Part shown: in pieces, positions 1 to 64,000 of the stretch | How positions within the stretch are numbered: position 1 is the first letter of the stretch | How the letters are laid out: the number at the start of each line of letters is the position of its first letter | DNA from: an uncultured Carboxylicivirga sp. | GTDB lineage: Bacteria; Bacteroidota; Bacteroidia; Bacteroidales; Marinilabiliaceae | Assembly: GCA_947503525.1 (NCBI GenBank) | Contig: CANNEA010000002.1 | Coordinates: forward strand, 124,001 to 188,000 | Direction of reading: 5' to 3' | DNA: 64,000 nucleotides | Translations under genes and position numbers: made by a program | Notes under the pieces: generated by a model | Told to the model about the DNA's origin: nothing | Seen by the model: the letters and a program-made list of their open reading frames with translations, nothing else | Databases searched by the model: none

Positions 1-99
1 AATCTTTTTGATCATGCCGATCAATAAATAAGATTACAATGCTATTGAATTCCAATTCATATTAGCTTAAATTTATTTTTCATAACAAACACTCGTACT

Positions 100-786
100 A
101 TGAAAAAACTAATTGCTGAATTTATTGGAACTTTATGGTTAGTTCTAGGTGGATGTGGAAGTGCTGTTCTTGCCGCCGGATATCCTGAACTTGGGATAGG
201 CTTTGTAGGTGTATCTATTGCCTTTGGTTTATCGGTTTTAACCATGGCTTATGCGATAGGACATATTTCCGGTTGTCATCTCAATCCTGCTGTCTCTATT
301 GGTTTATGGATGGGAGGACGATTTCCTGCTAAAGACTTAATCCCCTACATTATTTCTCAAGTGCTTGGTGGATTAGCAGGTGCAGCCATATTGTTTATTA
401 TTGCCAGTGGTAAGACTGGTTTTGAAGTTGGGGGATTTGCGTCCAATGGATATGGCACCAGTTCACCGGGTGGCTATAGCATGATGGCCGCGCTCGTTAC
501 TGAAGTGGTAATGACCTTTATGTTCCTCATCATCATATTAGGAGCAACACACTCAAAAGCACCAAGATATCTTGCCGGCGTAGCGATAGGCTTAGGTTTA
601 ACACTTATCCATTTGATCAGTATCCCTGTCACCAATACCTCTGTTAATCCGGCCAGAAGCACAAGTCAGGCTATATTCGCAGGAGGAGCAGCTATTGATC
701 AGTTATGGTTATTCTGGGTGGCACCCATTATTGGAGCCATACTGGCTGGGATAGTTTATAATTATATTTCGCCGGAAGAAGAATAA
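100..786 (+). CDS. aqpZ: Aquaporin Z-type water channel
   Basis: This is an inner-membrane channel for passive water flux. Six hydrophobic helices are visible in 228 residues, the usual AqpZ length. Both NPA boxes are present (HLNPAVS around 62-64 and SVNPARS around 183-185). By alignment with E. coli AqpZ the selectivity-filter positions are Phe42, His171, Thr180 and Arg186, the water-selective set rather than the glycerol-facilitator set. The ATG at 100 opens directly on a typical first helix ([11 protein letters not shown]). The gene stands alone on the plus strand and ends one base before the convergent DUF4268 gene. The family call is secure; water rather than glycerol as substrate is inferred from the filter residues. 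Confidence 0.96.
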
Positions 787-787
787 A

Positions 788-1255
788 TTATTGACCCAAT
801 TCGTCATGCAGCAAAAAGTCTTTCACTTCAAGAAAGGCTTTTTCTATTCGTAACATCCGGTTAATCATAAATTTCATGGTCTCCGGCCATTGTTCTTCCT
901 GATACATATCTGCGGGTATTTGCTCATAGACACGACAAACTTCCTTACCTTCTTTTTTAGTGTATAGGTAATCCCATTTTAATTCTCCTTCGTACGTATC
1001 CTCAAAAATAGCTTTACAAGCCTCTAGCTTCTCATAAAGATACAAGCGTCGATCTTCCTTCTCGTGATTTATTTCAAGGGCTACAATGGCACGTTCCCGA
1101 TCAATGTCAAAACGAAGATCTAAACCTTTAATCCCGGTTTCATCGAATATCCATTTTACTTTTCTGCCTTTTTGACCAGGTAAACGACGAGTTCGGTTTT
1201 CAAGCTTATGCCAAAACAACTGACGCAATTCCTTTGCTTCCTCTTTTGAGAACAT
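788..1255 (-). CDS. DUF4268 domain-containing protein
   Basis: This is a 155-residue soluble, charged protein with no signal peptide or membrane segment. The N-terminal stretch (SKEEAKELRQLFWHKLENR) and the later pattern of conserved aromatic and acidic residues match the DUF4268 family, which is common in Bacteroidota and has no defined activity. DUF4268 domains are often seen at the C-terminus of restriction-like nucleases, but this stand-alone form lacks a nuclease motif that I can see. It is followed closely upstream by a small membrane protein gene on the same strand (7 bp gap), so the two may be cotranscribed. Function unknown. Confidence 0.8.
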   Translation of the reverse strand: MFSKEEAKELRQLFWHKLENRTRRLPGQKGRKVKWIFDETGIKGLDLRFDIDRERAIVALEINHEKEDRRLYLYEKLEACKAIFEDTYEGELKWDYLYTKKEGKEVCRVYEQIPADMYQEEQWPETMKFMINRMLRIEKAFLEVKDFLLHDELGQ

Positions 1256-1262
1256 AGTCTTA

Positions 1263-1424
1263 CTATTTTTTTCCTTTGTTTTTGAGCAACAAAAATAGAA
1301 GAAAAGCTGAACCTACGCCAATCATTAACAAACTCACCACCTCCATAGTGGAAGTGGTGCTATGTATCATACCAAAACCGGCAATGATCATTAAAATTGC
1401 CATTACAGCTAATTTGTTCTTCAT
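1263..1424 (-). CDS. Small hydrophobic membrane protein (53 aa)
   Basis: A short open frame of 53 residues begins with ATG at 1424 (MKNKLAVMAILMIIAGFGM) and stops with TAG at 1263. It contains two hydrophobic segments (about residues 4-20 and 28-47), separated by a short polar turn rich in Ser and Thr, and ends in a basic tail (KNKGKK), the plan of a small two-helix membrane protein. It sits between the porin gene and the DUF4268 gene with gaps of 11 and 7 bp on the same strand, so it is probably translated in that operon. I do not recognise a family. The compact spacing and good hydrophobic pattern support a real gene. Confidence 0.6.
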   Translation of the reverse strand: MKNKLAVMAILMIIAGFGMIHSTTSTMEVVSLLMIGVGSAFLLFLLLKNKGKK

Positions 1425-1435
1425 ATTTATGCACT

Positions 1436-2659
1436 TTAAAAGCTATAGCGCATACTCGCTGTTATTCGGTTATTCGTATAATTAGTTAAATCAATCGGCT
1501 TTGCATATTCATCATATGAATCTCCATAAGCCGCAACAACATACATCCATTCAAGTCCAAACCATATTTTTGGTGTAGCCATAAAAATTACTCTTGGTAC
1601 AACTGAATACATATTGGCAATATTTCCTCCAATTGTAAATCCGCTCAAAGGCACTGCCTTATCAATAGCACCGAGATTTTGAGTATAGCCAATTAATATT
1701 CCTGGTTTTACTTTCTCGGCATTGGACTCTATATCTGCCCAAAAGGCAAAGTTCTTGATAGCCGTATATTCTCGTTCAGGAGTATTATTATCTTTCTCTG
1801 CGAATCCACCAAGCATCACTAAATTGGTATTACCAGCCGTATACAAAGCTTCTGTTTTAAGGGTAATCGGCCCTATACCCTTTTTAAGTGATCCGGCGAA
1901 ATAATGTCCTTTGGCTGTCTCCTTAGTTATTGCACCTGTATTTGGATCAACTAATTCAGGTCGTAATGCTTTATAACCACCAGTTACACCAGCAAAAAAA
2001 TCGTTTTGCTTATATTTAAACTGAAGTGCCATTTCCGGAACATATGAGTTCTCAAACCCTTTTGACATTCCTTTATCAGCAAAATCATTTTGAGTCATAA
2101 TAAAACCAATACCTTCAATTCTTTCGGATATCTGATATCCTAATCGAACCATTGGTTGACGATTAAGCGGGTGATATGGCGTACCACAGCTCAGATTAAC
2201 TGTACGTGGAAAATTATCGGTTATAAATAATGGATGCCAATATTGTCCTACCAATAAGCTTGTCTTATCCCAATTAAGGCGAATAAAAGCATGGCGAAGC
2301 CTAAACTGTACATCCTGATGATCAGGACTTTTATCCCCTAAGAAATCCCCTTCGATAAAGGCAAAACTTTTTGCCCCAAATACTTCAGGACCAGATACGC
2401 CTATATTAAAACGACTAAAGGCCGCATCAACATCGAAATTACCAATGCTATTAATATCGTTTCCTTCACTATCAAGGCTGGCAGGTTTTGGAAAAAGATA
2501 AATATTTCCATTACGTGCAGTTACACTCTGCCTGCTATCGTAATAACCATTGACCCCAACGAATCCATGTATCTCAACTTTAAACTTCTTTTCCTTTTCC
2601 TGTGCACTTAACTGCAATGCTAAAAACAGTAGCAAAGCAAGACTTATTAATTTATTCAT
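1436..2659 (-). CDS. Outer-membrane porin-like beta-barrel protein
   Basis: A cleavable signal peptide (about residues 1-19, ending LSAQ) precedes about 390 residues of alternating aromatic/polar strands. The protein ends in a strand with terminal Phe (ITASMRYSF), the signature of a protein inserted by BamA. Recurrent motifs such as FGAKSFAFIEGDF, RLRHAFIRLNW and LLVGQYWHPLF resemble DcaP-like and phosphate-selective porins, which are trimeric outer-membrane channels for small anions or sugars. The substrate is not evident and no transporter sits beside it. The start is set by the signal peptide. Confidence is high for an outer-membrane barrel and lower for the subfamily. Confidence 0.8.
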   Translation of the reverse strand: MNKLISLALLLFLALQLSAQEKEKKFKVEIHGFVGVNGYYDSRQSVTARNGNIYLFPKPASLDSEGNDINSIGNFDVDAAFSRFNIGVSGPEVFGAKSFAFIEGDFLGDKSPDHQDVQFRLRHAFIRLNWDKTSLLVGQYWHPLFITDNFPRTVNLSCGTPYHPLNRQPMVRLGYQISERIEGIGFIMTQNDFADKGMSKGFENSYVPEMALQFKYKQNDFFAGVTGGYKALRPELVDPNTGAITKETAKGHYFAGSLKKGIGPITLKTEALYTAGNTNLVMLGGFAEKDNNTPEREYTAIKNFAFWADIESNAEKVKPGILIGYTQNLGAIDKAVPLSGFTIGGNIANMYSVVPRVIFMATPKIWFGLEWMYVVAAYGDSYDEYAKPIDLTNYTNNRITASMRYSF

Positions 2660-2794
2660 TATCTGAGACTTAAAAATTGTTTAAATTAGTAAACAAATGT
2701 ATGCAAAGCAAGTAAATAAATACCGAATGCGCAACATATCAAGGCCTTAAAAAACTGTATTAAATCAATTCAAAGATCCTTCTTGCAAACTTTA

Positions 2795-4348
2795 CTACTG
2801 AATTTTAAAATAACCAATCGTTTCCTTAAGCAATTCTGCTTGTCTGGATAACTCCTCTGAACTGGAAGCCATCTCTTCAGACGAAGCTGAATTTTGAGAA
2901 GTTATGCTTACTAATGATTGTATTGCTCCATTGATATGATTAGCTCCTGATTCTTGTTCCTGAGATGCCACTAATATTTCATGAATTGCACCAATAATGG
3001 TCTTTATCTCGGGTAATATAGCTTCCATCTCTTCCCACGATTTTTGTGCGATTTCTAAACTGGATGCCGAAACTTCATCAATTTCATTGGCCGCTTTTTG
3101 AGTAAACTCTGAAAGCTTTCTTACTTCAGAAGCCACAACCGCGAAACCACGACCAGCATCACCTGCTCGCGATGCTTCCACCGATGCGTTTAAGGCTAAG
3201 AGGTTTGTTTGAAAGGCAATATCCTTAATCACGGCCACTTTCGAGCTAATTGATTGCATGGCATCCAAATTCTGACTAACTGTCTTTTGCAACTGCTCAA
3301 TTCCTAAATTCGCTTTCCCAGCTGTCTCTTCTGTTCGCTTTGCATTCGACGAATTAGAATGAATATTAGACACCATTTGCTCAATGGATGTAGAAATCTC
3401 TTCCGTTGAAGCAGCCTGTGAATTGGCACCGTCTGAAATATGTTCGGCCGACTGCGCCATTTGTTCGCTGGCTGTAAATACATTCGCCGATCCCTGAATG
3501 ACCTGCTCTATTATTTCTTTAAGCTTATGTAAGGTACTTTGTAAAGACTGTTGCAATACACCAATCTCATCATTTTCTGTTTTACTGATCCGGATGCTTA
3601 AATCTCCTGCTGCTATTGATTCGGTATGTTTTGATAAGGAAATTATAGATCGTGTTATTCGACGACCAAAGAAAACGGACAGAACTCCAAAGATGACCAA
3701 CATGATAAAAGCAATAATTACAGTTTGCATTATACTCCTTTGCAAACCCGCCATTTGCTCTTCCTTGGTTTCCCTAATTCGAGTATCAATATCATCAATG
3801 TAATTTCCGGTTCCTACTATCCAATTGAATGGTTCGAAGTAAGCTGAGAAACTTCGCTTTGGAAGATCTACGTTTCCCCCTTTTTTAGGAAACCAATATT
3901 CCATATATCCATCTCCTTCAATTGCCGACTTAATAATCTTTTGAATCATTAAACTTCCTTTGGCATCCTTCAAGTCCCATCGACTTTTACCTTCAACTTC
4001 CTTATTCCCGAGTAGAACGACATTAACCCCTTCTTTGGTATCCACCCAAAAATAGCCATCGGTACCGTAATGTAATCCCCTTATTTGATGTGCCGCATAA
4101 AACATGGCTTCATCCATACTCATCGAATCTGCCTCAACCAATTGATAAACTCCATCGAGCAAAGTCATTACTGTTTGAACTTCGTATTTCACCGATTCGT
4201 CGAAATTTCGCCTTAACAAGGCTTCTAAATCTTCCAGCTCTTTTTGCTGTGCATTATAGGAAATAATGGTTGATGGCACTGTTATAGACAAAGCTAAAAT
4301 AACCAGCATCCCTACAGAAAAGGCGATAACCTTTGTAGTAATTTTCAT
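2795..4348 (-). CDS. Methyl-accepting chemotaxis protein with Cache_2 sensor
   Basis: This is a transmembrane chemoreceptor of 517 residues. A first membrane helix (about 7-29) leads into a periplasmic single-Cache (Cache_2) ligand domain (about 35-195), recognised by [21 protein letters not shown] and [14 protein letters not shown] second helix (about 208-230) is followed by a HAMP linker (about 231-284) and a signalling domain whose tip reads [20 protein letters not shown]. Such receptors control CheA kinase; Cache_2 domains commonly bind small carboxylates. No che or flagellar gene is nearby, so it is an orphan receptor here. The C-terminus lacks a CheR-tethering pentapeptide. Confidence 0.93.
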
Positions 4349-4653
4349 TATCTTGGATTTAATGTTATTGGGTATTAAGGTGTTTTTTTACGCATTATCC
4401 AGACTAACGTTGCAACATTAACAGCAATTTTCATTCTTTATATTGGTTCTAAATTCAACGCTATTAATACCGCTTTAATCCAAGCTACCAGTTAATTATT
4501 TATAGCAAGGCTTATTTAGAAAGGATAATTACGGAATTCTTGCTCTTATTTACTATTTTAACCACCTTAATAATCCGATCGTTTGATTTTTGAACTATTG
4601 ATTAAGCGGCTTGTTTTAGATTTCGTGAAGAAAGAATCCAAAGAAGAAATACT
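4349..4653. other. Intergenic region between divergent genes
   Basis: About 305 bases lie between the divergent chemoreceptor and ccsBA genes and should hold both promoters. I see no convincing TAnnTTTG box, hairpin or reading frame. The only pattern noted is a short palindrome, gttgcaac. Confidence 0.4.
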
Positions 4654-7600
4654 ATGAAGAAGTTATATGATGTTCTTACTGCCCATTGGCTAATGGGAAG
4701 TCTGCTATTATTTATTGGCGCCGTCATTGGAGTTGCTACATTTATCGAAAATGATTTCGGAACTAATGCTTCAAAAGCTCTGGTATACAATGCCTGGTGG
4801 TTTGAGTTAGTGTTTGTATTGTTATCGATAAACATGTTTGGCAACCTTATCAAATTTAAAACCTGGTCAGTTAAAAAAATACCTGTTCTGGTTTTTCACT
4901 TAGCCTTTCTCATAATTTTGATTGGTGCAGCCATCACCCGATATATTGGTTACGAAGGTATAATGCATATTCGCGAAGGTGACGATTCTAATAAGATTCT
5001 TTCGAGCGACCAGTTTGTTTCAGCAAAAATTGTGGCCGATGGCTATGAAGAAAACGATGAACAACATGTCATATATTCTATCGTCAGTCCTAACGAATAC
5101 TCGGCCAGTTTTTCAACTCCTAAGGGAAAATTAAAGGTCCGAAGCGAAGTCTTTATTCCTCAGGCGATGTCAAGAGCAGTCGAAAAACCAGGTGGGCAAG
5201 AAGCTATTCAATTGGTACTTTCGTTGGGACAGGGAAGAGAAGAGTTTTCAATATTTAAGGGAGATGAAATTAATGTTGGACAATTCACCCTTGGTTTTGA
5301 TACTAAACAAGGCGATGCTGACATACTTTTGAATATGAAAGATGGTGTGCCTTATTTCACCTATAAGGATACGGCCAGCCTAAGACAAATGCAGACTGGC
5401 GTAATTCAGAAGTTTGAACCCTTTGTTGCACACAAACTGTTTAATGGTGTTCTTTATAGTTTTGGTGACCTACGTATGGTTTACACCGATTACCTTGAAA
5501 GTGCTGTTATTGAACCAGTGGCTGTGGAAGGTAAAAATGGTCAAGGCCTACCTGATGCGATTAAGTTTGTTGCCGAGTTAAATGATCAGGAAAAAGAATT
5601 CTATGCTTTTGGTAAAAAAGATGTACTTGGTAAAGTTTATAAAACTGAAATCGAAGGTGTAAACATTGAGGTCACTTATGGTGCCAAATTAATTCAAATT
5701 CCATTTTCATTGCATCTTAATCGATTTGAATTGGAGCGCTATCCAGGTAGTGAGAGCCCAAGTTCGTATGCCAGTGAAGTAACTTTACTCGATGAACGTA
5801 CAGGCTTAAAAGAAGATCGACGCATCTACATGAATAACATTCTAAATTATAAAGGCTACCGCTTTTTCCAATCCTCATACGATATGGATGAAAAGGGAAC
5901 AGTGCTTTCCGTTAATCGTGATTTATGGGGAACCATCTTAACCTATATAGGCTACTTTTTATTGGCCTTGGGAATGTTTACAGCACTTGTTGCACCAAAT
6001 ACACGTTTCCGCTTTTTGATTAAACGAACAAGTGAAATATACGACCAGAAAAAGAAATATCTGGCAATAGGCTTATTGATGTTTGCCTTGCCTTCAATGG
6101 CTCAGGATTTACAACCCAATATCAAAATTAGTAAAGAGACAGCAGAAGCCTTTGGTAATTTATGGGTGCAGGATAATGGCGGTAGAATGAAACCCCTAAA
6201 TACACTTAACAGTGAAGTAGTTCGTAAACTGGTTAAGCACAATTCATTTAAAGGACAATCTGTTGATCAAATGGCTCTGGGAATAATGATAGACCCTCAG
6301 TTTTGGCAGGAAGTTCCTTTGATTACCGTTAAACATGATGAATTAAGATCAATATTGCAACTGAGAGAAAAGAAGTCATCCTTCCGTAACTTCTTCTCCC
6401 CGGATGGACAATATAAAATCCGCCAATTGGTTGAATCATCTCATCGTAAACGTCCTGCCTATCGCAATAAATTGGAGCAGGAAGCAGTTAAGGTTGACGA
6501 GCAGGTTAATGTTTTCTATATGGCCCAAATGGGTAACTTCTTTCGTTTGTTTCCAAAACCAAATGATGAAAACAATAAATGGTTAACTCCAGGCGATAAA
6601 GTAGATGGTGTTCCTCAAGAGGACAGCCTGTTTATTCGTAATATTTTTGGCATGTATCTGGAAGCCATTAGTGCAGGTGATAAAGCCAAAGAAGAAAGTT
6701 ATATTCAGGCAATAGCAGCTTATCAAACGAAATATGGAGCAGATGTATTGCCATCGGATTACAAAAAGGATATAGAGATATTCTACAATAATAGTAATCT
6801 GTTTATGTCGCTGATGCCATACTTTCTGGTATTAGGTATTGTTTTATTATTCTTTCAGCTAATTCGTTTAGTAAAACCAAAGTATAAGTTTAAATGGCCT
6901 CTTCGAATTGGACTGGGCATGGTAATTATTGCTTTTATACTGTACACAATTGCGCTTGCCATTCGTTGGTACATTTCCGGTCACGCTCCATGGAGTAATG
7001 GTTATGAATCAATGTTATACATTGGCTGGACGACCTTATTGGCTGGATTATTATTTTCAAAACAAAGTCCGATAGCATTGTCGGTTACTTCAATGTTTGG
7101 AGGTATCATATTAATGGTAGCTCACCTGAGTTGGATGAATCCGGAAATCACTAATCTGGTGCCGGTATTAAAATCATATTGGCTTACCATTCACGTGGCG
7201 ATAATTGTGGCCAGCTATGGCTTCCTTGGTTTAGGTTTCCTTCTGGGATTTCTTAATCTGATATTGATGGGTGCCAAAACAAAAGCTAATCAAAAGGCCT
7301 TTTCATTGACCATAGAAGAGTTATCAGGCATCAGTGAAATGACAATGACCGTAGGTTTATATTTACTTACCGTAGGTGCCTTCCTTGGCGGTGTTTGGGC
7401 CAATGAGTCATGGGGACGATACTGGGGGTGGGATCCTAAAGAAACCTGGTCAGCAGTTACAATATTAGTTTATGCATTTATTTTGCATATGCGATTTATA
7501 CCAGGCATGAAAGGTCTTACTACATTTAATTTCTGGTCGGTAATTGGATTTGCATCGGTCATTATGACCTATTTGGGTGTAAATTATTATTTGGCAGGTA

Positions 7601-7740
7601 TGCACTCTTATGCAAAAGGTGATCCGGTACCTGTACCAACTTTTGTATATTATACGGTGGCGGTGATAGCAGTTGTATCATTTTATGCTTTTTATAACGA
7701 AAAGAAATTGACTCAGGAAGAACATCAATCTGAAGAATAA
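4654..7740 (+). CDS. ccsBA: Fused cytochrome c biogenesis protein CcsB-CcsA (System II)
   Basis: This is a haem-delivery and cytochrome c haem-lyase complex as one polypeptide of 1028 residues. The N-terminal part (1-450) is ResB/CcsB-like: membrane helices flank a large periplasmic domain. A central periplasmic stretch (about 485-710) begins with IKISKETAEAFGNLWVQDNGGR, typical of Bacteroidota fusions. The C-terminal part (about 710-1010) is CcsA with about eight helices and the haem-binding WWD motif WGRYWGWDPKETWS at 920-933, with flanking periplasmic histidines in AHLSWM, TIHVAI and MHSYAK. Known System II proteins bring haem to the outer face and ligate it to CXXCH apocytochromes. It is monocistronic and ends at a strong terminator. 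No cytochrome gene is adjacent. Confidence 0.95.
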   Translation: MKKLYDVLTAHWLMGSLLLFIGAVIGVATFIENDFGTNASKALVYNAWWFELVFVLLSINMFGNLIKFKTWSVKKIPVLVFHLAFLIILIGAAITRYIGYEGIMHIREGDDSNKILSSDQFVSAKIVADGYEENDEQHVIYSIVSPNEYSASFSTPKGKLKVRSEVFIPQAMSRAVEKPGGQEAIQLVLSLGQGREEFSIFKGDEINVGQFTLGFDTKQGDADILLNMKDGVPYFTYKDTASLRQMQTGVIQKFEPFVAHKLFNGVLYSFGDLRMVYTDYLESAVIEPVAVEGKNGQGLPDAIKFVAELNDQEKEFYAFGKKDVLGKVYKTEIEGVNIEVTYGAKLIQIPFSLHLNRFELERYPGSESPSSYASEVTLLDERTGLKEDRRIYMNNILNYKGYRFFQSSYDMDEKGTVLSVNRDLWGTILTYIGYFLLALGMFTALVAPNTRFRFLIKRTSEIYDQKKKYLAIGLLMFALPSMAQDLQPNIKISKETAEAFGNLWVQDNGGRMKPLNTLNSEVVRKLVKHNSFKGQSVDQMALGIMIDPQFWQEVPLITVKHDELRSILQLREKKSSFRNFFSPDGQYKIRQLVESSHRKRPAYRNKLEQEAVKVDEQVNVFYMAQMGNFFRLFPKPNDENNKWLTPGDKVDGVPQEDSLFIRNIFGMYLEAISAGDKAKEESYIQAIAAYQTKYGADVLPSDYKKDIEIFYNNSNLFMSLMPYFLVLGIVLLFFQLIRLVKPKYKFKWPLRIGLGMVIIAFILYTIALAIRWYISGHAPWSNGYESMLYIGWTTLLAGLLFSKQSPIALSVTSMFGGIILMVAHLSWMNPEITNLVPVLKSYWLTIHVAIIVASYGFLGLGFLLGFLNLILMGAKTKANQKAFSLTIEELSGISEMTMTVGLYLLTVGAFLGGVWANESWGRYWGWDPKETWSAVTILVYAFILHMRFIPGMKGLTTFNFWSVIGFASVIMTYLGVNYYLAGMHSYAKGDPVPVPTFVYYTVAVIAVVSFYAFYNEKKLTQEEHQSEE

Positions 7741-7760
7741 GTAAAACTTTAATACAATGT

Positions 7761-7796
7761 AAGACCGATAGTTAGCCGACTATCGGTCTTTTTTTT
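7761..7796 (+). terminator. Rho-independent terminator after ccsBA
   Basis: A perfect 12-bp stem (aagaccgatagt / actatcggtctt) with a 6-base loop is followed immediately by a run of six further T. It lies 20 bases past the ccsBA stop codon. Confidence 0.93.
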
Positions 7797-7861
7797 GCAA
7801 AATTGGCAAACAAAAGGCGATTAGGTGTTGTTTATCATTCTAAACAAATAGATCAAACAAA

Positions 7862-8359
7862 ATGGCAAAAATTACATTTAAAGGATCACCTGTTGCAACA
7901 GCTGGTGATTTACCAAGAGTAGGTGCTGAGGCTCCTGAATTTTCATTAATAAAAACAGATTTGAGCGAGGTTTCGCTTGCTGACTATAAAGGACAGAAAG
8001 TTGTTTTAAATATATTCCCAAGTGTTGACACTGGAGTATGTGCAGCATCTGTTCGTCGTTTCAATGATGAGGCGTCAAAAAAGGATAACACAGCTGTATT
8101 GTGTATCTCAAAAGATTTACCTTTCGCTCACTCTCGTTTTTGCGGTGCAGAAGGATTAGACAAAGTAGTTTCTTTATCGGAATACAAAGATGAAGTATTC
8201 AGTCAGAATTATGGTGTGAAAATGATTGACGGCCCTTTAAGCGGTCTTCTTTCACGTGCAGTTGTTGTTGTTGACGAGCAAGGTAAAGTACTACATAGTG
8301 AACAGGTTGATGACATTGTTCACGAACCCGATTATGAAGCTGCTTTAAAAGTATTGTAG
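7862..8359 (+). CDS. tpx: Thiol peroxidase Tpx (2-Cys peroxiredoxin)
   Basis: This is an atypical 2-Cys peroxiredoxin that reduces hydroperoxides in the cytoplasm using thioredoxin. It has 165 residues, the family length. The peroxidatic cysteine is Cys60 in PSVDTGVCAASVR and the resolving cysteine is Cys94 in HSRFCGAEG, a spacing equal to E. coli Tpx (Cys61/Cys95). An additional Cys81 is present. The start MAKITFKGSPV is the canonical Tpx beginning. The gene is monocistronic, bounded by terminators on both sides. The call is secure. Confidence 0.97.
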   Translation: MAKITFKGSPVATAGDLPRVGAEAPEFSLIKTDLSEVSLADYKGQKVVLNIFPSVDTGVCAASVRRFNDEASKKDNTAVLCISKDLPFAHSRFCGAEGLDKVVSLSEYKDEVFSQNYGVKMIDGPLSGLLSRAVVVVDEQGKVLHSEQVDDIVHEPDYEAALKVL

Positions 8360-8406
8360 CTAATAAACGGATAGCTTTTTATAGTTTAGTTTTATTTTAT
8401 GTTCTT

Positions 8407-8440
8407 AAAAGCCAGATGGGGCGGTCCATCTGGTTTTTTT
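8407..8440 (+). terminator. Rho-independent terminator after tpx
   Basis: An 8-bp core stem (ccagatgg / ccatctgg, loop ggcggt) is extended by A/T pairs and followed by a T-rich run on the plus strand. It may also serve the convergent TPR gene, but the minus-strand T run is weaker. Confidence 0.88.
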
Positions 8441-8496
8441 ATTTTTTATGGTTTGCCTGCTAAAGTCAATACCTTTAGTTTATTTGCACTCTCTTT

Positions 8497-9774
8497 TTAT
8501 TGCACGCCTTGCCTGAAAAACTGATCTTCCTTTATTGAGTTTAAACGACCGCTAACAACCTCTTTTAAACGAAGCGTATATAAATCATTTCCCTTTTTGG
8601 AATCTAAAGTATCAGGTAAGCCAGCCAGAAATCGATTATAAAGCTCTTGTGCCTTATCCGCATCTTTTAAGTTATAATCATAAATAGCTGCCTGATTATA
8701 TAAATACTGTACAGTCTCAGGTGAGAATTGAAAGGCAGAATCATAATAGGCAACTGCTTTGGCATAATCCCCACTTTCTTCATGCATCATGGCCAGTTTA
8801 GTATGTATCTTCTCCATTAATCCGGGAGAAGGTGCCAAAAGAAAAGCAGCCTTTTCCAAATAAGGTTTACCTCGCAAGGGCTGGTTGCTCTGCCCAAGTG
8901 CTGCTCCAAGGAAAAAACATACTTCTACATCATCATCTTTTAATTTAAAAGCATTGTAGAGAAATTCAACAGCTTCATCATAATTTTCCATGCGATGATA
9001 AGCCATTCCAATATGCTTCTTCGTTAAAAGTGAACTATCACCTTTGGCTTCCATTCGTTTGAACAGCTTAACTGCATTTCCATTTGCACCTGCTTTAAAG
9101 CTGGCTAATCCAGCCATGCTAACAAAACGTTTGCTATAACCTAAAGTATCCACAAAGTGCATGCTTACATCGAAACTTTCTTTATACTTCTTTTTTCCAT
9201 AATAAAGCATAGCCAAACGGTGACCAACTTTTTGATTCGTAGGATATTGCTTAAGTAACTTTGCGTACATATCAATGGCCATTAGTGTTTCTGAAGCTTT
9301 TTGCAAAGTTTCAGCCAATAACATATTGACATTAAAGTTTAAAGAATCTGTTTCATAATAATTAGTAAGAATGATAATTGTACTGTCATAGTCCTGATTA
9401 AAATTCTTTATCTGTGCATATCGCAATAAATTACTGAGATTTTGAGGCTCCTCTTTATAGCGCTCTTGGCAAAGAGGTAAAGCTTCGGCATATTGTCCTG
9501 TTGAGAAGTACACTTTACAAAGCAGATCAACTAGTTCTGATGATGAAACACCTGAATTAGAATTCAACTTAAGAATTGCCCGGTCAGGTTGCCCCGATTG
9601 CGAATAGGCTGATGCTAATAGGTACAGCTCTTCCTTGCTTCTATCGGCTTTAGCTTCCAGCAAAGTAATAAGTTCGGAATATCGTTCTTGAGAAAAAAGG
9701 AGGTTAAAATTATCCTGAGCAGAAAGGGTACATGAATACCATAAAACAGCTGCAATAAGAAATAGCTTTTTCAT
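8497..9774 (-). CDS. Secreted tetratricopeptide repeat protein
   Basis: The 425-residue product starts with a signal peptide (about 1-19, ending TLSAQ), so it acts in the periplasm or is surface exposed. The remainder consists of consecutive helical repeats of about 34 residues, many with the TPR consensus spacing (for example HIGMAYHRMENYDEAVEFLY and KLAMMHEESGDYAKAVAYYD). TPR arrays mediate protein-protein contacts; no enzymatic motif is present. The gene stands alone, convergent with tpx and separated by about 320 bases from dgt. A scaffold or assembly role in the envelope is plausible but not shown. Confidence 0.85.
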   Translation of the reverse strand: MKKLFLIAAVLWYSCTLSAQDNFNLLFSQERYSELITLLEAKADRSKEELYLLASAYSQSGQPDRAILKLNSNSGVSSSELVDLLCKVYFSTGQYAEALPLCQERYKEEPQNLSNLLRYAQIKNFNQDYDSTIIILTNYYETDSLNFNVNMLLAETLQKASETLMAIDMYAKLLKQYPTNQKVGHRLAMLYYGKKKYKESFDVSMHFVDTLGYSKRFVSMAGLASFKAGANGNAVKLFKRMEAKGDSSLLTKKHIGMAYHRMENYDEAVEFLYNAFKLKDDDVEVCFFLGAALGQSNQPLRGKPYLEKAAFLLAPSPGLMEKIHTKLAMMHEESGDYAKAVAYYDSAFQFSPETVQYLYNQAAIYDYNLKDADKAQELYNRFLAGLPDTLDSKKGNDLYTLRLKEVVSGRLNSIKEDQFFRQGVQ

Positions 9775-10093
9775 TTTGATAATAATAAGTTAGGCCTAAA
9801 GTGATATTAAAATCAGAATGAAAATAGGGTTTTATCTTTTAGCGTGCAATTAAAGGCTTTATTAATTATAATGTCAGTTAAATAATATGTCTATATTATA
9901 AGGCAAGAGGACTCAGGATAATAAAAGTGCGGGGGAAACCTATGTTAAAGCTATAATCTTTGAACACGACACAATAGCGCCCTAATTAACAGGATGCCAT
10001 CTTGATTTGCATGCTGCCAATAAAGATCGCATCCCTAAAAAAAATGTAACTTAATTGCTTGGTTTTTTTATCCTCTACACTAATATCTCACAG
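9775..10093. other. Intergenic region, nothing identified
   Basis: About 320 bases between the TPR gene and dgt, both on the minus strand. I see no reading frame, tRNA, clear hairpin with a T run, or canonical promoter box. It should contain the TPR gene promoter and the dgt 3' end. Confidence 0.35.
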
Positions 10094-11422
10094 CTATTTT
10101 AAGCCCGTTCCACTAATTTTCCGGTATAAATCCAGGGCATAAACATCCGTCATGCTGGATACAAAATCAAGTACTGATTGAATCTTTTCCACCAAAGGCG
10201 TGTCTTTTTCAACCTTAAATTGCTCCGGAATAAAGGGCAATAACATCTTCGAAAAGAAATCATCCGGATTAATCACAGCCTTTACAAATTCATCCAATAA
10301 AGTCCCTAAAATCCGAAAACCTGAGATCTCGATCTCCACAACGGATGGATGCTTATAAATGCGTTTTAAGGCGACTTTTTTGCAGGCTTCCATGGCATCT
10401 AATTCAGTTCCCTTTAAATGATCAACCAAACCTTTTTTGAATTCACCAGCCAAAATGGTTTCATGATTACTCCAAAATATTTCAGAACACTGATAAACCA
10501 ACTTCCCAATGACCTTAGCACGTAAGAAGGCCATACGTTCATTTTTATCGGTTACCTGCTTAAAAACCTCATCAATCTTTTTAAATTCATGCGCTTCCTC
10601 TTTCATATCAAAGAAGGAAACCAATAAGTTAAAGGTCTCATCATACGACAGAATATTCAGCTTATGCGAATCCTCAATATCCATCACCTGATAACAGATA
10701 TCATCGGCGGCTTCCACTAAATACACCAAAGGATGACGGGCATAAATTCCTTTAGACTCATCAATTGTTTTAAGACCTAACTCATTAGCTATATGATGAA
10801 AGATACTTTCTTCCGACTGGAAATAACCAAACTTTTTTAAGCCCTGATCCGATGCATAGGGATACTTCAGGATTGACGCCACAGTAGTATAGGTCATGGC
10901 AAATCCTCCATTTCTGCGACCACGGAAAGCATTGGTTAGAATTCGAAGCGCATTGGCATTTCCTTCAAAACGCGTAAAATCACTCCACTGTGCCGGCGTT
11001 AGTTCCTCCTCAAATACCTGCCCGGCACCATTATTAAAATAATGACCAATGGCTTCTTCTCCAGAATGACCAAAAGGTGGATTTCCCAGATCATGTGCCA
11101 GACAAGCTGCTGCAACCACTGAGCCAATCTCGGCAACCAAATCCGGCCGACCCAATTGCGCATCCAATAGTTTGCTTGATATATTATTACCCAAAGAACG
11201 TCCCACACTGGCTACTTCCAGACTATGGGTTAATCTGTTATGAACAAATACGCTCCCCGGTAAAGGAAATACCTGAGTTTTATCCTGTAAGCGACGAAAG
11301 GGTGACGAAAAAATCAAACGATCATAATCGCGCTGAAACTGTGTTCGGTCGTGCGGTAATTCCTTTATGTGTTCCTGACCTGTTCGTTTCGTTGATAAGA
11401 GTTTATCCCAATTCATCGTCAT
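10094..11422 (-). CDS. dgt: Deoxyguanosinetriphosphate triphosphohydrolase (dGTPase)
   Basis: This cytoplasmic HD-superfamily enzyme hydrolyses dGTP to deoxyguanosine and triphosphate, controlling dNTP pools. The 442-residue product carries the family signature FRRLQDKTQVFPL (42-54), the first metal ligand His66 in NRLTHSLEVA, and the HD pair His110-Asp111 in AHDLGNPPFGHSGEE. A later Asp in EAADDICYQVMDIED completes the metal site. Translation probably couples to the upstream YgjP-like gene: its stop and this start share a base in TAATG. A second in-frame ATG two codons downstream (MNWDKLL) could equally be used. Confidence 0.95.
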   Translation of the reverse strand: MTMNWDKLLSTKRTGQEHIKELPHDRTQFQRDYDRLIFSSPFRRLQDKTQVFPLPGSVFVHNRLTHSLEVASVGRSLGNNISSKLLDAQLGRPDLVAEIGSVVAAACLAHDLGNPPFGHSGEEAIGHYFNNGAGQVFEEELTPAQWSDFTRFEGNANALRILTNAFRGRRNGGFAMTYTTVASILKYPYASDQGLKKFGYFQSEESIFHHIANELGLKTIDESKGIYARHPLVYLVEAADDICYQVMDIEDSHKLNILSYDETFNLLVSFFDMKEEAHEFKKIDEVFKQVTDKNERMAFLRAKVIGKLVYQCSEIFWSNHETILAGEFKKGLVDHLKGTELDAMEACKKVALKRIYKHPSVVEIEISGFRILGTLLDEFVKAVINPDDFFSKMLLPFIPEQFKVEKDTPLVEKIQSVLDFVSSMTDVYALDLYRKISGTGLK

Positions 11423-12147
11423 TAGTATATTTTGGTTTGGTAATCCTTCATTTTTTTATCCAATTGCCTGGCACTTCCATTGCACATGATATCCAAACGT
11501 GCCCAGAAATGTGGTCCGTGGTTCTTTTCATGCACATGGCACAATTCATGTAGTAACACATAATCAATCAACTCATCGGGCAAGCGCATTAAATGCAAAT
11601 TTAAATTGATATTGTTTCGCCCCGAACATGATCCCCAGCGCGACTTGAGATTCTTAATCACCACATTATTATATTGAATATTGTGTTGCTGAGCCAACCA
11701 TGCCAGTCGTCCGGGTAAAAAACTTTTGGCTTCCATCCTTAATGCTTCTTCAATGCCATAGCGAATACTTTCCTGAATTTTAGGATGCGTCACCTTTTCG
11801 CCTTGTGGATAACTGACCTGCAATATTCCGTTTTTTAAAGCTAAGCGAACATTCGGTTTTTGATGTGTAGCGAGTCGCAATGCAAAGGATCGTGTTTTAA
11901 ATTCTGTAGACTCATCAAAGATGGTTAATCGCTCCTCCTTTTCTTCGAGCTTCTGAAGGTTTTCCTTTATCCAGGATTTCTTCTCCTTAAGAAAGGAGAT
12001 GGCCTCCCTCACATCCGCTCCCATTGGAACAACCAGTGTTACACCTTTAAAAGGCTTGAGACGAATACTTATCCTACAAGCCCGCGCACTCTGACGAATA
12101 TTCACTTCTCCAAGTTCCGGTATTTCAACAACAGCTTCCTTCATCAA
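11422..12147 (-). CDS. YgjP-like (DUF45/SprT-like) zinc metallopeptidase
   Basis: This is a 241-residue soluble protein with the YgjP architecture: an N-terminal beta-rich region, then the signature LKSRWGSCSGRNNINLN (around 167-183), then the zinc-binding HELCH motif (His200, Glu201, His204) with a further ligand in NHGPHFW (His213). The family is predicted to be metal-dependent peptidases, but substrates are mostly unknown. It is the first gene of a two-gene unit with dgt, with a one-base stop/start overlap. Nothing suggests inactivation. Confidence 0.9.
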   Translation of the reverse strand: MMKEAVVEIPELGEVNIRQSARACRISIRLKPFKGVTLVVPMGADVREAISFLKEKKSWIKENLQKLEEKEERLTIFDESTEFKTRSFALRLATHQKPNVRLALKNGILQVSYPQGEKVTHPKIQESIRYGIEEALRMEAKSFLPGRLAWLAQQHNIQYNNVVIKNLKSRWGSCSGRNNINLNLHLMRLPDELIDYVLLHELCHVHEKNHGPHFWARLDIMCNGSARQLDKKMKDYQTKIY

Positions 12148-12165
12148 GGGCTAAAAATACAAAAT

Positions 12166-12195
12166 AAAAAGCCCTCAACTATATTAGAAGAGGGC
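12166..12195 (-). terminator. Terminator of the GH105 unit
   Basis: A 6-bp G/C-rich stem (gccctc / gagggc) with a 13-base loop; read on the minus strand it is followed by TTTTTATTTT. It lies about 30 bases past the GH105 stop and separates that unit from the YgjP-dgt unit. Confidence 0.75.
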
Positions 12196-12225
12196 AATTT
12201 TATTCATCTTGAAAAGAAGCAGGCT

Positions 12226-13338
12226 TTACTTCCCTCCATATAATTTATATACTTCAGAACCAGCAGCTAAAAATGCTCCTGTTCCATATACTTCTGTTTT
12301 ATCCGGCCAGGCACTTCCGGGAGCGGCACCAATGGGTTGAACATAACCTAACATACCATCCTTGGTAACATGTGAAGTCAAACAATTCCAGGCCTTTTTA
12401 ACAGCCGGTTCATAGATCGACTTATCCAATATGCCATTATTTATTCCCCAGGCTAAACCAAAGGTAAAAAAGGATGTCCCACTGGTTTCAGGTGTAGGGT
12501 AATCCTTGGCACCTAACAAACTCATGGCCCAATGCCCTTCTTCGGTTTGAATAGAAATCAGTTTTTCCGCCATCTTTTTATAGATATCCAGGAAGTAAGC
12601 ATATTCCTTACTGTTCTTAGGATATTCTTCCATTATAAGTGTTAATCCACCAAATACCCATCCATTTCCCCTCGACCAGAATATCTTGTTGCCATTATCC
12701 AATTTGCCAATGTATGAATTATCACGATAGTATAAATACTCCTCGTTATCAAACAAATGATCAGTTGTAGCTTTATATTCTTCCATCATAAACCTTGTAT
12801 ACTTTTCGTCACCTTTAATATTGGCTAATTTGGCCAGTACAGGAGGCGCCATAAACAAGGCATCGCACCAGGTCCAACGTTCCAAATGTTTGTATTTATC
12901 CAAGGTAATAGGCTCGCTACTTTTGTTTTCAATGATATAATCCATTCCGGCAACAGTTGCTTGTATCATTGACGAATCGCCATAGTGTCGAAACAGTTCA
13001 ATATACATTTGACCGATGGCGTGATCATCGGCATGATATCTACGCCTATGTAATTTCCATTTTTGTTCTTCAGCAACTGATTTTAACCACTCGTAATATT
13101 TTTCTGACTTGGCTATTTCGGCCCATTTTACCATGCCTACATAAAGGGCTCCATTGGTCCAGTCTGCAATATGATGAGGCTTTTTGTGTTTCACCCTAAA
13201 CGTGTCTCTAAAGTGTTCGATTTGCCAATCAGCCACCTTTTCCATGGTTTTTTTAACCGCTTTTGGCTTAACCTTTTGAGCATTGAGGTTCATTCCAATT
13301 AATGAAATAAACAAGGCTAATAGTATATTCTTCATCAT
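12226..13338 (-). CDS. Glycoside hydrolase family 105, unsaturated uronyl hydrolase
   Basis: GH105 enzymes remove the 4,5-unsaturated uronic acid left at the non-reducing end of oligosaccharides by polysaccharide lyases, acting on rhamnogalacturonan or ulvan fragments. The 370-residue protein has a signal peptide (to about residue 20, LNAQ) and an (alpha/alpha)6-barrel pattern. Hallmarks are WTWCDALFMAPP (155-166, with Asp159 the likely general acid), WSRGNGWVFGG (221-231) and ETSGTSFFTFGLAWG (284-298). It lies 18 bases downstream of a BNR_4 propeller gene and ends at a terminator, so the two form an operon. Signal peptide and context suggest periplasmic action. The substrate is inferred only. 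Confidence 0.9.
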   Translation of the reverse strand: MMKNILLALFISLIGMNLNAQKVKPKAVKKTMEKVADWQIEHFRDTFRVKHKKPHHIADWTNGALYVGMVKWAEIAKSEKYYEWLKSVAEEQKWKLHRRRYHADDHAIGQMYIELFRHYGDSSMIQATVAGMDYIIENKSSEPITLDKYKHLERWTWCDALFMAPPVLAKLANIKGDEKYTRFMMEEYKATTDHLFDNEEYLYYRDNSYIGKLDNGNKIFWSRGNGWVFGGLTLIMEEYPKNSKEYAYFLDIYKKMAEKLISIQTEEGHWAMSLLGAKDYPTPETSGTSFFTFGLAWGINNGILDKSIYEPAVKKAWNCLTSHVTKDGMLGYVQPIGAAPGSAWPDKTEVYGTGAFLAAGSEVYKLYGGK

Positions 13339-13356
13339 GCTGTTTTTTTGGATTAA

Positions 13357-14661
13357 TTATTCGTCAATCTTATATTTAATGGTGCATTGATAGTCAGTGT
13401 AATATACATACTTCTGATTCTCCATCCAAAGTACTACATTGGCATCACCTTTTTTCCGGTTTCGCGGGGTAATTGGACGAACATTATCATATTTGGAGTT
13501 TTTTGTAATTGCTGTCACTATCCAAGTCTTACCTCTATCATTGGTCTCATGTCGTTCTATTTCAAATACACCATCTACCTCACGCGATAGGTATACCACA
13601 TTTGACTTATGACTATGAAAGGATTGACCACCGGAATAATGTGGTTCCTTTTCACGTTGGTCTTCCGGTGTTTGTGGAAACCATTTTCCTGAATTACAAA
13701 TCAAATGATCGTCCCAGGTTTTACCATTAAAGCTAGCATAATGATACAGGTGTTCAGTTTCTTTTGGATATCTGCCATAAACCACAACAGGTCGTCCTTT
13801 TTTATCGGCTGTAACATCGTGTATCCAGGCACGACCACTGTCTTTACTGGCCTTATAAATTGTAGTAACATCTTTCGGTTCAAAGGGTATCTGATCCAGA
13901 TCACAAATTTTTGTGCCATCGGCTTTCCAGAACGCTCCTTTTTCATAACAAGCATAATACAATGAATTGGTCACTTCCTTGCGCGGATGGCCATCGGTAA
14001 ATACGATGTGTATTTTAGATTGACCATCGGAATAATACCTTACGTAAGGCCGGTTATCATCATTAAAAGGCTTGTTTGTAATGTATACTTTGGCGTCCGA
14101 AAAGCTTTGTCCGTTATCATCTGACCACATCATGTTGGGTTTAAACCCTGTCCAACGCCCGAAACAAAATACGCGTCCTTTTTCTTTGCTCAACTGAATA
14201 GGATTAGCATAAGTAACCCCTTTGCGTGGATATAAATCAAATTGTTTCTGATTAAAAATGGTAATCTTATTGGTCGGACCAAAATTCTGAACTTCACCGG
14301 AAGCATTTAAGGTATTAATGCGCACATATTGATCGAAATGTTTGGTATAAAACATCAGTACATCCTTATTCTTTAGCTCTAAAAAAGAAGGATTGGCATG
14401 ATCATCTTTATCCAACTGAGGACTTACATTTTGAATGGTGCAAGTATGGTCATTCAAGTTTAATCTGGCACTTTCAATGGATCCGTCGGCGGTTACCCAG
14501 CCGGTTACCAGCTGATGATCTGAGTCATGCGTATAAATGGCTCCGGGAGCCGAAAACCAGCACCAGGCCCCATCTTCAGTTAAGGTTTTAATGGTATGGC
14601 TTTGGGCCCCAATATTTAAAACCAGGCTAAGGCCGAATAAAAATAGAATAGATCGTTTCAT
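13357..14661 (-). CDS. BNR_4-repeat beta-propeller protein, ulvan-lyase (PL24/25)-like
   Basis: The protein has a signal peptide (MKRSILFLFGLSLVLNIGAQ) and about 415 residues of propeller with Asp-box-like turns (WSDDNGQSF, TNDRGKTW). The opening DGAWCWFSAPGAIY and the HANPSFLE segment match the BNR_4 family, which includes the seven-bladed PL24/PL25 ulvan lyases and many uncharacterised relatives. A lyase would create the unsaturated ends that the neighbouring GH105 removes. An upstream ATG at 14700 would add 13 residues without signal-peptide character, so the ATG at 14661 is preferred. I cannot confirm catalytic residues, so lyase activity remains inference; a sugar-binding or hydrolase role is possible. 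Confidence 0.72.
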   Translation of the reverse strand: MKRSILFLFGLSLVLNIGAQSHTIKTLTEDGAWCWFSAPGAIYTHDSDHQLVTGWVTADGSIESARLNLNDHTCTIQNVSPQLDKDDHANPSFLELKNKDVLMFYTKHFDQYVRINTLNASGEVQNFGPTNKITIFNQKQFDLYPRKGVTYANPIQLSKEKGRVFCFGRWTGFKPNMMWSDDNGQSFSDAKVYITNKPFNDDNRPYVRYYSDGQSKIHIVFTDGHPRKEVTNSLYYACYEKGAFWKADGTKICDLDQIPFEPKDVTTIYKASKDSGRAWIHDVTADKKGRPVVVYGRYPKETEHLYHYASFNGKTWDDHLICNSGKWFPQTPEDQREKEPHYSGGQSFHSHKSNVVYLSREVDGVFEIERHETNDRGKTWIVTAITKNSKYDNVRPITPRNRKKGDANVVLWMENQKYVYYTDYQCTIKYKIDE

Positions 14662-14726
14662 AACATTGTATTTTTCTACATACAAGTAACAAATCCTCAA
14701 GGTAAAGTTAAAGCTTTACTATAAGG

Positions 14727-14747
14727 TAACGGTTCCTTTAACCGTTA
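14727..14747. promoter_or_regulatory. Inverted repeat, candidate operator
   Basis: Perfect 8-bp arms taacggtt and aaccgtta are separated by 5 bases and nested in a second arm pair ggtaaa (14701-14706) / tttacc (14749-14754). The site lies in the intergenic region between the divergent lyase/GH105 unit and the winged-helix regulator gene, where an operator would be expected. Confidence 0.4.
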
Positions 14748-14892
14748 ATTTACCAAGCTTAATAGCTGTAGATGTGCATAATACATTTCATTTTAAAACG
14801 ATGGCAGTGTCCGGATCATAAACGACACTCAGTAATTTACCCCGCCTAGAAGAGTGAAAAAATTCAATTACTTTTACTGCACACAAGAATGA

Positions 14893-16044
14893 ATGATGCT
14901 GGAACCTACCGAAAAATATAAGCTCCTTAACAAAATTACATCTAGTACTGTATTCAAAAAGTCAAGCACCAGTTCGGCACTACTGCAATACATTGGCAAG
15001 GCAACGATTGAAGGCAAAGATCTGAAAGAAGCCACCATTGCATTGGAGTTTTTTAAGCAGCAAGAATCCGAAAAAGCCTATAACAAAGTTCGTGTTAGTG
15101 TTTACAATCTTCGTAAAAAACTGGATGCCTATTATAAAACCGAAGGGCTTTTGGACCAATGGGAGGTACAAATTGAAAAGGGCCAATACCTGATTCAGTT
15201 TGGTCGTCAAAAGAGCGCAAGCAGTAACTGGTCCCTACCAAAATGGATTTCAGCACTGCTGTTAATAGGCATTGGAGCATTGGCAAGTTACCTTACTGTG
15301 GGGCCGCAAAAGGTAGCCACACCAGATATTTGGACTGCCTTCTTTGATAACAACAGGAACAACACCCTTTACATTGGAGATGCGTATGGCCTTATGGGCA
15401 GAACGGCTACGGGTCGTATAGGCTGGAATCGCGATTACCTAATCAATGATTCGGAGGATTTAAAATCATTTTTAGTTGAACAGCCTCACTTAAAAGACAG
15501 TCTGGAAAACTCCAACTATCATTACATGACCGCAATGGCTGCCATAGGCACCAAGCAACTTTGCCACTTATTTTTTAATCAGGGTAGTGATTTTAAAATA
15601 CGCTTTACCACCTCCGCCGATATAAGAGAAGTATCGGAAAGCAACAGTATATACATTGGCCCTGTTAAAACACAACCTCAGTTTATTTCATTTTTTAATC
15701 AAGGTAATACACAATTTAAACTAAGCCCAACTCAACTGATTTACAACACTGATTCAGGTGAAGAGCAAATATTTCCCATCAACCTTGATGGGAAAGAATT
15801 TGAATATGCTCTGGTCTCGCGCCTTCCCGGTCCCAATAATACCGAACAATTCTTCTTCTTTTCCGATCATGATATTGGTGTAAGCGCCACTCTTAAATAC
15901 TTTAGCCAAGCAGATTCTCTGGCCAGTTTTAAGAAGCAACATTTAGGTAATGGTGATTACTTTACTGCATTGTTTAAAGTATCGGGCATTAAACGTACTT
16001 CCACTGATTTGGAGCTCATTCAAGTGAAGGTAATTGAGCCTTAA
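14893..16044 (+). CDS. Membrane-tethered winged-helix transcription regulator
   Basis: The first 105 residues match the winged-helix domain that precedes membrane or TPR/TolB-like domains in one-component regulators: a FKKSSTSSALLQYI helix, then VRVSVYNLRKKLDAYY and the closing wing WEVQIEKGQYLIQF. One membrane helix follows (about 117-136, ISALLLIGIGALASYLTV), then about 245 residues outside the inner membrane that I do not recognise. This is the plan of a ToxR/CadC-type regulator that binds DNA while sensing a periplasmic signal. It is divergent from the lyase/GH105 pair with about 230 bases between, so control of that pair is likely. Two ATGs occur in tandem at the start; either may be used. 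Confidence 0.75.
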   Translation: MMLEPTEKYKLLNKITSSTVFKKSSTSSALLQYIGKATIEGKDLKEATIALEFFKQQESEKAYNKVRVSVYNLRKKLDAYYKTEGLLDQWEVQIEKGQYLIQFGRQKSASSNWSLPKWISALLLIGIGALASYLTVGPQKVATPDIWTAFFDNNRNNTLYIGDAYGLMGRTATGRIGWNRDYLINDSEDLKSFLVEQPHLKDSLENSNYHYMTAMAAIGTKQLCHLFFNQGSDFKIRFTTSADIREVSESNSIYIGPVKTQPQFISFFNQGNTQFKLSPTQLIYNTDSGEEQIFPINLDGKEFEYALVSRLPGPNNTEQFFFFSDHDIGVSATLKYFSQADSLASFKKQHLGNGDYFTALFKVSGIKRTSTDLELIQVKVIEP

Positions 16045-16270
16045 GGCATGTAACTGTACATTTCTATATCGGAGCACCCATCCTGCCCTTCTGCAAAATT
16101 TTACGGCACTCAGAGTCCTAAGGATTAAGATATCTTTTATTTCTGGTGTTTTGAAACCAGGATTCACCGTTTTTAATAACTGTTATTAGTAATTAAAGAA
16201 AAGCTTGACATTGAGCGTACGAAAAGTAGTCGATTGCCCGTATTGTAAGACTACCCTCATACTGTGCATT

Positions 16271-16723
16271 TTATCTTCTCTCAAGAATTTCTTTAATGCA
16301 TCTTAAGTCTTTATTATTGGCTCTTTTCATCATTACGGACATAAAAGGCGCAAACATCTTTGAAAATCCTGAAGGTTTACCAGCGTTTCGTAAAGTCATT
16401 TTGGTCTGATTCTCATTTACAGATTCCCAAGTGTAAGTTGTTTCCATCGGGAATGGACCTTCGGCCGTTTTCATCTGCAGTTTTTTATTAGGGATTAATT
16501 CAACAAACTCATAAGTATAAGCCAACTCCTTTCCCAGAAAATGCGCAACAAAGGCAACATGAGAACCAAGTTTTAATGGTTTTGAGCTGATCCACTTTAC
16601 AGATTTAATATTAGCATACCATTCAGGCGCATTATCCGGATTACTAGCATATTCCGCAACCATTTCAAGTGGCTTATCTATAATTATTTCTGTTAATACC
16701 TCAACCATAATTCCTACTATCAT
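16271..16723 (-). CDS. SRPBCC (START-like) family protein
   Basis: This 150-residue protein fits the polyketide-cyclase/START fold: an opening beta-strand ([20 protein letters not shown]), [16 protein letters not shown], a central beta sheet and a C-terminal helix ending in IKEILERR. The fold encloses a hydrophobic cavity for lipids or aromatic ligands; no ligand can be deduced. There is no signal peptide. The fifth codon after the first ATG is another ATG (16708) that would give the more typical start MVEVLTEI; I cannot decide between them. Monocistronic, with no informative neighbours. Confidence 0.85.
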
Positions 16724-16930
16724 TGGTTAGCGAATACAATATAAATTTTATCCCTTGTTTTTCAATCCTTTATCTATATCAAATTTATCATTTCTCATCG
16801 CTTATTTGTAAGCTATTTAAGCCTGGTTACCTGATTAAACTTTGGAATCTTTAAAACAATTCCCCTGGTCAGAGCAGCATAATAATAGATGCTTTAATTA
16901 TCTTAGCCTAACATTACAAAAACCATACAC

Positions 16931-17158
16931 ATGAGCAATCCACAAGACGAAAAATTAATTGTTGCCTTCTCGGGTAATCCTATGGATGCCGAAACCATCA
17001 AACAGCTTCTGGAGAATCACAATATCGAAGCCAGTATTGTTAATTCTTATACCAGTACCATAGCGCCTCATATTGTACCGGATGCCACGGTAATGATTAT
17101 GCAAAAAGACATTGATGCGGCAACGGATCTATTAAAGAATTTTAGTTTGAGTAACTAA
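16931..17158 (+). CDS. DUF2007 small putative signal-transducing protein
   Basis: This 75-residue cytosolic protein has the ferredoxin-like pattern of DUF2007: [26 protein letters not shown] followed by a second strand-helix unit ending in DLLKNF. Family members are described as putative signal-transducing proteins related to PII-like folds, without a defined role. Its last 17 bases overlap the 3' end of the convergent DUF255 gene, so the two may affect each other's transcription. Confidence 0.85.
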
Positions 17159-19229
17159 TCTTTAATTCATTTGGTGCAGTAACTGGCAAATCACAAGCCT
17201 TATTTTTGCATTTATATATTAATGTCTGATTGTCTTGCCATCTGTTGCTAAGCAGTTCAATATTATTTTCTTCATCATCCGAACCAGCGTATACTGCTCC
17301 CGGAATAAATTGTAATTGTAATTTTTTGCGAAAAATTTCAGCTTGCGAACCACATATGGCTATCTCCTGTCGACTATCCTGTAATACCACCAGAGAGGCC
17401 CAGCGGGCATAATAGCCAGGGTGTTTCTCTGCCTGCCCGGTCATTTTCGAAATCAATAATTCTGCAATGGTCTCCGATTCCAGCTCATGGTTAAATTGCG
17501 ACAGTTGAATTAAATTTTTGGCCATTGTACCAACCGATGATGGGATAACATTATCCTGAATATCAGTCTTGCGAGCAATAAGTTTTTCTCCTTTCTCAGA
17601 GGTATAATAAAAAATACCATTGCCTTCGTCATAGAAATTCCTCATTACATATTCCTTAAAACTCTTGGCCTCCTGTAAATACTCGGCGTCAAAAGTAACC
17701 TGGTACAACATTATTAAAGCTTCAATTGCAAAGGCATAATCATCTAAAAAACCATCTATTTTACTTACTCCATTTTTTGATGATCGATGCAAACTTCCAT
17801 CGTTTTGCTTTACATTATTTAGTAGGTATTTCATTGCCTTTTGTGCCCCACTAAGATACTTCTCGTCACCAAACGCCTGATAGGCATCGCATAAACCTGA
17901 TATCATCAGAGCATTCCATGCGGTAAGTATTTTATCGTCTAAGCCCGGGCGAATTCTTGCTTCCCTGGCCTTCATCAATTTAATTAGCGACTCAGTTATA
18001 TTTTTATTGAAGACATCGGCATTCAGGCTTGAAAGCTCAGCATACGCCTCACGACTTATATTACCATGAAGGATATTTACATTATGCTCCCAATTTCCAT
18101 GTTCCTTAATTCCAAAATAACGGAAGAAATGTTCATCATCTCCAAGAATAGATTTCAACTCCTCATTGGTCCATGTATAAAACTTCCCTTCTACCCCTTC
18201 GCTATCTGCATCCAGAGCCGAATAATAAGCTCCCTCAGCAGAAGTCATTTCACGGTTCAGAAAATCAAAGGTTTCTTCAACTATCCTTTTGTAGTTTAAA
18301 TTACCCGAAGTTTTATAGGCCTTGCTGTATAAAGACACTAGCTGAGCATTATCGTATAACATCTTTTCAAAATGTGGAGCAAACCATCTTTCATCAACCG
18401 AATAGCGTGCAAAACCTCCTCCAGCTTGATCATAGATTCCTCCCGAAGCCATTTTATCCAAAGTCAAATACACAAAATCCAATTGCTCCTGATCCTGATT
18501 GACATATGCTATTTGGTGAACTAAGTTCAATGCAACAGGCATTGGAAACTTTGGAGCTCCACCAAAACCACCATATTTGAGGTCGAAACGTGCGGCGCTG
18601 TTTTTTTGTATCAATTGCTTATCTGCCTTCTGAGGAAGGGCTGCCAGCTGAGGAAAATCCTGTTGATTAATCCCATCAGTCAGTTGCTTAGCCTGATCTA
18701 ATAATTTTTGTCGTTCGTTGGTATATAATCCATTTAAACTTTTCAAAACATCCATCCATTGCCCCTTCGAAAAATAGGTTCCTCCCCAAACCGGACATCC
18801 ATCGGGAAGAGCAAAACAATTCAAAGGCCATCCCCCACGACCCGAAAGCATTTGGACAGCTTCCATATAAATCTGATCCACATCTGGGCGTTCTTCTCTA
18901 TCTACTTTTATACACACAAAATGTGCGTTCATCAAATTTGCCACTTCAATATCTTCGAAAGATTCATGCTCCATCACATGGCACCAATGACAAGCAGAAT
19001 AACCAATGCTAACCAAAATTAATTTATCTTCCTTTCTGGCTTTTTCAAATGCTGAATCTCCCCATGGATACCATTTTACCGGATTATTAGCATGTTGTAG
19101 AAGATATGGACTGGTTTCGTATATTAATTTATTACCGCTCATTTTGTCTTTATTTTGTGAATGTGGTGTTTGGCAAGCAGCTAAGTGCAATAAACCGATA
19201 AGTAAAATAATGCCATTTTTCGCCGCCAT
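17142..19229 (-). CDS. DUF255/YyaL-type thioredoxin-fold and (alpha/alpha)6-barrel lipoprotein
   Basis: The 695-residue protein carries a thioredoxin-like N-terminal domain with Cys80-His-Trp-Cys83 ([16 protein letters not shown]) and [18 protein letters not shown], followed by a long helical barrel resembling N-acylglucosamine epimerases. This is the conserved YyaL/SPATA20 family whose biochemical activity is not established. Unusually, it begins with a lipoprotein signal peptide: a hydrophobic stretch ends in LAAC at residue 19, and the mature region is polar. It is therefore predicted to be membrane-anchored outside the cytoplasm, where the CxxC pair would meet periplasmic partners. Confidence 0.9.
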
Positions 19230-19317
19230 AGAATCAAAACATCTTTAATGCAACTCTGTTCAATCAAAGACTGGAGTCATTCCATAAAAAAGCAATATTA
19301 TTTTAAAACTCTCGTCT

Positions 19318-19325
19318 TATATTTG
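19318..19325 (+). promoter_or_regulatory. Bacteroidota -7 promoter box
   Basis: The sequence tatatttg matches the Bacteroidota -7 consensus TAnnTTTG and lies 15 bases before the ATG of the lipoprotein gene. No good TTG -33 element is seen at the usual spacing, so support is partial. Confidence 0.45.
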
Positions 19326-19339
19326 TGGAGTAAGTAACA

Positions 19340-19945
19340 ATGAAAGGTTTAACAGTCATATTAATCGCATTAATGCTCGTTAGTTGTATTGGTCTCGACT
19401 TGGATAAGATATCCGATGAACTGAGCTATTCACCTAACATATCCTTACCTGTAGGAAATCTTTTGGTGCATTACGATCGGGTGAATGATTTGCCTGTTCC
19501 TCCTCTTCCGGATCTGGTACCCATAACCTTTACAGTTAGAGACACCTTGTTTTTAAACATTAATGATGTTTATGGCGCAAGAGAAAGTATTTATTCTTTA
19601 GGCTTTCAATATGATAATACCAATAGATATCCGGCTGAAGTTAAAATGGAACTATATTACATTGATGCGTCGGGCACTAATAATTACTTAACGCCAACAG
19701 ATGGTATTCGATTGGAAGCTGCAGAAACCAACGGAGAAGGATTTGTTATTAAAGAAATTAAAAGCCTGATACCACCAGAGCCTTTAAGTGATGATCAAAT
19801 CGATGGCCTGTTTGAAACTGACAGGCTAATCATTGAATTAACAATTATAAACCTGGTGCTCACACCTAACATACGCGAAAATTTTAGCTATTATTCGGCA
19901 TATAGTGCTGTTGGCGTGCAAGCTCAATTATTAATTGAAGATTAG
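19340..19945 (+). CDS. Hypothetical lipoprotein paired with DUF5723 protein
   Basis: The 201-residue product has a short lipoprotein signal (MKGLTVILIALMLVSC, lipobox LVSC) and a beta-rich mature region with a Pro-rich loop (DLPVPPLPDLVPI). I do not recognise a family. The DUF5723 barrel gene begins 4 bases after its stop codon, so the two are translated from one mRNA. A surface or inner-leaflet lipoprotein acting with that barrel is a reasonable inference. Confidence 0.75.
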   Translation: MKGLTVILIALMLVSCIGLDLDKISDELSYSPNISLPVGNLLVHYDRVNDLPVPPLPDLVPITFTVRDTLFLNINDVYGARESIYSLGFQYDNTNRYPAEVKMELYYIDASGTNNYLTPTDGIRLEAAETNGEGFVIKEIKSLIPPEPLSDDQIDGLFETDRLIIELTIINLVLTPNIRENFSYYSAYSAVGVQAQLLIED

Positions 19946-19949
19946 TAAT

Positions 19950-21392
19950 ATGCTAAAAACTTACCCAAAGCTTTTCATATTGCTAATTCTCTTTGCCATA
20001 TCCTTGATAGGTAGGGCTCAACAAAATCTGACCTTATTCTTAATGCACGATTTGCCTCAGGCCAATTTTGTAAACCCGGCAGTAAGTGCGAAATGTCCGA
20101 AAGTTATTGGATTTCCCGGATTGGCATCAGTACATACCAATTATTCTAATACCGCTTTTACTTTACAGGAGTTACTAGCGAATAGTAATGACTCATTAAA
20201 ATTTAATCCTGGTCCGGCTATAGATCAAATGAACGGGCAGGAATTGGTGGCTGTTGAAACCCATTATACTCCCATTTATTTAGGTATTTGGATTAAATCA
20301 TCCTACCTCACTTTTTCCATATCGGAAAAGGTACTTAATTACAATACCATTAATAGCGACGCGGCTGAATTAGCCTGGTATGGCAATAAATCTTTCTTGG
20401 GAAAAGAAGCTTCCTTAAACGGCATTAGAGGCAATGCGAACCACTATCGCGAATATGCTCTAGGTCTGGCACGTCAAAGTAATGAACGCTTTCAATTTGG
20501 CATTAGGGCTAAGTTATTATTTGGAAAAGGTAATGTATATATGCCCCGAACTAGAGGAGGAATCAGAACTAACGAAAGAACTTTTGCTCTTGATACTGAT
20601 CTGGAAAGCGTGGTTCACTCATCTTTTCCTTTAGTTGTAACTACCGATGACGAAGGTTATGTATCTGATATTGCCATGCAGGAAGATGTTGATTGGATGG
20701 CCTATATGATGAATCGTCGTAATCTGGGACTTGGTTTCGACTTTGGTTTAATTTATGAGCTGGATGAAAAAACAACCTTATCAGCAAGTTTATTGGATAT
20801 GGGATTAATATCGTGGCGTAGAAATGTCAATACTTTTGAATCTGAAGGTTCATTTCAATATACCGGAACTGATAATACCACTGATTTCAATGATCCTGAT
20901 TATTTTAATAACCTCGGTGACAGCCTGAGACGCATGTTTACACCTAAGCCGTACTCTTCATCTTATATCTCAAGATTGGTACCTCAATTATATCTTGGTG
21001 CTACCAGAAAAATGACAGACCACATTAACACTGGCCTGGTACTAAGAAATGAAATTTACCGCAATAAGCTTCACCCCTCTTTAACCATCTCAGCTAACAC
21101 TTATAATTATAAGGTTTTGAATGCCTCCATTTCATACTCTGTTATTAACGGCAGCTATTCAAATATTGGTGCTGGTATTGGTGCGAAAATAGGTGCCATT
21201 CATATTCATGCGGTAAGTGATAACTTGCTTTCCTTTTCAAACCTCAGTAATGCCCGAAATATTAATCTAAGATTTGGTATTAGCATCATTCCTGCTTGTG
21301 ATCCAAAAGAGATTAAAAATGTATCAAATAAAAACGGCATTCATGCCTTGCCATGTTATTATGATCCGTATACAAAAAGAAAAAGAAATTAG
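19950..21392 (+). CDS. DUF5723 outer-membrane beta-barrel protein
   Basis: The protein has a signal peptide (MLKTYPKLFILLILFAISL, cleavage after GRAQ) followed by a beta-barrel of about 455 residues. The opening NLTLFLMHDLPQANFVNPA and the repeated strand/turn pattern match DUF5723, a family related to PorV/FadL-like barrels of Bacteroidota. Function unknown. A TTG five codons upstream is in frame, but the ATG at 19950 starts a proper signal peptide and lies just past the preceding stop, so I use it. The 3' end overlaps the convergent gene by 4 bases. Confidence 0.85.
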   Translation: MLKTYPKLFILLILFAISLIGRAQQNLTLFLMHDLPQANFVNPAVSAKCPKVIGFPGLASVHTNYSNTAFTLQELLANSNDSLKFNPGPAIDQMNGQELVAVETHYTPIYLGIWIKSSYLTFSISEKVLNYNTINSDAAELAWYGNKSFLGKEASLNGIRGNANHYREYALGLARQSNERFQFGIRAKLLFGKGNVYMPRTRGGIRTNERTFALDTDLESVVHSSFPLVVTTDDEGYVSDIAMQEDVDWMAYMMNRRNLGLGFDFGLIYELDEKTTLSASLLDMGLISWRRNVNTFESEGSFQYTGTDNTTDFNDPDYFNNLGDSLRRMFTPKPYSSSYISRLVPQLYLGATRKMTDHINTGLVLRNEIYRNKLHPSLTISANTYNYKVLNASISYSVINGSYSNIGAGIGAKIGAIHIHAVSDNLLSFSNLSNARNINLRFGISIIPACDPKEIKNVSNKNGIHALPCYYDPYTKRKRN

Positions 21393-22081
21393 TTTTCAAT
21401 CGTTAGTAAGGAGTAGTCTTGATTCATTATCTGAACTATTTCAACTAAATCCTCTTCATTGTTTAAGTCAAAATCCTTAAAGTCGATTTGCTTTTTTAAT
21501 TCATCTGTATTAATAGAGCTAATACCAAATATACTCTTCTTGTTTTTGATCTGAATTAGTTCAACATCGCCTAAAGCAATATAGTAAATTGGTTTTCTTA
21601 TTATAAAACTTGCAGGTTTAGCTTCGGTATATGGCTTTAGCTTTTTGCCCTCGACAAAATCAATAATATTTTGTTTATACAAACGAACATTTCCATTTGC
21701 AATAAGCTCAAGATATTTGGGAGATTTTTTATTTTGATTTCTAAATGTATTCCAATAGAAATGACGCCCATCTATAATAAACTCATTAAATAGATTCTCT
21801 GTTGGTATAACGATATAATCTGCTTCTTTTGCATATTCCATTTGATCTTCAAAAGCATTATATCTGAGATTTAAATCCCTAAATGATCTATCATCATTTA
21901 GAATAACGATGCCTTTATTTTCCTCGGACTCAATAAATGGCGAACCCTCAAAACTGTCATAAGCAATACCTTCTGTAGCAAATCGGGCCAGCTGATAATC
22001 ATTAATAAGTTGTCTCATTCCATCCTGAGCAAGCAAAGAGGAACTTACAAATACTAAAACTATTAAAAGTGCACTTTTCAT
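21389..22081 (-). CDS. Hypothetical secreted protein, tandem paralog 1
   Basis: A 230-residue protein with a signal peptide (MKSALLIVLVFVSSSLLAQ). The mature part contains GSPFIESEENKGIVILND, DLNLRYNAFEDQMEYAK and SPKYLELIANG, all closely matched in the neighbouring gene at 22257-22967, so the two arose by tandem duplication. I recognise no named domain. The recurring description of a value that is set and displayed (strand-rich, DLNLRYN plus QMEYAK) resembles uncharacterised Bacteroidota secreted proteins. It has no membrane helix or lipobox. Function unknown. Confidence 0.75.
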   Translation of the reverse strand: MKSALLIVLVFVSSSLLAQDGMRQLINDYQLARFATEGIAYDSFEGSPFIESEENKGIVILNDDRSFRDLNLRYNAFEDQMEYAKEADYIVIPTENLFNEFIIDGRHFYWNTFRNQNKKSPKYLELIANGNVRLYKQNIIDFVEGKKLKPYTEAKPASFIIRKPIYYIALGDVELIQIKNKKSIFGISSINTDELKKQIDFKDFDLNNEEDLVEIVQIMNQDYSLLTIEN

Positions 22082-22256
22082 AATTTAAAGTTTAAGGTTA
22101 AAAACGAAGCCAAAAAATCAGTAATCAATCCCTGACTACATAACATTCAATATAAGAAAAACACAAAAATGAAACAAGTTATTGCAAAATATTTATTATT
22201 AATCCCTTAATTCATCTAACATGAATAAAAATAAGCACACTCTACTTAACACTAAA

Positions 22257-22967
22257 TCATTCCTTAAACAAGGCACTTCCACTATCCTCGAGCAAGGTCA
22301 AATAATTATTTAGCTCGATAATGGAAGATTTGAGCTTTTCTTCATCTTTAATATCAACATTAAGCTGATCCAATTTAAGTTGATTGTTAGGATCTAAATT
22401 CAATTGGTTTAATGATCGCTCACTTTTCAATTTAACTAACTCACCACTTTCCATATATACATAATAGGCGGGACGTCGGGTTTGAAAACGAGCTGGTTCT
22501 TCTTGCCCATATGGTGTTAGTTTTTTTGCTTCCACAAGATCAATATTATAATCTTTTAATAGGGAAACTGAATCTGCTATAAGAAGCTCAAGGTATTTGG
22601 GGACGGCTCTTTCTTTAACCTTCAATACTTTAAAAACGAAATGATGCTTTCCGATAAAGAAATCGCTAAAATATTTCTCCTTAGGGAAAACATAATAGGA
22701 TCCATTTTTTGCATACTCCATTTGGCCAGTATACATATTATAGCGTAGGTTTAAATCAGTGAACTTCGATTTGTCGGACAATATGACCACGCCGTCATTT
22801 AATTCACTTTCAATAAAAGGAGAACCTTGAACATCAGCTCGGATTAGTCCTTCCGAAGCAATTCTTGCCATTTGTAACTCTCCAATTGGTGGAGCAATTC
22901 CTTGTTCAACTTGAGCGATAGTAAAACTAAAGTAAGATAGTGCAAGCAATAATAAGATAGATTTCAT
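22257..22967 (-). CDS. Hypothetical secreted protein, tandem paralog 2
   Basis: A 236-residue protein with a signal peptide (MKSILLLLALSYFSFTIAQ). It shares with its neighbour the blocks GSPFIESE, LNLRYN, QMEYAK, PKYLEL and a Lys-Leu-x-Pro-Tyr segment in the same order and spacing, with divergent N- and C-terminal ends. The 175-base gap between the two copies has no clear terminator, so they may be transcribed together. Family and function are unknown to me. Confidence 0.75.
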   Translation of the reverse strand: MKSILLLLALSYFSFTIAQVEQGIAPPIGELQMARIASEGLIRADVQGSPFIESELNDGVVILSDKSKFTDLNLRYNMYTGQMEYAKNGSYYVFPKEKYFSDFFIGKHHFVFKVLKVKERAVPKYLELLIADSVSLLKDYNIDLVEAKKLTPYGQEEPARFQTRRPAYYVYMESGELVKLKSERSLNQLNLDPNNQLKLDQLNVDIKDEEKLKSSIIELNNYLTLLEDSGSALFKE

Positions 22968-23103
22968 AATATTTGATATTGGTAAAGGAGTTAAACTATA
23001 AGCAATAATTATACCACAATATCAAACTAATAATTAAATAAATTGAAATTCCAAAGTGCTGTTTTTCTTAAGCTTAATAAGATATTTAGGAACTAAATTT
23101 AAA

Positions 23104-23370
23104 TCACTTCACCTCTTCATAGTCCACATACTCACCTTGATTATCCGATAAATTGGAGTTTCCTTTTCCCGTTTGATTCTTATTAATGGTTACTTTTCCT
23201 TCCTTCTGTTTGGCCTCTTCCCTGAAAGAACCAGCCGATCTTTGCTGTTGCTGCTGCATACGTTCAACTCCCTTTTTTAACAAAATAGGAAAAACGAATC
23301 GCCCAATTAGTTTAAAAAGGTAATAGAAAGTAAGAAGGAAAAATATGGTTTTAAGAAGACCTACAAGCAT
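23104..23370 (-). CDS. DUF4834 small membrane protein
   Basis: An 88-residue protein with one N-terminal membrane helix (LLKTIFFLLTFYYLFKLI), then a conserved segment FVFPILLKKGVERMQ and a polar, Gln-rich cytoplasmic tail ending in GEYVDYEEVK. This layout is that of DUF4834, restricted to Bacteroidota and of unknown role. The longer frame would begin at a TTG two codons upstream; the ATG at 23370 (MLVGLLK) is preferred. It precedes nothing on the same strand within 130 bases and follows the PAP2 gene. Confidence 0.85.
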   Translation of the reverse strand: MLVGLLKTIFFLLTFYYLFKLIGRFVFPILLKKGVERMQQQQQRSAGSFREEAKQKEGKVTINKNQTGKGNSNLSDNQGEYVDYEEVK

Positions 23371-23418
23371 AATCAATCGTTTTTACAAATATATGCTATT
23401 ACACAATCAATAACCATG

Positions 23419-24294
23419 CTAGAATTGCATTAACATCGAAACAGCTGCTCCTTTGCTCGTAAATGACGGAATTGCAGCTAATTTTCTTTTCTTCTTGTCA
23501 TTTTGTCGCTCGTGTTGCCAATATATCAGATTGGTAAAAGTAATTCCAAGAGCCGCCCCGACCGTCACATCATTAAACCAATGACGTCGATTCATCATTC
23601 GCATTGCCCCAACCGTTGTTGCCATTGTGTAACCCGCTAAAGAATACAAGGGATTAAGGTGTCCATATTCACGATGTAAAAAGGTGGCAGCTACAAAAGC
23701 CTGACTCGTATGACCCGAAGGAAATGAATGACCTCCTCGGTCGCCTGGCCTTGGATTATCCGTGGTATTTTTTAAAAAACGCACCACGGTTGCTGTTAAT
23801 AATTCAGCCTTAATCAGCAATTTAGTACTTGTCCACAAATTGTTTGCTCCTTTTACTCCACATGCCTTTAAACCATAACACATGGCTATGGGTCCCCATT
23901 GAAGGTAATCGTCAACCGGAGAATGAAATCCTTCAAACTGCTCCTGAATACTTTCATGAACTGCACGTTTACCCATCCATGCATTGGTATTGTTTGGATG
24001 ACCTGAATATAAGCCAACTCCAACTAATGCAGCCGGAATTATCATAGATCTTTTTAAGCGCTCTAGCCCCTTGAATTTAGCCTGATTAGTCAATTGATAA
24101 TTTAACTCCAGCTCTGGTTTATCCATCTGAACTGCTTCAAAATCAAACTTTAGTTCTTCAATTGATTTTTGATGTAAAAAAATTGTATCTCGCCTATAAT
24201 TACGTTGATTCAACTTCACGTCTTTCTGCTCCTGAGCTATACCACCTAATCCCAAAAAAAAGGACATAGCAATGCCAATAAGTACTCCCCTCAT
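23419..24294 (-). CDS. PAP2-family membrane-associated phosphatase
   Basis: A 291-residue protein with a signal peptide (to about residue 20, GIAQ) and the three PAP2 acid-phosphatase motifs: KNTTDNPRP (175-182, with K and RP), FPSGHTS (191-197) and MNRRHWFNDV (His238, Asp242). The catalytic residues are all present. PAP2 enzymes dephosphorylate lipid phosphates such as undecaprenyl or phosphatidyl phosphates. The presence of a signal peptide and only modest hydrophobicity between motifs suggest a periplasmic or outer-membrane-associated type. Substrate not determinable. Confidence 0.9.
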   Translation of the reverse strand: MRGVLIGIAMSFFLGLGGIAQEQKDVKLNQRNYRRDTIFLHQKSIEELKFDFEAVQMDKPELELNYQLTNQAKFKGLERLKRSMIIPAALVGVGLYSGHPNNTNAWMGKRAVHESIQEQFEGFHSPVDDYLQWGPIAMCYGLKACGVKGANNLWTSTKLLIKAELLTATVVRFLKNTTDNPRPGDRGGHSFPSGHTSQAFVAATFLHREYGHLNPLYSLAGYTMATTVGAMRMMNRRHWFNDVTVGAALGITFTNLIYWQHERQNDKKKRKLAAIPSFTSKGAAVSMLMQF

Positions 24295-24601
24295 TACTTT
24301 TACTTTTGTGCAGTTCCTCCATCAGAAACTACAATAAAACACACTCTTAAACTATTTAAATAAACGAATCCCCATTTAGAATACATCGTTTAACTGAGGG
24401 CAAGAAAAGAAAGTTTCAAGCAATTGAAATTAAATAAAAGTTAATGCATTAATAATCACATATGCAGCGACTTAGACAAGCCCATTAAATCAAGAGCCTA
24501 TTGACATATGCTAAATAGAAGAATTGAACAAGAATAGTATATAATCGAAAGCCCTGCATTTCTATCTGAAATACAGGGCTTTATTTGTTATTTGTGAAAC
24601 A
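24295..24601. other. Intergenic region with one hairpin
   Basis: About 307 bases between the S41 protease gene and the PAP2 gene, both on the minus strand. It holds the hairpin at 24548-24582 and otherwise no reading frame or recognised element. The PAP2 promoter should lie here. Confidence 0.4.
24548..24582 (-). terminator. Hairpin, probable terminator of the S41 protease unit
   Basis: A 15-base arm pair (aaagccctg..atttc / gaaat..cagggcttt) with one internal mismatch and a 5-base loop. It lies 20 bases past the protease stop codon. The downstream minus-strand T run is short. Confidence 0.7.
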
Positions 24602-26209
24602 CTATAGTTTTTGCGCTTCTTCCACTCCTTTCAAAAATACATCATCAATTTCGTGAATGATCGGATAAAACCCTTCTGAATCCAATACATTACGCGCCAC
24701 ATAAGCCTTTAATTCATGATTGATAAGTACTTTAGAAATTTCATACTGCTTTTTATCAAATGGAACTCCATTCTCTTTAGCATAGGCCAGAAAATCAATT
24801 AGAATATTTTGGTCATCAAGATATTTACTGATATCATGAGCGGTTCCCATCAAATCTAATGTCTGTCGATGATTATCGGAATATTGCAGGGCATAACGGT
24901 AAATAATCCCTTTACCCCTTAGTTTGATAAAATAGTTGGTGAGCATGCTTGTATCGCGTGGAACAAAAACATCCGGCATTACACCTCCGCCGCCATAAAC
25001 CGTCCGTCCGGATTTGGTTTTGTAGGCTAATGATTCGTCAAAATGAATACTATCCTGATTAAAGAATTCACCATTATCAAAACGATTGTACATTTCGTGG
25101 TAATAATCCTCAACTCCATTTTCATATGGCTTTTGGATACACCTTCCGCTTGGTGTGTAATAGCGAGCCACAGTTAATCTTAATGCCGATCCATCGGGTA
25201 AAGGGATCTGCTGTTGAACCAATCCTTTTCCGAAAGAACGTCGGCCCACTACTATTCCGCGGTCGTTATCCTGAATCGCTCCCGCAAAAATTTCACTTGC
25301 CGAAGCCGAAAACTCATCAATAAGTACAACCACTTTCGTATCCTGACATGTTCCGGCACCATTTGCAAAAACATCACGACGCGGTTGCGACTTACCTTCG
25401 GTATATACAATCAATTCTTTTGCAGCTAAGAACTCATTACATAAGGCAATGGCAATCTCTAACAGACCACCTGAATTACCTCTCATATCAATAATGACCT
25501 GCTGGCAATTATTAGCTTTCAGTTTAGCCAAAGAAGTCAAAAACTCCTGATAGGTTGTTTCAGCAAAACGATCAATCTTAATGTATCCCGTTTCATCATC
25601 CACCATATAACCAACGTCAACACTATACATTGGAATACTGCCTCTCGTAATGGTATAATCCATAACTTCTGCACTTGGTCGACGCACAACACCAACTTTT
25701 ACTTCAGTGCCCATTTCACCACGCAGCTTTTTCATTACATCAGTAGTACTGATTTCTATACCGGCAATTAGTGAATCATCAACCATCACAATCCTGTCTC
25801 CAGGTAAAAGGCCAACTTTTTCAGATGGACCACCGGAAATCACGCTAATAACCAAAACCGTATCTTCCTGCATACTGAACTGTACACCAATCCCACCAAA
25901 ATTACCTTGAAGCTCTTCATTTACTTTATTCAAATCTTTAGCCGGGATATACACCGTGTGCGGATCTAAATCTTTTAAAATATCAGGAATAATTTTTTCC
26001 TCAATAGCCTGTCTATCCACTGTATCAACATACTCCTCTTCAATCAAATCCATTAATGCTTCCAACTTATTGCTTTGTGGATATATCATTAGCGGATTGC
26101 CTTTACTACCCGAATGAGCTGGCATGAAATTGCGCCCGATAAAAATACCTAGCACAACCAATAAAGCAAACACAACCGGCATCAATATCTGATTTCTCGT
26201 ATTCTTCAT
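24602..26209 (-). CDS. S41-family C-terminal processing peptidase (CtpA-like)
   Basis: This 535-residue protease starts with one membrane anchor (about 9-28), placing the catalytic part in the periplasm. Next come a conserved LDPHTVYIPA region, a PDZ domain (about 90-180, GGIGVQFSM through VKVGVVRR) and the tail-specific protease core with GNSGG and the catalytic Ser/Lys pair in DEFSASASEIFAGA and RRSFGKGLVQQ. Family members cleave unstructured C-termini during envelope protein turnover or maturation. It is 10 bases downstream of the dCMP deaminase gene, a pairing typical of Bacteroidota. Confidence 0.95.
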   Translation of the reverse strand: MKNTRNQILMPVVFALLVVLGIFIGRNFMPAHSGSKGNPLMIYPQSNKLEALMDLIEEEYVDTVDRQAIEEKIIPDILKDLDPHTVYIPAKDLNKVNEELQGNFGGIGVQFSMQEDTVLVISVISGGPSEKVGLLPGDRIVMVDDSLIAGIEISTTDVMKKLRGEMGTEVKVGVVRRPSAEVMDYTITRGSIPMYSVDVGYMVDDETGYIKIDRFAETTYQEFLTSLAKLKANNCQQVIIDMRGNSGGLLEIAIALCNEFLAAKELIVYTEGKSQPRRDVFANGAGTCQDTKVVVLIDEFSASASEIFAGAIQDNDRGIVVGRRSFGKGLVQQQIPLPDGSALRLTVARYYTPSGRCIQKPYENGVEDYYHEMYNRFDNGEFFNQDSIHFDESLAYKTKSGRTVYGGGGVMPDVFVPRDTSMLTNYFIKLRGKGIIYRYALQYSDNHRQTLDLMGTAHDISKYLDDQNILIDFLAYAKENGVPFDKKQYEISKVLINHELKAYVARNVLDSEGFYPIIHEIDDVFLKGVEEAQKL

Positions 26210-26219
26210 TCTATTGTTA

Positions 26220-26666
26220 TTATATTTCTTCTTCTATATGAACTACTTCTATTTCTGCTCTTTCCAACAAGTTCAAGCCATCTATAGTGTGATACTTTTC
26301 GATATACACTACACGTTTTATCCCAGCTTGAATTATCAATTTGGCACATTCGATGCATGGAGATGCTGTCACGTATAAGGTTGCACCATCGGAGCTATTA
26401 TTCGATCTGGCTACTTTTGTAATTGCATTGGCTTCGGCATGCAAAACATATGATTTCGTCTTATTTTCAAGATCTTCACACTCATTCTCAAACCCAGAAG
26501 GCGTACCATTATAACCATCACTGATAATCATCTTATCCCTGACGATTAGTGCTCCAACTTGTCGCCTGATACAATAAGAATTCTGCGACCATATTCTGGC
26601 CATTGCCAAATATCTTTGATCGAGTAAAAACTGCTTAGTCCTTTTCTGAGATGTTTGTTTCTCCAT
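26220..26666 (-). CDS. dCMP deaminase
   Basis: This cytoplasmic zinc enzyme deaminates dCMP to dUMP for dTMP synthesis (ComEB family). The 148-residue product contains the zinc/catalytic motif His76-Ala-Glu78 (VLHAEANAI) and Cys104/Cys107 (ASPCIECAKLI), and the N-terminal substrate-loop segment DGYNGTPSGFEN. All catalytic residues are intact. It lies 10 bases upstream of the S41 protease gene and shares its operon. Its start is the first ATG, in the expected position for the family. Confidence 0.94.
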   Translation of the reverse strand: MEKQTSQKRTKQFLLDQRYLAMARIWSQNSYCIRRQVGALIVRDKMIISDGYNGTPSGFENECEDLENKTKSYVLHAEANAITKVARSNNSSDGATLYVTASPCIECAKLIIQAGIKRVVYIEKYHTIDGLNLLERAEIEVVHIEEEI

Positions 26667-26766
26667 AATAAATACTTGCTAAGCACAAATGTAACAAAAT
26701 ATGTTTCCTTGGCTTTCTTTGAGATTATATAAGCAACAATTAAAACCCTCCAGCTGTTTACCAATA

Positions 26767-28362
26767 TTATTTCATCAGCTTATAAACCGGATAAGGATAA
26801 TAGCGATTACCCCATTGCGCAACAATATAACGGTCAAAGAAATTCCACTTCAATAAACTATCGTCTGATTCGGCTTCGAGCAGATAGGCTGCTATATTAG
26901 CTAATGGCTGATCCATATGAATTATGATGGCACCTTTATTAAATGTTTTAGTCACAGTCGCCCATTTGCCTTTAAATTCATTAGTATAATGACCTTGATT
27001 AAGTCGTTTACCCGGTCCTATTTCCTCAAATTGATATTCTTCTACGCTAAGCTCTACATATTCAATAAGCTTTTCGTATTTAATTCCATGAAGCTCTAAT
27101 AATTCAACTACCTCATCAATTGGATTGGATAAAATATAGGCTTGGGGAAAGGCAATACTTTCTTCGGCATAGTAATCGGCTATGTAGGGTGCAGTAACCG
27201 TAATTTTTCGATCTGTCTTTTTATAACGTTTCCATCCATTTACGGTGTGAGTATATTCTGCTTCATAGGCCAAAATTGTAACTGGTTCAGGAGTGGGATG
27301 ACCTTTGTATTTTAAAGCGAAGGAATCTGTTGCTTGCTTATTGTTCATTCTGGCAATGGTACGTTGGTCCACTTCATCCAACATATTTTTAATCTCACGC
27401 ATATTGTCAACAGCATAATCCAAAATAGACCAAAGCAAATTATAACATCCAATTACACGGCTTTTGTAATCGGCATATACATAGTTTTCATTTAGAATGG
27501 CCAGGCGATTACGAACACCAATATAGTTAACCATATACCTTGGCTCAGCCGCATATGAAATCCAACCTTTTTGTGGCTCAAGACGATCAATAAACTCTCC
27601 ATAATAGCAATTCAATGTGTTGTAATGTCCACCCAATCGCTGATTAACCCATGGCATCATTTTGTCGCGCATGTAATTAATCAACTGCCTATCTCCATTC
27701 GGATTCATAATCCAGGTAAAGGTAATGGGCTCCTCATGAAAAGATCCGTTTGTAGTATGGCAGTCCACTGTGATAGAAGGATCCCATGTATTAAGCACGT
27801 TCTGAACAACTCCTCTCATTTCAGGCGATTCCAGCTTTAAGGCATCTCTGTTTAAATCAAGATTTTGTCCGTTATACCTTATTCCAACCACTTTTGGTCC
27901 ATTTTGATGAGTTCGATTCTGATCACTCATCTTTTCATTACCATCGGCATTTAAATTCGGCGTAATTAATACTATCGCATCTTTTAAGTAATTTGATTTA
28001 TCCGCCTTTACTATATCACGTGCCAACATTAACGATGCCTCTTTACCCTCAACTTCGCCGGCATGAATATTGGCCTGAACGTAGACCACAATTCGATCAT
28101 CTGTATTAAGCTCATCGAGCGAATTTATCATTGGCTTGGCAATTACCAGCAATTGAACCTCTCGACCTTCAACCGTTTCGGCAATATTTTCCAGACGTAT
28201 ATATTCCGATGATTCGTCCAATGCCTTGACGAAAGCTATAACTTCGTTATAATCTGATGTCCTAGTATAATCAGAAGATTCAGCAACTGTCAGCAATGCG
28301 TTTTGCGCTACTAAGAAATGTGTAAATACAACTAATAAAACAGATAAAATTCCCCTAAACAT
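26767..28362 (-). CDS. M14-family zinc carboxypeptidase
   Basis: A signal peptide (about 1-20, FLVAQ) exports this 531-residue metallopeptidase. Zinc ligands His100 and Glu103 are in NIHAGEVEGKEA and the third, His202, in DCHTTNGS, the arrangement of M14 peptidases. The region around 140-180 (NLNADGNE, NLDLNRDALKLESPE) adds the substrate-binding Asn/Arg pair. M14 enzymes remove C-terminal residues or cleave peptidoglycan peptides; which one cannot be told. The C-terminal 200 residues form an extra beta-rich domain seen in Bacteroidota homologs. Single-gene unit. Confidence 0.92.
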   Translation of the reverse strand: MFRGILSVLLVVFTHFLVAQNALLTVAESSDYTRTSDYNEVIAFVKALDESSEYIRLENIAETVEGREVQLLVIAKPMINSLDELNTDDRIVVYVQANIHAGEVEGKEASLMLARDIVKADKSNYLKDAIVLITPNLNADGNEKMSDQNRTHQNGPKVVGIRYNGQNLDLNRDALKLESPEMRGVVQNVLNTWDPSITVDCHTTNGSFHEEPITFTWIMNPNGDRQLINYMRDKMMPWVNQRLGGHYNTLNCYYGEFIDRLEPQKGWISYAAEPRYMVNYIGVRNRLAILNENYVYADYKSRVIGCYNLLWSILDYAVDNMREIKNMLDEVDQRTIARMNNKQATDSFALKYKGHPTPEPVTILAYEAEYTHTVNGWKRYKKTDRKITVTAPYIADYYAEESIAFPQAYILSNPIDEVVELLELHGIKYEKLIEYVELSVEEYQFEEIGPGKRLNQGHYTNEFKGKWATVTKTFNKGAIIIHMDQPLANIAAYLLEAESDDSLLKWNFFDRYIVAQWGNRYYPYPVYKLMK

Positions 28363-28409
28363 ATTATCTAATTTGAAATTCGAAAGGCTAAATATAGTTA
28401 ATTCAAACG

Positions 28410-28439
28410 TTGGTAGTATATTCAGTTCTACTACCTTTG
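28410..28439 (+). promoter_or_regulatory. Bacteroidota-type promoter of the EamA gene
   Basis: TTG at 28410-28412 and tacctttg at 28432-28439 match the -33 TTG and -7 TAnnTTTG boxes, with 19 bases between. The ATG at 28457 follows after 17 bases. This is the best promoter match in the window. Confidence 0.65.
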
Positions 28440-28456
28440 CCGAACAATTTTAAGCA

Positions 28457-29362
28457 ATGCCTCAAAAAGTTAAAGTTATATTAAGCCTTCTGCTATCAAT
28501 GATCTGTTGGGCTTTTTCATTTGTGTGGATTAAACAAGCTTTTGAATCGTTTAATCCTTTAACCATAGTCTTGCTTCGTCTGCTCATTAGTTCCGGTCTT
28601 TTATTTGTCATTCTAAAGCTAATGAAGAAGTTGATTCCAATGGAGCGAAAGCATTTTAAATGGTTTTTACTTCTGGCCTTTTTCGAACCGTTTCTTTATT
28701 TCATGGGCGAAAGTTTTGGATTGGAAGTGGTTTCTTCAACAGTAGGTGCGGTTATTGTTTCAACCATTCCATTATTTGCTCCTATTACAGATCGGCTGTT
28801 TTTTAAAAGTAAAATAAGTTGGGTAAACCTGCTTGGCATCTTCGTATCCTTCGCAGGTGTATTACTGATTATATTTGAAAAAGACTTAAGTTTAACAGCT
28901 CCGCTTTACGGTATCATGCTTGTTTTTCTGGCCGTATTTGCTGCACTTGGTTATTCTGTTGTTCTAAAAAAAATTCCTCAGAAATATAATTCGGTCAGTA
29001 TCATTACCTACCAGAATACCATTGGTATATTCTTTTTTATTCCTCTTTTTTTCACATTTGAGTGGAATGACTTTATGACTGCTGATGTGACATCTTCTTC
29101 CGTTTGGGCCGTTGTACAATTAGCCATCTTTGCTTCCTCCATTGCATTTATATTTTTCACCTACGGGATGCGAATAATTGGCATCACAAAAGCGAATGTG
29201 TTTGTAAATATGATTCCTGTATTTACTGCGTTTTTCGCATGGTGGATACTTGATGATGTTTTGAATTTTCAAAAGATCATTGGAATCGTAATTGTTGTTG
29301 GCGGAGTTTTTGTATCGCAATTGAAAATTAAGAAATATGCCTTTCGATCCGCAAAAGCTTAA
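28457..29362 (+). CDS. EamA/DMT-superfamily membrane transporter
   Basis: This is a 301-residue inner-membrane protein of ten predicted helices in two EamA repeats: the first covers about residues 5-140 (WAFSFVWIKQAFESFNPLTI and VGAVIVSTIPLFAPI) and the second about 150-290. EamA proteins export metabolites such as amino acids or nucleosides; the substrate is not evident. The last 26 bases overlap the start of the YkgJ gene, so the two are coupled in translation. Confidence 0.92.
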   Translation: MPQKVKVILSLLLSMICWAFSFVWIKQAFESFNPLTIVLLRLLISSGLLFVILKLMKKLIPMERKHFKWFLLLAFFEPFLYFMGESFGLEVVSSTVGAVIVSTIPLFAPITDRLFFKSKISWVNLLGIFVSFAGVLLIIFEKDLSLTAPLYGIMLVFLAVFAALGYSVVLKKIPQKYNSVSIITYQNTIGIFFFIPLFFTFEWNDFMTADVTSSSVWAVVQLAIFASSIAFIFFTYGMRIIGITKANVFVNMIPVFTAFFAWWILDDVLNFQKIIGIVIVVGGVFVSQLKIKKYAFRSAKA

Positions 29363-29834
29363 AGTTGATGCTCAAAACAAAGCCAAAGAAAACAAGGCTT
29401 TTCTGACCAGACTGAAAAAGAAGAAACCAAAAGATCTGGATGACAATACACATGCTTTGCATCACGAAGTGTTCGGATATATTGATTGTTTAGAATGTGC
29501 CAACTGCTGTAAATCCATTAGCCCTATTGTCATTGATAGGGATATAGATCGATTAGCCAAGCACCTTCGGATGAAACCATCTGCTGTAATTGAAGAATAT
29601 CTTCAGTTAGATGATGATGGTGATTATGTATTTCGCGAAACGCCATGTCCTTTTTTAATGCCCGACAATTATTGCATGGTTTACGATTCCCGGCCAAGAG
29701 CGTGCAGGGAATATCCACATACAGATCGAAAACGCTTTTTTCAGATTAGTTCATTGACCTATCAAAACACTTTTGTCTGTCCGGCTGTTTTTGATGTAGT
29801 CGAAGGTCTTAAACCAATTTATGACAAAAAATAG
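29337..29834 (+). CDS. YkgJ-family cysteine-cluster protein
   Basis: A 165-residue cytosolic protein with the UPF0153/YkgJ cysteine pattern: DCLECANCCKS near residue 50 and CPFLMPDNYCMVYDSRPRAC near residues 100-120, which together can bind a zinc or Fe-S cluster. The basic N-terminal stretch (KTRLKKKKPKDL region) may interact with nucleic acid or membranes. Members of the family are of unknown function. The gene overlaps the EamA gene by 26 bases and precedes porQ. Confidence 0.88.
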   Translation: MPFDPQKLKVDAQNKAKENKAFLTRLKKKKPKDLDDNTHALHHEVFGYIDCLECANCCKSISPIVIDRDIDRLAKHLRMKPSAVIEEYLQLDDDGDYVFRETPCPFLMPDNYCMVYDSRPRACREYPHTDRKRFFQISSLTYQNTFVCPAVFDVVEGLKPIYDKK

Positions 29835-29897
29835 GACATGGAAATATGCTTAAACTTCCTTTTTTCAAACTTAGAAGGAGGTTTAACACTAAAATGG

Positions 29898-29905
29898 TAC
29901 TTTTG
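29898..29905 (+). promoter_or_regulatory. Bacteroidota -7 box ahead of porQ
   Basis: The sequence tacttttg matches TAnnTTTG and lies 16 bases before the ATG pair at 29921/29924. It falls inside the frame that would begin at 29846, which argues that the shorter porQ start is right. No clear -33 TTG is visible. Confidence 0.45.
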
Positions 29906-29920
29906 CCGTTCTACAATTTA

Positions 29921-30946
29921 ATGATGAAGAAAATTAAGGGAGTAAGCATAGTAATTTTAATCATTTTATTAGGCCAGCACATATGGGCACAACAAGCTGG
30001 TTCCTACACTTACGATTTTTTAAATCTGACTAACTCTGCACGTATTGGCGCCTTAGGTGGCAATCAGGTTGGATTGGCCGATAATGACCTTAATTTGGTT
30101 TACCATAACCCTGCAGCTCTCTCACCTGAATTAAGCACAAGCATAACATTGAACTATGTGCCTTATGTCAGTGACATATCGATTAGTTATGCCGGGTATG
30201 CTCACCATTTTGATAAGGTAGGTACATTTGGACTAGGTATTCACACTATTAATTATGGCACTTTTGACCGTGCCGATGAGGATGGAAATCTTCAGGGAAC
30301 ATTTTCGGCTGCCGAATATGCCATTCAGTTGAGCTATACTAAAATGTTATCTCCAAAACTAAGAGCAGGTATATCTTTAAAACCTATTATATCCAACTTT
30401 GAGCAATATAATTCTTTTGGTTTAGCGGCTGATATTGGATTGCTATACAAATCAAGTAATGAGCTTTTTTCAGCCGGATTGGTATTAAAAAACGTGGGTT
30501 CCCAAATCTCAACATATAACGAAACTTATGAACCAATTCCTACAGACCTTCAAATTGGTATAGCCAAAAAGTTAGCACATGCACCCTTTCGCTTAACTCT
30601 TACCGCACAGGATCTGCTGGATTGGAACATGAAATACAAAGTATATGACGGTAGTGGCGATGAAGTAGAAGAGGCAGGAAATAACAGCAATGCCTTTGAC
30701 CAATTAATGCGTCATATGGTTATTGGTGTTGAGTTTGTTCCTAGTAAGAATTTCTTCGTTGATTTTGGATACAACCATCGTAGACGTCAGGAATTGGCTA
30801 TTAGTTCAAAAATGTCAACGGTTGGCTTTACCTGGGGCTTTGGTTTTAAAGTTTATAAATTTCGCTTCGCCTATGGTTCTGGCAAATACCACCTTGCCGG
30901 AAGCTCCAACCACTTTAGTATTTCTACCAACATATCTGATTTTTAA
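29921..30946 (+). CDS. porQ: Type IX secretion system protein PorQ-like outer-membrane barrel
   Basis: PorQ is an outer-membrane beta-barrel of the type IX secretion system and works with PorV and the PorU sortase complex to attach cargo. The 341-residue product has a signal peptide (MKKIKGVSIVILIILL, ending HIWAQ) and the characteristic opening YDFLNLTNSARIGALGGN, DNDLNLVYHNPAAL, then repeated beta strands ending in a barrel-type C-terminus. The frame extends to 29846, but that N-terminus lacks signal character and includes a promoter-like box, so I start at 29921. It is downstream of ykgJ. Membership in the PorQ/PorV/FadL-like family is clear; PorQ itself is the best match. Confidence 0.82.
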   Translation: MMKKIKGVSIVILIILLGQHIWAQQAGSYTYDFLNLTNSARIGALGGNQVGLADNDLNLVYHNPAALSPELSTSITLNYVPYVSDISISYAGYAHHFDKVGTFGLGIHTINYGTFDRADEDGNLQGTFSAAEYAIQLSYTKMLSPKLRAGISLKPIISNFEQYNSFGLAADIGLLYKSSNELFSAGLVLKNVGSQISTYNETYEPIPTDLQIGIAKKLAHAPFRLTLTAQDLLDWNMKYKVYDGSGDEVEEAGNNSNAFDQLMRHMVIGVEFVPSKNFFVDFGYNHRRRQELAISSKMSTVGFTWGFGFKVYKFRFAYGSGKYHLAGSSNHFSISTNISDF

Positions 30947-31083
30947 TTTTAGTATTGAACGTAACACGATACAATTAGTATCTTCTGAATTAGCCTAAAT
31001 AGCAATTTAGGAATTCTTTAGTTATCTTTGTTTCACTCAGAAACCAACACCTACCTTCGGAGATAATATTATAATTGTATAGT

Positions 31084-31599
31084 ATGAAAACCTATAAAGT
31101 AGAAATACCCGAAGATCAGATAGACTTTATGTTAAGTTTGTTTAAGCAACTTAAATTTGTTTCCTATCAAGAAGCAATTCAAGAGAAACGTGATTATGTA
31201 GCAAAAGATTACATGAAGGAAAAGGGATTAATCCCCAAAACATCTTCAACTTCATCTGAAGAAGAAAGACTGAAAAAGATGGAAGGATTAAGCTCTCTAC
31301 GCGACACGATAAACAGACTTCAAAAGAACAGACTTAGTTCAACACCAGGTACAGAATTCTTATTCCGTTTACCCACTTCAGGATTGAAAGATAAACCAGT
31401 TGGTTTCAGTAATTACAAAGACCTAAAAAATTATCTGGAGAAGTACTTCAGAATTGGAATTGATAAAATTGAATTTACGCCAAATAAAGAAACAAAGCAG
31501 AATGAAATTGATGACTATATCGTTCAAGCTTTTGTTAAAGACGCAAATTCAAAAATTACAATTATATCAGCTGGTTATTGCAATCAAATAATCAACTAG
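31084..31599 (+). CDS. Hypothetical protein (172 aa)
   Basis: The N-terminus (MKTYKVEIPEDQIDFMLSLF) resembles the short antitoxin-like leader of several Bacteroidota proteins, but the rest is not recognised: a Ser/Thr-rich linker around residues 50-60, a helix (LRDTINRLQKN) and a mixed alpha/beta C-terminal domain. No signal peptide. No toxin gene is adjacent, so I do not call it an antitoxin. The ATG at 31084 is preferred to a TTG three codons upstream. A TATCTTTG box at 31023-31030 may be its -7 element. It overlaps the convergent NDH-2 gene by 8 bases. Confidence 0.65.
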   Translation: MKTYKVEIPEDQIDFMLSLFKQLKFVSYQEAIQEKRDYVAKDYMKEKGLIPKTSSTSSEEERLKKMEGLSSLRDTINRLQKNRLSSTPGTEFLFRLPTSGLKDKPVGFSNYKDLKNYLEKYFRIGIDKIEFTPNKETKQNEIDDYIVQAFVKDANSKITIISAGYCNQIIN

Positions 31600-32905
31600 C
31601 ATTCACAAGCTGTTCCTTTGATGTTCTCTTACTTTTGTTTTTATACGGTTGAATGAGTACGCGTAAGGATTGATCGCGCCACAAATAACTTTGTGCCCAA
31701 TTCGCAAATATAAGAAGTCGATTTTTTACACCAACTATGGCCATTAAGTGTACAAAAAGCCAAAGAATCCAGGCAAACATCCCCGAGAATTTAAACCCTG
31801 GCAGATCCGCTACCGCCATATTTCTTCCAATGGTTGCCAAACTACCCTTATCGACATATGAGAATCGTTTTGAACGCTTATTTATCAGATTGCGTCCAAG
31901 ATTTTGAGCCTGTTGAATTGCGACCTGAGCCACTTGTGGATGCCCTTTCGGATAGCTATCGTCATCCATGATGCATGCAATGTCGCCCAAGGCATAAATG
32001 CCATCCAAGCCAATTGCCTGATTATATGAATCCACTATTAAGCGTTTAGAAGGCGTGTATGACTCTTTACTAATTCCCTTTATTAGGCGACCGCTAACAC
32101 CAGCCGTCCATAGTAAGTTACGAGCAAAGATTGAAGTACCATTGGATAGCATAATCTTGTCTCCATCATAATCATCAATTCGCGTATCCAAATGCACTTC
32201 AACACCTAACTTCTTAAGGAAATATAAAGCTTTCTCCCCTGAACGATCTGACATTCCATTTAAAAGTCTTGGACCAGCCTCATAAAGGAATATCTTCATT
32301 TGACTAAAGTCGAGCTCGGGATAATCTTTAGGAAGCACATATCGACGCATTTCAGCTATCGCCCCTGATAATTCAACACCGGTAGGCCCCCCACCAACTA
32401 TCACAACAGACATGAGTTTCGCATGTTCATCTTGATTTTCCGTAAGTATTGCCTTTTCGAAAGATCCTAAAATTCTATTGCGAAGATTTATGGCCTCTGA
32501 TGTCGTTTTCATGGGCAATCCAAATTCTTCAAGATTTTTAGATCCGAAATAGTTAGTGCCAACACCCGTAGCAATAACAAGGTGGTCATATTCTAAATCA
32601 CCATTTTTTGTTCTGACTATTTTCTTATCGGTCAGCACTTCTAACAGTTCAGTTTGCCTAAAATGAAGGTTTGAAATTTTTTGAAAGATCTTACGAACCG
32701 GAAATGAAATAGAACTCGGCTCAATGCCCGATGTGGCTACCTGATAGAATAAGGGTTGAAACTGATGATAGTTTTGCTTGTCAAGAACCACCACCTGAAA
32801 AACCGAATCACGTAATTTACGAGCTAATTTAAGGCCTGCAAAGCCAGCACCTACAATTACAACGCGCTTCTTATTATTCTTTGGTAGATTGAAGTTATTC
32901 TTCAT
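31592..32905 (-). CDS. Type II NADH:quinone oxidoreductase (NDH-2 family)
   Basis: A 437-residue flavoprotein. The FAD-binding Rossmann motif VVIVGAGFAGLKLARKL (about 15-31) and the NAD-binding motif VVIVGGGPTGVELSGAIAEM (about 167-186) are separated in the usual way. The conserved ALGDIA (FAD contact) and the quinone-site region HPQVAQVAIQQA follow. The C-terminal hydrophobic stretch (FAWILWLFVHLMAIVGV) provides the membrane anchor of NDH-2. The enzyme feeds electrons from NADH to quinone without pumping protons. Monocistronic. Confidence 0.92.
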   Translation of the reverse strand: MKNNFNLPKNNKKRVVIVGAGFAGLKLARKLRDSVFQVVVLDKQNYHQFQPLFYQVATSGIEPSSISFPVRKIFQKISNLHFRQTELLEVLTDKKIVRTKNGDLEYDHLVIATGVGTNYFGSKNLEEFGLPMKTTSEAINLRNRILGSFEKAILTENQDEHAKLMSVVIVGGGPTGVELSGAIAEMRRYVLPKDYPELDFSQMKIFLYEAGPRLLNGMSDRSGEKALYFLKKLGVEVHLDTRIDDYDGDKIMLSNGTSIFARNLLWTAGVSGRLIKGISKESYTPSKRLIVDSYNQAIGLDGIYALGDIACIMDDDSYPKGHPQVAQVAIQQAQNLGRNLINKRSKRFSYVDKGSLATIGRNMAVADLPGFKFSGMFAWILWLFVHLMAIVGVKNRLLIFANWAQSYLWRDQSLRVLIQPYKNKSKRTSKEQLVNAS

Positions 32906-32982
32906 GGTTTAATGTTGTTTAGAAGCAAAACAACACTTAAAACGGAAAGTTCTTTAATTATAGAAAAAAATCTATAATTAAT

Positions 32983-33903
32983 CTAAACAGACATATTTTG
33001 CTCATCAACTAAAGCTTCCTCATCTTCGTTTTCGCCGAATATTTGCCTGGTTCGGATTGCATAATAAACTCCAGGGATTGCTGTAATAAGCGAATTAAGA
33101 TAAAAAAGCACACTTATCGCCACTGCTTGTTCTTTATTAATTCCCAAGAGCAAGGCGCCTTGATAAAAGGCAAATTCGCGAGCCCCAATACCTCCAAGTG
33201 TAATGGGCACTGCAGAAGCTATTGTGGATATGAAAAATAAGAACATATAATCATCCCAGTAACCATCTACTTCGGCACCCATTCCTCTTAAAAGGCACAT
33301 AACAGAAAACATTTGAATGCCCTGTATAAGCAGAGACCACAACGAAACAGACCAAAATGCCTTCGTCAACTTTTTATTGAAGAGCCATAAAAAAATATAG
33401 AAACCAATACTTACGAAAGGAATCAAAAGAAAAAACCAGCCCTTGTACGGCAAATCATATTCGATAAAGTACACCAGCCCGAGGATATAAACGAGTATGA
33501 TGGATAAACCGCTAACTCTATCAGCCAAAACAGCACCCAACAATTGTTTAAGTGGTGACTTAAATCGTTTATGTAGATAGTATACTTTATATCCATCACC
33601 TCCAACACCGCCGGGAAGAAAAAAATTATAAAACATACCCAGCCAATATAATTTGATATTGGCAATGTTTGATATTTTTAGATTTATCGCTTTGAATAAA
33701 CCTTGTAATCGAAATGAACTCCCTATTTGCGACAGTGCATATAGCATCATAGCAAAGAAGATGTATAGTGGATCGACCCTGGCAATAGATTCCCCTACTT
33801 GTTTAACATCCAGTTTGGAAACTATATAATAAATAGCTCCGGTAGAGAAGATCACCTTCAAAACTATTTTAAGAATGTTTATATACTTCTTTGACATTGA
33901 CAT
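32983..33903 (-). CDS. Lysylphosphatidylglycerol synthase TM-region / UPF0104 flippase-like protein
   Basis: A 306-residue integral membrane protein with about eight helices. The conserved GVGGDGYKVYYLHKR block and the later ITLGGIGAREFAFYQG match the UPF0104/LPG_synthase_TM family, whose members include glycolipid flippases and the membrane half of MprF. The soluble synthase domain is absent, so aminoacyl-lipid synthesis is unlikely. A lipid or glycolipid translocation role is inferred. Alternative Met at the third codon is possible. Confidence 0.88.
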   Translation of the reverse strand: MSMSKKYINILKIVLKVIFSTGAIYYIVSKLDVKQVGESIARVDPLYIFFAMMLYALSQIGSSFRLQGLFKAINLKISNIANIKLYWLGMFYNFFLPGGVGGDGYKVYYLHKRFKSPLKQLLGAVLADRVSGLSIILVYILGLVYFIEYDLPYKGWFFLLIPFVSIGFYIFLWLFNKKLTKAFWSVSLWSLLIQGIQMFSVMCLLRGMGAEVDGYWDDYMFLFFISTIASAVPITLGGIGAREFAFYQGALLLGINKEQAVAISVLFYLNSLITAIPGVYYAIRTRQIFGENEDEEALVDEQNMSV

Positions 33904-33940
33904 CTGCTCAACTAGCTTTACTTTGTAATACCAATCAACA

Positions 33941-33972
33941 AAAAAGCCAATGCCGATGTAGATCGGATTGGC
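33941..33972 (-). terminator. Rho-independent terminator after cysH
   Basis: On the minus strand an 11-bp stem (gccaatccgat / atcggcattggc, one bulged base) with loop ctac is followed by TTTTTT. It begins 22 bases after the cysH stop codon. Confidence 0.9.
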
Positions 33973-33993
33973 CCTTCTGATTAATGGTAAACT

Positions 33994-34698
33994 TTATCTT
34001 TTGTGTAATCCACACTCCTTGGATTCAGGATTTTCCCACCACCATCTTCCTGCACGCACATCCTCGTCCTTCTCAATAGCACGCGTACATGGCTGGCACC
34101 CGATACTTGGGTATCCTTTATCGTGTAAAGTGTTATATGGAATACTTTTTTCATTTATATAAGCCCAGACCTGCTCCTCAGTCCAGCTGGCAAGAGGATT
34201 AATTTTTAATAAGTTATTGTTAGCATCCCATTCAACCACATCAATATCTTTGCGCGTAACTGATTGACTTGCTCTAAGGCCACAGATCCAGACATCCAAA
34301 CCTTTAAAAGCTCGCTGTAATGGCTCTATTTTACGATTAAAACAACATTCCTTACGGTTGTCAACACTTTCGAAAAATAAATTAATACCCTTTGTATTAA
34401 CCATTTTCTGAACCTTTTTCTTTTTAGGAAAATAAACGGAAATATTCTTTTTATATTTCCTGGATGTACGATCTATCAAGTCATAGGTCTCCGGAAAAAG
34501 ACGACCAGTATCAAGGGTAAAAATATCCGTTTTAGGCTCTATTGCAACAACCATTTCGGTCAACACCTGATCTTCGGCACCAAGACTCGAAGCCAAGGCA
34601 ATTTTATTACCAAATCTTTCAATAAAGTAGGTTAAAATTTCCTGAGCACTAGCCGAGCTAAATTGCTCATTCAACTTTTCTATTTCTTCACTCTTCAT
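33994..34698 (-). CDS. cysH: Phosphoadenylyl/adenylyl-sulfate reductase CysH
   Basis: This enzyme reduces activated sulfate (APS or PAPS) to sulfite in sulfate assimilation. The 234-residue product has the PP-loop-like region SLGAEDQVL, the DTGRLFPETY substrate motif, and the cysteine set KECCFNRKIEPL plus GCQPCTRA. This CC...CxxC pattern binds a [4Fe-4S] cluster and is typical of APS-type reductases rather than E. coli PAPS reductase. The catalytic C-terminal cysteine is in ESKECGLHKR. No cysD/N or sulfite reductase gene is nearby. The single gene ends at a terminator. Confidence 0.93.
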   Translation of the reverse strand: MKSEEIEKLNEQFSSASAQEILTYFIERFGNKIALASSLGAEDQVLTEMVVAIEPKTDIFTLDTGRLFPETYDLIDRTSRKYKKNISVYFPKKKKVQKMVNTKGINLFFESVDNRKECCFNRKIEPLQRAFKGLDVWICGLRASQSVTRKDIDVVEWDANNNLLKINPLASWTEEQVWAYINEKSIPYNTLHDKGYPSIGCQPCTRAIEKDEDVRAGRWWWENPESKECGLHKR

Positions 34699-34783
34699 AT
34701 CCTCATCAATTTGAGCACAAATATAATAAATAAAGCCACCCCCAATAACTGAGAGCAGCTCATCTTGAAATTCTTAATCTAAT

Positions 34784-35818
34784 CTATAATTTACCACCGA
34801 AACAAACACCCATACTTCTGCCTTGCTCAATTAAATAATGATCAGGCTTAAGTAGACGTAACTTACCTCCAACTTCTTCTAACGGAACCGAAGTAATGAC
34901 GTCATTTTTAAGAGAAACCATGGTGCCAAATTCGCCTCTGTGAATTAAGTCAGCAGCATGCGCTCCGTAGCGTGTAGCCAAAACTCTGTCTTGAGCACTT
35001 GGGGTACCTCCACGTTGTATATATCCAAGAATCGTTTCACGGGTTTCCAATCCGGTCATTTTCTCAATTTTATTACCAATATATCTGGCTGCTGATTTTT
35101 TCTTCGGTCTATCAATTCCTTCAGCTACAACAACAATTGAATAAGGCTTACCTACTCTGCTACGTTGCATTAAACATTCAGCTACTTGATCCATGTCATA
35201 CTCTAACTCAGGTAACAAGATCACATCTCCTCCTCCTGCAATTCCTGAATACAAAGTAATCCATCCGGCATGGTGCCCCATTAGCTCGATAACCATTACC
35301 CTCTTATGCGAGTTGGCAGTTGTATGAAGACGGTCAATCGCTTCTGTGGCAATATCAACGGCCGAGTCAAAGCCGAAAGTAACATCAGTACCCCAAACAT
35401 CATTATCAATGGTCTTAGGAATACCAACCACGTTCAACCCTTCTTTAGCCAACAAATTAGCGGTTTTTTGAGTTCCGTTACCACCAATACAAACCAAGGC
35501 ATCCAAGCCAAGCTCCTCGTAATTTCTTTTTATGATCTGTGGTTTATCGGCTACCGATTCACCGGCATCAGGTTTAAACGGTTTCAATCGAGACGTCCCT
35601 AAAATTGTTCCACCAACTGTAATGATTCCTGAAAGGGCCTTTTCTTCCATCTCAATCACATCCTTATCCACAAGACCGCTAAAACCATTGGATATACCAA
35701 CAATCTCCATTCCATACTTAACAATTGCTGTTTTTCCAACACCCCGAATAGCAGCGTTGATACCAGGGCAATCACCTCCTGCTGTGAGAATACCAACCCT
35801 CTTTTTATCTTTTCCCAT
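34784..35818 (-). CDS. pfkA: 6-phosphofructokinase, mixed-substrate group III type
   Basis: The enzyme phosphorylates fructose 6-phosphate in glycolysis. In 344 residues it shows the nucleotide loop GGDCPGINAAIRG at the N-terminus, CIGGNGTQKTANLLA, and the catalytic PKTIDNDVWGTDVTFG. By E. coli numbering residue 104 is Gly (ATP-type) while residue 124 is Lys in PKTIDND (seen in PPi and group III enzymes), and the Mg-binding Asp103 is Asn. With ATEAIDRLHTTANSH and ELMGHHAGWI this matches the group III mixed-substrate clade. Whether ATP or PPi is the donor cannot be decided from sequence. Confidence 0.94.
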   Translation of the reverse strand: MGKDKKRVGILTAGGDCPGINAAIRGVGKTAIVKYGMEIVGISNGFSGLVDKDVIEMEEKALSGIITVGGTILGTSRLKPFKPDAGESVADKPQIIKRNYEELGLDALVCIGGNGTQKTANLLAKEGLNVVGIPKTIDNDVWGTDVTFGFDSAVDIATEAIDRLHTTANSHKRVMVIELMGHHAGWITLYSGIAGGGDVILLPELEYDMDQVAECLMQRSRVGKPYSIVVVAEGIDRPKKKSAARYIGNKIEKMTGLETRETILGYIQRGGTPSAQDRVLATRYGAHAADLIHRGEFGTMVSLKNDVITSVPLEEVGGKLRLLKPDHYLIEQGRSMGVCFGGKL

Positions 35819-35890
35819 ATTATCTAGATTAATCCAATCCTAAAATACAGCTTTTTTAATTAAAAATCTTTACACAAATATTAGCTTTTA

Positions 35891-36709
35891 TTATTCATGA
35901 AACACGAGCAAGGGTACATCGGTATGAAATAATATCTTACGTGTAATACTTGGGTGAAAGATCTGAGATATCATATTGCGTTTTCTTCTGGTCATCGCAA
36001 TCATATCTATTTCATTGGCCTCAATGTAGTCATCAAGCGAACTGATAAACTCATCTCCGGTAATAAATTCGAAATTCATCGTATACCTACGATACGTTTC
36101 CCTACAATACAGGCTCATTGCCTCCAGTCTTTTTTTATCCCATTGATCAGGAGCTGAAGTCGCAAAATGAACAACATGAATTAGAGTTTCAAAAGGTGTA
36201 ATCAGTCGAATAAGTTTATGTAAGGAACGATAATCCTTATCTGTAAAATCAGTCACAAACAATATATCACTTCTTTTATCCACATTAACCGAAGAAGTTT
36301 TAGGAATAGCAAGCACAGGTACTTTCGCATTTTTCAATACATCACTTGTAACACTACCAAGCAATTCCTTTATCGTCTCTCCCTTACTACTGGTTCCCAT
36401 CACAATAGCATCAGGCTCCTCATTTTTGCTTAGTTCAACTAATACATCTTCAGGATATCCAACTAATATTTTTGTTTTGAATTGTACCTGATTTCCTTCA
36501 GGAAGGTTTTCCCTCAGTTTTTGCTCAAGATTTTTGAACTCCTGATTTATTTCATCATCACTTTTCAGATCTGAAGATTCATCGCTAAGAGGATAAGAAC
36601 AATGAACCAAAGTGATTTCAGCAGCGACTTTACGTCCTAATGCAATAGCATACATAACCGCGTTGACGGAATATTCCGAGAAATTTACGGGGACACAAAT
36701 TCGTACCAT
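35891..36709 (-). CDS. Tandem universal stress protein (two UspA domains)
   Basis: The 272-residue cytosolic protein holds two UspA folds. The first (about 1-140) starts VRICVPVNFSEYSVNAVMYA and ends with the ATP-binding loop GTSSKGETIKELLGSVTSDV followed by VPVLAIP. The second (about 145-272) starts SDILFVTDFTDKDY and ends TRKILFHTDVPLLVF, but its loop (MTRRKRNMISQIFH) deviates from G-2x-G-9x-G. The first domain may bind ATP; the second probably does not. Function is a general stress role by family, unproven here. Monocistronic. Confidence 0.92.
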   Translation of the reverse strand: MVRICVPVNFSEYSVNAVMYAIALGRKVAAEITLVHCSYPLSDESSDLKSDDEINQEFKNLEQKLRENLPEGNQVQFKTKILVGYPEDVLVELSKNEEPDAIVMGTSSKGETIKELLGSVTSDVLKNAKVPVLAIPKTSSVNVDKRSDILFVTDFTDKDYRSLHKLIRLITPFETLIHVVHFATSAPDQWDKKRLEAMSLYCRETYRRYTMNFEFITGDEFISSLDDYIEANEIDMIAMTRRKRNMISQIFHPSITRKILFHTDVPLLVFHE

Positions 36710-36770
36710 CTTTTTAAGAATAAATGGATTAATAAGCCAATTTACAAAAAAAGAAACTCATATTAAATAG

Positions 36771-36797
36771 AAAAGCCGACTATTGCTAGTCGGCTTT
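36771..36797 (-). terminator. Rho-independent terminator after queA
   Basis: A 10-bp stem (aaagccgact / agtcggcttt) with a 6-base loop; on the minus strand a T-rich run follows. It sits 25 bases past the queA stop codon. Confidence 0.88.
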
Positions 36798-36821
36798 CAA
36801 TATATCAATTCAATAATTTCA

Positions 36822-37871
36822 TTAAATAATTAACATTGCGTCGCCATATGTACCGAATCGGTACTTTTCTTTAACCGCCACATCATATGCTTCCATTACA
36901 AAATCATAACCTCCAAAAGCAGCAGCCATCATCATTAAAGTCGACAATGGTAAGTGGAAATTCGTAATCATACTATTTGCCACCTGGAACTCATAAGGAG
37001 GGAAAATAAATTTGTTAGTCCACCCTTCAAATGGTTTTACATGACCAAAAGTAGATACTGAACTTTCAAGAGTACGCATAACTGTTGTACCCACTGCACA
37101 AATACGCTTCTTTCTGTCCTTACCGGCATTAATAATTTCCGTAGCTTCTTCTGTGATAAAGATTTGCTCCGAATCCATTTTATGCTTGGTCAAATCCTCA
37201 ACATCTACCTGGCGGAAGTTACCTAAACCAACATGTAAAGTAACTTCAGAGAATTCAGTTCCTTTTATTTCAAGGCGCTTCATTAATTCGCGGCTAAAGT
37301 GCATTCCTGCAGTTGGAGCAGCAACTGCACCTTCATGCTTGGCATAAATGGTTTGATAACGCTCGCGATCTTCAGGAACAACCTCACGATTAATAATTTT
37401 AGGTAGAGGAGTCTCACCTAAGCTATAAAGCATTTTTTTGAACTCATCGTATGAACCATCATATAAGAAACGAAGAGTTCTTCCGCGTGAAGTTGTGTTG
37501 TCAATTACCTCAGCAACCAACATATCATCTTCACCGAAATACAATTTATTTCCAATACGAATTTTACGGGCAGGATCAACCAAAACATCCCATAGACGCT
37601 GTTCACGATTTAATTCTCTTAATAAGAATACCTCAATTTCAGCACCCGTCTTTTCTTTGTTTCCGTATAATCTAGCAGGGAAAACTTTTGTGTTATTGAA
37701 GACCATCACATCTTCGTTATCGAAATAATCAATAACATCCTTGAACACTTTATGCTCAATGCTCTTATCTTTTCTATTTAAGACCATCATGCGTGATTCG
37801 TCTCTACCAGGTGCAGGATGTAAGGCGATTAAGTCTTCAGGTAGGTTATATTTAAACTTTGATAACTTCAT
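36822..37871 (-). CDS. queA: tRNA preQ1(34) S-adenosylmethionine ribosyltransferase-isomerase QueA
   Basis: QueA transfers and isomerises the ribosyl group of S-adenosylmethionine onto preQ1-modified tRNA to form epoxyqueuosine. The 349-residue length is normal, and the signature segments are clear: [20 protein letters not shown] at the N-terminus, [30 protein letters not shown] and the C-terminal [18 protein letters not shown]. The gene follows truB after 170 bases on the same strand and ends at a terminator. The call is secure. Confidence 0.97.
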
Positions 37872-38038
37872 AAAGTATTCTTTTTCCCTTGTTAGTGAAT
37901 TTTATAATTTCTTTTATTGCAATATGTATTTCTAATGCCTATTCAATAAACAGCCCTATCTGCTTATCAATCAAACAAGATAGGGAGCAAAGATAGTATT
38001 TTGTACGATGCACAGGCCTACCTTATACGTAAGAATTT

Positions 38039-38746
38039 CTAAATAGTTGCAAAAGATGCCAATTTTTTTTCAAATTCTTCAATCGAAATAGCATCATCCA
38101 ACTTGTAATCACCAATTCGTGTTCTTACCAAACCTGTTAAATGAGCTCCCGAATTAAGGGCCACTCCAATATCGTAGGCTAATGAACGAATATATGTTCC
38201 CTTACTACAGCCAACATCTAATCTTATGTTTTTGTTGTTGAAATTAATCAGATCTAATTGACTAATAGATATACGGCGAGTCTTTAATTCTACACTTTTT
38301 CCCTTTCTTGCCAAGTCGTATGCCTTCTGCCCTTTTACTTTTAAGGCTGAAAAAATAGGTGGCATTTGATCCGTTTCTCCTTTAAACAATTCAAGCTTTT
38401 CTTCTATCAATTCTTTTGTTATATGTTCCCATTCGAAAAAAGCATCCGGCTCAGTCTCCAAATCATACGACGGTGTTGTACTTCCAAACTCGATATTCGC
38501 CAGATATTGTTTATCTAATCCTAGAAACTGATCAATCTGCTTAGTTGCCTTACCCGTACAAACAATAACGAGACCTGTAGCTAAAGGATCCAGTGTTCCT
38601 GCATGCCCTACTTTTATCTTCTTTATTCCAAGATACCTTTTAAGAGAAAAACGAATCTTATTAACCAGGTCAAAAGATGTCCACTCTAATGGTTTATTAA
38701 CAAGAAGTACTTCTCCTGCTATAAACTTTTCCGCACTATACTCCAT
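38039..38746 (-). CDS. truB: tRNA pseudouridine(55) synthase TruB
   Basis: TruB isomerises U55 in the T-loop of most tRNAs. The 235-residue product contains VNKPLEWTSFDLVNKIR and the catalytic motif GHAGTLDPLATGLVIVC with Asp53, then the LDKQYLANIEFGSTTPSYD region and the RSLAYDIG segment. It lacks the C-terminal PUA extension of E. coli TruB, as is usual in Bacteroidota. The uppP stop lies 10 bases away on the same strand, so the block ftsX-DUF3098-uppP-truB is one operon. Confidence 0.96.
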   Translation of the reverse strand: MEYSAEKFIAGEVLLVNKPLEWTSFDLVNKIRFSLKRYLGIKKIKVGHAGTLDPLATGLVIVCTGKATKQIDQFLGLDKQYLANIEFGSTTPSYDLETEPDAFFEWEHITKELIEEKLELFKGETDQMPPIFSALKVKGQKAYDLARKGKSVELKTRRISISQLDLINFNNKNIRLDVGCSKGTYIRSLAYDIGVALNSGAHLTGLVRTRIGDYKLDDAISIEEFEKKLASFATI

Positions 38747-38756
38747 CCTATAAGTT

Positions 38757-39548
38757 CTATATCAGGCTAGCTACAATAGCTATTAATCCAACTATTGCAC
38801 AATAAATTGAGAAATAAGTCAACTTGCTTTTGCGTACCAATTTAATCATCCAGGTACAAGCCACTAAACCTGTTAAAAATGCGGCTATAAAACCAACAAC
38901 AACAGGTATAATCGATTCACCGGCTAATGTAAAATCACTCGATAATAAATCCTTAGCCATCTTGCCTAATATCAAAGGAACAACCATTAGGAATGAAAAT
39001 CGAGTGGCCTTGGTTCGGTCAACTCCCAGCAATACAGAAGTTGAAATGGTAGCTCCTGAACGAGAAATACCAGGTAATATAGCAATTGCTTGTGCTACAC
39101 CAATGATAATGGCACCTTTGTAGGACACACCTTTATCAGTTGTTTTCGCTTTATCAGCCAGAAACAGTAAAGCAGCCGTGATCAAAAGCATAAAACCAAC
39201 CAATAATATTTGACTGCCGAATAAACTCTCTATCTGATCAGAAAATACGACACCAACAAAAGCAGCCGGTACCATAGACAGCACAATTTTTAATGAAAAA
39301 ACAGTCTGTTCGTTCCATTTAAATTGAAACAATCCAGTAAGGATCTCCATAATCTCTTTCCGGAAGATTATTATAGTACTTAAAGCTGTAGCTCCATGCA
39401 ACATAACCGTCATAAACATACTTTCCTCGGCAACCGCATTATTGCCAAATAAAGCCTTAACAATCTCCAAATGCCCGCTACTACTAACAGGCAAAAACTC
39501 AGTTAACCCTTGAATAATTCCAAGAATTAACGCTTCGACTACACTCAT
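38757..39548 (-). CDS. uppP: Undecaprenyl-diphosphatase UppP (BacA)
   Basis: This integral membrane enzyme dephosphorylates undecaprenyl pyrophosphate to recycle the cell-wall and glycan lipid carrier. The 263 residues hold the two family signatures GLTEFLPVSSSGH (14-26) and PGISRSGATIS (about 158-168), including the catalytic Glu and Arg, and about eight helices. It lies in the conserved operon between DUF3098 and truB. Function is assigned by clear family membership. Confidence 0.96.
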   Translation of the reverse strand: MSVVEALILGIIQGLTEFLPVSSSGHLEIVKALFGNNAVAEESMFMTVMLHGATALSTIIIFRKEIMEILTGLFQFKWNEQTVFSLKIVLSMVPAAFVGVVFSDQIESLFGSQILLVGFMLLITAALLFLADKAKTTDKGVSYKGAIIIGVAQAIAILPGISRSGATISTSVLLGVDRTKATRFSFLMVVPLILGKMAKDLLSSDFTLAGESIIPVVVGFIAAFLTGLVACTWMIKLVRKSKLTYFSIYCAIVGLIAIVASLI

Positions 39549-39563
39549 AAAGTTATTTCTTGA

Positions 39564-39815
39564 TTATTTTTCAGCTTTTGGCTTTTTCATTATGGCATAT
39601 ATTTCAAACATAAAGCCAAACAATACGATAATAGGAGCCAATGTAATACGTCTAAAGCTGAAAATCTCCTCGTTAAAAACAGTCGGATCTGCGCTTCTTC
39701 CGCCAATCATTAATAAAAATCCAACAATTATTATTGCAAAACCTATTGCAAGCAAAATGTAGTTTTCTTTTCCTAAAGCAAACTGAAATTTTTGCTCATT
39801 GTCTTTTTTAGCCAT
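39564..39815 (-). CDS. DUF3098 small membrane protein
   Basis: An 83-residue protein with two hydrophobic helices (LLAIGFAIIIVGFLLMIGG and ITLAPIIVLFGFMFEIYAI) separated by the conserved SADPTVFNEEIFSFRR loop. This is the DUF3098 pattern, always found beside ftsX and uppP in Bacteroidota. Function unknown; the position suggests a link to division or envelope assembly. 12 bases separate it from ftsX and 15 from uppP. Confidence 0.92.
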   Translation of the reverse strand: MAKKDNEQKFQFALGKENYILLAIGFAIIIVGFLLMIGGRSADPTVFNEEIFSFRRITLAPIIVLFGFMFEIYAIMKKPKAEK

Positions 39816-39827
39816 ATCAATGATGAA

Positions 39828-40706
39828 TTAAAAATATAAATCGTCAGTACGTAAATTTAAATATTTGTTTACCGCAAAAAATGTGGATAACAATGTCATA
39901 AGCACCCCACACGCAATAACTATTCCAAAAAGTATTAATATTAAATCCATGTTGTGGAAGCCAATTACACCGGCCAGTTCATTACTGGAAACATAAATCA
40001 TTCCCGATAACAACACGATGGCCAAGGCCGCTCCGACAAAACCATGCAATATACTTGTAACTAAGAAAGGTTGCCGGATAAATCCCTTTGTGGCACCAAC
40101 CAGTTGCATGGTTCGGATTAAAAAGCGTTTTGAATAAACAGATAATCGTATGGTGTTATTAATTAATGCAATTGCAATCAAAAGTAGCAGTACAGCAAAT
40201 ATCAACAAGACCAATGATATCCGATTAACATTTTGATGTACTAAATGAATAAGGTTCTTTTGGTATAGCACCTCTTTCACCTGAGGAAATTCCATAATGA
40301 CTTGCTCTACCACCGCAATACTATCCGGATTGGCATATTCGGCAAATACTTTAACTTCAATGGCAGATAAAAGCGGATTATAACCTAAAAAGTCAACAAA
40401 GTCCTCACCTAGCTCTTCCGTCAATTCCTTGGCTGCTCTTTCTTTATCAACATACTCAGTTTGTTTGATAAAGGGTGATGTCGCTAATAATTTTTCGAGA
40501 CGCTTCACTTCAGCTTCTCTGGAATTATCTTTGATCAGAATAGTAAAACCAATATTCTCCTTTACATATTGCGATAGTCGTTGAGCATTTAAACTCAGCA
40601 AACCAATTATGCCTAACAGGAATAGAACTAAAGCGATACTAATGGTTGTAGTAACATATGAACTACGTAGTTTCTTACCGCTTTTTATTTGTTTCGATTG
40701 AGCCAT
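39828..40706 (-). CDS. ftsX: Cell-division permease FtsX
   Basis: FtsX with FtsE activates peptidoglycan hydrolases at the septum. The 292-residue protein has the expected topology: an N-terminal cytoplasmic tail and helix (about 18-40), a periplasmic domain (about 40-165, FTILIKDNSREAEVKRLEKL), and three C-terminal helices with the FtsX core NNTIRLSVYSKRFLIRTMQL. The partner ftsE is not in the window, as is common in this phylum. First gene of the operon continuing through DUF3098, uppP and truB. Confidence 0.93.
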   Translation of the reverse strand: MAQSKQIKSGKKLRSSYVTTTISIALVLFLLGIIGLLSLNAQRLSQYVKENIGFTILIKDNSREAEVKRLEKLLATSPFIKQTEYVDKERAAKELTEELGEDFVDFLGYNPLLSAIEVKVFAEYANPDSIAVVEQVIMEFPQVKEVLYQKNLIHLVHQNVNRISLVLLIFAVLLLLIAIALINNTIRLSVYSKRFLIRTMQLVGATKGFIRQPFLVTSILHGFVGAALAIVLLSGMIYVSSNELAGVIGFHNMDLILILFGIVIACGVLMTLLSTFFAVNKYLNLRTDDLYF

Positions 40707-40895
40707 TTTATAAAATTAGTGCAAAATTAAAAAATGCCTTGGGATGCACAGCGGAAGATGCGAATTAATCTCGGAATTAACAAAATTTAACCGTGTGATA
40801 GGGAATTCATCCACAAATTCTTCAATTAGACTGTTTTGAATAATGCTATTCCAAAATCTTTATCCACTTTTGTACTTAACAAAGCATTCAAGAGC

Positions 40896-42119
40896 ATGAA
40901 TTACCACCTTGTAAAAGTCACATCCTATTATAAAGATTTTCTTTCATACTACTACAATCGTTATCCTGAGCTTAAAATCAAAAACTATAAGGCGCAGCAT
41001 AAACATTTAATGCAGCAACGTTTTGCCTGGTCGGATGCATATGCTGAGGCATTTACATCGCTCGGTAATGAAGCAAGTGAAATCGTAGCTAATGCTCAAT
41101 TTCTTCAAACACAATGGTGTCTTGAAAATGGCATTAAGCCCAGCGATGAGAAAACAATACTAATTGAGCAGCTCAAAAGACTTAAACCAGATGTAATTTG
41201 GTTTCAGGATAGCTATACCTTTAATGGTGACCTTATCAAACAACTAAAAGCAAAAATTCCTTCAATAAAACTGGCAATTGGTAATTGTTGCTCTCCCATT
41301 TCTCCTCAATATTATAATGACTTTAAAGCATTTGATTTCATTACAGTATGTGCGCCCTATTTTAAGAAACTACTCGATTCAAATGGTTTACCTGAAAGTT
41401 TGGTGATACCACATGCCTTTGATGGACGAATATTATATGAGACAAAGCCATCAATTAATAAAACTCACGACTTTCTATTTTCAGGATCTATAATTCTTGA
41501 TCAGAATTTTCATAAAGAACGTATTGCCTTTCTGGAATCTTTAATTAAAAACGAAATTGACATTAATCTATTGGTTAACCTCAATTCGAATTCATCCAAA
41601 AACTTACGAGCGAGGCAAACAGCCTATTTGTTAAGTAAAACATTTGATAAAGTTGGTTTATCCTTTATTAATCAGAAAGTAAAGGGCTTTAGGAAAGTTA
41701 ATAAACTTCAATACTTTCCAACTTCATCCAAAGTTTCCTATGCTCTAAAATCCCAAATAAAAGATCCTGTTTTTGGAATCGAAATGTTTGAAGAAATGAA
41801 TCGTTCTAAAATTGCCTTTAACATACATGGCGACATTGCTGCCAATTTTGCTGCCAACATGCGGATGTATGAAGCTACGGGCATGGGGAGTTGCCTTTTA
41901 ACCGACTGGAAACCTGACATAAATGACTATTTTAAGGACGAAGAGGTCGTTACCTATAAATCACTGGATGAGGCCAAAGATAAAATTAAATACCTTCTTG
42001 CTCATCCTTCAGAATTGGAAACCATTTCAAAAAATGGCCAGCAACGCACCTTAAATGATCATACATTTGAAAAGCGTGCTCAAATTATAGATGACAAAAT
42101 TAAAAGCCTATTAGTTTAA
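40896..42119 (+). CDS. CgeB-like glycosyltransferase (GT4/GT1 fold)
   Basis: The 407-residue soluble protein has a GT-B-like layout. The N-terminal half includes RLKPDVIWFQDS and the later half the glycosyltransferase-1-like block MRMYEATGMGSCLLTDW, with a predicted nucleotide-sugar site, followed by YKSLDEAKDKIKYLLAHP; this combination matches CgeB/DUF3880-type glycosyltransferases. A TTG 20 codons upstream is in frame but the ATG at 40896 is the natural start (MNYHLVKVTSYYKDFL). It is convergent, by 4 bases, with the deacetylase gene of the surface-glycan operon and probably works in the same pathway. Confidence 0.82.
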   Translation: MNYHLVKVTSYYKDFLSYYYNRYPELKIKNYKAQHKHLMQQRFAWSDAYAEAFTSLGNEASEIVANAQFLQTQWCLENGIKPSDEKTILIEQLKRLKPDVIWFQDSYTFNGDLIKQLKAKIPSIKLAIGNCCSPISPQYYNDFKAFDFITVCAPYFKKLLDSNGLPESLVIPHAFDGRILYETKPSINKTHDFLFSGSIILDQNFHKERIAFLESLIKNEIDINLLVNLNSNSSKNLRARQTAYLLSKTFDKVGLSFINQKVKGFRKVNKLQYFPTSSKVSYALKSQIKDPVFGIEMFEEMNRSKIAFNIHGDIAANFAANMRMYEATGMGSCLLTDWKPDINDYFKDEEVVTYKSLDEAKDKIKYLLAHPSELETISKNGQQRTLNDHTFEKRAQIIDDKIKSLLV

Positions 42120-43483
42120 TTTAATTGCTTTAACACATCCACTCCTGTGCAAGATTCCGGCCGATATGAACTTATACGAGATAATAATTCCTGATAGAAT
42201 TCATTGATTCCAGGATATTGGTATTCATCAAAATTGCAATTGTGCCAAAGCAGAACGAACAATCCTCCAAATCGATTAACTTCCTTAATCAATTGTTCCA
42301 CTGCACTAGTCATTTCTGCGTATTCCAATTCTCGATAGCCGAATAAAGTAGTGTCCATTACACTTAAGGGCATTTCCCAAATTTCCATCATCTCCTGTTT
42401 TTCATGATCAAATGGATGAAATGGATAACAATACGAATTTCGGAATCCTTCATGCTCAGCAAATCCCATAGTTGTATCATACTTGAGTCCGCTTTTTTGT
42501 TGATGATGAAGTGTTTGTGGGTAAAGAAACTTCAAAAAATGCTGACGTGTACCTGTAATTTCCTTTCCGGATATCCGCTGCAAACGGTTTTTGGCCTTTG
42601 TCAATACTTCAGATGAAGTTGCTGTTTTTATAGATCCGTGCAAACCAACTTCGCAATGTTGAGCTTGTAAATCGATGATTAAGTCTTTAATCCTTCTTTC
42701 CTCAAGCATGTACTTTGCATCATGAGCCGAACCATCACGATTTAAGAAATACCAAACCGACTTTAAACCTAACTTACGCTCTATCTTTCGCAGTGATTTA
42801 AAATTCCACCATGGATCAGCCTTGTACCCCGGGAAAAAAGTTGGTAAAATAGAATCAATTGCGGCTTTTAGTAATCTCTTTTTGTCGTAGTGTTTTGTTT
42901 TTAATCCGATAACCTGCATCCATTTATACACGGTTTCGCGCCAATGGAAATAATCCACCCGATCAACATCGTGGGTGAGCATAAAGCCAAAGTCTTTAAA
43001 TAAACGCTTTCGCTTAAACTCAATTTTATGAATCTTAGAAAACTCTTCCAGTCCCTGAATAATTATTTCAAAATAGTAATTAACCAAAGGCTTGGTAACA
43101 AAGTCATACTTTTTCTGTATCGATCCCTCATATTTAAAGCGTCCCATATCATCAACGTATGATGATTCTAATTCTTGATAGGAACTAAGCAGATAAAAGG
43201 CCGACTTAAGAAAATCATGATTGAATATTAGCGAATCATTTTTTAGAGAATAAACATTTTTATTCTTCTCAATTGGGAATAGAACCAAAATATCATCAGA
43301 TGCAAAATCAATGGTGACCGGAGCTAATTCAACTTCGGATAAGGGAAACACCACTTGTTTGGTACCAACATTTTCTTTCAGCCCAAACCGAAAACAATTC
43401 AATAATTCATCCGACAAATGTGTGTGCTGTTTAAGATGAAAAAGTACATATTCAATTTGAGTTTCAGTTAGCCTATTTTTCAT
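42116..43483 (-). CDS. Polysaccharide deacetylase family protein
   Basis: This 455-residue protein belongs to the carbohydrate esterase 4/NodB-like group seen in Bacteroidota glycan clusters. The N-terminal 130 residues are an unassigned domain, then the NodB-like core shows FGFMLTHDVDRVDYFHW with the metal/catalytic Asp pair, HCEVGLHGSIKT as the His motif and VLLWHNCNFDEYQYPG as the closing motif. It would remove N- or O-acetyl groups from a polysaccharide. It is the last gene of a seven-gene operon, 2 bases from the flippase gene. Its signal peptide is absent, so a cytosolic or atypical export is possible. Confidence 0.85.
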   Translation of the reverse strand: MKNRLTETQIEYVLFHLKQHTHLSDELLNCFRFGLKENVGTKQVVFPLSEVELAPVTIDFASDDILVLFPIEKNKNVYSLKNDSLIFNHDFLKSAFYLLSSYQELESSYVDDMGRFKYEGSIQKKYDFVTKPLVNYYFEIIIQGLEEFSKIHKIEFKRKRLFKDFGFMLTHDVDRVDYFHWRETVYKWMQVIGLKTKHYDKKRLLKAAIDSILPTFFPGYKADPWWNFKSLRKIERKLGLKSVWYFLNRDGSAHDAKYMLEERRIKDLIIDLQAQHCEVGLHGSIKTATSSEVLTKAKNRLQRISGKEITGTRQHFLKFLYPQTLHHQQKSGLKYDTTMGFAEHEGFRNSYCYPFHPFDHEKQEMMEIWEMPLSVMDTTLFGYRELEYAEMTSAVEQLIKEVNRFGGLFVLLWHNCNFDEYQYPGINEFYQELLSRISSYRPESCTGVDVLKQLN

Positions 43484-43485
43484 CT

Positions 43486-44985
43486 CTATTCCTTTAAACT
43501 TTTCAAATTTTGCTTAATCCGATCCAGATGTTTCCATTTATCCCAACCTTGTTTTATCCTAAGGCGTTCCTGATCATCGAACATATTCAATTTCCATATT
43601 GCAAACAACCACAATGTCAATATTAAAATCTTAATTAACAGAAACATGAAGTAATTCACTTCAAGATCTACATAAATTATAGATCCCAGTGCAATTGTCA
43701 ATGTTAATATTGTAAAAAACTTTCGAACATCCAGTAAGTTCTCTTCCAGTTTAGATGCGTATACCCAAAATAAATATACCGAAATGATCTGAACAATAAG
43801 CGTACTAATCGCAGCACCCATAGTACCCCATTGCGGAACGCTCAAAATATTTAATCCTACATTTATTAATCCGGTACTTACCGAAATAATGGAGATTGTT
43901 TTTGTCTTTTTGAATTTCGTTAAAGGTAAGGTGAGCATTGATCGCAAGCCACCAAATATCAAACCCAGAGTTAAGACTGGGATAATGGCAATTGAATCTA
44001 AATAATCGGCATTTTTTAAGGTTAATATTTTTACAACATCCTCAATAAAAAGAACCAATCCAAGACTTACAAAGGACAGAATCAGCACCAAATAAATAAT
44101 CGTCTTTGAGAAAAAACGATTATTGTCTTCATCCTTCATGCCCTTATAGTAAACGTGGGTATACGAATTCATAAAGGCATTTACTATCATCAACTGAACA
44201 ATATTTGAAATCTTAAAAGCTAAAGTATAGTTACCTACATTTTTTAAGGTCCCAAAAAAGTTGATAATAAACTTATCGCTTATGGATAAGATTAAGTTGA
44301 CCATGTTGGATAAGGCAATGGGTAAACCAAAAGCCATCATATCCTTGACTAAATCCTTACGGTAGTGCCAAACAATATTTTGCATTAAATACGGCATTAA
44401 CATTAAAAGTGGAATAAGGTAGGATACTAAAAATGCCATGAAAATTCCTTCTACACCCAAATTTAATATTGGCAAAAATACCGCAACAGCACCAACAAAT
44501 AGAGCAATCTGTATTAGCTGATAATTAGTATGCTTTTTAGCTTTGTGCTGAATACGCATTAACAGTAATAGCAAATCAACCATAAGGCGAATAAAGGTGC
44601 TCAGCAAAAACACCAATTTTAAAGTTTGAGAAACAGGTACCTGAAAGATAAGATTCGCTATTAAATCAAAACTCAAATAGAGCAGTGCTGTAGAAACAAT
44701 ATTTACCAGGAAATAGGTACTCAATACCGAGAAAAATATTTCCTTCTGCTCATTAAGGTGCTTCTCATCCCAATACCAGCGCATCAGTCCACCTTTCAGA
44801 CCAAGTCCTGTTATCCCTTGGATAACCTGAAAAACCACTTCAAACAGCGCAAATAATCCAAATAACTCTGCAGATAGACTAGAGGTATATAAGGGCAAAA
44901 GGATAACTCCTGAGAATTTCCCAGCAAAATTGGAAATACTATAGAATATGGTGTTTTTTGCAGTTGACCTTAACTTATCAAACAT
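43486..44985 (-). CDS. Wzx-like polysaccharide/oligosaccharide flippase
   Basis: A 499-residue membrane protein with about 14 helices of the MATE-like MOP superfamily. The opening TAKNTIFYSISNFAGKFSGVILLPLYTSSLSAELFG is typical of O-antigen/oligosaccharide translocases, and charge positions within helices fit the family. It would move a lipid-linked glycan across the inner membrane. Two bases separate it from the deacetylase and two from the capA-like gene, so all are in one operon. Confidence 0.9.
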   Translation of the reverse strand: MFDKLRSTAKNTIFYSISNFAGKFSGVILLPLYTSSLSAELFGLFALFEVVFQVIQGITGLGLKGGLMRWYWDEKHLNEQKEIFFSVLSTYFLVNIVSTALLYLSFDLIANLIFQVPVSQTLKLVFLLSTFIRLMVDLLLLLMRIQHKAKKHTNYQLIQIALFVGAVAVFLPILNLGVEGIFMAFLVSYLIPLLMLMPYLMQNIVWHYRKDLVKDMMAFGLPIALSNMVNLILSISDKFIINFFGTLKNVGNYTLAFKISNIVQLMIVNAFMNSYTHVYYKGMKDEDNNRFFSKTIIYLVLILSFVSLGLVLFIEDVVKILTLKNADYLDSIAIIPVLTLGLIFGGLRSMLTLPLTKFKKTKTISIISVSTGLINVGLNILSVPQWGTMGAAISTLIVQIISVYLFWVYASKLEENLLDVRKFFTILTLTIALGSIIYVDLEVNYFMFLLIKILILTLWLFAIWKLNMFDDQERLRIKQGWDKWKHLDRIKQNLKSLKE

Positions 44986-44987
44986 CC

Positions 44988-46082
44988 TTAATTATACCTT
45001 TTAATAAATAACCCAAGTATTCTTTTAATCAGCATTCTAAGCCCCAACAAATCCAACACTTTTGCCAGTATCACTTCAAGCGAATGGAACAATTGTAGAC
45101 TTCTGACATAAATGCCAAATCGTACAATATTAAATGTTTTGCTCTTAGATAGTAATGGAGGCCTTTTATCAATCCGATTTTTCTTGTAAAATTTACGATA
45201 TGAATTATAAGCTAAAGCTAAAGGTTCAGATAAACTTTTTACTTCATCGAGAGCATGCAATTGCCCCTCTTGACGAAAACCAACCATTAATCCATCCTTA
45301 GACATCTCAGTCAATAATAAATTATCTTCATTATTGCTGTCCCATACATAAACCAATCCGGTATAACACTTATTCGGGTATCCACTTAAGCTGGTATTGA
45401 AATACGATTTGTGAGGCAAAGCAAAGTTACCCAGACTATGCACAATTGGCACACCCCTAAATTTCTGAACTCCCTGAATACAATGCGAGTGTGATCCTAC
45501 AATTAAATCAAATCTTTCAGTTAATTCTTCTGCGTAATACTTTGATACAGGTTCAGGATAATCTTCAAACTCCCGATTCCAATGCGCAAATAAAACCCTG
45601 CAAGCCGCTTTTTTTTTCGTGGAAAACAAGTTATTATCCCATGGTGCAATTCCACCTTTGTGTTTACCCGCAAAATGTTGATTTAAACCATAGCGTTGCA
45701 AAGCACCGTATAGCTCAAGTGTTTCTCCATTCACATCAATTTGACAAGGTTCCAGGCTTTCCTTAAGATCAGAGCCTGCACCAAAGCAAAGAATTCCATT
45801 CTGTTCAACATGTTTTACAGTGTGCTCAATGGCTTCAATACCAAAATCCATCATATGATTATTGGCAAGTGACACAAGCCTAACATTGAGCTTCTTAAGC
45901 AAATCCACCTTATGTGTTAGCTGATGCAGTCCCATGCCTCTTCGAGGCTTCATTGACTGATCGATAAAAGGCGCTTCAAGGTTAGCCACATTAAAATCAG
46001 TCTCGTTTAATTTCTCCAATAGTATTGGATCAATTTCGAGTTGATCAGATAAAATGATATCCCCAATGAATCCTATCTTCAT
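44988..46082 (-). CDS. CapA-family (PGA_cap) protein
   Basis: This 364-residue protein has the calcineurin-like metallophosphoesterase-type motifs of the CapA/PgsA family: FIGDIILSDQ at the N-terminus, ANNHMMDFGIEA, and GSHSHCIQGVQKF...VHSLGNF. CapA proteins take part in poly-gamma-glutamate or other capsule synthesis and export, but the family is broad. The overlap with the asparagine-synthase-like gene is 4 bases (ATGA type), and no signal peptide is evident. It may act on the activated intermediate made by its neighbours. Confidence 0.87.
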   Translation of the reverse strand: MKIGFIGDIILSDQLEIDPILLEKLNETDFNVANLEAPFIDQSMKPRRGMGLHQLTHKVDLLKKLNVRLVSLANNHMMDFGIEAIEHTVKHVEQNGILCFGAGSDLKESLEPCQIDVNGETLELYGALQRYGLNQHFAGKHKGGIAPWDNNLFSTKKKAACRVLFAHWNREFEDYPEPVSKYYAEELTERFDLIVGSHSHCIQGVQKFRGVPIVHSLGNFALPHKSYFNTSLSGYPNKCYTGLVYVWDSNNEDNLLLTEMSKDGLMVGFRQEGQLHALDEVKSLSEPLALAYNSYRKFYKKNRIDKRPPLLSKSKTFNIVRFGIYVRSLQLFHSLEVILAKVLDLLGLRMLIKRILGLFIKRYN

Positions 46083-47671
46083 ACATCCTTTTTATACAGA
46101 GCAAACTCCTTATGGAATTCTTTTAAAGAATAAAAGAAACGCGCATTGCTTTTATAATAATTGGGATCAATCCATTTTGAATTAACTTCATCCGGATAGA
46201 CGGCTGATCCGATAAATTCATTCCAATCTATCTTCTGATCAAAAACGGCATTGTTTTTCTGGTCCAGATTTAACACCGCTTTAATTTTTTGATAGTACTC
46301 CAGAACGGCTCCTTTTAGTATCGGGTTTAAGGCTTTACCGTTAACTTTAAGTTTTCGGATTTTGCTTTGATCCTTTAAGATATGGTTTCCGATGGCCTTG
46401 CGGTATAAGACAGTGTTGTGCAAATAACTGAAAGGTAGTCTGGCAAACATATCCATTAAATCGTAGTCGAAATAGGGTAAAATAAGCAATGGTAAATCCT
46501 TATATTTCTCAGCGACTACCGATCGTATAATATACCTTCGCTGTCTCTCTTCCAAATCCCATCGAATAAATACATTAATCGGATCTCCTTCTCCCAAGGA
46601 ATTTAATACGGAATCCCACAGGCTATCATGAAACTGTTTATCAGTACTAAATAAATGTCTTCCCAGTGGCGAACTTTTGAATTCAATTAAATACTTAGCT
46701 ACATCCTCATTTGATTTCCACAGCTTCATTTTGGTTTTCAAATGACTTCCCGCCATAAAATCACCGGAATGACCAGGCATAAATGAGCTAAGCTGATTCC
46801 TATTTTGAGTTGGATACCATAGGTCTTTTTCCGAAAAATATGCTGTAGTAATACGATATCCATGATATGATTCGTTGATTACCTTCCGATATCCTTCCTG
46901 ATCAATATTCAATATTTGATGCTCCTTGGATCCTTTTAATAATTTACTTAGAGTTTTGGCCGTATCGATTTCAATATTATCACTTCCTGCGCCAAAAGTC
47001 AGATTCGTTTGTTCTATCCCATTTAAATCCAAAGCTGCTGCTATCAACCGACTATCCAATCCAGCCGACAAAGGAACATATGCTTTTTCACCATCAATGG
47101 CATTACTCATTAACTTCATTTTGCTATGCCACAATTCCGCAAAATCCAATGAAGCTCTTTCAAAATCAACTTTCTGTGGATCTAATTGATAAGACCAGTA
47201 AGAAACTTCTTCAAGTTGTATTTCCTCCTTAAAAGAAAGTTTAGTGATGCTATGAGGCTTGAATTCTTTAATATTGGACAGCAGAGTTTTATCACCTATT
47301 ACATGACCAAATGCCAGAAGCTCAATTAATGCCGAACGTTCATAATTTGATTCCTTAGAAACTAACTTACGATAGTCATCCGAAATTGTGATCTTATTAT
47401 TTTTCAGATTATAGAATAGAGGATATGTACCCCACCTGTCCTGGATCACAGTCAACTGCTGTGATTCATTATCTAGCAATACAATTTGAAAGCACCCGCT
47501 AAACCTGGGTACTTCACCTTCCAATTTATATTCTAAACATAATTGGCGAACAAAATTCTTTAGCTCAGTCCCCTTATAAAAGATATTGTTGTGAATAAAA
47601 TAGCCGGAGGTGAAAATATTGTTTTCCAGTCCCTCTATCCTAAGTAATGTATTCCCTAGCTCAATGATCAT
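46079..47671 (-). CDS. Asparagine synthase-related protein lacking the glutaminase Cys
   Basis: The 530-residue protein aligns with class II asparagine synthetases. The N-terminal glutaminase-like fold is present (VIQDRWGTYPLFYN, TISDDYRKLV) but the sequence begins MIIELGN, with no nucleophilic Cys2, so glutamine hydrolysis is not expected. The synthetase domain has the ATP-pyrophosphate loop SAGLDSRLIAAAL (about 205) and a long helical C-terminal part. Such enzymes adenylate a carboxylate and form an amide or ester with a non-glutamine nucleophile, as in beta-lactam synthetases. Here the context suggests a glycan substrate. Overlaps both neighbours by 4 bases. Confidence 0.85.
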   Translation of the reverse strand: MIIELGNTLLRIEGLENNIFTSGYFIHNNIFYKGTELKNFVRQLCLEYKLEGEVPRFSGCFQIVLLDNESQQLTVIQDRWGTYPLFYNLKNNKITISDDYRKLVSKESNYERSALIELLAFGHVIGDKTLLSNIKEFKPHSITKLSFKEEIQLEEVSYWSYQLDPQKVDFERASLDFAELWHSKMKLMSNAIDGEKAYVPLSAGLDSRLIAAALDLNGIEQTNLTFGAGSDNIEIDTAKTLSKLLKGSKEHQILNIDQEGYRKVINESYHGYRITTAYFSEKDLWYPTQNRNQLSSFMPGHSGDFMAGSHLKTKMKLWKSNEDVAKYLIEFKSSPLGRHLFSTDKQFHDSLWDSVLNSLGEGDPINVFIRWDLEERQRRYIIRSVVAEKYKDLPLLILPYFDYDLMDMFARLPFSYLHNTVLYRKAIGNHILKDQSKIRKLKVNGKALNPILKGAVLEYYQKIKAVLNLDQKNNAVFDQKIDWNEFIGSAVYPDEVNSKWIDPNYYKSNARFFYSLKEFHKEFALYKKDV

Positions 47672-48528
47672 TTAAATTTGTTCTTCAGAATGGATAACAT
47701 TGAGTAGTATTTTACCCTCCATATATTACCTGTGGAATGGTCCCAATTTAATCGACAATCTTTACAGGTAGGATCATCACAGAAATAAAATGATGGATCT
47801 TTCTTAACCATGGCCAACTCAACATTTAAGGTTCCCTTCATGCTGGTATAAACGGCATCTGCCTTTCCAACCTTTACCCATTTCAAATGATTTTCCTTTT
47901 CGTAATATGGAAGAAACTTAGGAAAACCTCTACCACATCCTCCATTCCAATTCACTTCAAATAAGCCTACAGATCCATCGTTTTTTAGGTAATTGACTCC
48001 CATGGACGATCGCTTTTTACCAAATCCCATTTTTTCGATGGCCACATGAGTCGTACCAACTCCTACAGTATTCCGCCCAACCGATAAATTCATGGCATTG
48101 AGTTCGGCCATTCGCTCCAACACATCATAGCCTCCACTTTCGGGAGTATGCGCATTCATTAATTCTTCCGCCATTGCACCAATGGCTGTAAAACGTTGAA
48201 TTGGATGATTACTTCTTACACTATCCGGATGTTGGATCATTACATTAGCCAATGCTCCGGCATATGACGGTGATTCCTTTGTACTGATCTGCGTTGCATG
48301 CTCTTCGGAAAGAGGCAATGGATATGAAGTTGTAAATGAATCAATAACCAAGGTGCCGGACGAACCAACTGTTTTGATTAAAGCATTTAATAAGGTTTTT
48401 GGTCCTCCATCTATCTTACCGATTGCTTTTAACGAGACTTTGAGATGCAACAGACAGCCTTCCGGAATTCCTGCTTTTTTCAGATCCTGAATTAATTCTT
48501 GTTCTGTAAATAGCTTTTCTTTATTCAT
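47668..48528 (-). CDS. AAC(3)-family N-acyltransferase
   Basis: A 286-residue protein of the aminoglycoside 3-N-acetyltransferase (Antibiotic_NAT) fold: LLHLKVSLKAIGKIDGG, GSSGTLVIDSFT, RSNHPIQRFTAIGAMAEELM and VGVGTTHVAIEKMG with the conserved His. The family includes enzymes that acylate amino sugars or phosphonates, so acylation of an aminosugar is inferred rather than drug resistance. A C-terminal cysteine group CDDPTCKDCRL could bind a metal. Four-base and eight-base overlaps link it to the asparagine-synthase and CitE-like genes. Confidence 0.85.
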   Translation of the reverse strand: MNKEKLFTEQELIQDLKKAGIPEGCLLHLKVSLKAIGKIDGGPKTLLNALIKTVGSSGTLVIDSFTTSYPLPLSEEHATQISTKESPSYAGALANVMIQHPDSVRSNHPIQRFTAIGAMAEELMNAHTPESGGYDVLERMAELNAMNLSVGRNTVGVGTTHVAIEKMGFGKKRSSMGVNYLKNDGSVGLFEVNWNGGCGRGFPKFLPYYEKENHLKWVKVGKADAVYTSMKGTLNVELAMVKKDPSFYFCDDPTCKDCRLNWDHSTGNIWRVKYYSMLSILKNKFK

Positions 48529-49438
48529 TTCTTATATAAGCTTCGAAATCTTCAATTTTGTCCATACGAGCCAATAATTTCTTTGCACGCGAAACGGTTG
48601 GGGGAGAAATAAACATACCTTTCTTAACGGAAATTCCGCGATCAGCTTTATTTGTTTCATCCGACAAATGAATAATTTCACGAGCCTTGTCAACCTCATC
48701 CTCGGCAGGTGTATAACTAGATTTTACCAAGTTTATTTCTTTAGGCGTCATTACCAACATCCCTTCAAAACCTAATTCTTTAGCCTGTTGAATATGGATT
48801 TTCAAGCCTTCCATATCACCTATATTAACATATGGCGTATCAATCGGTACTATCCCGGCAGCACGAGCTGCCATTGAAACCATATGCCTTGGTGTTAATA
48901 TTGACCTTCCTCCAACACCATGTTCACCTTCTATCTCAGCCAGAAAATCTTCACTACCAAACAGCAAGCCAACAACACGCTCGGATGCCTTTGCAATTTC
49001 ATGCGCGTTAAGAACTGATTCGGGAGTCTCGAGTAAAACAATGATTTTGAAATGCCCGGGCTCCATTCCCAAATTCTTTTCTTTCATGGTCAACTGTGCA
49101 TCAAAGACTTCTACATCCTTTGCATTATAGGCTTTGGGATAAACAAATCCGAATAATCGAGGATCAGCTACCACATCCAAATCCTTTAGTGTATCACCAG
49201 TTTCCATTGGATTAATTCGAACAAAAACGGGGCGTTTATCCGTTAAGTCCGAATCCAGAACTTTAATAATTGTTTCTCTGGCTTCTTCCTTTTTTGAAGC
49301 AGGAACAGCGTCCTCCAAATCCAAGACCACCACATCGGCATCCGAAGAAAATGCTTTTTCTAAATAATGCCAGTTATGCCCTGCTGTAAACAACAAGGTG
49401 CGAGCTACAAATTTTCCTTTATATTGTTCTTTACTCAT
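48521..49438 (-). CDS. CitE-like CoA ester lyase (HpcH/HpaI family)
   Basis: The 305-residue enzyme has the TIM-barrel CitE signatures: ARTLLFTAGHNWHYLEKAF, VVVLDLEDAVPASKKEEA with the metal-binding acid, PVFVRINP, and LLFGSEDFLAEI. Relatives cleave or form malyl-CoA, beta-methylmalyl-CoA or citramalyl-CoA, or act as their thioesterases. The neighbouring MaoC hydratase uses the same class of CoA esters. The two overlap by 8 bases, so they probably act sequentially on one acyl-CoA. The exact substrate cannot be told. Confidence 0.9.
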   Translation of the reverse strand: MSKEQYKGKFVARTLLFTAGHNWHYLEKAFSSDADVVVLDLEDAVPASKKEEARETIIKVLDSDLTDKRPVFVRINPMETGDTLKDLDVVADPRLFGFVYPKAYNAKDVEVFDAQLTMKEKNLGMEPGHFKIIVLLETPESVLNAHEIAKASERVVGLLFGSEDFLAEIEGEHGVGGRSILTPRHMVSMAARAAGIVPIDTPYVNIGDMEGLKIHIQQAKELGFEGMLVMTPKEINLVKSSYTPAEDEVDKAREIIHLSDETNKADRGISVKKGMFISPPTVSRAKKLLARMDKIEDFEAYIRNE

Positions 49439-49904
49439 TCTTATCCTTCCTTAATACCAACACTTCGCGTGTAAATAACAAAACCAATTCCTCATTTTGA
49501 TTGAAGGCTTTGGTAGTTACTTTTACAACACCCCTGTCGGCTTTAGATTTTGATGGTCTAACCGATAAAATCTCTGTTTCGGCATAAAGCGTATCTCCTA
49601 TATGAACAGGCCCTTTATGAAGCACCTCGCTGTAATTCAAGTTGGCAATAGCTTTTCCGCTTATATCTCGAACTGTAAGTCCCACAGCCAAAGAAAACAC
49701 AAGCGTCCCAACCACCAATACCTTACCATGTTGGGCATTTTCAGCATAAAACTGATCCAGATGGACAGGATGATGATTCATCGTTAACAATGAAAAAAGG
49801 TTATTATCCGACTCCGTAATAGTTTTACCCGGCCAATGCCTGATAATTGTTCCTTCCTCAAAATCTTCTAAATAGCGTCCAAATTCGCTTTGTATTGTCT
49901 TCAT
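49431..49904 (-). CDS. MaoC-family (hot-dog) acyl-CoA hydratase
   Basis: This is the first gene of the operon; its 157-residue product has the hot-dog MaoC motif with NHHPVHLDQFYAEN (the catalytic Asp/His) and LVVGTLVFSLAVGL. The family hydrates enoyl-CoA esters such as crotonyl- or mesaconyl-CoA. Pairing with a CitE-like lyase is known from the ethylmalonyl-CoA and methylaspartate pathways, though the other genes of those pathways are absent. It is divergent from ttcA, 146 bases away; a short inverted repeat atccta/taggat (49923-49940) lies just upstream. Confidence 0.9.
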   Translation of the reverse strand: MKTIQSEFGRYLEDFEEGTIIRHWPGKTITESDNNLFSLLTMNHHPVHLDQFYAENAQHGKVLVVGTLVFSLAVGLTVRDISGKAIANLNYSEVLHKGPVHIGDTLYAETEILSVRPSKSKADRGVVKVTTKAFNQNEELVLLFTREVLVLRKDKNE

Positions 49905-50050
49905 TCTAAAACAAATTAGCCAATCCTAATCGCATAGGATGACAATATTTATTAATAGCCATAAAGATAGTATAAACGATTTGTTATTTAAACACCGACA
50001 AAGAAAGGGCGGATTAAGCATTACAAATCAAAATTGTATAGTTTTGCCCC

Positions 50051-50788
50051 ATGATCAAATTAAGAAGAGAAGACCAGGCCTTTGTACAAAAGGTGCGACA
50101 GACTGCAGGTAAAGCCATCAATCAATACCAAATGATTGGAGATGGAGAGCAGGTTTTGGTTGCAGTGTCAGGGGGGAAAGATAGTTTATCATTGGTAGAA
50201 ATTCTTTCAACCCGACGAAAAGCGCTTCCAATACATTACGAATTACATGCTGCTCATATTATCACTGAAGATGTTCCTTATGAAATTGATGTGGAGTGGC
50301 TCCAAGATTTTTGTGATCAACTTAATGTGAAACTTCACATTGTTCGAACGAAAGCCAACCTGGAAACAGCAGGGAAGAAAAAACCATGCTTTGCCTGTTC
50401 GCGTAATCGGCGCAAAGAACTGTTTATGCTCACCAATAAATTGGGCATTAAAAAGTTAGCCTTTGGACACCATTTGGACGATGCTGTTGAAACCTTAGTA
50501 ATGAATATGGCACAACATGCTAATATTTCCTCCATTCCACCATCTCTTGAAATGTTTGAAGGTAAAATACATATTATACGTCCATTGACTTTGTTAAGCG
50601 ATGCCGAAATGAAACAGTATGCTCAATTGTTAGGTTTTCAATCTTTAAAGAAAGAATGCCCATACGAGGATCATACCATCCGAAAAAAAGCCCGGGACAT
50701 TGTTGAACAAATGACTTTAATAAATCCTAAGGCCCGATTCAACCTCTTTAATTCGATGGCTAATATTGATATGGAATATTTACCTTAG
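50051..50788 (+). CDS. TtcA-like tRNA 2-thiocytidine biosynthesis protein
   Basis: This PP-loop ATPase carries SGGKDS at residues 40-45, and two cysteines Cys113/Cys116 in KPCFACSRNRRKEL with a third in KKECPYEDHT, the Fe-S ligand set of TtcA, which thiolates C32 in tRNA. At 245 residues it is somewhat shorter than E. coli TtcA. A TilS-like lysidine role is unlikely because the motif set is TtcA. The gene is divergent from the surface-glycan operon and convergent with the helicase. Confidence 0.85.
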   Translation: MIKLRREDQAFVQKVRQTAGKAINQYQMIGDGEQVLVAVSGGKDSLSLVEILSTRRKALPIHYELHAAHIITEDVPYEIDVEWLQDFCDQLNVKLHIVRTKANLETAGKKKPCFACSRNRRKELFMLTNKLGIKKLAFGHHLDDAVETLVMNMAQHANISSIPPSLEMFEGKIHIIRPLTLLSDAEMKQYAQLLGFQSLKKECPYEDHTIRKKARDIVEQMTLINPKARFNLFNSMANIDMEYLP

Positions 50789-50812
50789 AAAGGCTTCTAA
50801 ATGGAATAACTA

Positions 50813-52057
50813 TTACTTCTTTTTCCTCTTCTTTTTAACCTTTTCATATTCCTCCTCTTGCTCTTCAGCCTCTCTCATCAAGGTTTTCCAATCGCTATGT
50901 GTTTCAGCTGAAAAATCCAGAGTATCTAAATATTCATCCTTTTCAAATTCAATAAGTGGAATTGAATATCCAACATAGCTTTCGATACTTTCCAATAATT
51001 CCTTTTCTTCCTCACTACAAAACGAAATTGCATAACCCTTTTGTTTTCCACGTCCTGTACGGCCAACACGATGCACATAGTTCTCGGCTTGTTCGGGAAT
51101 ATCATAATTGACTACATAATCAACATTTGGGATGTCAATACCACGCGCACTAACATCGGTAGCGACCAAAATATTAACATCTCCATTTTTGAAGAGGTTA
51201 AGTGCTTTTGTGCGCTCATCCTGATATTTATCGCTGTGAATAGTCACACTCTGTAAACCAACCCTCTCCATGGCTTTCATTACCCTTTCGGCTCTAACCT
51301 TAGTACGTACAAATGCCAATATTCTACTTTCGGGATGAGCACGGGCAATTCGCTCCAGGAAGAAACGCTTGTCATCCATTTTAATGTGCGATAAGGAGTG
51401 CTCAATATTTCTTGATACAGGATCTTTTGGAGAAATTTGAATACGTATTGGTCGACGTACCAAAGAATAGGCCAGCTTCTTAATTTTTGCATCAATGGTA
51501 GCTGAGAAAAATAAGGTTTGCCGTTGTTTAGGCAAGTATTTAATTAAGTCCTGAATGTCTTTATAGAAACCTAAATCCAACATATGGTCGGCTTCATCCA
51601 AAACCAAGATCTCAGCATTATATATCTTCAGATGCCCCTGATTTACGAAATCAAATAAACGTCCGGGCGTGGCAATCAAAATATCCGTGCCTGCCTTTAA
51701 ACGCTCAATCTGTTTATCCTGATCAGCGCCACCATATACAGCTGTAAATTTAAGTTTGGTGTTTTTACCCAATTGCTTAAACACATCCGTTAATTGTAGC
51801 ACGAGTTCATGAGTTGGAGCCATTACAATACAACGAACTCCTCCATCTTTTTTTCCTCTGCTTTTTTGCAATAAATGAAGGATGGGAATCACAAAAGCTG
51901 CTGACTTACCTGTACCCGTTTGTGCAATCCCCAGTACATCCTCTCCATTAAGAATGGCCGGGATAGCCTTGAATTGTATATCGGTAGGTCGCTTATAGCC
52001 TAAGTCATTGATGCCTTTAAGCACCTTGTCATTCAAATTAAATTCTTCAAACTTCAT
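50813..52057 (-). CDS. DEAD-box RNA helicase (RhlE-like)
   Basis: The 414-residue helicase has all superfamily 2 motifs in order: a Q motif (GYKRPTDIQFKAIPAIL), Walker A AQTGTGKSAAF, PTHELVLQL, TPGR, DEAD, SAT, and the second-domain ARGIDIPNVDYV and HRVGRTGRG. A Lys/Glu-rich C-terminal tail ends the protein. Such enzymes remodel RNA in ribosome assembly, RNA decay and cold adaptation. A TATCTTTG box upstream on the minus strand (52080-52087) may be its promoter element. The call is secure; the specific role is not. Confidence 0.95.
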   Translation of the reverse strand: MKFEEFNLNDKVLKGINDLGYKRPTDIQFKAIPAILNGEDVLGIAQTGTGKSAAFVIPILHLLQKSRGKKDGGVRCIVMAPTHELVLQLTDVFKQLGKNTKLKFTAVYGGADQDKQIERLKAGTDILIATPGRLFDFVNQGHLKIYNAEILVLDEADHMLDLGFYKDIQDLIKYLPKQRQTLFFSATIDAKIKKLAYSLVRRPIRIQISPKDPVSRNIEHSLSHIKMDDKRFFLERIARAHPESRILAFVRTKVRAERVMKAMERVGLQSVTIHSDKYQDERTKALNLFKNGDVNILVATDVSARGIDIPNVDYVVNYDIPEQAENYVHRVGRTGRGKQKGYAISFCSEEEKELLESIESYVGYSIPLIEFEKDEYLDTLDFSAETHSDWKTLMREAEEQEEEYEKVKKKRKKK

Positions 52058-52378
52058 TATATCGTCTCTTGTATGCTGTCAAAGATACGATAAAAGATAG
52101 GAGATCTCATTACTGACAAAATGATACAAGTGAAGATAATTCAATAAGAACTTAAGCCGTTGGGGCTCTTCCTTTCTCCTAGAGTCGAGAAAGAAAGCAA
52201 AGAGTCCGCCGACTGCAGCACTCATTCACCCATTATGCACTTGATGATTTGACAGAAAAAACGCTCCCGATAAATCGGAATCAAACAACTTTCTGTCTAT
52301 TCATCAACTTCATGCAGTGGGGCCCGAATTACTTTGCTGATGTCGGATTGCATAAGGTAATTTCAAAACATTACACGA
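52058..52378. other. Intergenic region with an imperfect long hairpin
   Basis: About 320 bases between the helicase and exonuclease genes, both on the minus strand. It contains the inverted repeat annotated at 52242-52306 and no reading frame that I can support. Confidence 0.45.
52242..52306. repeat. Imperfect inverted repeat (16 of 18 positions match)
   Basis: Arms around 52241-52258 and 52290-52307 match at 16 of 18 positions (inner perfect part gacagaaa / tttctgtc), with a further small hairpin (ccgat / atcgg) inside the loop. It could be a structured RNA, a mobile-element remnant or a terminator; the T run is too short to call the last. Confidence 0.4.
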
Positions 52379-52936
52379 TTATACAACAAACTCACCCATT
52401 TTGTATAACTCATAAACAATTTTAGCTTCATGAGCCGCATCATCTAAACCTCTATGGGCTTCTATATATCCGGTATTCCCAAAAAAGTGCTCCCAGGCCT
52501 CTTCTACCTTGGGCCATTTGAAAGAATTATAACCATTGCGTGATGGTAATTTGCAAATAGGCGTGGCCACAATCATAGGACAAGGCAGTTCATCTATCCG
52601 AAAGCCCCTGTCACGAAGAAAATCAAAGTCAAACTTTTTATTAAAGGCGGTTGCTCTGTGATTATCAAACAAAAACTGAATGGCTTCTCGCTGCGATTCC
52701 AATGAAGGAGCTGATTCTACTTCCTCATAACTTAAATCAGAATTTGAAAAAATCCAGCCATATGGAGCTCTGGTATGACTTCTGTTTAATCCTGGTTCTT
52801 TCAACAGGCATTCATAAATGGGCTCCACTTCTCCATTATCGAGATTTAACAGCACCATTCCAATCTCAACAATTTGCCCACCTTGATTTAAAAACCCGGT
52901 GGTTTCAATATCTACAACTAATATTTTATTTGACAT
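52379..52936 (-). CDS. 3'-5' exonuclease (DnaQ/DEDDh type)
   Basis: A 185-residue exonuclease with the DEDDh residues: VDIETTGFL (first Asp-Glu), FNKKFDFDFLRD (second Asp) and HRGLDDAAHEAKI (His and last Asp). This is the proofreading exonuclease fold of DNA polymerase III epsilon and RNase T-like enzymes; which nucleic acid it digests is not evident. It stands alone on the minus strand, near no polymerase gene. The start is well placed (MSNKILVVDIETTGF). Confidence 0.92.
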   Translation of the reverse strand: MSNKILVVDIETTGFLNQGGQIVEIGMVLLNLDNGEVEPIYECLLKEPGLNRSHTRAPYGWIFSNSDLSYEEVESAPSLESQREAIQFLFDNHRATAFNKKFDFDFLRDRGFRIDELPCPMIVATPICKLPSRNGYNSFKWPKVEEAWEHFFGNTGYIEAHRGLDDAAHEAKIVYELYKMGEFVV

Positions 52937-53012
52937 AGGTAAATTCCTTTAATGGAAGGCAAAACTAAGTATTGCATATTAATGAACAAGAATATTTAGC
53001 TATTTTTGAATT

Positions 53013-53474
53013 ATGACAATCTCACTTGAACTAAAGCAAAAATTGCATCAACACCTGATGGGAATTCTCAATGAAAAAATCGAAGCCATCATGGCATCGA
53101 TTCTAGAGACTTCGGAATCAATGAAAAACGACACTAAAAGCAGTGCAGGCGATAAATTTGAAACAGGACGTGAGATGATGCAGATTGAGATCAATAATAA
53201 GCAGGTTCAGCTCAATAAACTAAAACACTTAATGCTTGATTTGCAAAAAGTGGACTTAAAAACAATAAACAAGAGTATTGGTTTTGGCAGTTTGATTGTA
53301 AGTAATATGGGCAACTACTTTATGGCTATTGCCCAGGGGAAAGTTACACTGGATCAAAACGAATATTATGCCCTCTCTCTGGCTTCTCCAATTGGGCAGG
53401 CATTAAAAGGCAAGAAATCAGGCGATCAAATTGATTTTCAAGGTAAAAAAATTGATATTAAGGCAATTACCTAG
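53013..53474 (+). CDS. GreA/GreB-like transcription-elongation-factor family protein
   Basis: The 153-residue protein has a coiled-coil N-terminal part (about 1-75, with SSAGDKFETGREMMQIE) and a C-terminal segment ALSLASPIGQALKGKKSGD that is the GreA/GreB C-terminal fold. Bacteroidota relatives are often labelled 3-oxoacyl-ACP synthase, without basis in sequence. A role in RNA polymerase secondary-channel binding is the natural reading, but the acidic tip residues of true GreA are not evident. Convergent with the following secreted protein gene. Confidence 0.7.
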   Translation: MTISLELKQKLHQHLMGILNEKIEAIMASILETSESMKNDTKSSAGDKFETGREMMQIEINNKQVQLNKLKHLMLDLQKVDLKTINKSIGFGSLIVSNMGNYFMAIAQGKVTLDQNEYYALSLASPIGQALKGKKSGDQIDFQGKKIDIKAIT

Positions 53475-53481
53475 CAATACC

Positions 53482-54039
53482 TTACAGTCTAACGAAATAC
53501 CCAAGGCCTAAAAAACCTTTATGTCCCATCCCCATATAGCCACATAAGCCATTCTTTCTTCCCCATCTAAAACTTATCAAGTTAAGGTGAAAGATAAAAC
53601 CTGTTTTATTACCTGTTTGGGTATTTCCTTTAGAATATTGATTCTCCACGCGACTCCCAAACACAGATGCGTAGCCCAAACTTAATCCACTACTTAATCT
53701 AAAATTTGGATTATGGAGGTATTCAAAATCTACTTGAGGAGCAATAACAAGTACACTATTAGTTATTTCGTAAGTGAGAATACCTGAACTACCAAAAGAC
53801 CCATTTATCTTTTCTCTGTCATACATTAAATTTGCTCCTACTTTCAACCAGTCGTTAACATATCCATAGTAATCGAAGTTAAATGCTCCAAGAACAAAAT
53901 GACTTGTTTCGTATTGCTCCTCCGTGTGTCCTAAGCGATAAGCGGATAAGGGAGAATAACTAAAACTAAATTCTTTCGTTTGTGAATGTATTAGAAATGA
54001 GGTAAGTGAAAATACAATAATTAATATCCATTTATTCAT
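53482..54039 (-). CDS. Secreted protein, probable small outer-membrane beta-barrel
   Basis: The 185-residue product starts with a signal peptide (MNKWILIIVFSLTSFLIHSQ) and contains alternating aromatic/polar strands separated by short turns, ending GLGYFVRL, the appearance of an 8-strand-type barrel. The frame is open to 54108 via TTG, but the ATG at 54039 begins the signal peptide. I do not recognise a named family. Single gene. Confidence 0.65.
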   Translation of the reverse strand: MNKWILIIVFSLTSFLIHSQTKEFSFSYSPLSAYRLGHTEEQYETSHFVLGAFNFDYYGYVNDWLKVGANLMYDREKINGSFGSSGILTYEITNSVLVIAPQVDFEYLHNPNFRLSSGLSLGYASVFGSRVENQYSKGNTQTGNKTGFIFHLNLISFRWGRKNGLCGYMGMGHKGFLGLGYFVRL

Positions 54040-54290
54040 ATTAAGTAGGTCTAAGGTTACAATACAAAGTAGCGAAAAATATACATAATAATTACCTTTC
54101 ATAATCAAACTTGGATAATATCACAAAAGCTTACAATTCTGCAGTTACAAATTGTTAAAATCTACATCAATGTAATATTTCGACTCAAAGCAAATTGCAT
54201 AGAGCCCAAGTAATCAAATAATAAAGCATAATGGTATTGGTTTTGGTTATTCCTACCCGATAAATGGTAGAACTTATAAACAATACAATT

Positions 54291-54689
54291 ATGAAAGTTT
54301 TTATACCGGTAACAGGAGCAGCTCCACTCTACGAATATTCAGTTAGTTCAATGCTAAGTGCCGAGTTTGGGTGTGTTTATAATTCTAAGGAAAAAGATTT
54401 TCAGATTCAGGAGCACAGCTATGATATTAATAGCATTGGTAATCTTTGTGTTCAACTTAAAGCAAAAGGAATTACCACAATCATTACTGAGGCAATGCCC
54501 TTACTTACCTATTTAATGTGCTTAGATATGGGACTAAAAGTTTTTAAAGCCAAAAAATCCGTTAGCGCTCAGGATAACATTAAATTGAAGGAAATGGATC
54601 TTTTGCATGAATTTACAGCTAAAGATACGGTTGTGGATGGCGATTGCATGGGTGCCTGCTCACGCTGTTCTTCTACCTGTTCCTCATAA
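54291..54689 (+). CDS. Orphan NifX/NifB-type (dinitrogenase Fe-Mo cofactor biosynthesis) protein
   Basis: The 132-residue product matches the small dinitrogenase iron-molybdenum cofactor biosynthesis fold with MKVFIPVTGAAPLYEYSVSS at the start and a conserved TTIITEAMPLL strand-loop in the middle. It ends with the unusual Cys-rich tail GDCMGACSRCSSTCSS, five cysteines that could bind a metal cluster. No nif gene is nearby, so it is not likely to serve nitrogenase. The alternative ATG at 54264 is nine codons upstream with no good ribosome-binding site. The following small gene begins 44 bases after its stop. Confidence 0.65.
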   Translation: MKVFIPVTGAAPLYEYSVSSMLSAEFGCVYNSKEKDFQIQEHSYDINSIGNLCVQLKAKGITTIITEAMPLLTYLMCLDMGLKVFKAKKSVSAQDNIKLKEMDLLHEFTAKDTVVDGDCMGACSRCSSTCSS

Positions 54690-54733
54690 ATCGAGGACTA
54701 TATCATATTCTGGAACTATAACTGACATTTACA

Positions 54734-55126
54734 ATGGAAGAGAACAACTGGAAAAAGTGGTTAAAAGATGGTGACGCCTATTTAAAGGGAATGCCACGGC
54801 CAGGCATCAAAAGTAAGTTTGGCACTGACATACGTTATAATCTTTTGTCGATGGGTTTTGAAAGCTATGTAATGGCCATACTTGATTTTAAAGGTAATCT
54901 GCCCGACAACCACACCTATACCGATTTGATTGATGGTTTGGAACGTGTTATGCCGATTGATCCTGAGCTCAAAGCCAGAGTGCTGAAATACGAAAGCATT
55001 CAGGAAATATGTGCTCTGGATAAATTCACTATACTTCTGCCCACTGAAGAAGAAATATCAGATTTGCACGAGGTAATACTTGAGTTTAAAACTATTGCCC
55101 ATAAAACTTGCCTTGAAGCGGCATAG
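54734..55126 (+). CDS. Hypothetical helical protein (130 aa)
   Basis: A soluble, mostly helical 130-residue protein (NNWKKWLKDGDAYLKG at the N-terminus; DLIDGLERVMPIDPELKARV in the middle). No signal or membrane segment. It is 44 bases after the NifX-like gene on the same strand, so the two may be cotranscribed, and this one could partner it. The pattern is reminiscent of HEPN-like helical bundles but lacks the Rx4-6H motif, so I do not assign a fold. Confidence 0.6.
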   Translation: MEENNWKKWLKDGDAYLKGMPRPGIKSKFGTDIRYNLLSMGFESYVMAILDFKGNLPDNHTYTDLIDGLERVMPIDPELKARVLKYESIQEICALDKFTILLPTEEEISDLHEVILEFKTIAHKTCLEAA

Positions 55127-55258
55127 ACCAACTATAAACCGGTAGCAATAAACACTATCAATAAGCCTTGTTGTAAATTGGCATGTGGCATTTGATAATT
55201 ATTTATAGATTTGAATATTAATCAACGGTTAAGCCCACCATTTACAAATCAAGTTGCT

Positions 55259-56842
55259 ATGAAAAAAAGCTACAATCATTTTACTTTCCTGTTCCTAATT
55301 TTATTGCTGGTTTCATGTCTGAATAGTTCAAAAGAAAGCATAAGGCAACGAGCAGAACGAATCAGTCTGTCTGAAATGCAGAGTGTCACCGAGTTTCTTG
55401 GACATGACCTACTTGAGGGTAGAGCACCCGGAACAAGAGGAGGTGATATGGCTGAAATATATACCAAAAGTTTGTTTAAGTACATGGATATGGACCCGGG
55501 AATTAATAACTCCTACCTCCAGCCTTTTATCATGAAAGGTTTTTCAAACAAAGGTGTTTCATTAATGGCCAATGGCGTAGAATTAGAATATATTGAAGAT
55601 GTAGTGGGCTCATTTACTGTTGAAAAAGAGAACATTGATTTTGCAGCTGATGCTGTTTTTGTTGGTTTTGGTGTAAAGACAGATATTTGGAACTGGGACG
55701 ATTACAAAGATGTGGATGTTGAAAACAAAATAGTCATCACCAGAGTGAATGATCCCGGAATAAACAATCCTGACATTTTTGAAGGTAAAACACTCACCTA
55801 CTTTGGAAGGTGGACCTATCATATTGAAGAAGCTGCACGCAGGGGTGCAAAGGGCATATTATTAATTCATACGGATGAAACAGCTGGTTACGACTGGAAT
55901 GTTGTTAAAAACTCCTGGACCGGAGAAGAATTATTTATTGAATCTGATTTAAAGAACAATCTGCAATTCCGGGGATGGATAAAAGAAAATAGTTTCGAAA
56001 AACTACTCAAAAGTAAAAACCAAAGTCTGGAAGATTTATATAAACATACCAATTCGCCCAACTTTCAGCCGATTGATTTAGCTTTTAAAATACAAGTGGC
56101 AGGTCAAAATACAGTTCGAGATGTGCTTAATAATAATGTGCTTGCTCATATTCAAGGTAAAAGTGATGAACGCATTGTGCTAAGTGCACACCTCGATCAT
56201 TTAGGAAAGGATGACACCAAGGAAGGTGATAATATCTATAACGGTGCAATTGATAATGGAACGGCAGTTGCAGCCATGATGTTGGTGGCCAAAATACTAA
56301 AGGAGCATCAGGATGACTTGCATTATTCCGTTACCATACTCGCTTGTAATGCCGAAGAATCAGGTTTACTGGGTTCGAAATATTATGCTCAAAATACAGA
56401 TAAAAGTAACATTATTGCCAATATCAATTTCGAGTCAACACCCGTTTGGGCAAAATCAAAAAGCATTATGGGCATAGGGGCCCGATTCTCAGAACTGGAA
56501 GAGATTATTAAGCAAATTGCACAGAGGGACCAACTTGAATATTCTAGCTTTTCTTTATCCAATCAAGGACTATTTTACCGCTCCGATCAATATTCATTTG
56601 CTCGCTATGGTGTTCCGGCAGTATGGATTTCGGCGGGTGAAGATGAAATAACCGGAGAAAGAAATTATACTGAATTCTGGAGCAAAGACTATCATACTGT
56701 TAAAGATGAGTACAATCCCGATTGGGAATTAGAGGGTATGCGCCAAACCATTCTTTACGCATTACTACTGATTGAAGAAATTAATCTCAAAAAATCACGG
56801 CTCAAATGGAAAAGTAACTTACCATTTCCCATGGAGAAATAA
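55259..56842 (+). CDS. M28-family zinc aminopeptidase, lipoprotein
   Basis: This exported peptidase of 527 residues has a lipoprotein signal with lipobox LVSC (residues ~17-20), a protease-associated domain insert (about residues 110-250) and the M28 core with zinc ligands in LSAHLDHLG (about 307-315), GAIDNGTAVAAMM, NAEESGLLGSKYY and DYHTVKDEY. M28 enzymes are aminopeptidases or glutaminyl cyclase-like; this type with a PA domain is common in Bacteroidota. A TTG 16 codons upstream is in frame but the ATG at 55259 begins the signal peptide. It ends at a long convergent terminator. Confidence 0.93.
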   Translation: MKKSYNHFTFLFLILLLVSCLNSSKESIRQRAERISLSEMQSVTEFLGHDLLEGRAPGTRGGDMAEIYTKSLFKYMDMDPGINNSYLQPFIMKGFSNKGVSLMANGVELEYIEDVVGSFTVEKENIDFAADAVFVGFGVKTDIWNWDDYKDVDVENKIVITRVNDPGINNPDIFEGKTLTYFGRWTYHIEEAARRGAKGILLIHTDETAGYDWNVVKNSWTGEELFIESDLKNNLQFRGWIKENSFEKLLKSKNQSLEDLYKHTNSPNFQPIDLAFKIQVAGQNTVRDVLNNNVLAHIQGKSDERIVLSAHLDHLGKDDTKEGDNIYNGAIDNGTAVAAMMLVAKILKEHQDDLHYSVTILACNAEESGLLGSKYYAQNTDKSNIIANINFESTPVWAKSKSIMGIGARFSELEEIIKQIAQRDQLEYSSFSLSNQGLFYRSDQYSFARYGVPAVWISAGEDEITGERNYTEFWSKDYHTVKDEYNPDWELEGMRQTILYALLLIEEINLKKSRLKWKSNLPFPMEK

Positions 56843-56852
56843 TAAATAGTGC

Positions 56853-56900
56853 AAAAACAATAGCCAGGATTTATAAAGTAAAATCCTGGCTATTGTTTTT
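56853..56900. terminator. Bidirectional terminator with a 20-bp perfect stem
   Basis: Perfect 20-base arms (56853-56872 and 56881-56900) are separated by an 8-base loop and flanked by A and T runs. It lies between the convergent M28 peptidase and L,D-transpeptidase genes and can stop transcription on both strands. Confidence 0.93.
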
Positions 56901-56921
56901 TTAGCATTTCATTAAAAGTTC

Positions 56922-58592
56922 TTATAAAGCTTCATTAAGCTCCTTCAATATAGCCTGATCTCTTCCGTATACATCTTTATAGAAATACATTTTCTGTTCA
57001 TTAATAGCCTCATAACAGGTCCAATAAATCAACATAATTGGCATTGGTTTACTTAGATAAACATTTTTAAGTGTCTTCGCATCCAAAGTCGATTTAATCT
57101 TGCTTTGATCATAGCCTTTATCTCCTAATAATTGTTCGGCGAGAAGTTCAGGATTTTGAACCCTTACACATCCATGACTAAAGGTACGTTCACTCTTGTT
57201 GAAATACGATTTCGAAGGTGTATCATGAAGGTATACCGCAAATTTGTTAGGGAATATAAACTTAATTCTGCCCAAGGCATTTTTCGGTCCCGGTTCCTGC
57301 CGAATGGTAAATGGGAAATTGCCAGCGGAATAATTATTAAAATCCACCGTTCCGGGGTCTATCACCTTATTGCCTTGTAAAAGTGTCATATTACGACTCT
57401 GCAGGTATTTTGGATCACGTTTTAATTTAGGCAATATTTCTTTTGATGATATGGAATACGGTACGGTCCACGTTGGATTAAACACCACGTATTTTATCTT
57501 AGATGTGAAGACAGGAGTCTCATTTTGCAATTTTCCAACCACTACTTTCGACTGATAACTGATTTCATTATTGCGGAAGATATACAAATGAAAATCTGCA
57601 ATATTAACCATGAGAAATTCAGAAGGGATATCGCCATTAAGCCAACGGCAACGTTCCATATTTACCCGAATGATATCAAGACGATCCTTCAGCGAAATGT
57701 TAATGGCATCGAAAGTAGAGGTTCCTGCTATTCCGTCCACCTCTAGTCCATTATATTTCTGAAAATCTTTTAGAGCATCCTCCAGTTGCTTGTCAAAAAC
57801 ATTGCTGTTAACAGAATCCGTTCCAATAACAAAATTCCTTAAATGTTGACTTAATTCACCCACTACAGCCGACGAATCACCCAAACGAAGCGCCTTACCC
57901 GGATAAACTAATTTTTCAACGGTTCCATTTTGAGTGTATATGGAATCGTAATGCGCAAACCAGCGTTTTAATTTCTTATACATATCAAGCTTAGGCCTAA
58001 TATTATCCACAGCACTTAGTAACGATTCATTTTTTAGATGAGTCAACAGTCTGAATTCTAACCTCTCGGGATAAGCTTTTTTACTATAGTTCCAATTCGG
58101 ATCAAGTTTAGATTGATTAACCTTTCCCTGGATCATATGATGCGAAAAAGTAAGAACTGCATTGGTCATGATAATATCTGCCTTAGCAAGTTCTTTATCA
58201 TTTATCCTTTCTCCCTTTTCAAGTTTTAAATGATGGCTTTTAATATACTTTAGGTGATAATCATCGGGGTTCAGTCCTTCGTAATAGGAGTTCTCCAGAA
58301 TGGTAATCAAATCTGCTCTATTGACTTTGTTCTCCCAAAGCGCACTGTATTTTACCGAATCGTAAATGGCCTTAATAAACGAATTACCTAATATTTTTTG
58401 ATTAGAGAATTTCTTTGTTTTTAGATTATCTATTCTTTGCAAAAACTGCTGAATATTGTCCTCCACAGCTGATGAATTGCTAGATTCTAATACTTCAGAT
58501 CCTTCCTTACTAATTGAAGAATAAGATTCTGCACTTAAATAAGTAACATTGAATAGAATAAAAAAAAGAAGTAGGAATGGCGAAATTTTCAT
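56922..58592 (-). CDS. L,D-transpeptidase with peptidoglycan-binding domain (YcbB/LdtD-like)
   Basis: This exported enzyme (556 residues, signal peptide about 1-21) makes 3-3 crosslinks or attaches proteins to peptidoglycan. A scaffold domain (about 45-230) precedes a PG_binding_1 domain (about 240-298, RLGDSSAVVGELSQHL) and the YkuD catalytic domain (about 325-490) with His456 in HDTPSK and the nucleophile Cys475 in SHGCVRVQNP. It is next to a second, smaller L,D-transpeptidase gene. The longer scaffold is typical of the YcbB group. Confidence 0.93.
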   Translation of the reverse strand: MKISPFLLLFFILFNVTYLSAESYSSISKEGSEVLESSNSSAVEDNIQQFLQRIDNLKTKKFSNQKILGNSFIKAIYDSVKYSALWENKVNRADLITILENSYYEGLNPDDYHLKYIKSHHLKLEKGERINDKELAKADIIMTNAVLTFSHHMIQGKVNQSKLDPNWNYSKKAYPERLEFRLLTHLKNESLLSAVDNIRPKLDMYKKLKRWFAHYDSIYTQNGTVEKLVYPGKALRLGDSSAVVGELSQHLRNFVIGTDSVNSNVFDKQLEDALKDFQKYNGLEVDGIAGTSTFDAINISLKDRLDIIRVNMERCRWLNGDIPSEFLMVNIADFHLYIFRNNEISYQSKVVVGKLQNETPVFTSKIKYVVFNPTWTVPYSISSKEILPKLKRDPKYLQSRNMTLLQGNKVIDPGTVDFNNYSAGNFPFTIRQEPGPKNALGRIKFIFPNKFAVYLHDTPSKSYFNKSERTFSHGCVRVQNPELLAEQLLGDKGYDQSKIKSTLDAKTLKNVYLSKPMPIMLIYWTCYEAINEQKMYFYKDVYGRDQAILKELNEAL

Positions 58593-58632
58593 AGTTTACT
58601 ATTTGAGGTCTCAATAGTAAATATAGTATTTT

Positions 58633-59352
58633 TCAATTGCCTAATTCCGAGAGTTCCAGATAATTTGTTTGTTGGCTGTAAATAAACAACAATGTTCCAT
58701 TTTTAATTAATTCAATTACCTCTGCATAGTTTTCTGAAGGCAAAGCCGGACAACCAAAACTACGGCCCAAGCGGCCATATTTTTTAATGAAACTTTCTTC
58801 AGCATAACTGGCTGAATGAATCACAATGTGTCGCTTGCGGGCGAGATGATTAATTCCTTTTTCTAAGCCATCCAGTTTTAGGGATAAACCATGTTTACCG
58901 TAATAGGTTTCGCCTGTTTTAAAAAAACCTAAACTACTCTGATTACTGTGTAGTATATTTGAAAAACGTGTGGCGTTTAATACTCCTGTATTTTTACCAT
59001 GCGCGACGTAGTTCTGATACAACACTTTTTTAGCATCCATATCAATCAGATAAAATCGCTTTTGCGTTGATGCCTGGCTAAAATCAACTACTGAAATTAT
59101 ATTTTCTTTCAAACCCAAGGAATCCTTCAGTTTAAAGTAGGCCTGATACGCCATATTAAATGGCTCGAAAGGCAATGACTCATTATTCAATTGCTGATAC
59201 AACTGATACGCATCAGTATTTATGACAACTTCATGCTTTTCGGAAACATCAGAGTAATCGGCACTATTAAAAAACAAGGAAAAATATAAGGCAATAAAAA
59301 TCTTCATATACAATAAAATACTAAAACGTTGTTTACGCAAAAACATTGCCAT
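58633..59352 (-). CDS. Murein L,D-transpeptidase catalytic domain protein (YkuD_2)
   Basis: A 239-residue exported protein of the YkuD_2 family. The catalytic residues are His179 in HIVIHSASYAE and Cys201 in GRSFGCPALP, and the family-typical YYGKHGLSLKLDGLEKG precedes them. An alternative start at Met16 (59307) leaves a standard signal peptide (MKIFIALYFSLFF) and may be the true one. It lies 40 bases upstream of the larger L,D-transpeptidase gene on the same strand, so the two are probably coexpressed. Confidence 0.88.
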   Translation of the reverse strand: MAMFLRKQRFSILLYMKIFIALYFSLFFNSADYSDVSEKHEVVINTDAYQLYQQLNNESLPFEPFNMAYQAYFKLKDSLGLKENIISVVDFSQASTQKRFYLIDMDAKKVLYQNYVAHGKNTGVLNATRFSNILHSNQSSLGFFKTGETYYGKHGLSLKLDGLEKGINHLARKRHIVIHSASYAEESFIKKYGRLGRSFGCPALPSENYAEVIELIKNGTLLFIYSQQTNYLELSELGN

Positions 59353-59500
59353 AAGTTTCTTAATTTAAATTAACTAAGTCAAAAAACAATTAAAGCAACA
59401 CTAATTCTTTTCGAGCCAAACAACATTACTTTCACATAATAAAATTGACTTATATGCTTATTGTTTAATATATTTATAAGACTAAACCATCCTTATTATT

Positions 59501-60295
59501 ATGAAAGGAAATAACAATATTCCCTTGTTTCTCGTTGTTCTCAGCCTCATATATAGTATACCTACTCAGGCTCAGAAACAAAAAGACGACGACAACTTTA
59601 CGCCTTACGATCTGCTTACAAGTTATTATGACAATGATTTCAAACCCTTTAAAAAAGGTAATTGGTATGTGGGCTTATCGTTTTCATTGGAAGATAAACA
59701 ACGACTAAATACCCAGGGTTTGTTTCAAAAGGTATTGGATGGTAATAATCTTGATTACAACATCCTATTCAAGGGCGGCTATTATTCGGGTAATTATGGA
59801 ATGGTTGGTCTTGACTTTAATTATTACCAAAGTAAATTTGTGGGAATGGTCTTTCAGGATCCCGATACACTCCAATCCAATTCCATAACCAGAGGTTTTA
59901 ATTTTAGGCCTAACCTTCGCTCATCCATTCCTTTAACGGCCAATGAACGCTTTAGCTTTTTTTATGCCGTAGGTTTAAGTTTTGGGGTAGAAAACACCAA
60001 TGTACGTACCATCAAATTTGAAGATCAAATGTCGAAGCAATTCGCTACGGTGTACAACTTGGGCATCGGACTGAGTCCCGGTATCACTTTTTTCGCCATG
60101 GAAAACTTCGCCTTTGAGGTTCAATTGGATGTACTAGGTTATAATGTAACCATTCAGGAAGCCAAAAAAAATGGTGAAGAACTCTCACGAGACGTTCGAC
60201 ATAATGTCAATTTCAGTATCGATATTCTGACACTAAAACTGGGCCTGGCCTATTATTTTGGCAGTGGCACCAAACGAGGAATAAAAACCAATTAA
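59501..60295 (+). CDS. Outer-membrane beta-barrel protein
   Basis: A 264-residue protein with a signal peptide (to about residue 25, PTQAQ) and about ten amphipathic strands (WYVGLSFSLED, YNILFKGGYYSGNYGMVGLDF, NVNFSIDILTLKLGLAYYFG), so it likely inserts in the outer membrane. It resembles the OmpW/OmpA-type barrel only loosely. It is 10 bases upstream of the PCMD lipoprotein gene and cotranscribed with it. Function unknown. Confidence 0.75.
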   Translation: MKGNNNIPLFLVVLSLIYSIPTQAQKQKDDDNFTPYDLLTSYYDNDFKPFKKGNWYVGLSFSLEDKQRLNTQGLFQKVLDGNNLDYNILFKGGYYSGNYGMVGLDFNYYQSKFVGMVFQDPDTLQSNSITRGFNFRPNLRSSIPLTANERFSFFYAVGLSFGVENTNVRTIKFEDQMSKQFATVYNLGIGLSPGITFFAMENFAFEVQLDVLGYNVTIQEAKKNGEELSRDVRHNVNFSIDILTLKLGLAYYFGSGTKRGIKTN

Positions 60296-60305
60296 ATAGC
60301 CGGCT

Positions 60306-61385
60306 ATGAAAAGCACCATATATATCAGTACACTACTTTTCATCGCCATGCTAAGCGCATGCGTGGGTGAAGATTTCTTTGGCTTATCACCTTATGGTAA
60401 CATTAAAAGCATTGAGGTTTCCAATCAGGCTAGTCAGGCTGTAATTAATACGGATGAACGAACGGTTAGTATTGAAATGCCACCAGGTGTGGATTTAAAT
60501 GAGCTTAGCATCCAGGTGATTAGCCTATCCTCCTTCGCCACTTCTGATAAAGGCATAGGGGATCAACTCAACCTGAATTCAGATGAAGAAATTAAAGTGA
60601 CTGCCGAAAACGGTCAGGTGATCAACTGGACGATCAAGGCTAATATTGCCTCGTCTACACCTCAATTAAAGGATGCCGATTTTAACACCTGGTACCAAAC
60701 CTCGGGTGGCTATTTTGAGCCCGGCGAGAATGCCGAAACTACCATATGGGGTACAGGCAACCCGGGCACTCAGATCCTTAATCTATTAGCTACTACACGT
60801 CTTGAATTGAGCGATGGAAATTATGCCGTTAAGATGGAAACTTTGGATAACGGACCAATAGCAGGCGCCTTTGGAACTCCAATATCGTCGGGTTCAGTGT
60901 TTGCCGGTAAGTTTGATAAGGATAAAATAGATCCATCCAACCCTGAGGCGGCCATCGATTTTGGAACACCCTTTGCCGGACGGCCCAATAAAATGAATGT
61001 TAAGTATCGGTATCAACCCGGTGAAGTGAATAAGGATAAAGATGGCAATGAATTGCCCGATGGCGACCAGTGCGATATCTATGCCTTTTTGGAAGTGCGT
61101 CTATCGGATAAAATTCAACGCCTGGCTACGGCCTGGTTTAGAAGTGGTGATGTGCAAACTGAACTGAAAGACCTTGAGCTGGACTTCACCTATGGTGCAT
61201 TGGATGGGAGCTTCCCGGATTATATGAAACCCGAAAACGGTTTGTATGTCAGTGCGGATTCTGCCAAATTTGTACTACCAACTCATCTCACATTTGTGGC
61301 TTCTTCAAGCTTTGCAGGTGCCCAGTTTGCCGGTGCCATTGGCAGTGAATTAGTTGTTGATGATGTGGTATTGATATACGAGTAG
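60306..61385 (+). CDS. PCMD-domain (putative carbohydrate metabolism) lipoprotein
   Basis: A 359-residue surface or periplasmic lipoprotein (lipobox LSAC about residues 15-18). An Ig-like beta domain (about 30-110, IKSIEVSNQASQAVINTDE) precedes the PCMD domain (about 115-355), marked by LKDADFNTWYQ, the SSGSVFAGKF core and the closing LTFVASSSFAGAQFAGAIGSELVVDDVVLIYE. PCMD proteins occur near carbohydrate loci of Bacteroidota, and their exact role is unknown. Immediately downstream of the barrel gene; the two may form an outer-membrane pair. Confidence 0.86.
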   Translation: MKSTIYISTLLFIAMLSACVGEDFFGLSPYGNIKSIEVSNQASQAVINTDERTVSIEMPPGVDLNELSIQVISLSSFATSDKGIGDQLNLNSDEEIKVTAENGQVINWTIKANIASSTPQLKDADFNTWYQTSGGYFEPGENAETTIWGTGNPGTQILNLLATTRLELSDGNYAVKMETLDNGPIAGAFGTPISSGSVFAGKFDKDKIDPSNPEAAIDFGTPFAGRPNKMNVKYRYQPGEVNKDKDGNELPDGDQCDIYAFLEVRLSDKIQRLATAWFRSGDVQTELKDLELDFTYGALDGSFPDYMKPENGLYVSADSAKFVLPTHLTFVASSSFAGAQFAGAIGSELVVDDVVLIYE

Positions 61386-61436
61386 CACCTTCCGCTGCTG
61401 CACCATTTGAGTCGGTGGCAAATAAAGTATAAAACA

Positions 61437-61463
61437 AAAGCTGCATCTTTAAAGTGCAGCTTT
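61437..61463. terminator. Hairpin between convergent genes
   Basis: A 9-bp stem (aaagctgca / tgcagcttt) lies between the convergent PCMD and hypothetical genes. On the minus strand it is followed by TTTTGTTTT, so it best serves the hypothetical gene at 61559. Confidence 0.7.
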
Positions 61464-61558
61464 CGTTCCTAAATATTTATTAGCTATTGCATGCCATTCA
61501 ATGGCGCACAAGCCAGTAGATTTGAAATGAAGGAAACTACCTAATATCTAATTTCTAT

Positions 61559-61978
61559 TTAAAAACATTTAGCTTTGTCTTTAATAGGCGTCCAGTTTCC
61601 CTCAGGATCTATTTCAAAGGTCACAGCAATTATATAGTGCGTGCCCATATTGCCCACATAGTTTTGGTGAAAGGTAAAATAATTCGTTTCGCCAGGTTGA
61701 TTTATTACATGCCTGCTGAATTGAGATACTTTAAATACTTCACCTGTTCGTTTAGAAACAACCTCGGCTTTAACTGTAGCTTTAACCCATTCAACATAGC
61801 CATCTTTGTTAAAGTGAGTTGCTTGAGTACCTGTAAATTCGCCACTAAGGTAATCCGAATCACACTCATACATTGTTCTTTCCCAGAATCCTCCTATTTT
61901 TTCCACAACAGTTTGCGCAGGTGAAGAAAATGTAAAAAAGGAAACCAATAGTCCTGCAATTAATAACTTAACTTTCAT
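61559..61978 (-). CDS. Hypothetical secreted protein (139 aa)
   Basis: This protein carries a signal peptide (MKVKLLIAGLLVSFFTFSSPAQ) followed by a beta-rich domain (WERTMYECDSDYLSGEFTG, ATVKAEVVSKRTGEVF, YFTFHQNYVGNMGTHYIIAV). Two cysteines (near the start of the mature chain and at the penultimate position, AKCF) might form a disulfide. I do not recognise a family. It is the last chromosomal gene before the tRNA-associated integration site. Confidence 0.6.
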   Translation of the reverse strand: MKVKLLIAGLLVSFFTFSSPAQTVVEKIGGFWERTMYECDSDYLSGEFTGTQATHFNKDGYVEWVKATVKAEVVSKRTGEVFKVSQFSRHVINQPGETNYFTFHQNYVGNMGTHYIIAVTFEIDPEGNWTPIKDKAKCF

Positions 61979-62198
61979 CAGAATTGTTTTTAGATTAATA
62001 ATTTATTGGAGCTAAAAGGATACACAAGTTACGATATGTGGAGACCGAGCACAATGCGAAAACGATATTATTTGCTAATTAAAGGATTAAATATCTCTTT
62101 GGAGAATCCTGAACAATCTTGAAAATGCCAATGAAAGCGTCTTTATCATTTTTTACTTCCCTGTAATTCGAAAGCAAGCTTTCTATTTAGGGAAATAA

Positions 62199-62225
62199 AA
62201 AATGCCCGGCAAAACCGGGCATTTT
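62199..62225 (-). terminator. Ancestral tRNA-Ser terminator
   Basis: An 11-bp stem (aaaatgcccgg / ccgggcatttt) with a 5-base loop; read on the minus strand it follows the tRNA 3'-end remnant by five bases and runs into TTTTTTA. It is where the terminator of the interrupted tRNA gene would be. Confidence 0.85.
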
Positions 62226-62230
62226 CTTTT

Positions 62231-62251
62231 GCGGAGAGAGGGAGATTCGAA
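62231..62251 (-). other. tRNA-Ser 3'-end fragment, probable attL core
   Basis: Read on the minus strand the 21 bases hold TTCGAATC (T-loop), the T-stem 3' half CTCCC, the acceptor 3' half TCTCTCC and discriminator G, as at the 3' end of a bacterial tRNA-Ser. The bases on the 5' side of the T-loop (GAACA) do not pair with CTCCC, so the homology stops there and no intact tRNA exists. A tyrosine recombinase begins about 170 bases away. This is the usual footprint of integration into a tRNA gene; the intact tRNA should lie at the other end of the element. Confidence 0.75.
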
Positions 62252-62419
62252 TGTTCCATTGAAGCACATTGAAACAAGTTATAAAAACATACTTTATGAT
62301 CTCTATACTAGCTTTTTAAAAAATTTATGTGTTGAATAAAGTTGAAAGAAATGGAATATAATTGTATATTGGTTGACTAATGGTTGACTTATTTGTTTAA
62401 AGCTTAAAAAATACTAGCC

Positions 62420-63712
62420 ATGGCAACTTTAAAATATATACTCCAAGGAACAAAATCAGTACGCAACATTTACGTTCGATTGTCGCTTGAACGAGGTAAA
62501 GTTTTTAAGCGTAAAACAGCCTATTCAATTAATAAAGGTAGTTGGAGTATTAAAAAGGCGGAACCCATCCAGCGTGATGGGGAGTTGAAAGAATTAAAAA
62601 GCAATCTTGACGAATTGAAGAATCATTTATATGATAAGATCAATGAAGCAACAGCAAACAAGGTTATTGTTGATGGGGCATGGTTACAATCACAATTAAA
62701 TCTTTATCACGAGAAAGTACAAGAGGAGGATGAAAACCTTCTGGTCGTCCGTTTTGAACACTATATAAAAGAATTAAAATTTAAACGCCATCCCTCACGT
62801 AATACTCCCATTACAAAAGCAACGATTACAAAGTATAATACGATTAAAAAAAAGTTGATTGCCTTTGAGAAATTGGAAAAGAAGTCATTTAGGGTAAGGG
62901 ATGTTGATTTGGCATTCAGAACGAATTTTATAAGATATTTGGAAAATGTTGAAAAGATTAGCGATAATACCATTGGACGGTATATATCCGTAATCATAAC
63001 TGTATGTCGAAACGCTAAACTATACGGTATTCAAACAAATACGCAACTTGAAGCTGTAAAAGCTTTTAGCAATGAGGTAAATAAAATATACTTTTCATTT
63101 GAAGAATTGGAGAAAATCAGGCAAGCAGACCTCGACTCTTACGCTTTGAATAACTCTAGAGATTGGCTGCTGATTGGCTGTTTTATCGGGCAACGTGTTT
63201 CAGATCTATTAACCTTAACAACAACGAATATCGTTAATAAAAAGGGAATCACTCTGATAATGGTTCGCCAGCAAAAAACCCATAAGGATGTTTATATTCC
63301 ATTGCACCCAATTGTTCAGGAAATTTTAGATAAGCGTCATGGTCATTTTCCTGATCAAATAGCCGACCAGACTTTTAACATCAATATTAAAAAGGTTGCG
63401 AAACAAGCCGGCATAATAGAGCCAACTCATGGAGGTGTGATAGAAATGGTTGAAGTAAAAGGTAAGGCCAAGCCTCGCAAAATATATGGCGTTTATCCCA
63501 AGTGGCAATTGATTACGTCACACATTTGTCGCCGGTCCTTTGCATCAAATTTCTATGGAGAGATGCCCACTTACTTAATCAAGACTATCACTGGTCATGC
63601 TTCAGAAAATCAATTCTACAAATATGTCGGAAAGCCTCCGCTTGATCACGCGGAAGAAATGGCCAAATACTTGAATAGTATACATCAAAAACAAAATCAG
63701 ACAACAAGCTAA
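62420..63712 (+). CDS. Tyrosine recombinase / site-specific integrase
   Basis: A 430-residue integrase of the Bacteroidota mobile-element type: an arm-binding N-terminal domain (about 1-100), a SAM-like core-binding domain (about 105-215) and the catalytic domain (about 225-405). Catalytic residues are visible: Arg259 in GQRVSDLL, Lys286 in QQKTHKD, His368 and Arg371 in HICRRSF, His393 in TGHASEN and the nucleophile Tyr402 in FYKYVG. It is adjacent to the tRNA-end fragment and transcribed away from it into the element. The catalytic set is complete, so it is likely functional. Confidence 0.94.
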   Translation: MATLKYILQGTKSVRNIYVRLSLERGKVFKRKTAYSINKGSWSIKKAEPIQRDGELKELKSNLDELKNHLYDKINEATANKVIVDGAWLQSQLNLYHEKVQEEDENLLVVRFEHYIKELKFKRHPSRNTPITKATITKYNTIKKKLIAFEKLEKKSFRVRDVDLAFRTNFIRYLENVEKISDNTIGRYISVIITVCRNAKLYGIQTNTQLEAVKAFSNEVNKIYFSFEELEKIRQADLDSYALNNSRDWLLIGCFIGQRVSDLLTLTTTNIVNKKGITLIMVRQQKTHKDVYIPLHPIVQEILDKRHGHFPDQIADQTFNINIKKVAKQAGIIEPTHGGVIEMVEVKGKAKPRKIYGVYPKWQLITSHICRRSFASNFYGEMPTYLIKTITGHASENQFYKYVGKPPLDHAEEMAKYLNSIHQKQNQTTS

Positions 63713-63725
63713 AGTCCTTGATATT

Positions 63726-64000
63726 ATGCACAAAGATCAGAAGACATGCCAAGAATTATTGACCGAATTAACTATTTCAGCAATAGTATATGCCGAAAGT
63801 ATTCAAGATTGGTACGCTGCGGAAGACCCTGACCGTCCGCAATCGTTTCTAAGCCATGAACCCAATCTAGACTCTTTATTTATAACCCTTTATAAAAAGA
63901 GCCATAAAGAATCTTTTTTCTGGCAATATTGCACCATGTCTGTATATGAGGCTTATTATGAGACGCGATTAAAAGAATATCTGGAAGATTTCCCTGATTC
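63726..64000 (+). CDS. Partial hypothetical gene of the integrated element
   Basis: An open frame starts with ATG at 63726 (MHKDQKTCQELLTELTISAI), 13 bases after the integrase stop, and runs without a stop for at least 91 codons to the window edge. It is acidic and rich in aromatic residues (WYAAEDPD, FFWQYCTMSVYEAYYE). I recognise no domain from this part. It is the first cargo gene visible in the element, possibly cotranscribed with the integrase. Confidence 0.6.
   Translation, partial: MHKDQKTCQELLTELTISAIVYAESIQDWYAAEDPDRPQSFLSHEPNLDSLFITLYKKSHKESFFWQYCTMSVYEAYYETRLKEYLEDFPD

Follow-up and report, generated by a model that had tools for sequence, protein, structure and literature searches.

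Two probable tandem mobile elements with very different integrases behind a single tRNA-Ser(GGA) gene in an uncultured Carboxylicivirga

Tandem integration has reportedly been seen with the genomic island SGI1. Another group of islands or satellites that target gene ends is represented by the PICIs, and the available part of one account of these (PMC10111431) describes a doubled motif close to the att site, of which each helper-embedded satellite has two copies. To the extent that this account goes, tandem islands of the PICI and SGI1 kind have in common with the locus described here an integrase, an attP that replaces the end of the target gene and related att sites between the units. Unlike PICIs and SGI1, the two elements that we delineate, termed A and B, have two very different integrases (21% identity), share a single tRNA-Ser, belong to Bacteroidota, and carry a polysaccharide-utilization locus and defence genes. 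A further point of comparison is phage YA3, which integrates in a tRNA-Ser of Pseudomonas aeruginosa with the gene being rebuilt, as at our locus; however, in the available part of its description YA3 is a temperate phage with an attB/attP identity of 64 bases, whereas the cores of A and B span 15-21 bases (PMC7326022). From the gut microbiome, 47 loci that contain SusC and SusD and are carried by mobile elements have been described (PMC6907783, available in part), and element B likewise places a SusC/SusD locus on a mobile element. Its host, in contrast to those of the gut loci, is a member of Marinilabiliaceae, and the main text of that study, as available, does not use the word tRNA. A literature search over titles and abstract openings, with partial coverage, returned no description of tRNA-linked polysaccharide-utilization islands in marine or Marinilabiliaceae genomes.

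The stretch analysed here, the window, comprises 64,000 nucleotides of contig C2 of an uncultured Carboxylicivirga genome (G000:C2:124001-188000), such that a window position equals the contig position minus 124000. What appears at its right edge as a bare tRNA fragment resolves into two bounded elements, and thereby into two integrase families with their ends, targets and cargo. We consider it very probable that a single tRNA-Ser(GGA) has received, at its 3' end, a tandem integration of two elements with very different tyrosine recombinases. The separation of a tRNA tail by about 60 kb from its body through two side-by-side mobile elements is a known kind of event; the present case, from a marine bacterium, illustrates a way in which one tRNA hotspot of Marinilabiliaceae can acquire both a polysaccharide-utilization locus and defence genes.

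The displaced tRNA-Ser end and its chromosomal surroundings

The right edge of the window contains the following features:

62199..62225, minus strand: predicted ancestral intrinsic terminator of tRNA-Ser(GGA), stranded on the chromosomal side (palindrome in the sequence, fixed terminator rule, match to the flank in relative G015)
62231..62251, minus strand: displaced 3' end of tRNA-Ser(GGA), forming the distal attachment core of element A; a copy of C2:246215-246235
62372..62389, plus strand: doubled arm-type repeat GTTGACTAATGGTTGACT (18 bases), next to integrase A
62420..63712, plus strand: tyrosine recombinase A, 430 aa (Pfam PF13102 and PF00589; PHROG integrases)
63726..64000, continuing to C2:188484, plus strand: first cargo open frame of element A, 252 aa, with no Pfam or PADLOC family

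A tRNA-Ser-like 3' end had been proposed here by the first-pass annotation, and direct reading of the sequence places the 21-base core, GCGGAGAGAGGGAGATTCGAA, at window 62231-62251, so that its coordinates were right to the base. The complete tyrosine recombinase predicted within 170 bases of it is also present, with a frame (62420-63712) that starts at a distance of 169 bases. This protein has the presumed motif matches GQRVSDLL (257), HICRRS (368) and GHASENQFYKY (392). No relatives of integrase A were recovered in viral contigs, and a search against the PDB gave no hits at E 0.01. ARAGORN detected no tRNA genes in the 64-kb window. An exact copy of the 21-base core is found 59,984 bases downstream, at C2:246215-246235, where it constitutes the 3' end of an intact gene:

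C2:246215-246302, minus strand: intact tRNA-Ser(GGA), with tRNA-Trp upstream

An intact tRNA-Ser with the same end had been expected within about 150 kb, and this one, 60 kb on and in the same orientation, answers to that expectation. The identity ends at 21 bases, the next base being T at the displaced end and A at tRNA-Ser(GGA). A search of the whole genome with a 22-mer, allowing up to 3 mismatches, returned 5 places as against 0 for a reversed-pattern control. These are the displaced fragment, the tRNA-Ser genes for GGA (C2:246214), GCT (C4:456987) and UGA (C5:78321), and C5:110331, where the tRNA-Ser(UGA) end recurs exactly in the absence of a tRNA gene. Slightly upstream of the intact gene (L009:18355-18385, C2 ~246.36 kb), 15 bases of the tRNA-Ser 5' end are duplicated (CTCTGTCACCTCTCC), and this duplicate is perhaps debris of an older event.

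The palindrome at 62199-62225 was not listed by a terminator scan tool, which reported 0 terminators for window 61900-62500; it is detected by the fixed rule described below. It aligns with the flank of the undisplaced tRNA-Ser(GGA) in the relative G015, with 34 of 41 bases identical and none of 500 shuffles scoring as high, and found no match in the 9 other flanks compared (7 from relatives without integrase B and 2 integrase-B sites). Judged by its sequence, it is the ancestral terminator of tRNA-Ser(GGA), and its presence behind the undisplaced gene in G015 upholds the earlier proposal that it marks the chromosomal side. One might alternatively regard the fragment as the decayed remnant of a native tRNA-Ser copy that has nothing to do with the neighbouring integrase, given that the 15-base duplicate near C2:246.36 kb attests to the existence of tRNA-Ser debris. 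However, relatives of integrase A display a terminator, a tRNA-like end, arm repeats and an integrase in the same order at other tRNAs (see below), and the terminator matches the native tRNA-Ser(GGA) flank in G015. In light of this end structure and flank match we reject native decay, whose probability we regard as very low.

Three relatives of the same genus (G001, G002 and G006) have tRNA-Ser(GGA) beside tRNA-Trp and the same neighbouring gene (C2:246798-247682 in our genome). We compared gene order with these relatives at 45% identity over half the length. On the opposite side of the tRNA, a variable stretch of ~31 kb (G006), ~38 kb (G001) or 111 kb (G002) precedes the point at which the gene order of our window is regained; in our own genome this stretch measures ~65 kb. 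In G006 the order resumes at window 55211-56842 (56.8 kb), a gene that we take to be M28-like; in G001 and G002 this gene found no match, and the order resumes with those to the left of window 55.1 kb. The intervening 5.4 kb, from window 56.8 kb to the displaced terminator, matched nothing in the stretches from G001, G002 and G006, and may represent older insertions or lineage-specific chromosome. Of the uninterrupted site, the tRNA side is seen in the G015 flank; on the left chromosomal side synteny is lacking in G001, G002 and G006, and no genome with exactly our left flank joined to tRNA-Ser(GGA) was found among the relatives compared. To the left of the displaced tRNA end, window 59501-61385 holds a 264-aa open frame and a PCMD-domain gene.

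Two units between the cores and their relatives

A scan between the outer cores revealed a third core, GCGGAGAGAGGGAGAACTGAA, at C2:206468, which agrees at 18 of 21 positions, 15 of them in an unbroken row; the runner-up in the same interval reaches 14 of 21. The arm-type repeat GTTGACTAATGGTTGACT recurs just inside it, at C2:206392-206409. Because of this third core and the presence of GTTGACTAATGGTTGACT at both ends of A, the elements were bounded as follows:

C2:186231-206467: element A, 20.2 kb, with the integrase at the left, tRNA-distal end
C2:206468-246214: element B, 39.7 kb, abutting the tRNA, with the integrase at the right, tRNA-proximal end

The view that an element had inserted in the 3' end of a tRNA-Ser is supported, with the refinement that the tRNA at the far end borders a second, neighbouring element, so that the 60 kb consist of two units. 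As in tRNA-integrating genomic islands, a tyrosine recombinase adjoins an att core in A as well as in B, and a direct repeat of the tRNA 3' end is seen at both junctions, with the intact tRNA at one. The GC content of A and B (0.366 and 0.382) is close to that of the flanks (0.369 and 0.370); hence, it is the att anatomy rather than composition that reveals the elements.

Integrase A is matched at E 1e-60 or better in 7 of 71 family genomes (our own included). The matches fall in 8 places; those in relatives number 7 and have 38-46% identity. Upstream of the integrase these relatives have, by eye, a hairpin with a T run and a tRNA-like end, except that L076 begins too close to its contig end for the hairpin to be visible; a doubled repeat comparable to GTTGACTAATGGTTGACT was likewise recognized by eye in 6 of the 7. 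In 4 of the 7 the second core is the exact 3' end of an intact tRNA, namely Arg CCU, Leu CAA (twice) and Leu UAG. In L148 the second core is not at a tRNA and a further integrase lies between the cores, in L149 the contig ends in the core, and in L145 no second end was found in the stretch fetched.

Integrase B is matched at E 1e-60 in 34 of the 71 family genomes, again counting our own. Among 295 genomes drawn evenly from the order, E 1e-130 is reached only in our own and in a single further genome, likewise a member of the family. Named records with integrases at least 80% identical to B come from Carboxylicivirga, Labilibacter, Saccharicrinis, Plebeiobacterium and other Marinilabiliaceae; G007 and G009 are of the same genus as our genome. 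Among 17 examined loci with at least 66% identity, 12 hold a tRNA-Ser, either UGA or GGA, the weaker relatives L099-L111 being left out of this tRNA scan. We inspected 23 B-type stretches of 2 to 66 kb, two of them under 5 kb, of which 2 are our own and 21 come from relatives. A proximal core is present in 19 of the 23; of the 4 without it, two begin 237 and 267 bases from the integrase, approximately at the expected site of the core. The distal signature TTCA[G/T]TTC...CCGC was seen in 9 of the 23, that is, in element B and in 8 others.

These recurring ends bear on whether the 60 kb could be a single element with integrases at both ends, bounded by the 21-base cores, with the third core being a product of chance or decay. 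The outer cores are indeed identical over 21 bases and the inner core over only 15 in a row, or 18 in all, which favours this reading. However, the inner core is situated exactly where the second arm repeat and terminator of A end and the distal signature of B begins, 8 other B-type stretches end with this same signature, and 4 relatives of integrase A form units of their own, of ~6 to 8 kb, between core and tRNA. Given the third core and the recurring ends in relatives, we reject the single 60-kb element as very improbable, though somewhat less so than native decay of the fragment, and retain the reading of two elements in tandem.

Three cores, terminator-like hairpins, matching ends in relatives, an ancestral flank and the cargo are direct observations. 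Under the tandem reading, the order along C2 would be chromosome, ancestral terminator, displaced tRNA end, A, third core, B, intact tRNA-Ser(GGA) and tRNA-Trp. Each recombinase is likely to act on the 3' half of the tRNA, i.e. the acceptor and T stem. Recombination would rebuild the tRNA end from the core copy borne by the element, pushing the old end and the old terminator away; as the tRNA-proximal end of the element carries an intrinsic terminator behind its core, the rebuilt tRNA would also gain a new terminator. The terminator-bearing end of A, which by analogy with its relatives would be tRNA-proximal, now faces B. The scheme supposes strand exchange by both integrases and hairpins that would end tRNA transcription in vivo, and the units may still be able to excise.

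A second array is associated with the tRNA-Ser(UGA) of the same genome, at C5:78256-154489 (L140-L143), and reaches beyond 154.5 kb. Adjoining the tRNA is an integrase of 37% identity. A displaced core at 110331 is accompanied by a paralogue of integrase B (94% identical), and behind the distal core at 154468 stands another B-like terminator; within the fetched stretch no match to integrase B was found beyond C5:154468. A paralogue of the PCMD-domain gene mentioned above, 66% identical, is situated inside this array (C5:99732-100799).

Terminators behind the attachment cores

One fixed rule was applied to the 90 bases behind each core on the tRNA strand. The counts omit those B-type loci that lack a tRNA (5 of 17) as well as the integrase A relatives L145 and L149, in which only one end or neither could be placed. 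Intrinsic terminators were detected at the tRNA-proximal ends of 12/12 B and 5/6 A sites (17/18 together), and in the distal flanks of 9/9 B and 5/6 A sites. In element B itself, the hairpin behind the tRNA-proximal core is located at C2:246164-246187. The stretch left of 206468 falls in two of these groups, and 30 of 32 distinct stretches hence pass, as compared with 59 of 2000 random windows (3%). The two misses, L147 distal and L148 proximal, have hairpins that are visible by eye and fall below the rule. Terminators are common behind tRNAs in any case, with 5 of 8 control tRNA-Ser(GGA) flanks without integrase B passing the rule; hence, a hairpin alone proves little, and the evidence lies in its travelling with the element. 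Across the 12 B sites, which come from different genera and two tRNA-Ser genes, the first 60 bases behind the tRNA show a mean identity of 0.83 (66 pairs, lowest 60%), as against 0.29 (28 pairs, highest 40%) for the 8 tRNA-Ser(GGA) flanks without integrase B. This 83% versus 29% indicates that the flank travels with element B and not with the locus.

Element-borne terminators seem to accompany both integrase lineages, very different as these are, and within the B lineage one hairpin is conserved across genera and at both tRNA-Ser(UGA) and tRNA-Ser(GGA). We lean slightly towards the view that a replacement terminator directly behind the attP core is a selected and general part of tRNA-targeting elements. 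If so, integration would be neutral with respect to both the sequence and the transcription of the tRNA, and the terminator would protect the element against read-through from the tRNA; this would contribute to an explanation of tandem stacking. Our literature search (titles and abstract openings, partial coverage) found no description of element-borne tRNA terminators. Their consistent presence may be new. Such elements are known to restore the tRNA gene in which they integrate, and the terminator extends this rule in a simple way that is open to testing.

Cargo of the two elements

All 43 open frames of at least 80 codons between the outer cores were scanned with Pfam, which recognized no relaxase or conjugation genes and no virion or packaging genes in any of the 43; a prophage, ICE or IME was rejected for want of such genes. 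With PHROGs, run on 10 of the 43, the sole virion or packaging name was a weak match (E 0.009) of an HTH protein to a small-terminase family.

Element B encodes an excisionase-like HTH protein, DUF3987 and DUF6371 proteins that are helicase/primase-like by PHROGs, and a Fic-domain protein matching the candidate defence family PDC-S24 (E 1e-186). After the DUF3987 and DUF6371 genes, the gene order is GH130, a sodium:solute symporter, six sulfatases, a hybrid two-component sensor, SusC and SusD, and then an AraC regulator, a mannose-6-phosphate isomerase and the integrase. The Sus pair lies at:

C2:231361-234606: SusC of element B
C2:234625-236214: SusD of element B

The SusC/SusD pair together with the six sulfatases, GH130 and the hybrid two-component sensor constitutes a polysaccharide-utilization locus. 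Its richness in sulfatases, alongside GH130 and the mannose-6-phosphate isomerase, suggests that it is likely to serve a sulfated mannose-containing glycan. Among the 23 B-type stretches, the HTH gene is present in 10 and the combination of HTH, DUF3987 and DUF6371 in 8, while SusC and SusD are both matched in 8; in stretches whose distal end is unseen, any of these matches may fall outside the element. That the B family often carries SusC/SusD loci may be new. Beside the six sulfatases are three proteins of 417, 402 and 804 aa (C2:226446-231344; L008:18446 to L009:3344), which have no Pfam enzyme domain above the cut-off and no PDB relative of their main part, and are possibly unassigned glycan enzymes. 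PDB searches with four unassigned proteins of this locus gave weak matches to the C-terminal end for two and nothing for the other two.

In element A, Pfam identified the three components of a type I restriction-modification system as open frames with their domains:

C2:201061-202644: HsdM
C2:199802-201058: HsdS
C2:195122-197968: HsdR

Its cargo further includes a nucleotidase-like protein and a UzuA-like protein, the latter matched by PADLOC at E 5e-63 and in Pfam by only a sub-threshold GIY-YIG hit. From relatives of integrase A, 10 cargo proteins of four loci were submitted to PADLOC (L145, L147 and L150 being left out), and 4 of the 10 matched strongly or moderately. The matches are to AbiU (L144), to LmuB of Lamassu and a type IV restriction-like protein (L149), and to PDC-S15 (L148); therefore, defence cargo recurs in 3 of the 4 relatives submitted. 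The L148 stretch also has, between its cores and downstream of the further integrase, a protein with a filamentous-phage-type replication domain (L148:11285-12856; Phage_CRI, E 1e-6). Finally, between hsdS and hsdR of element A lies a protein combining an NADase-type discoidin domain and a Hint domain (C2:198518-199717; L007:10518-11717), the N-terminus of which resembles, by eye, a signal peptide.
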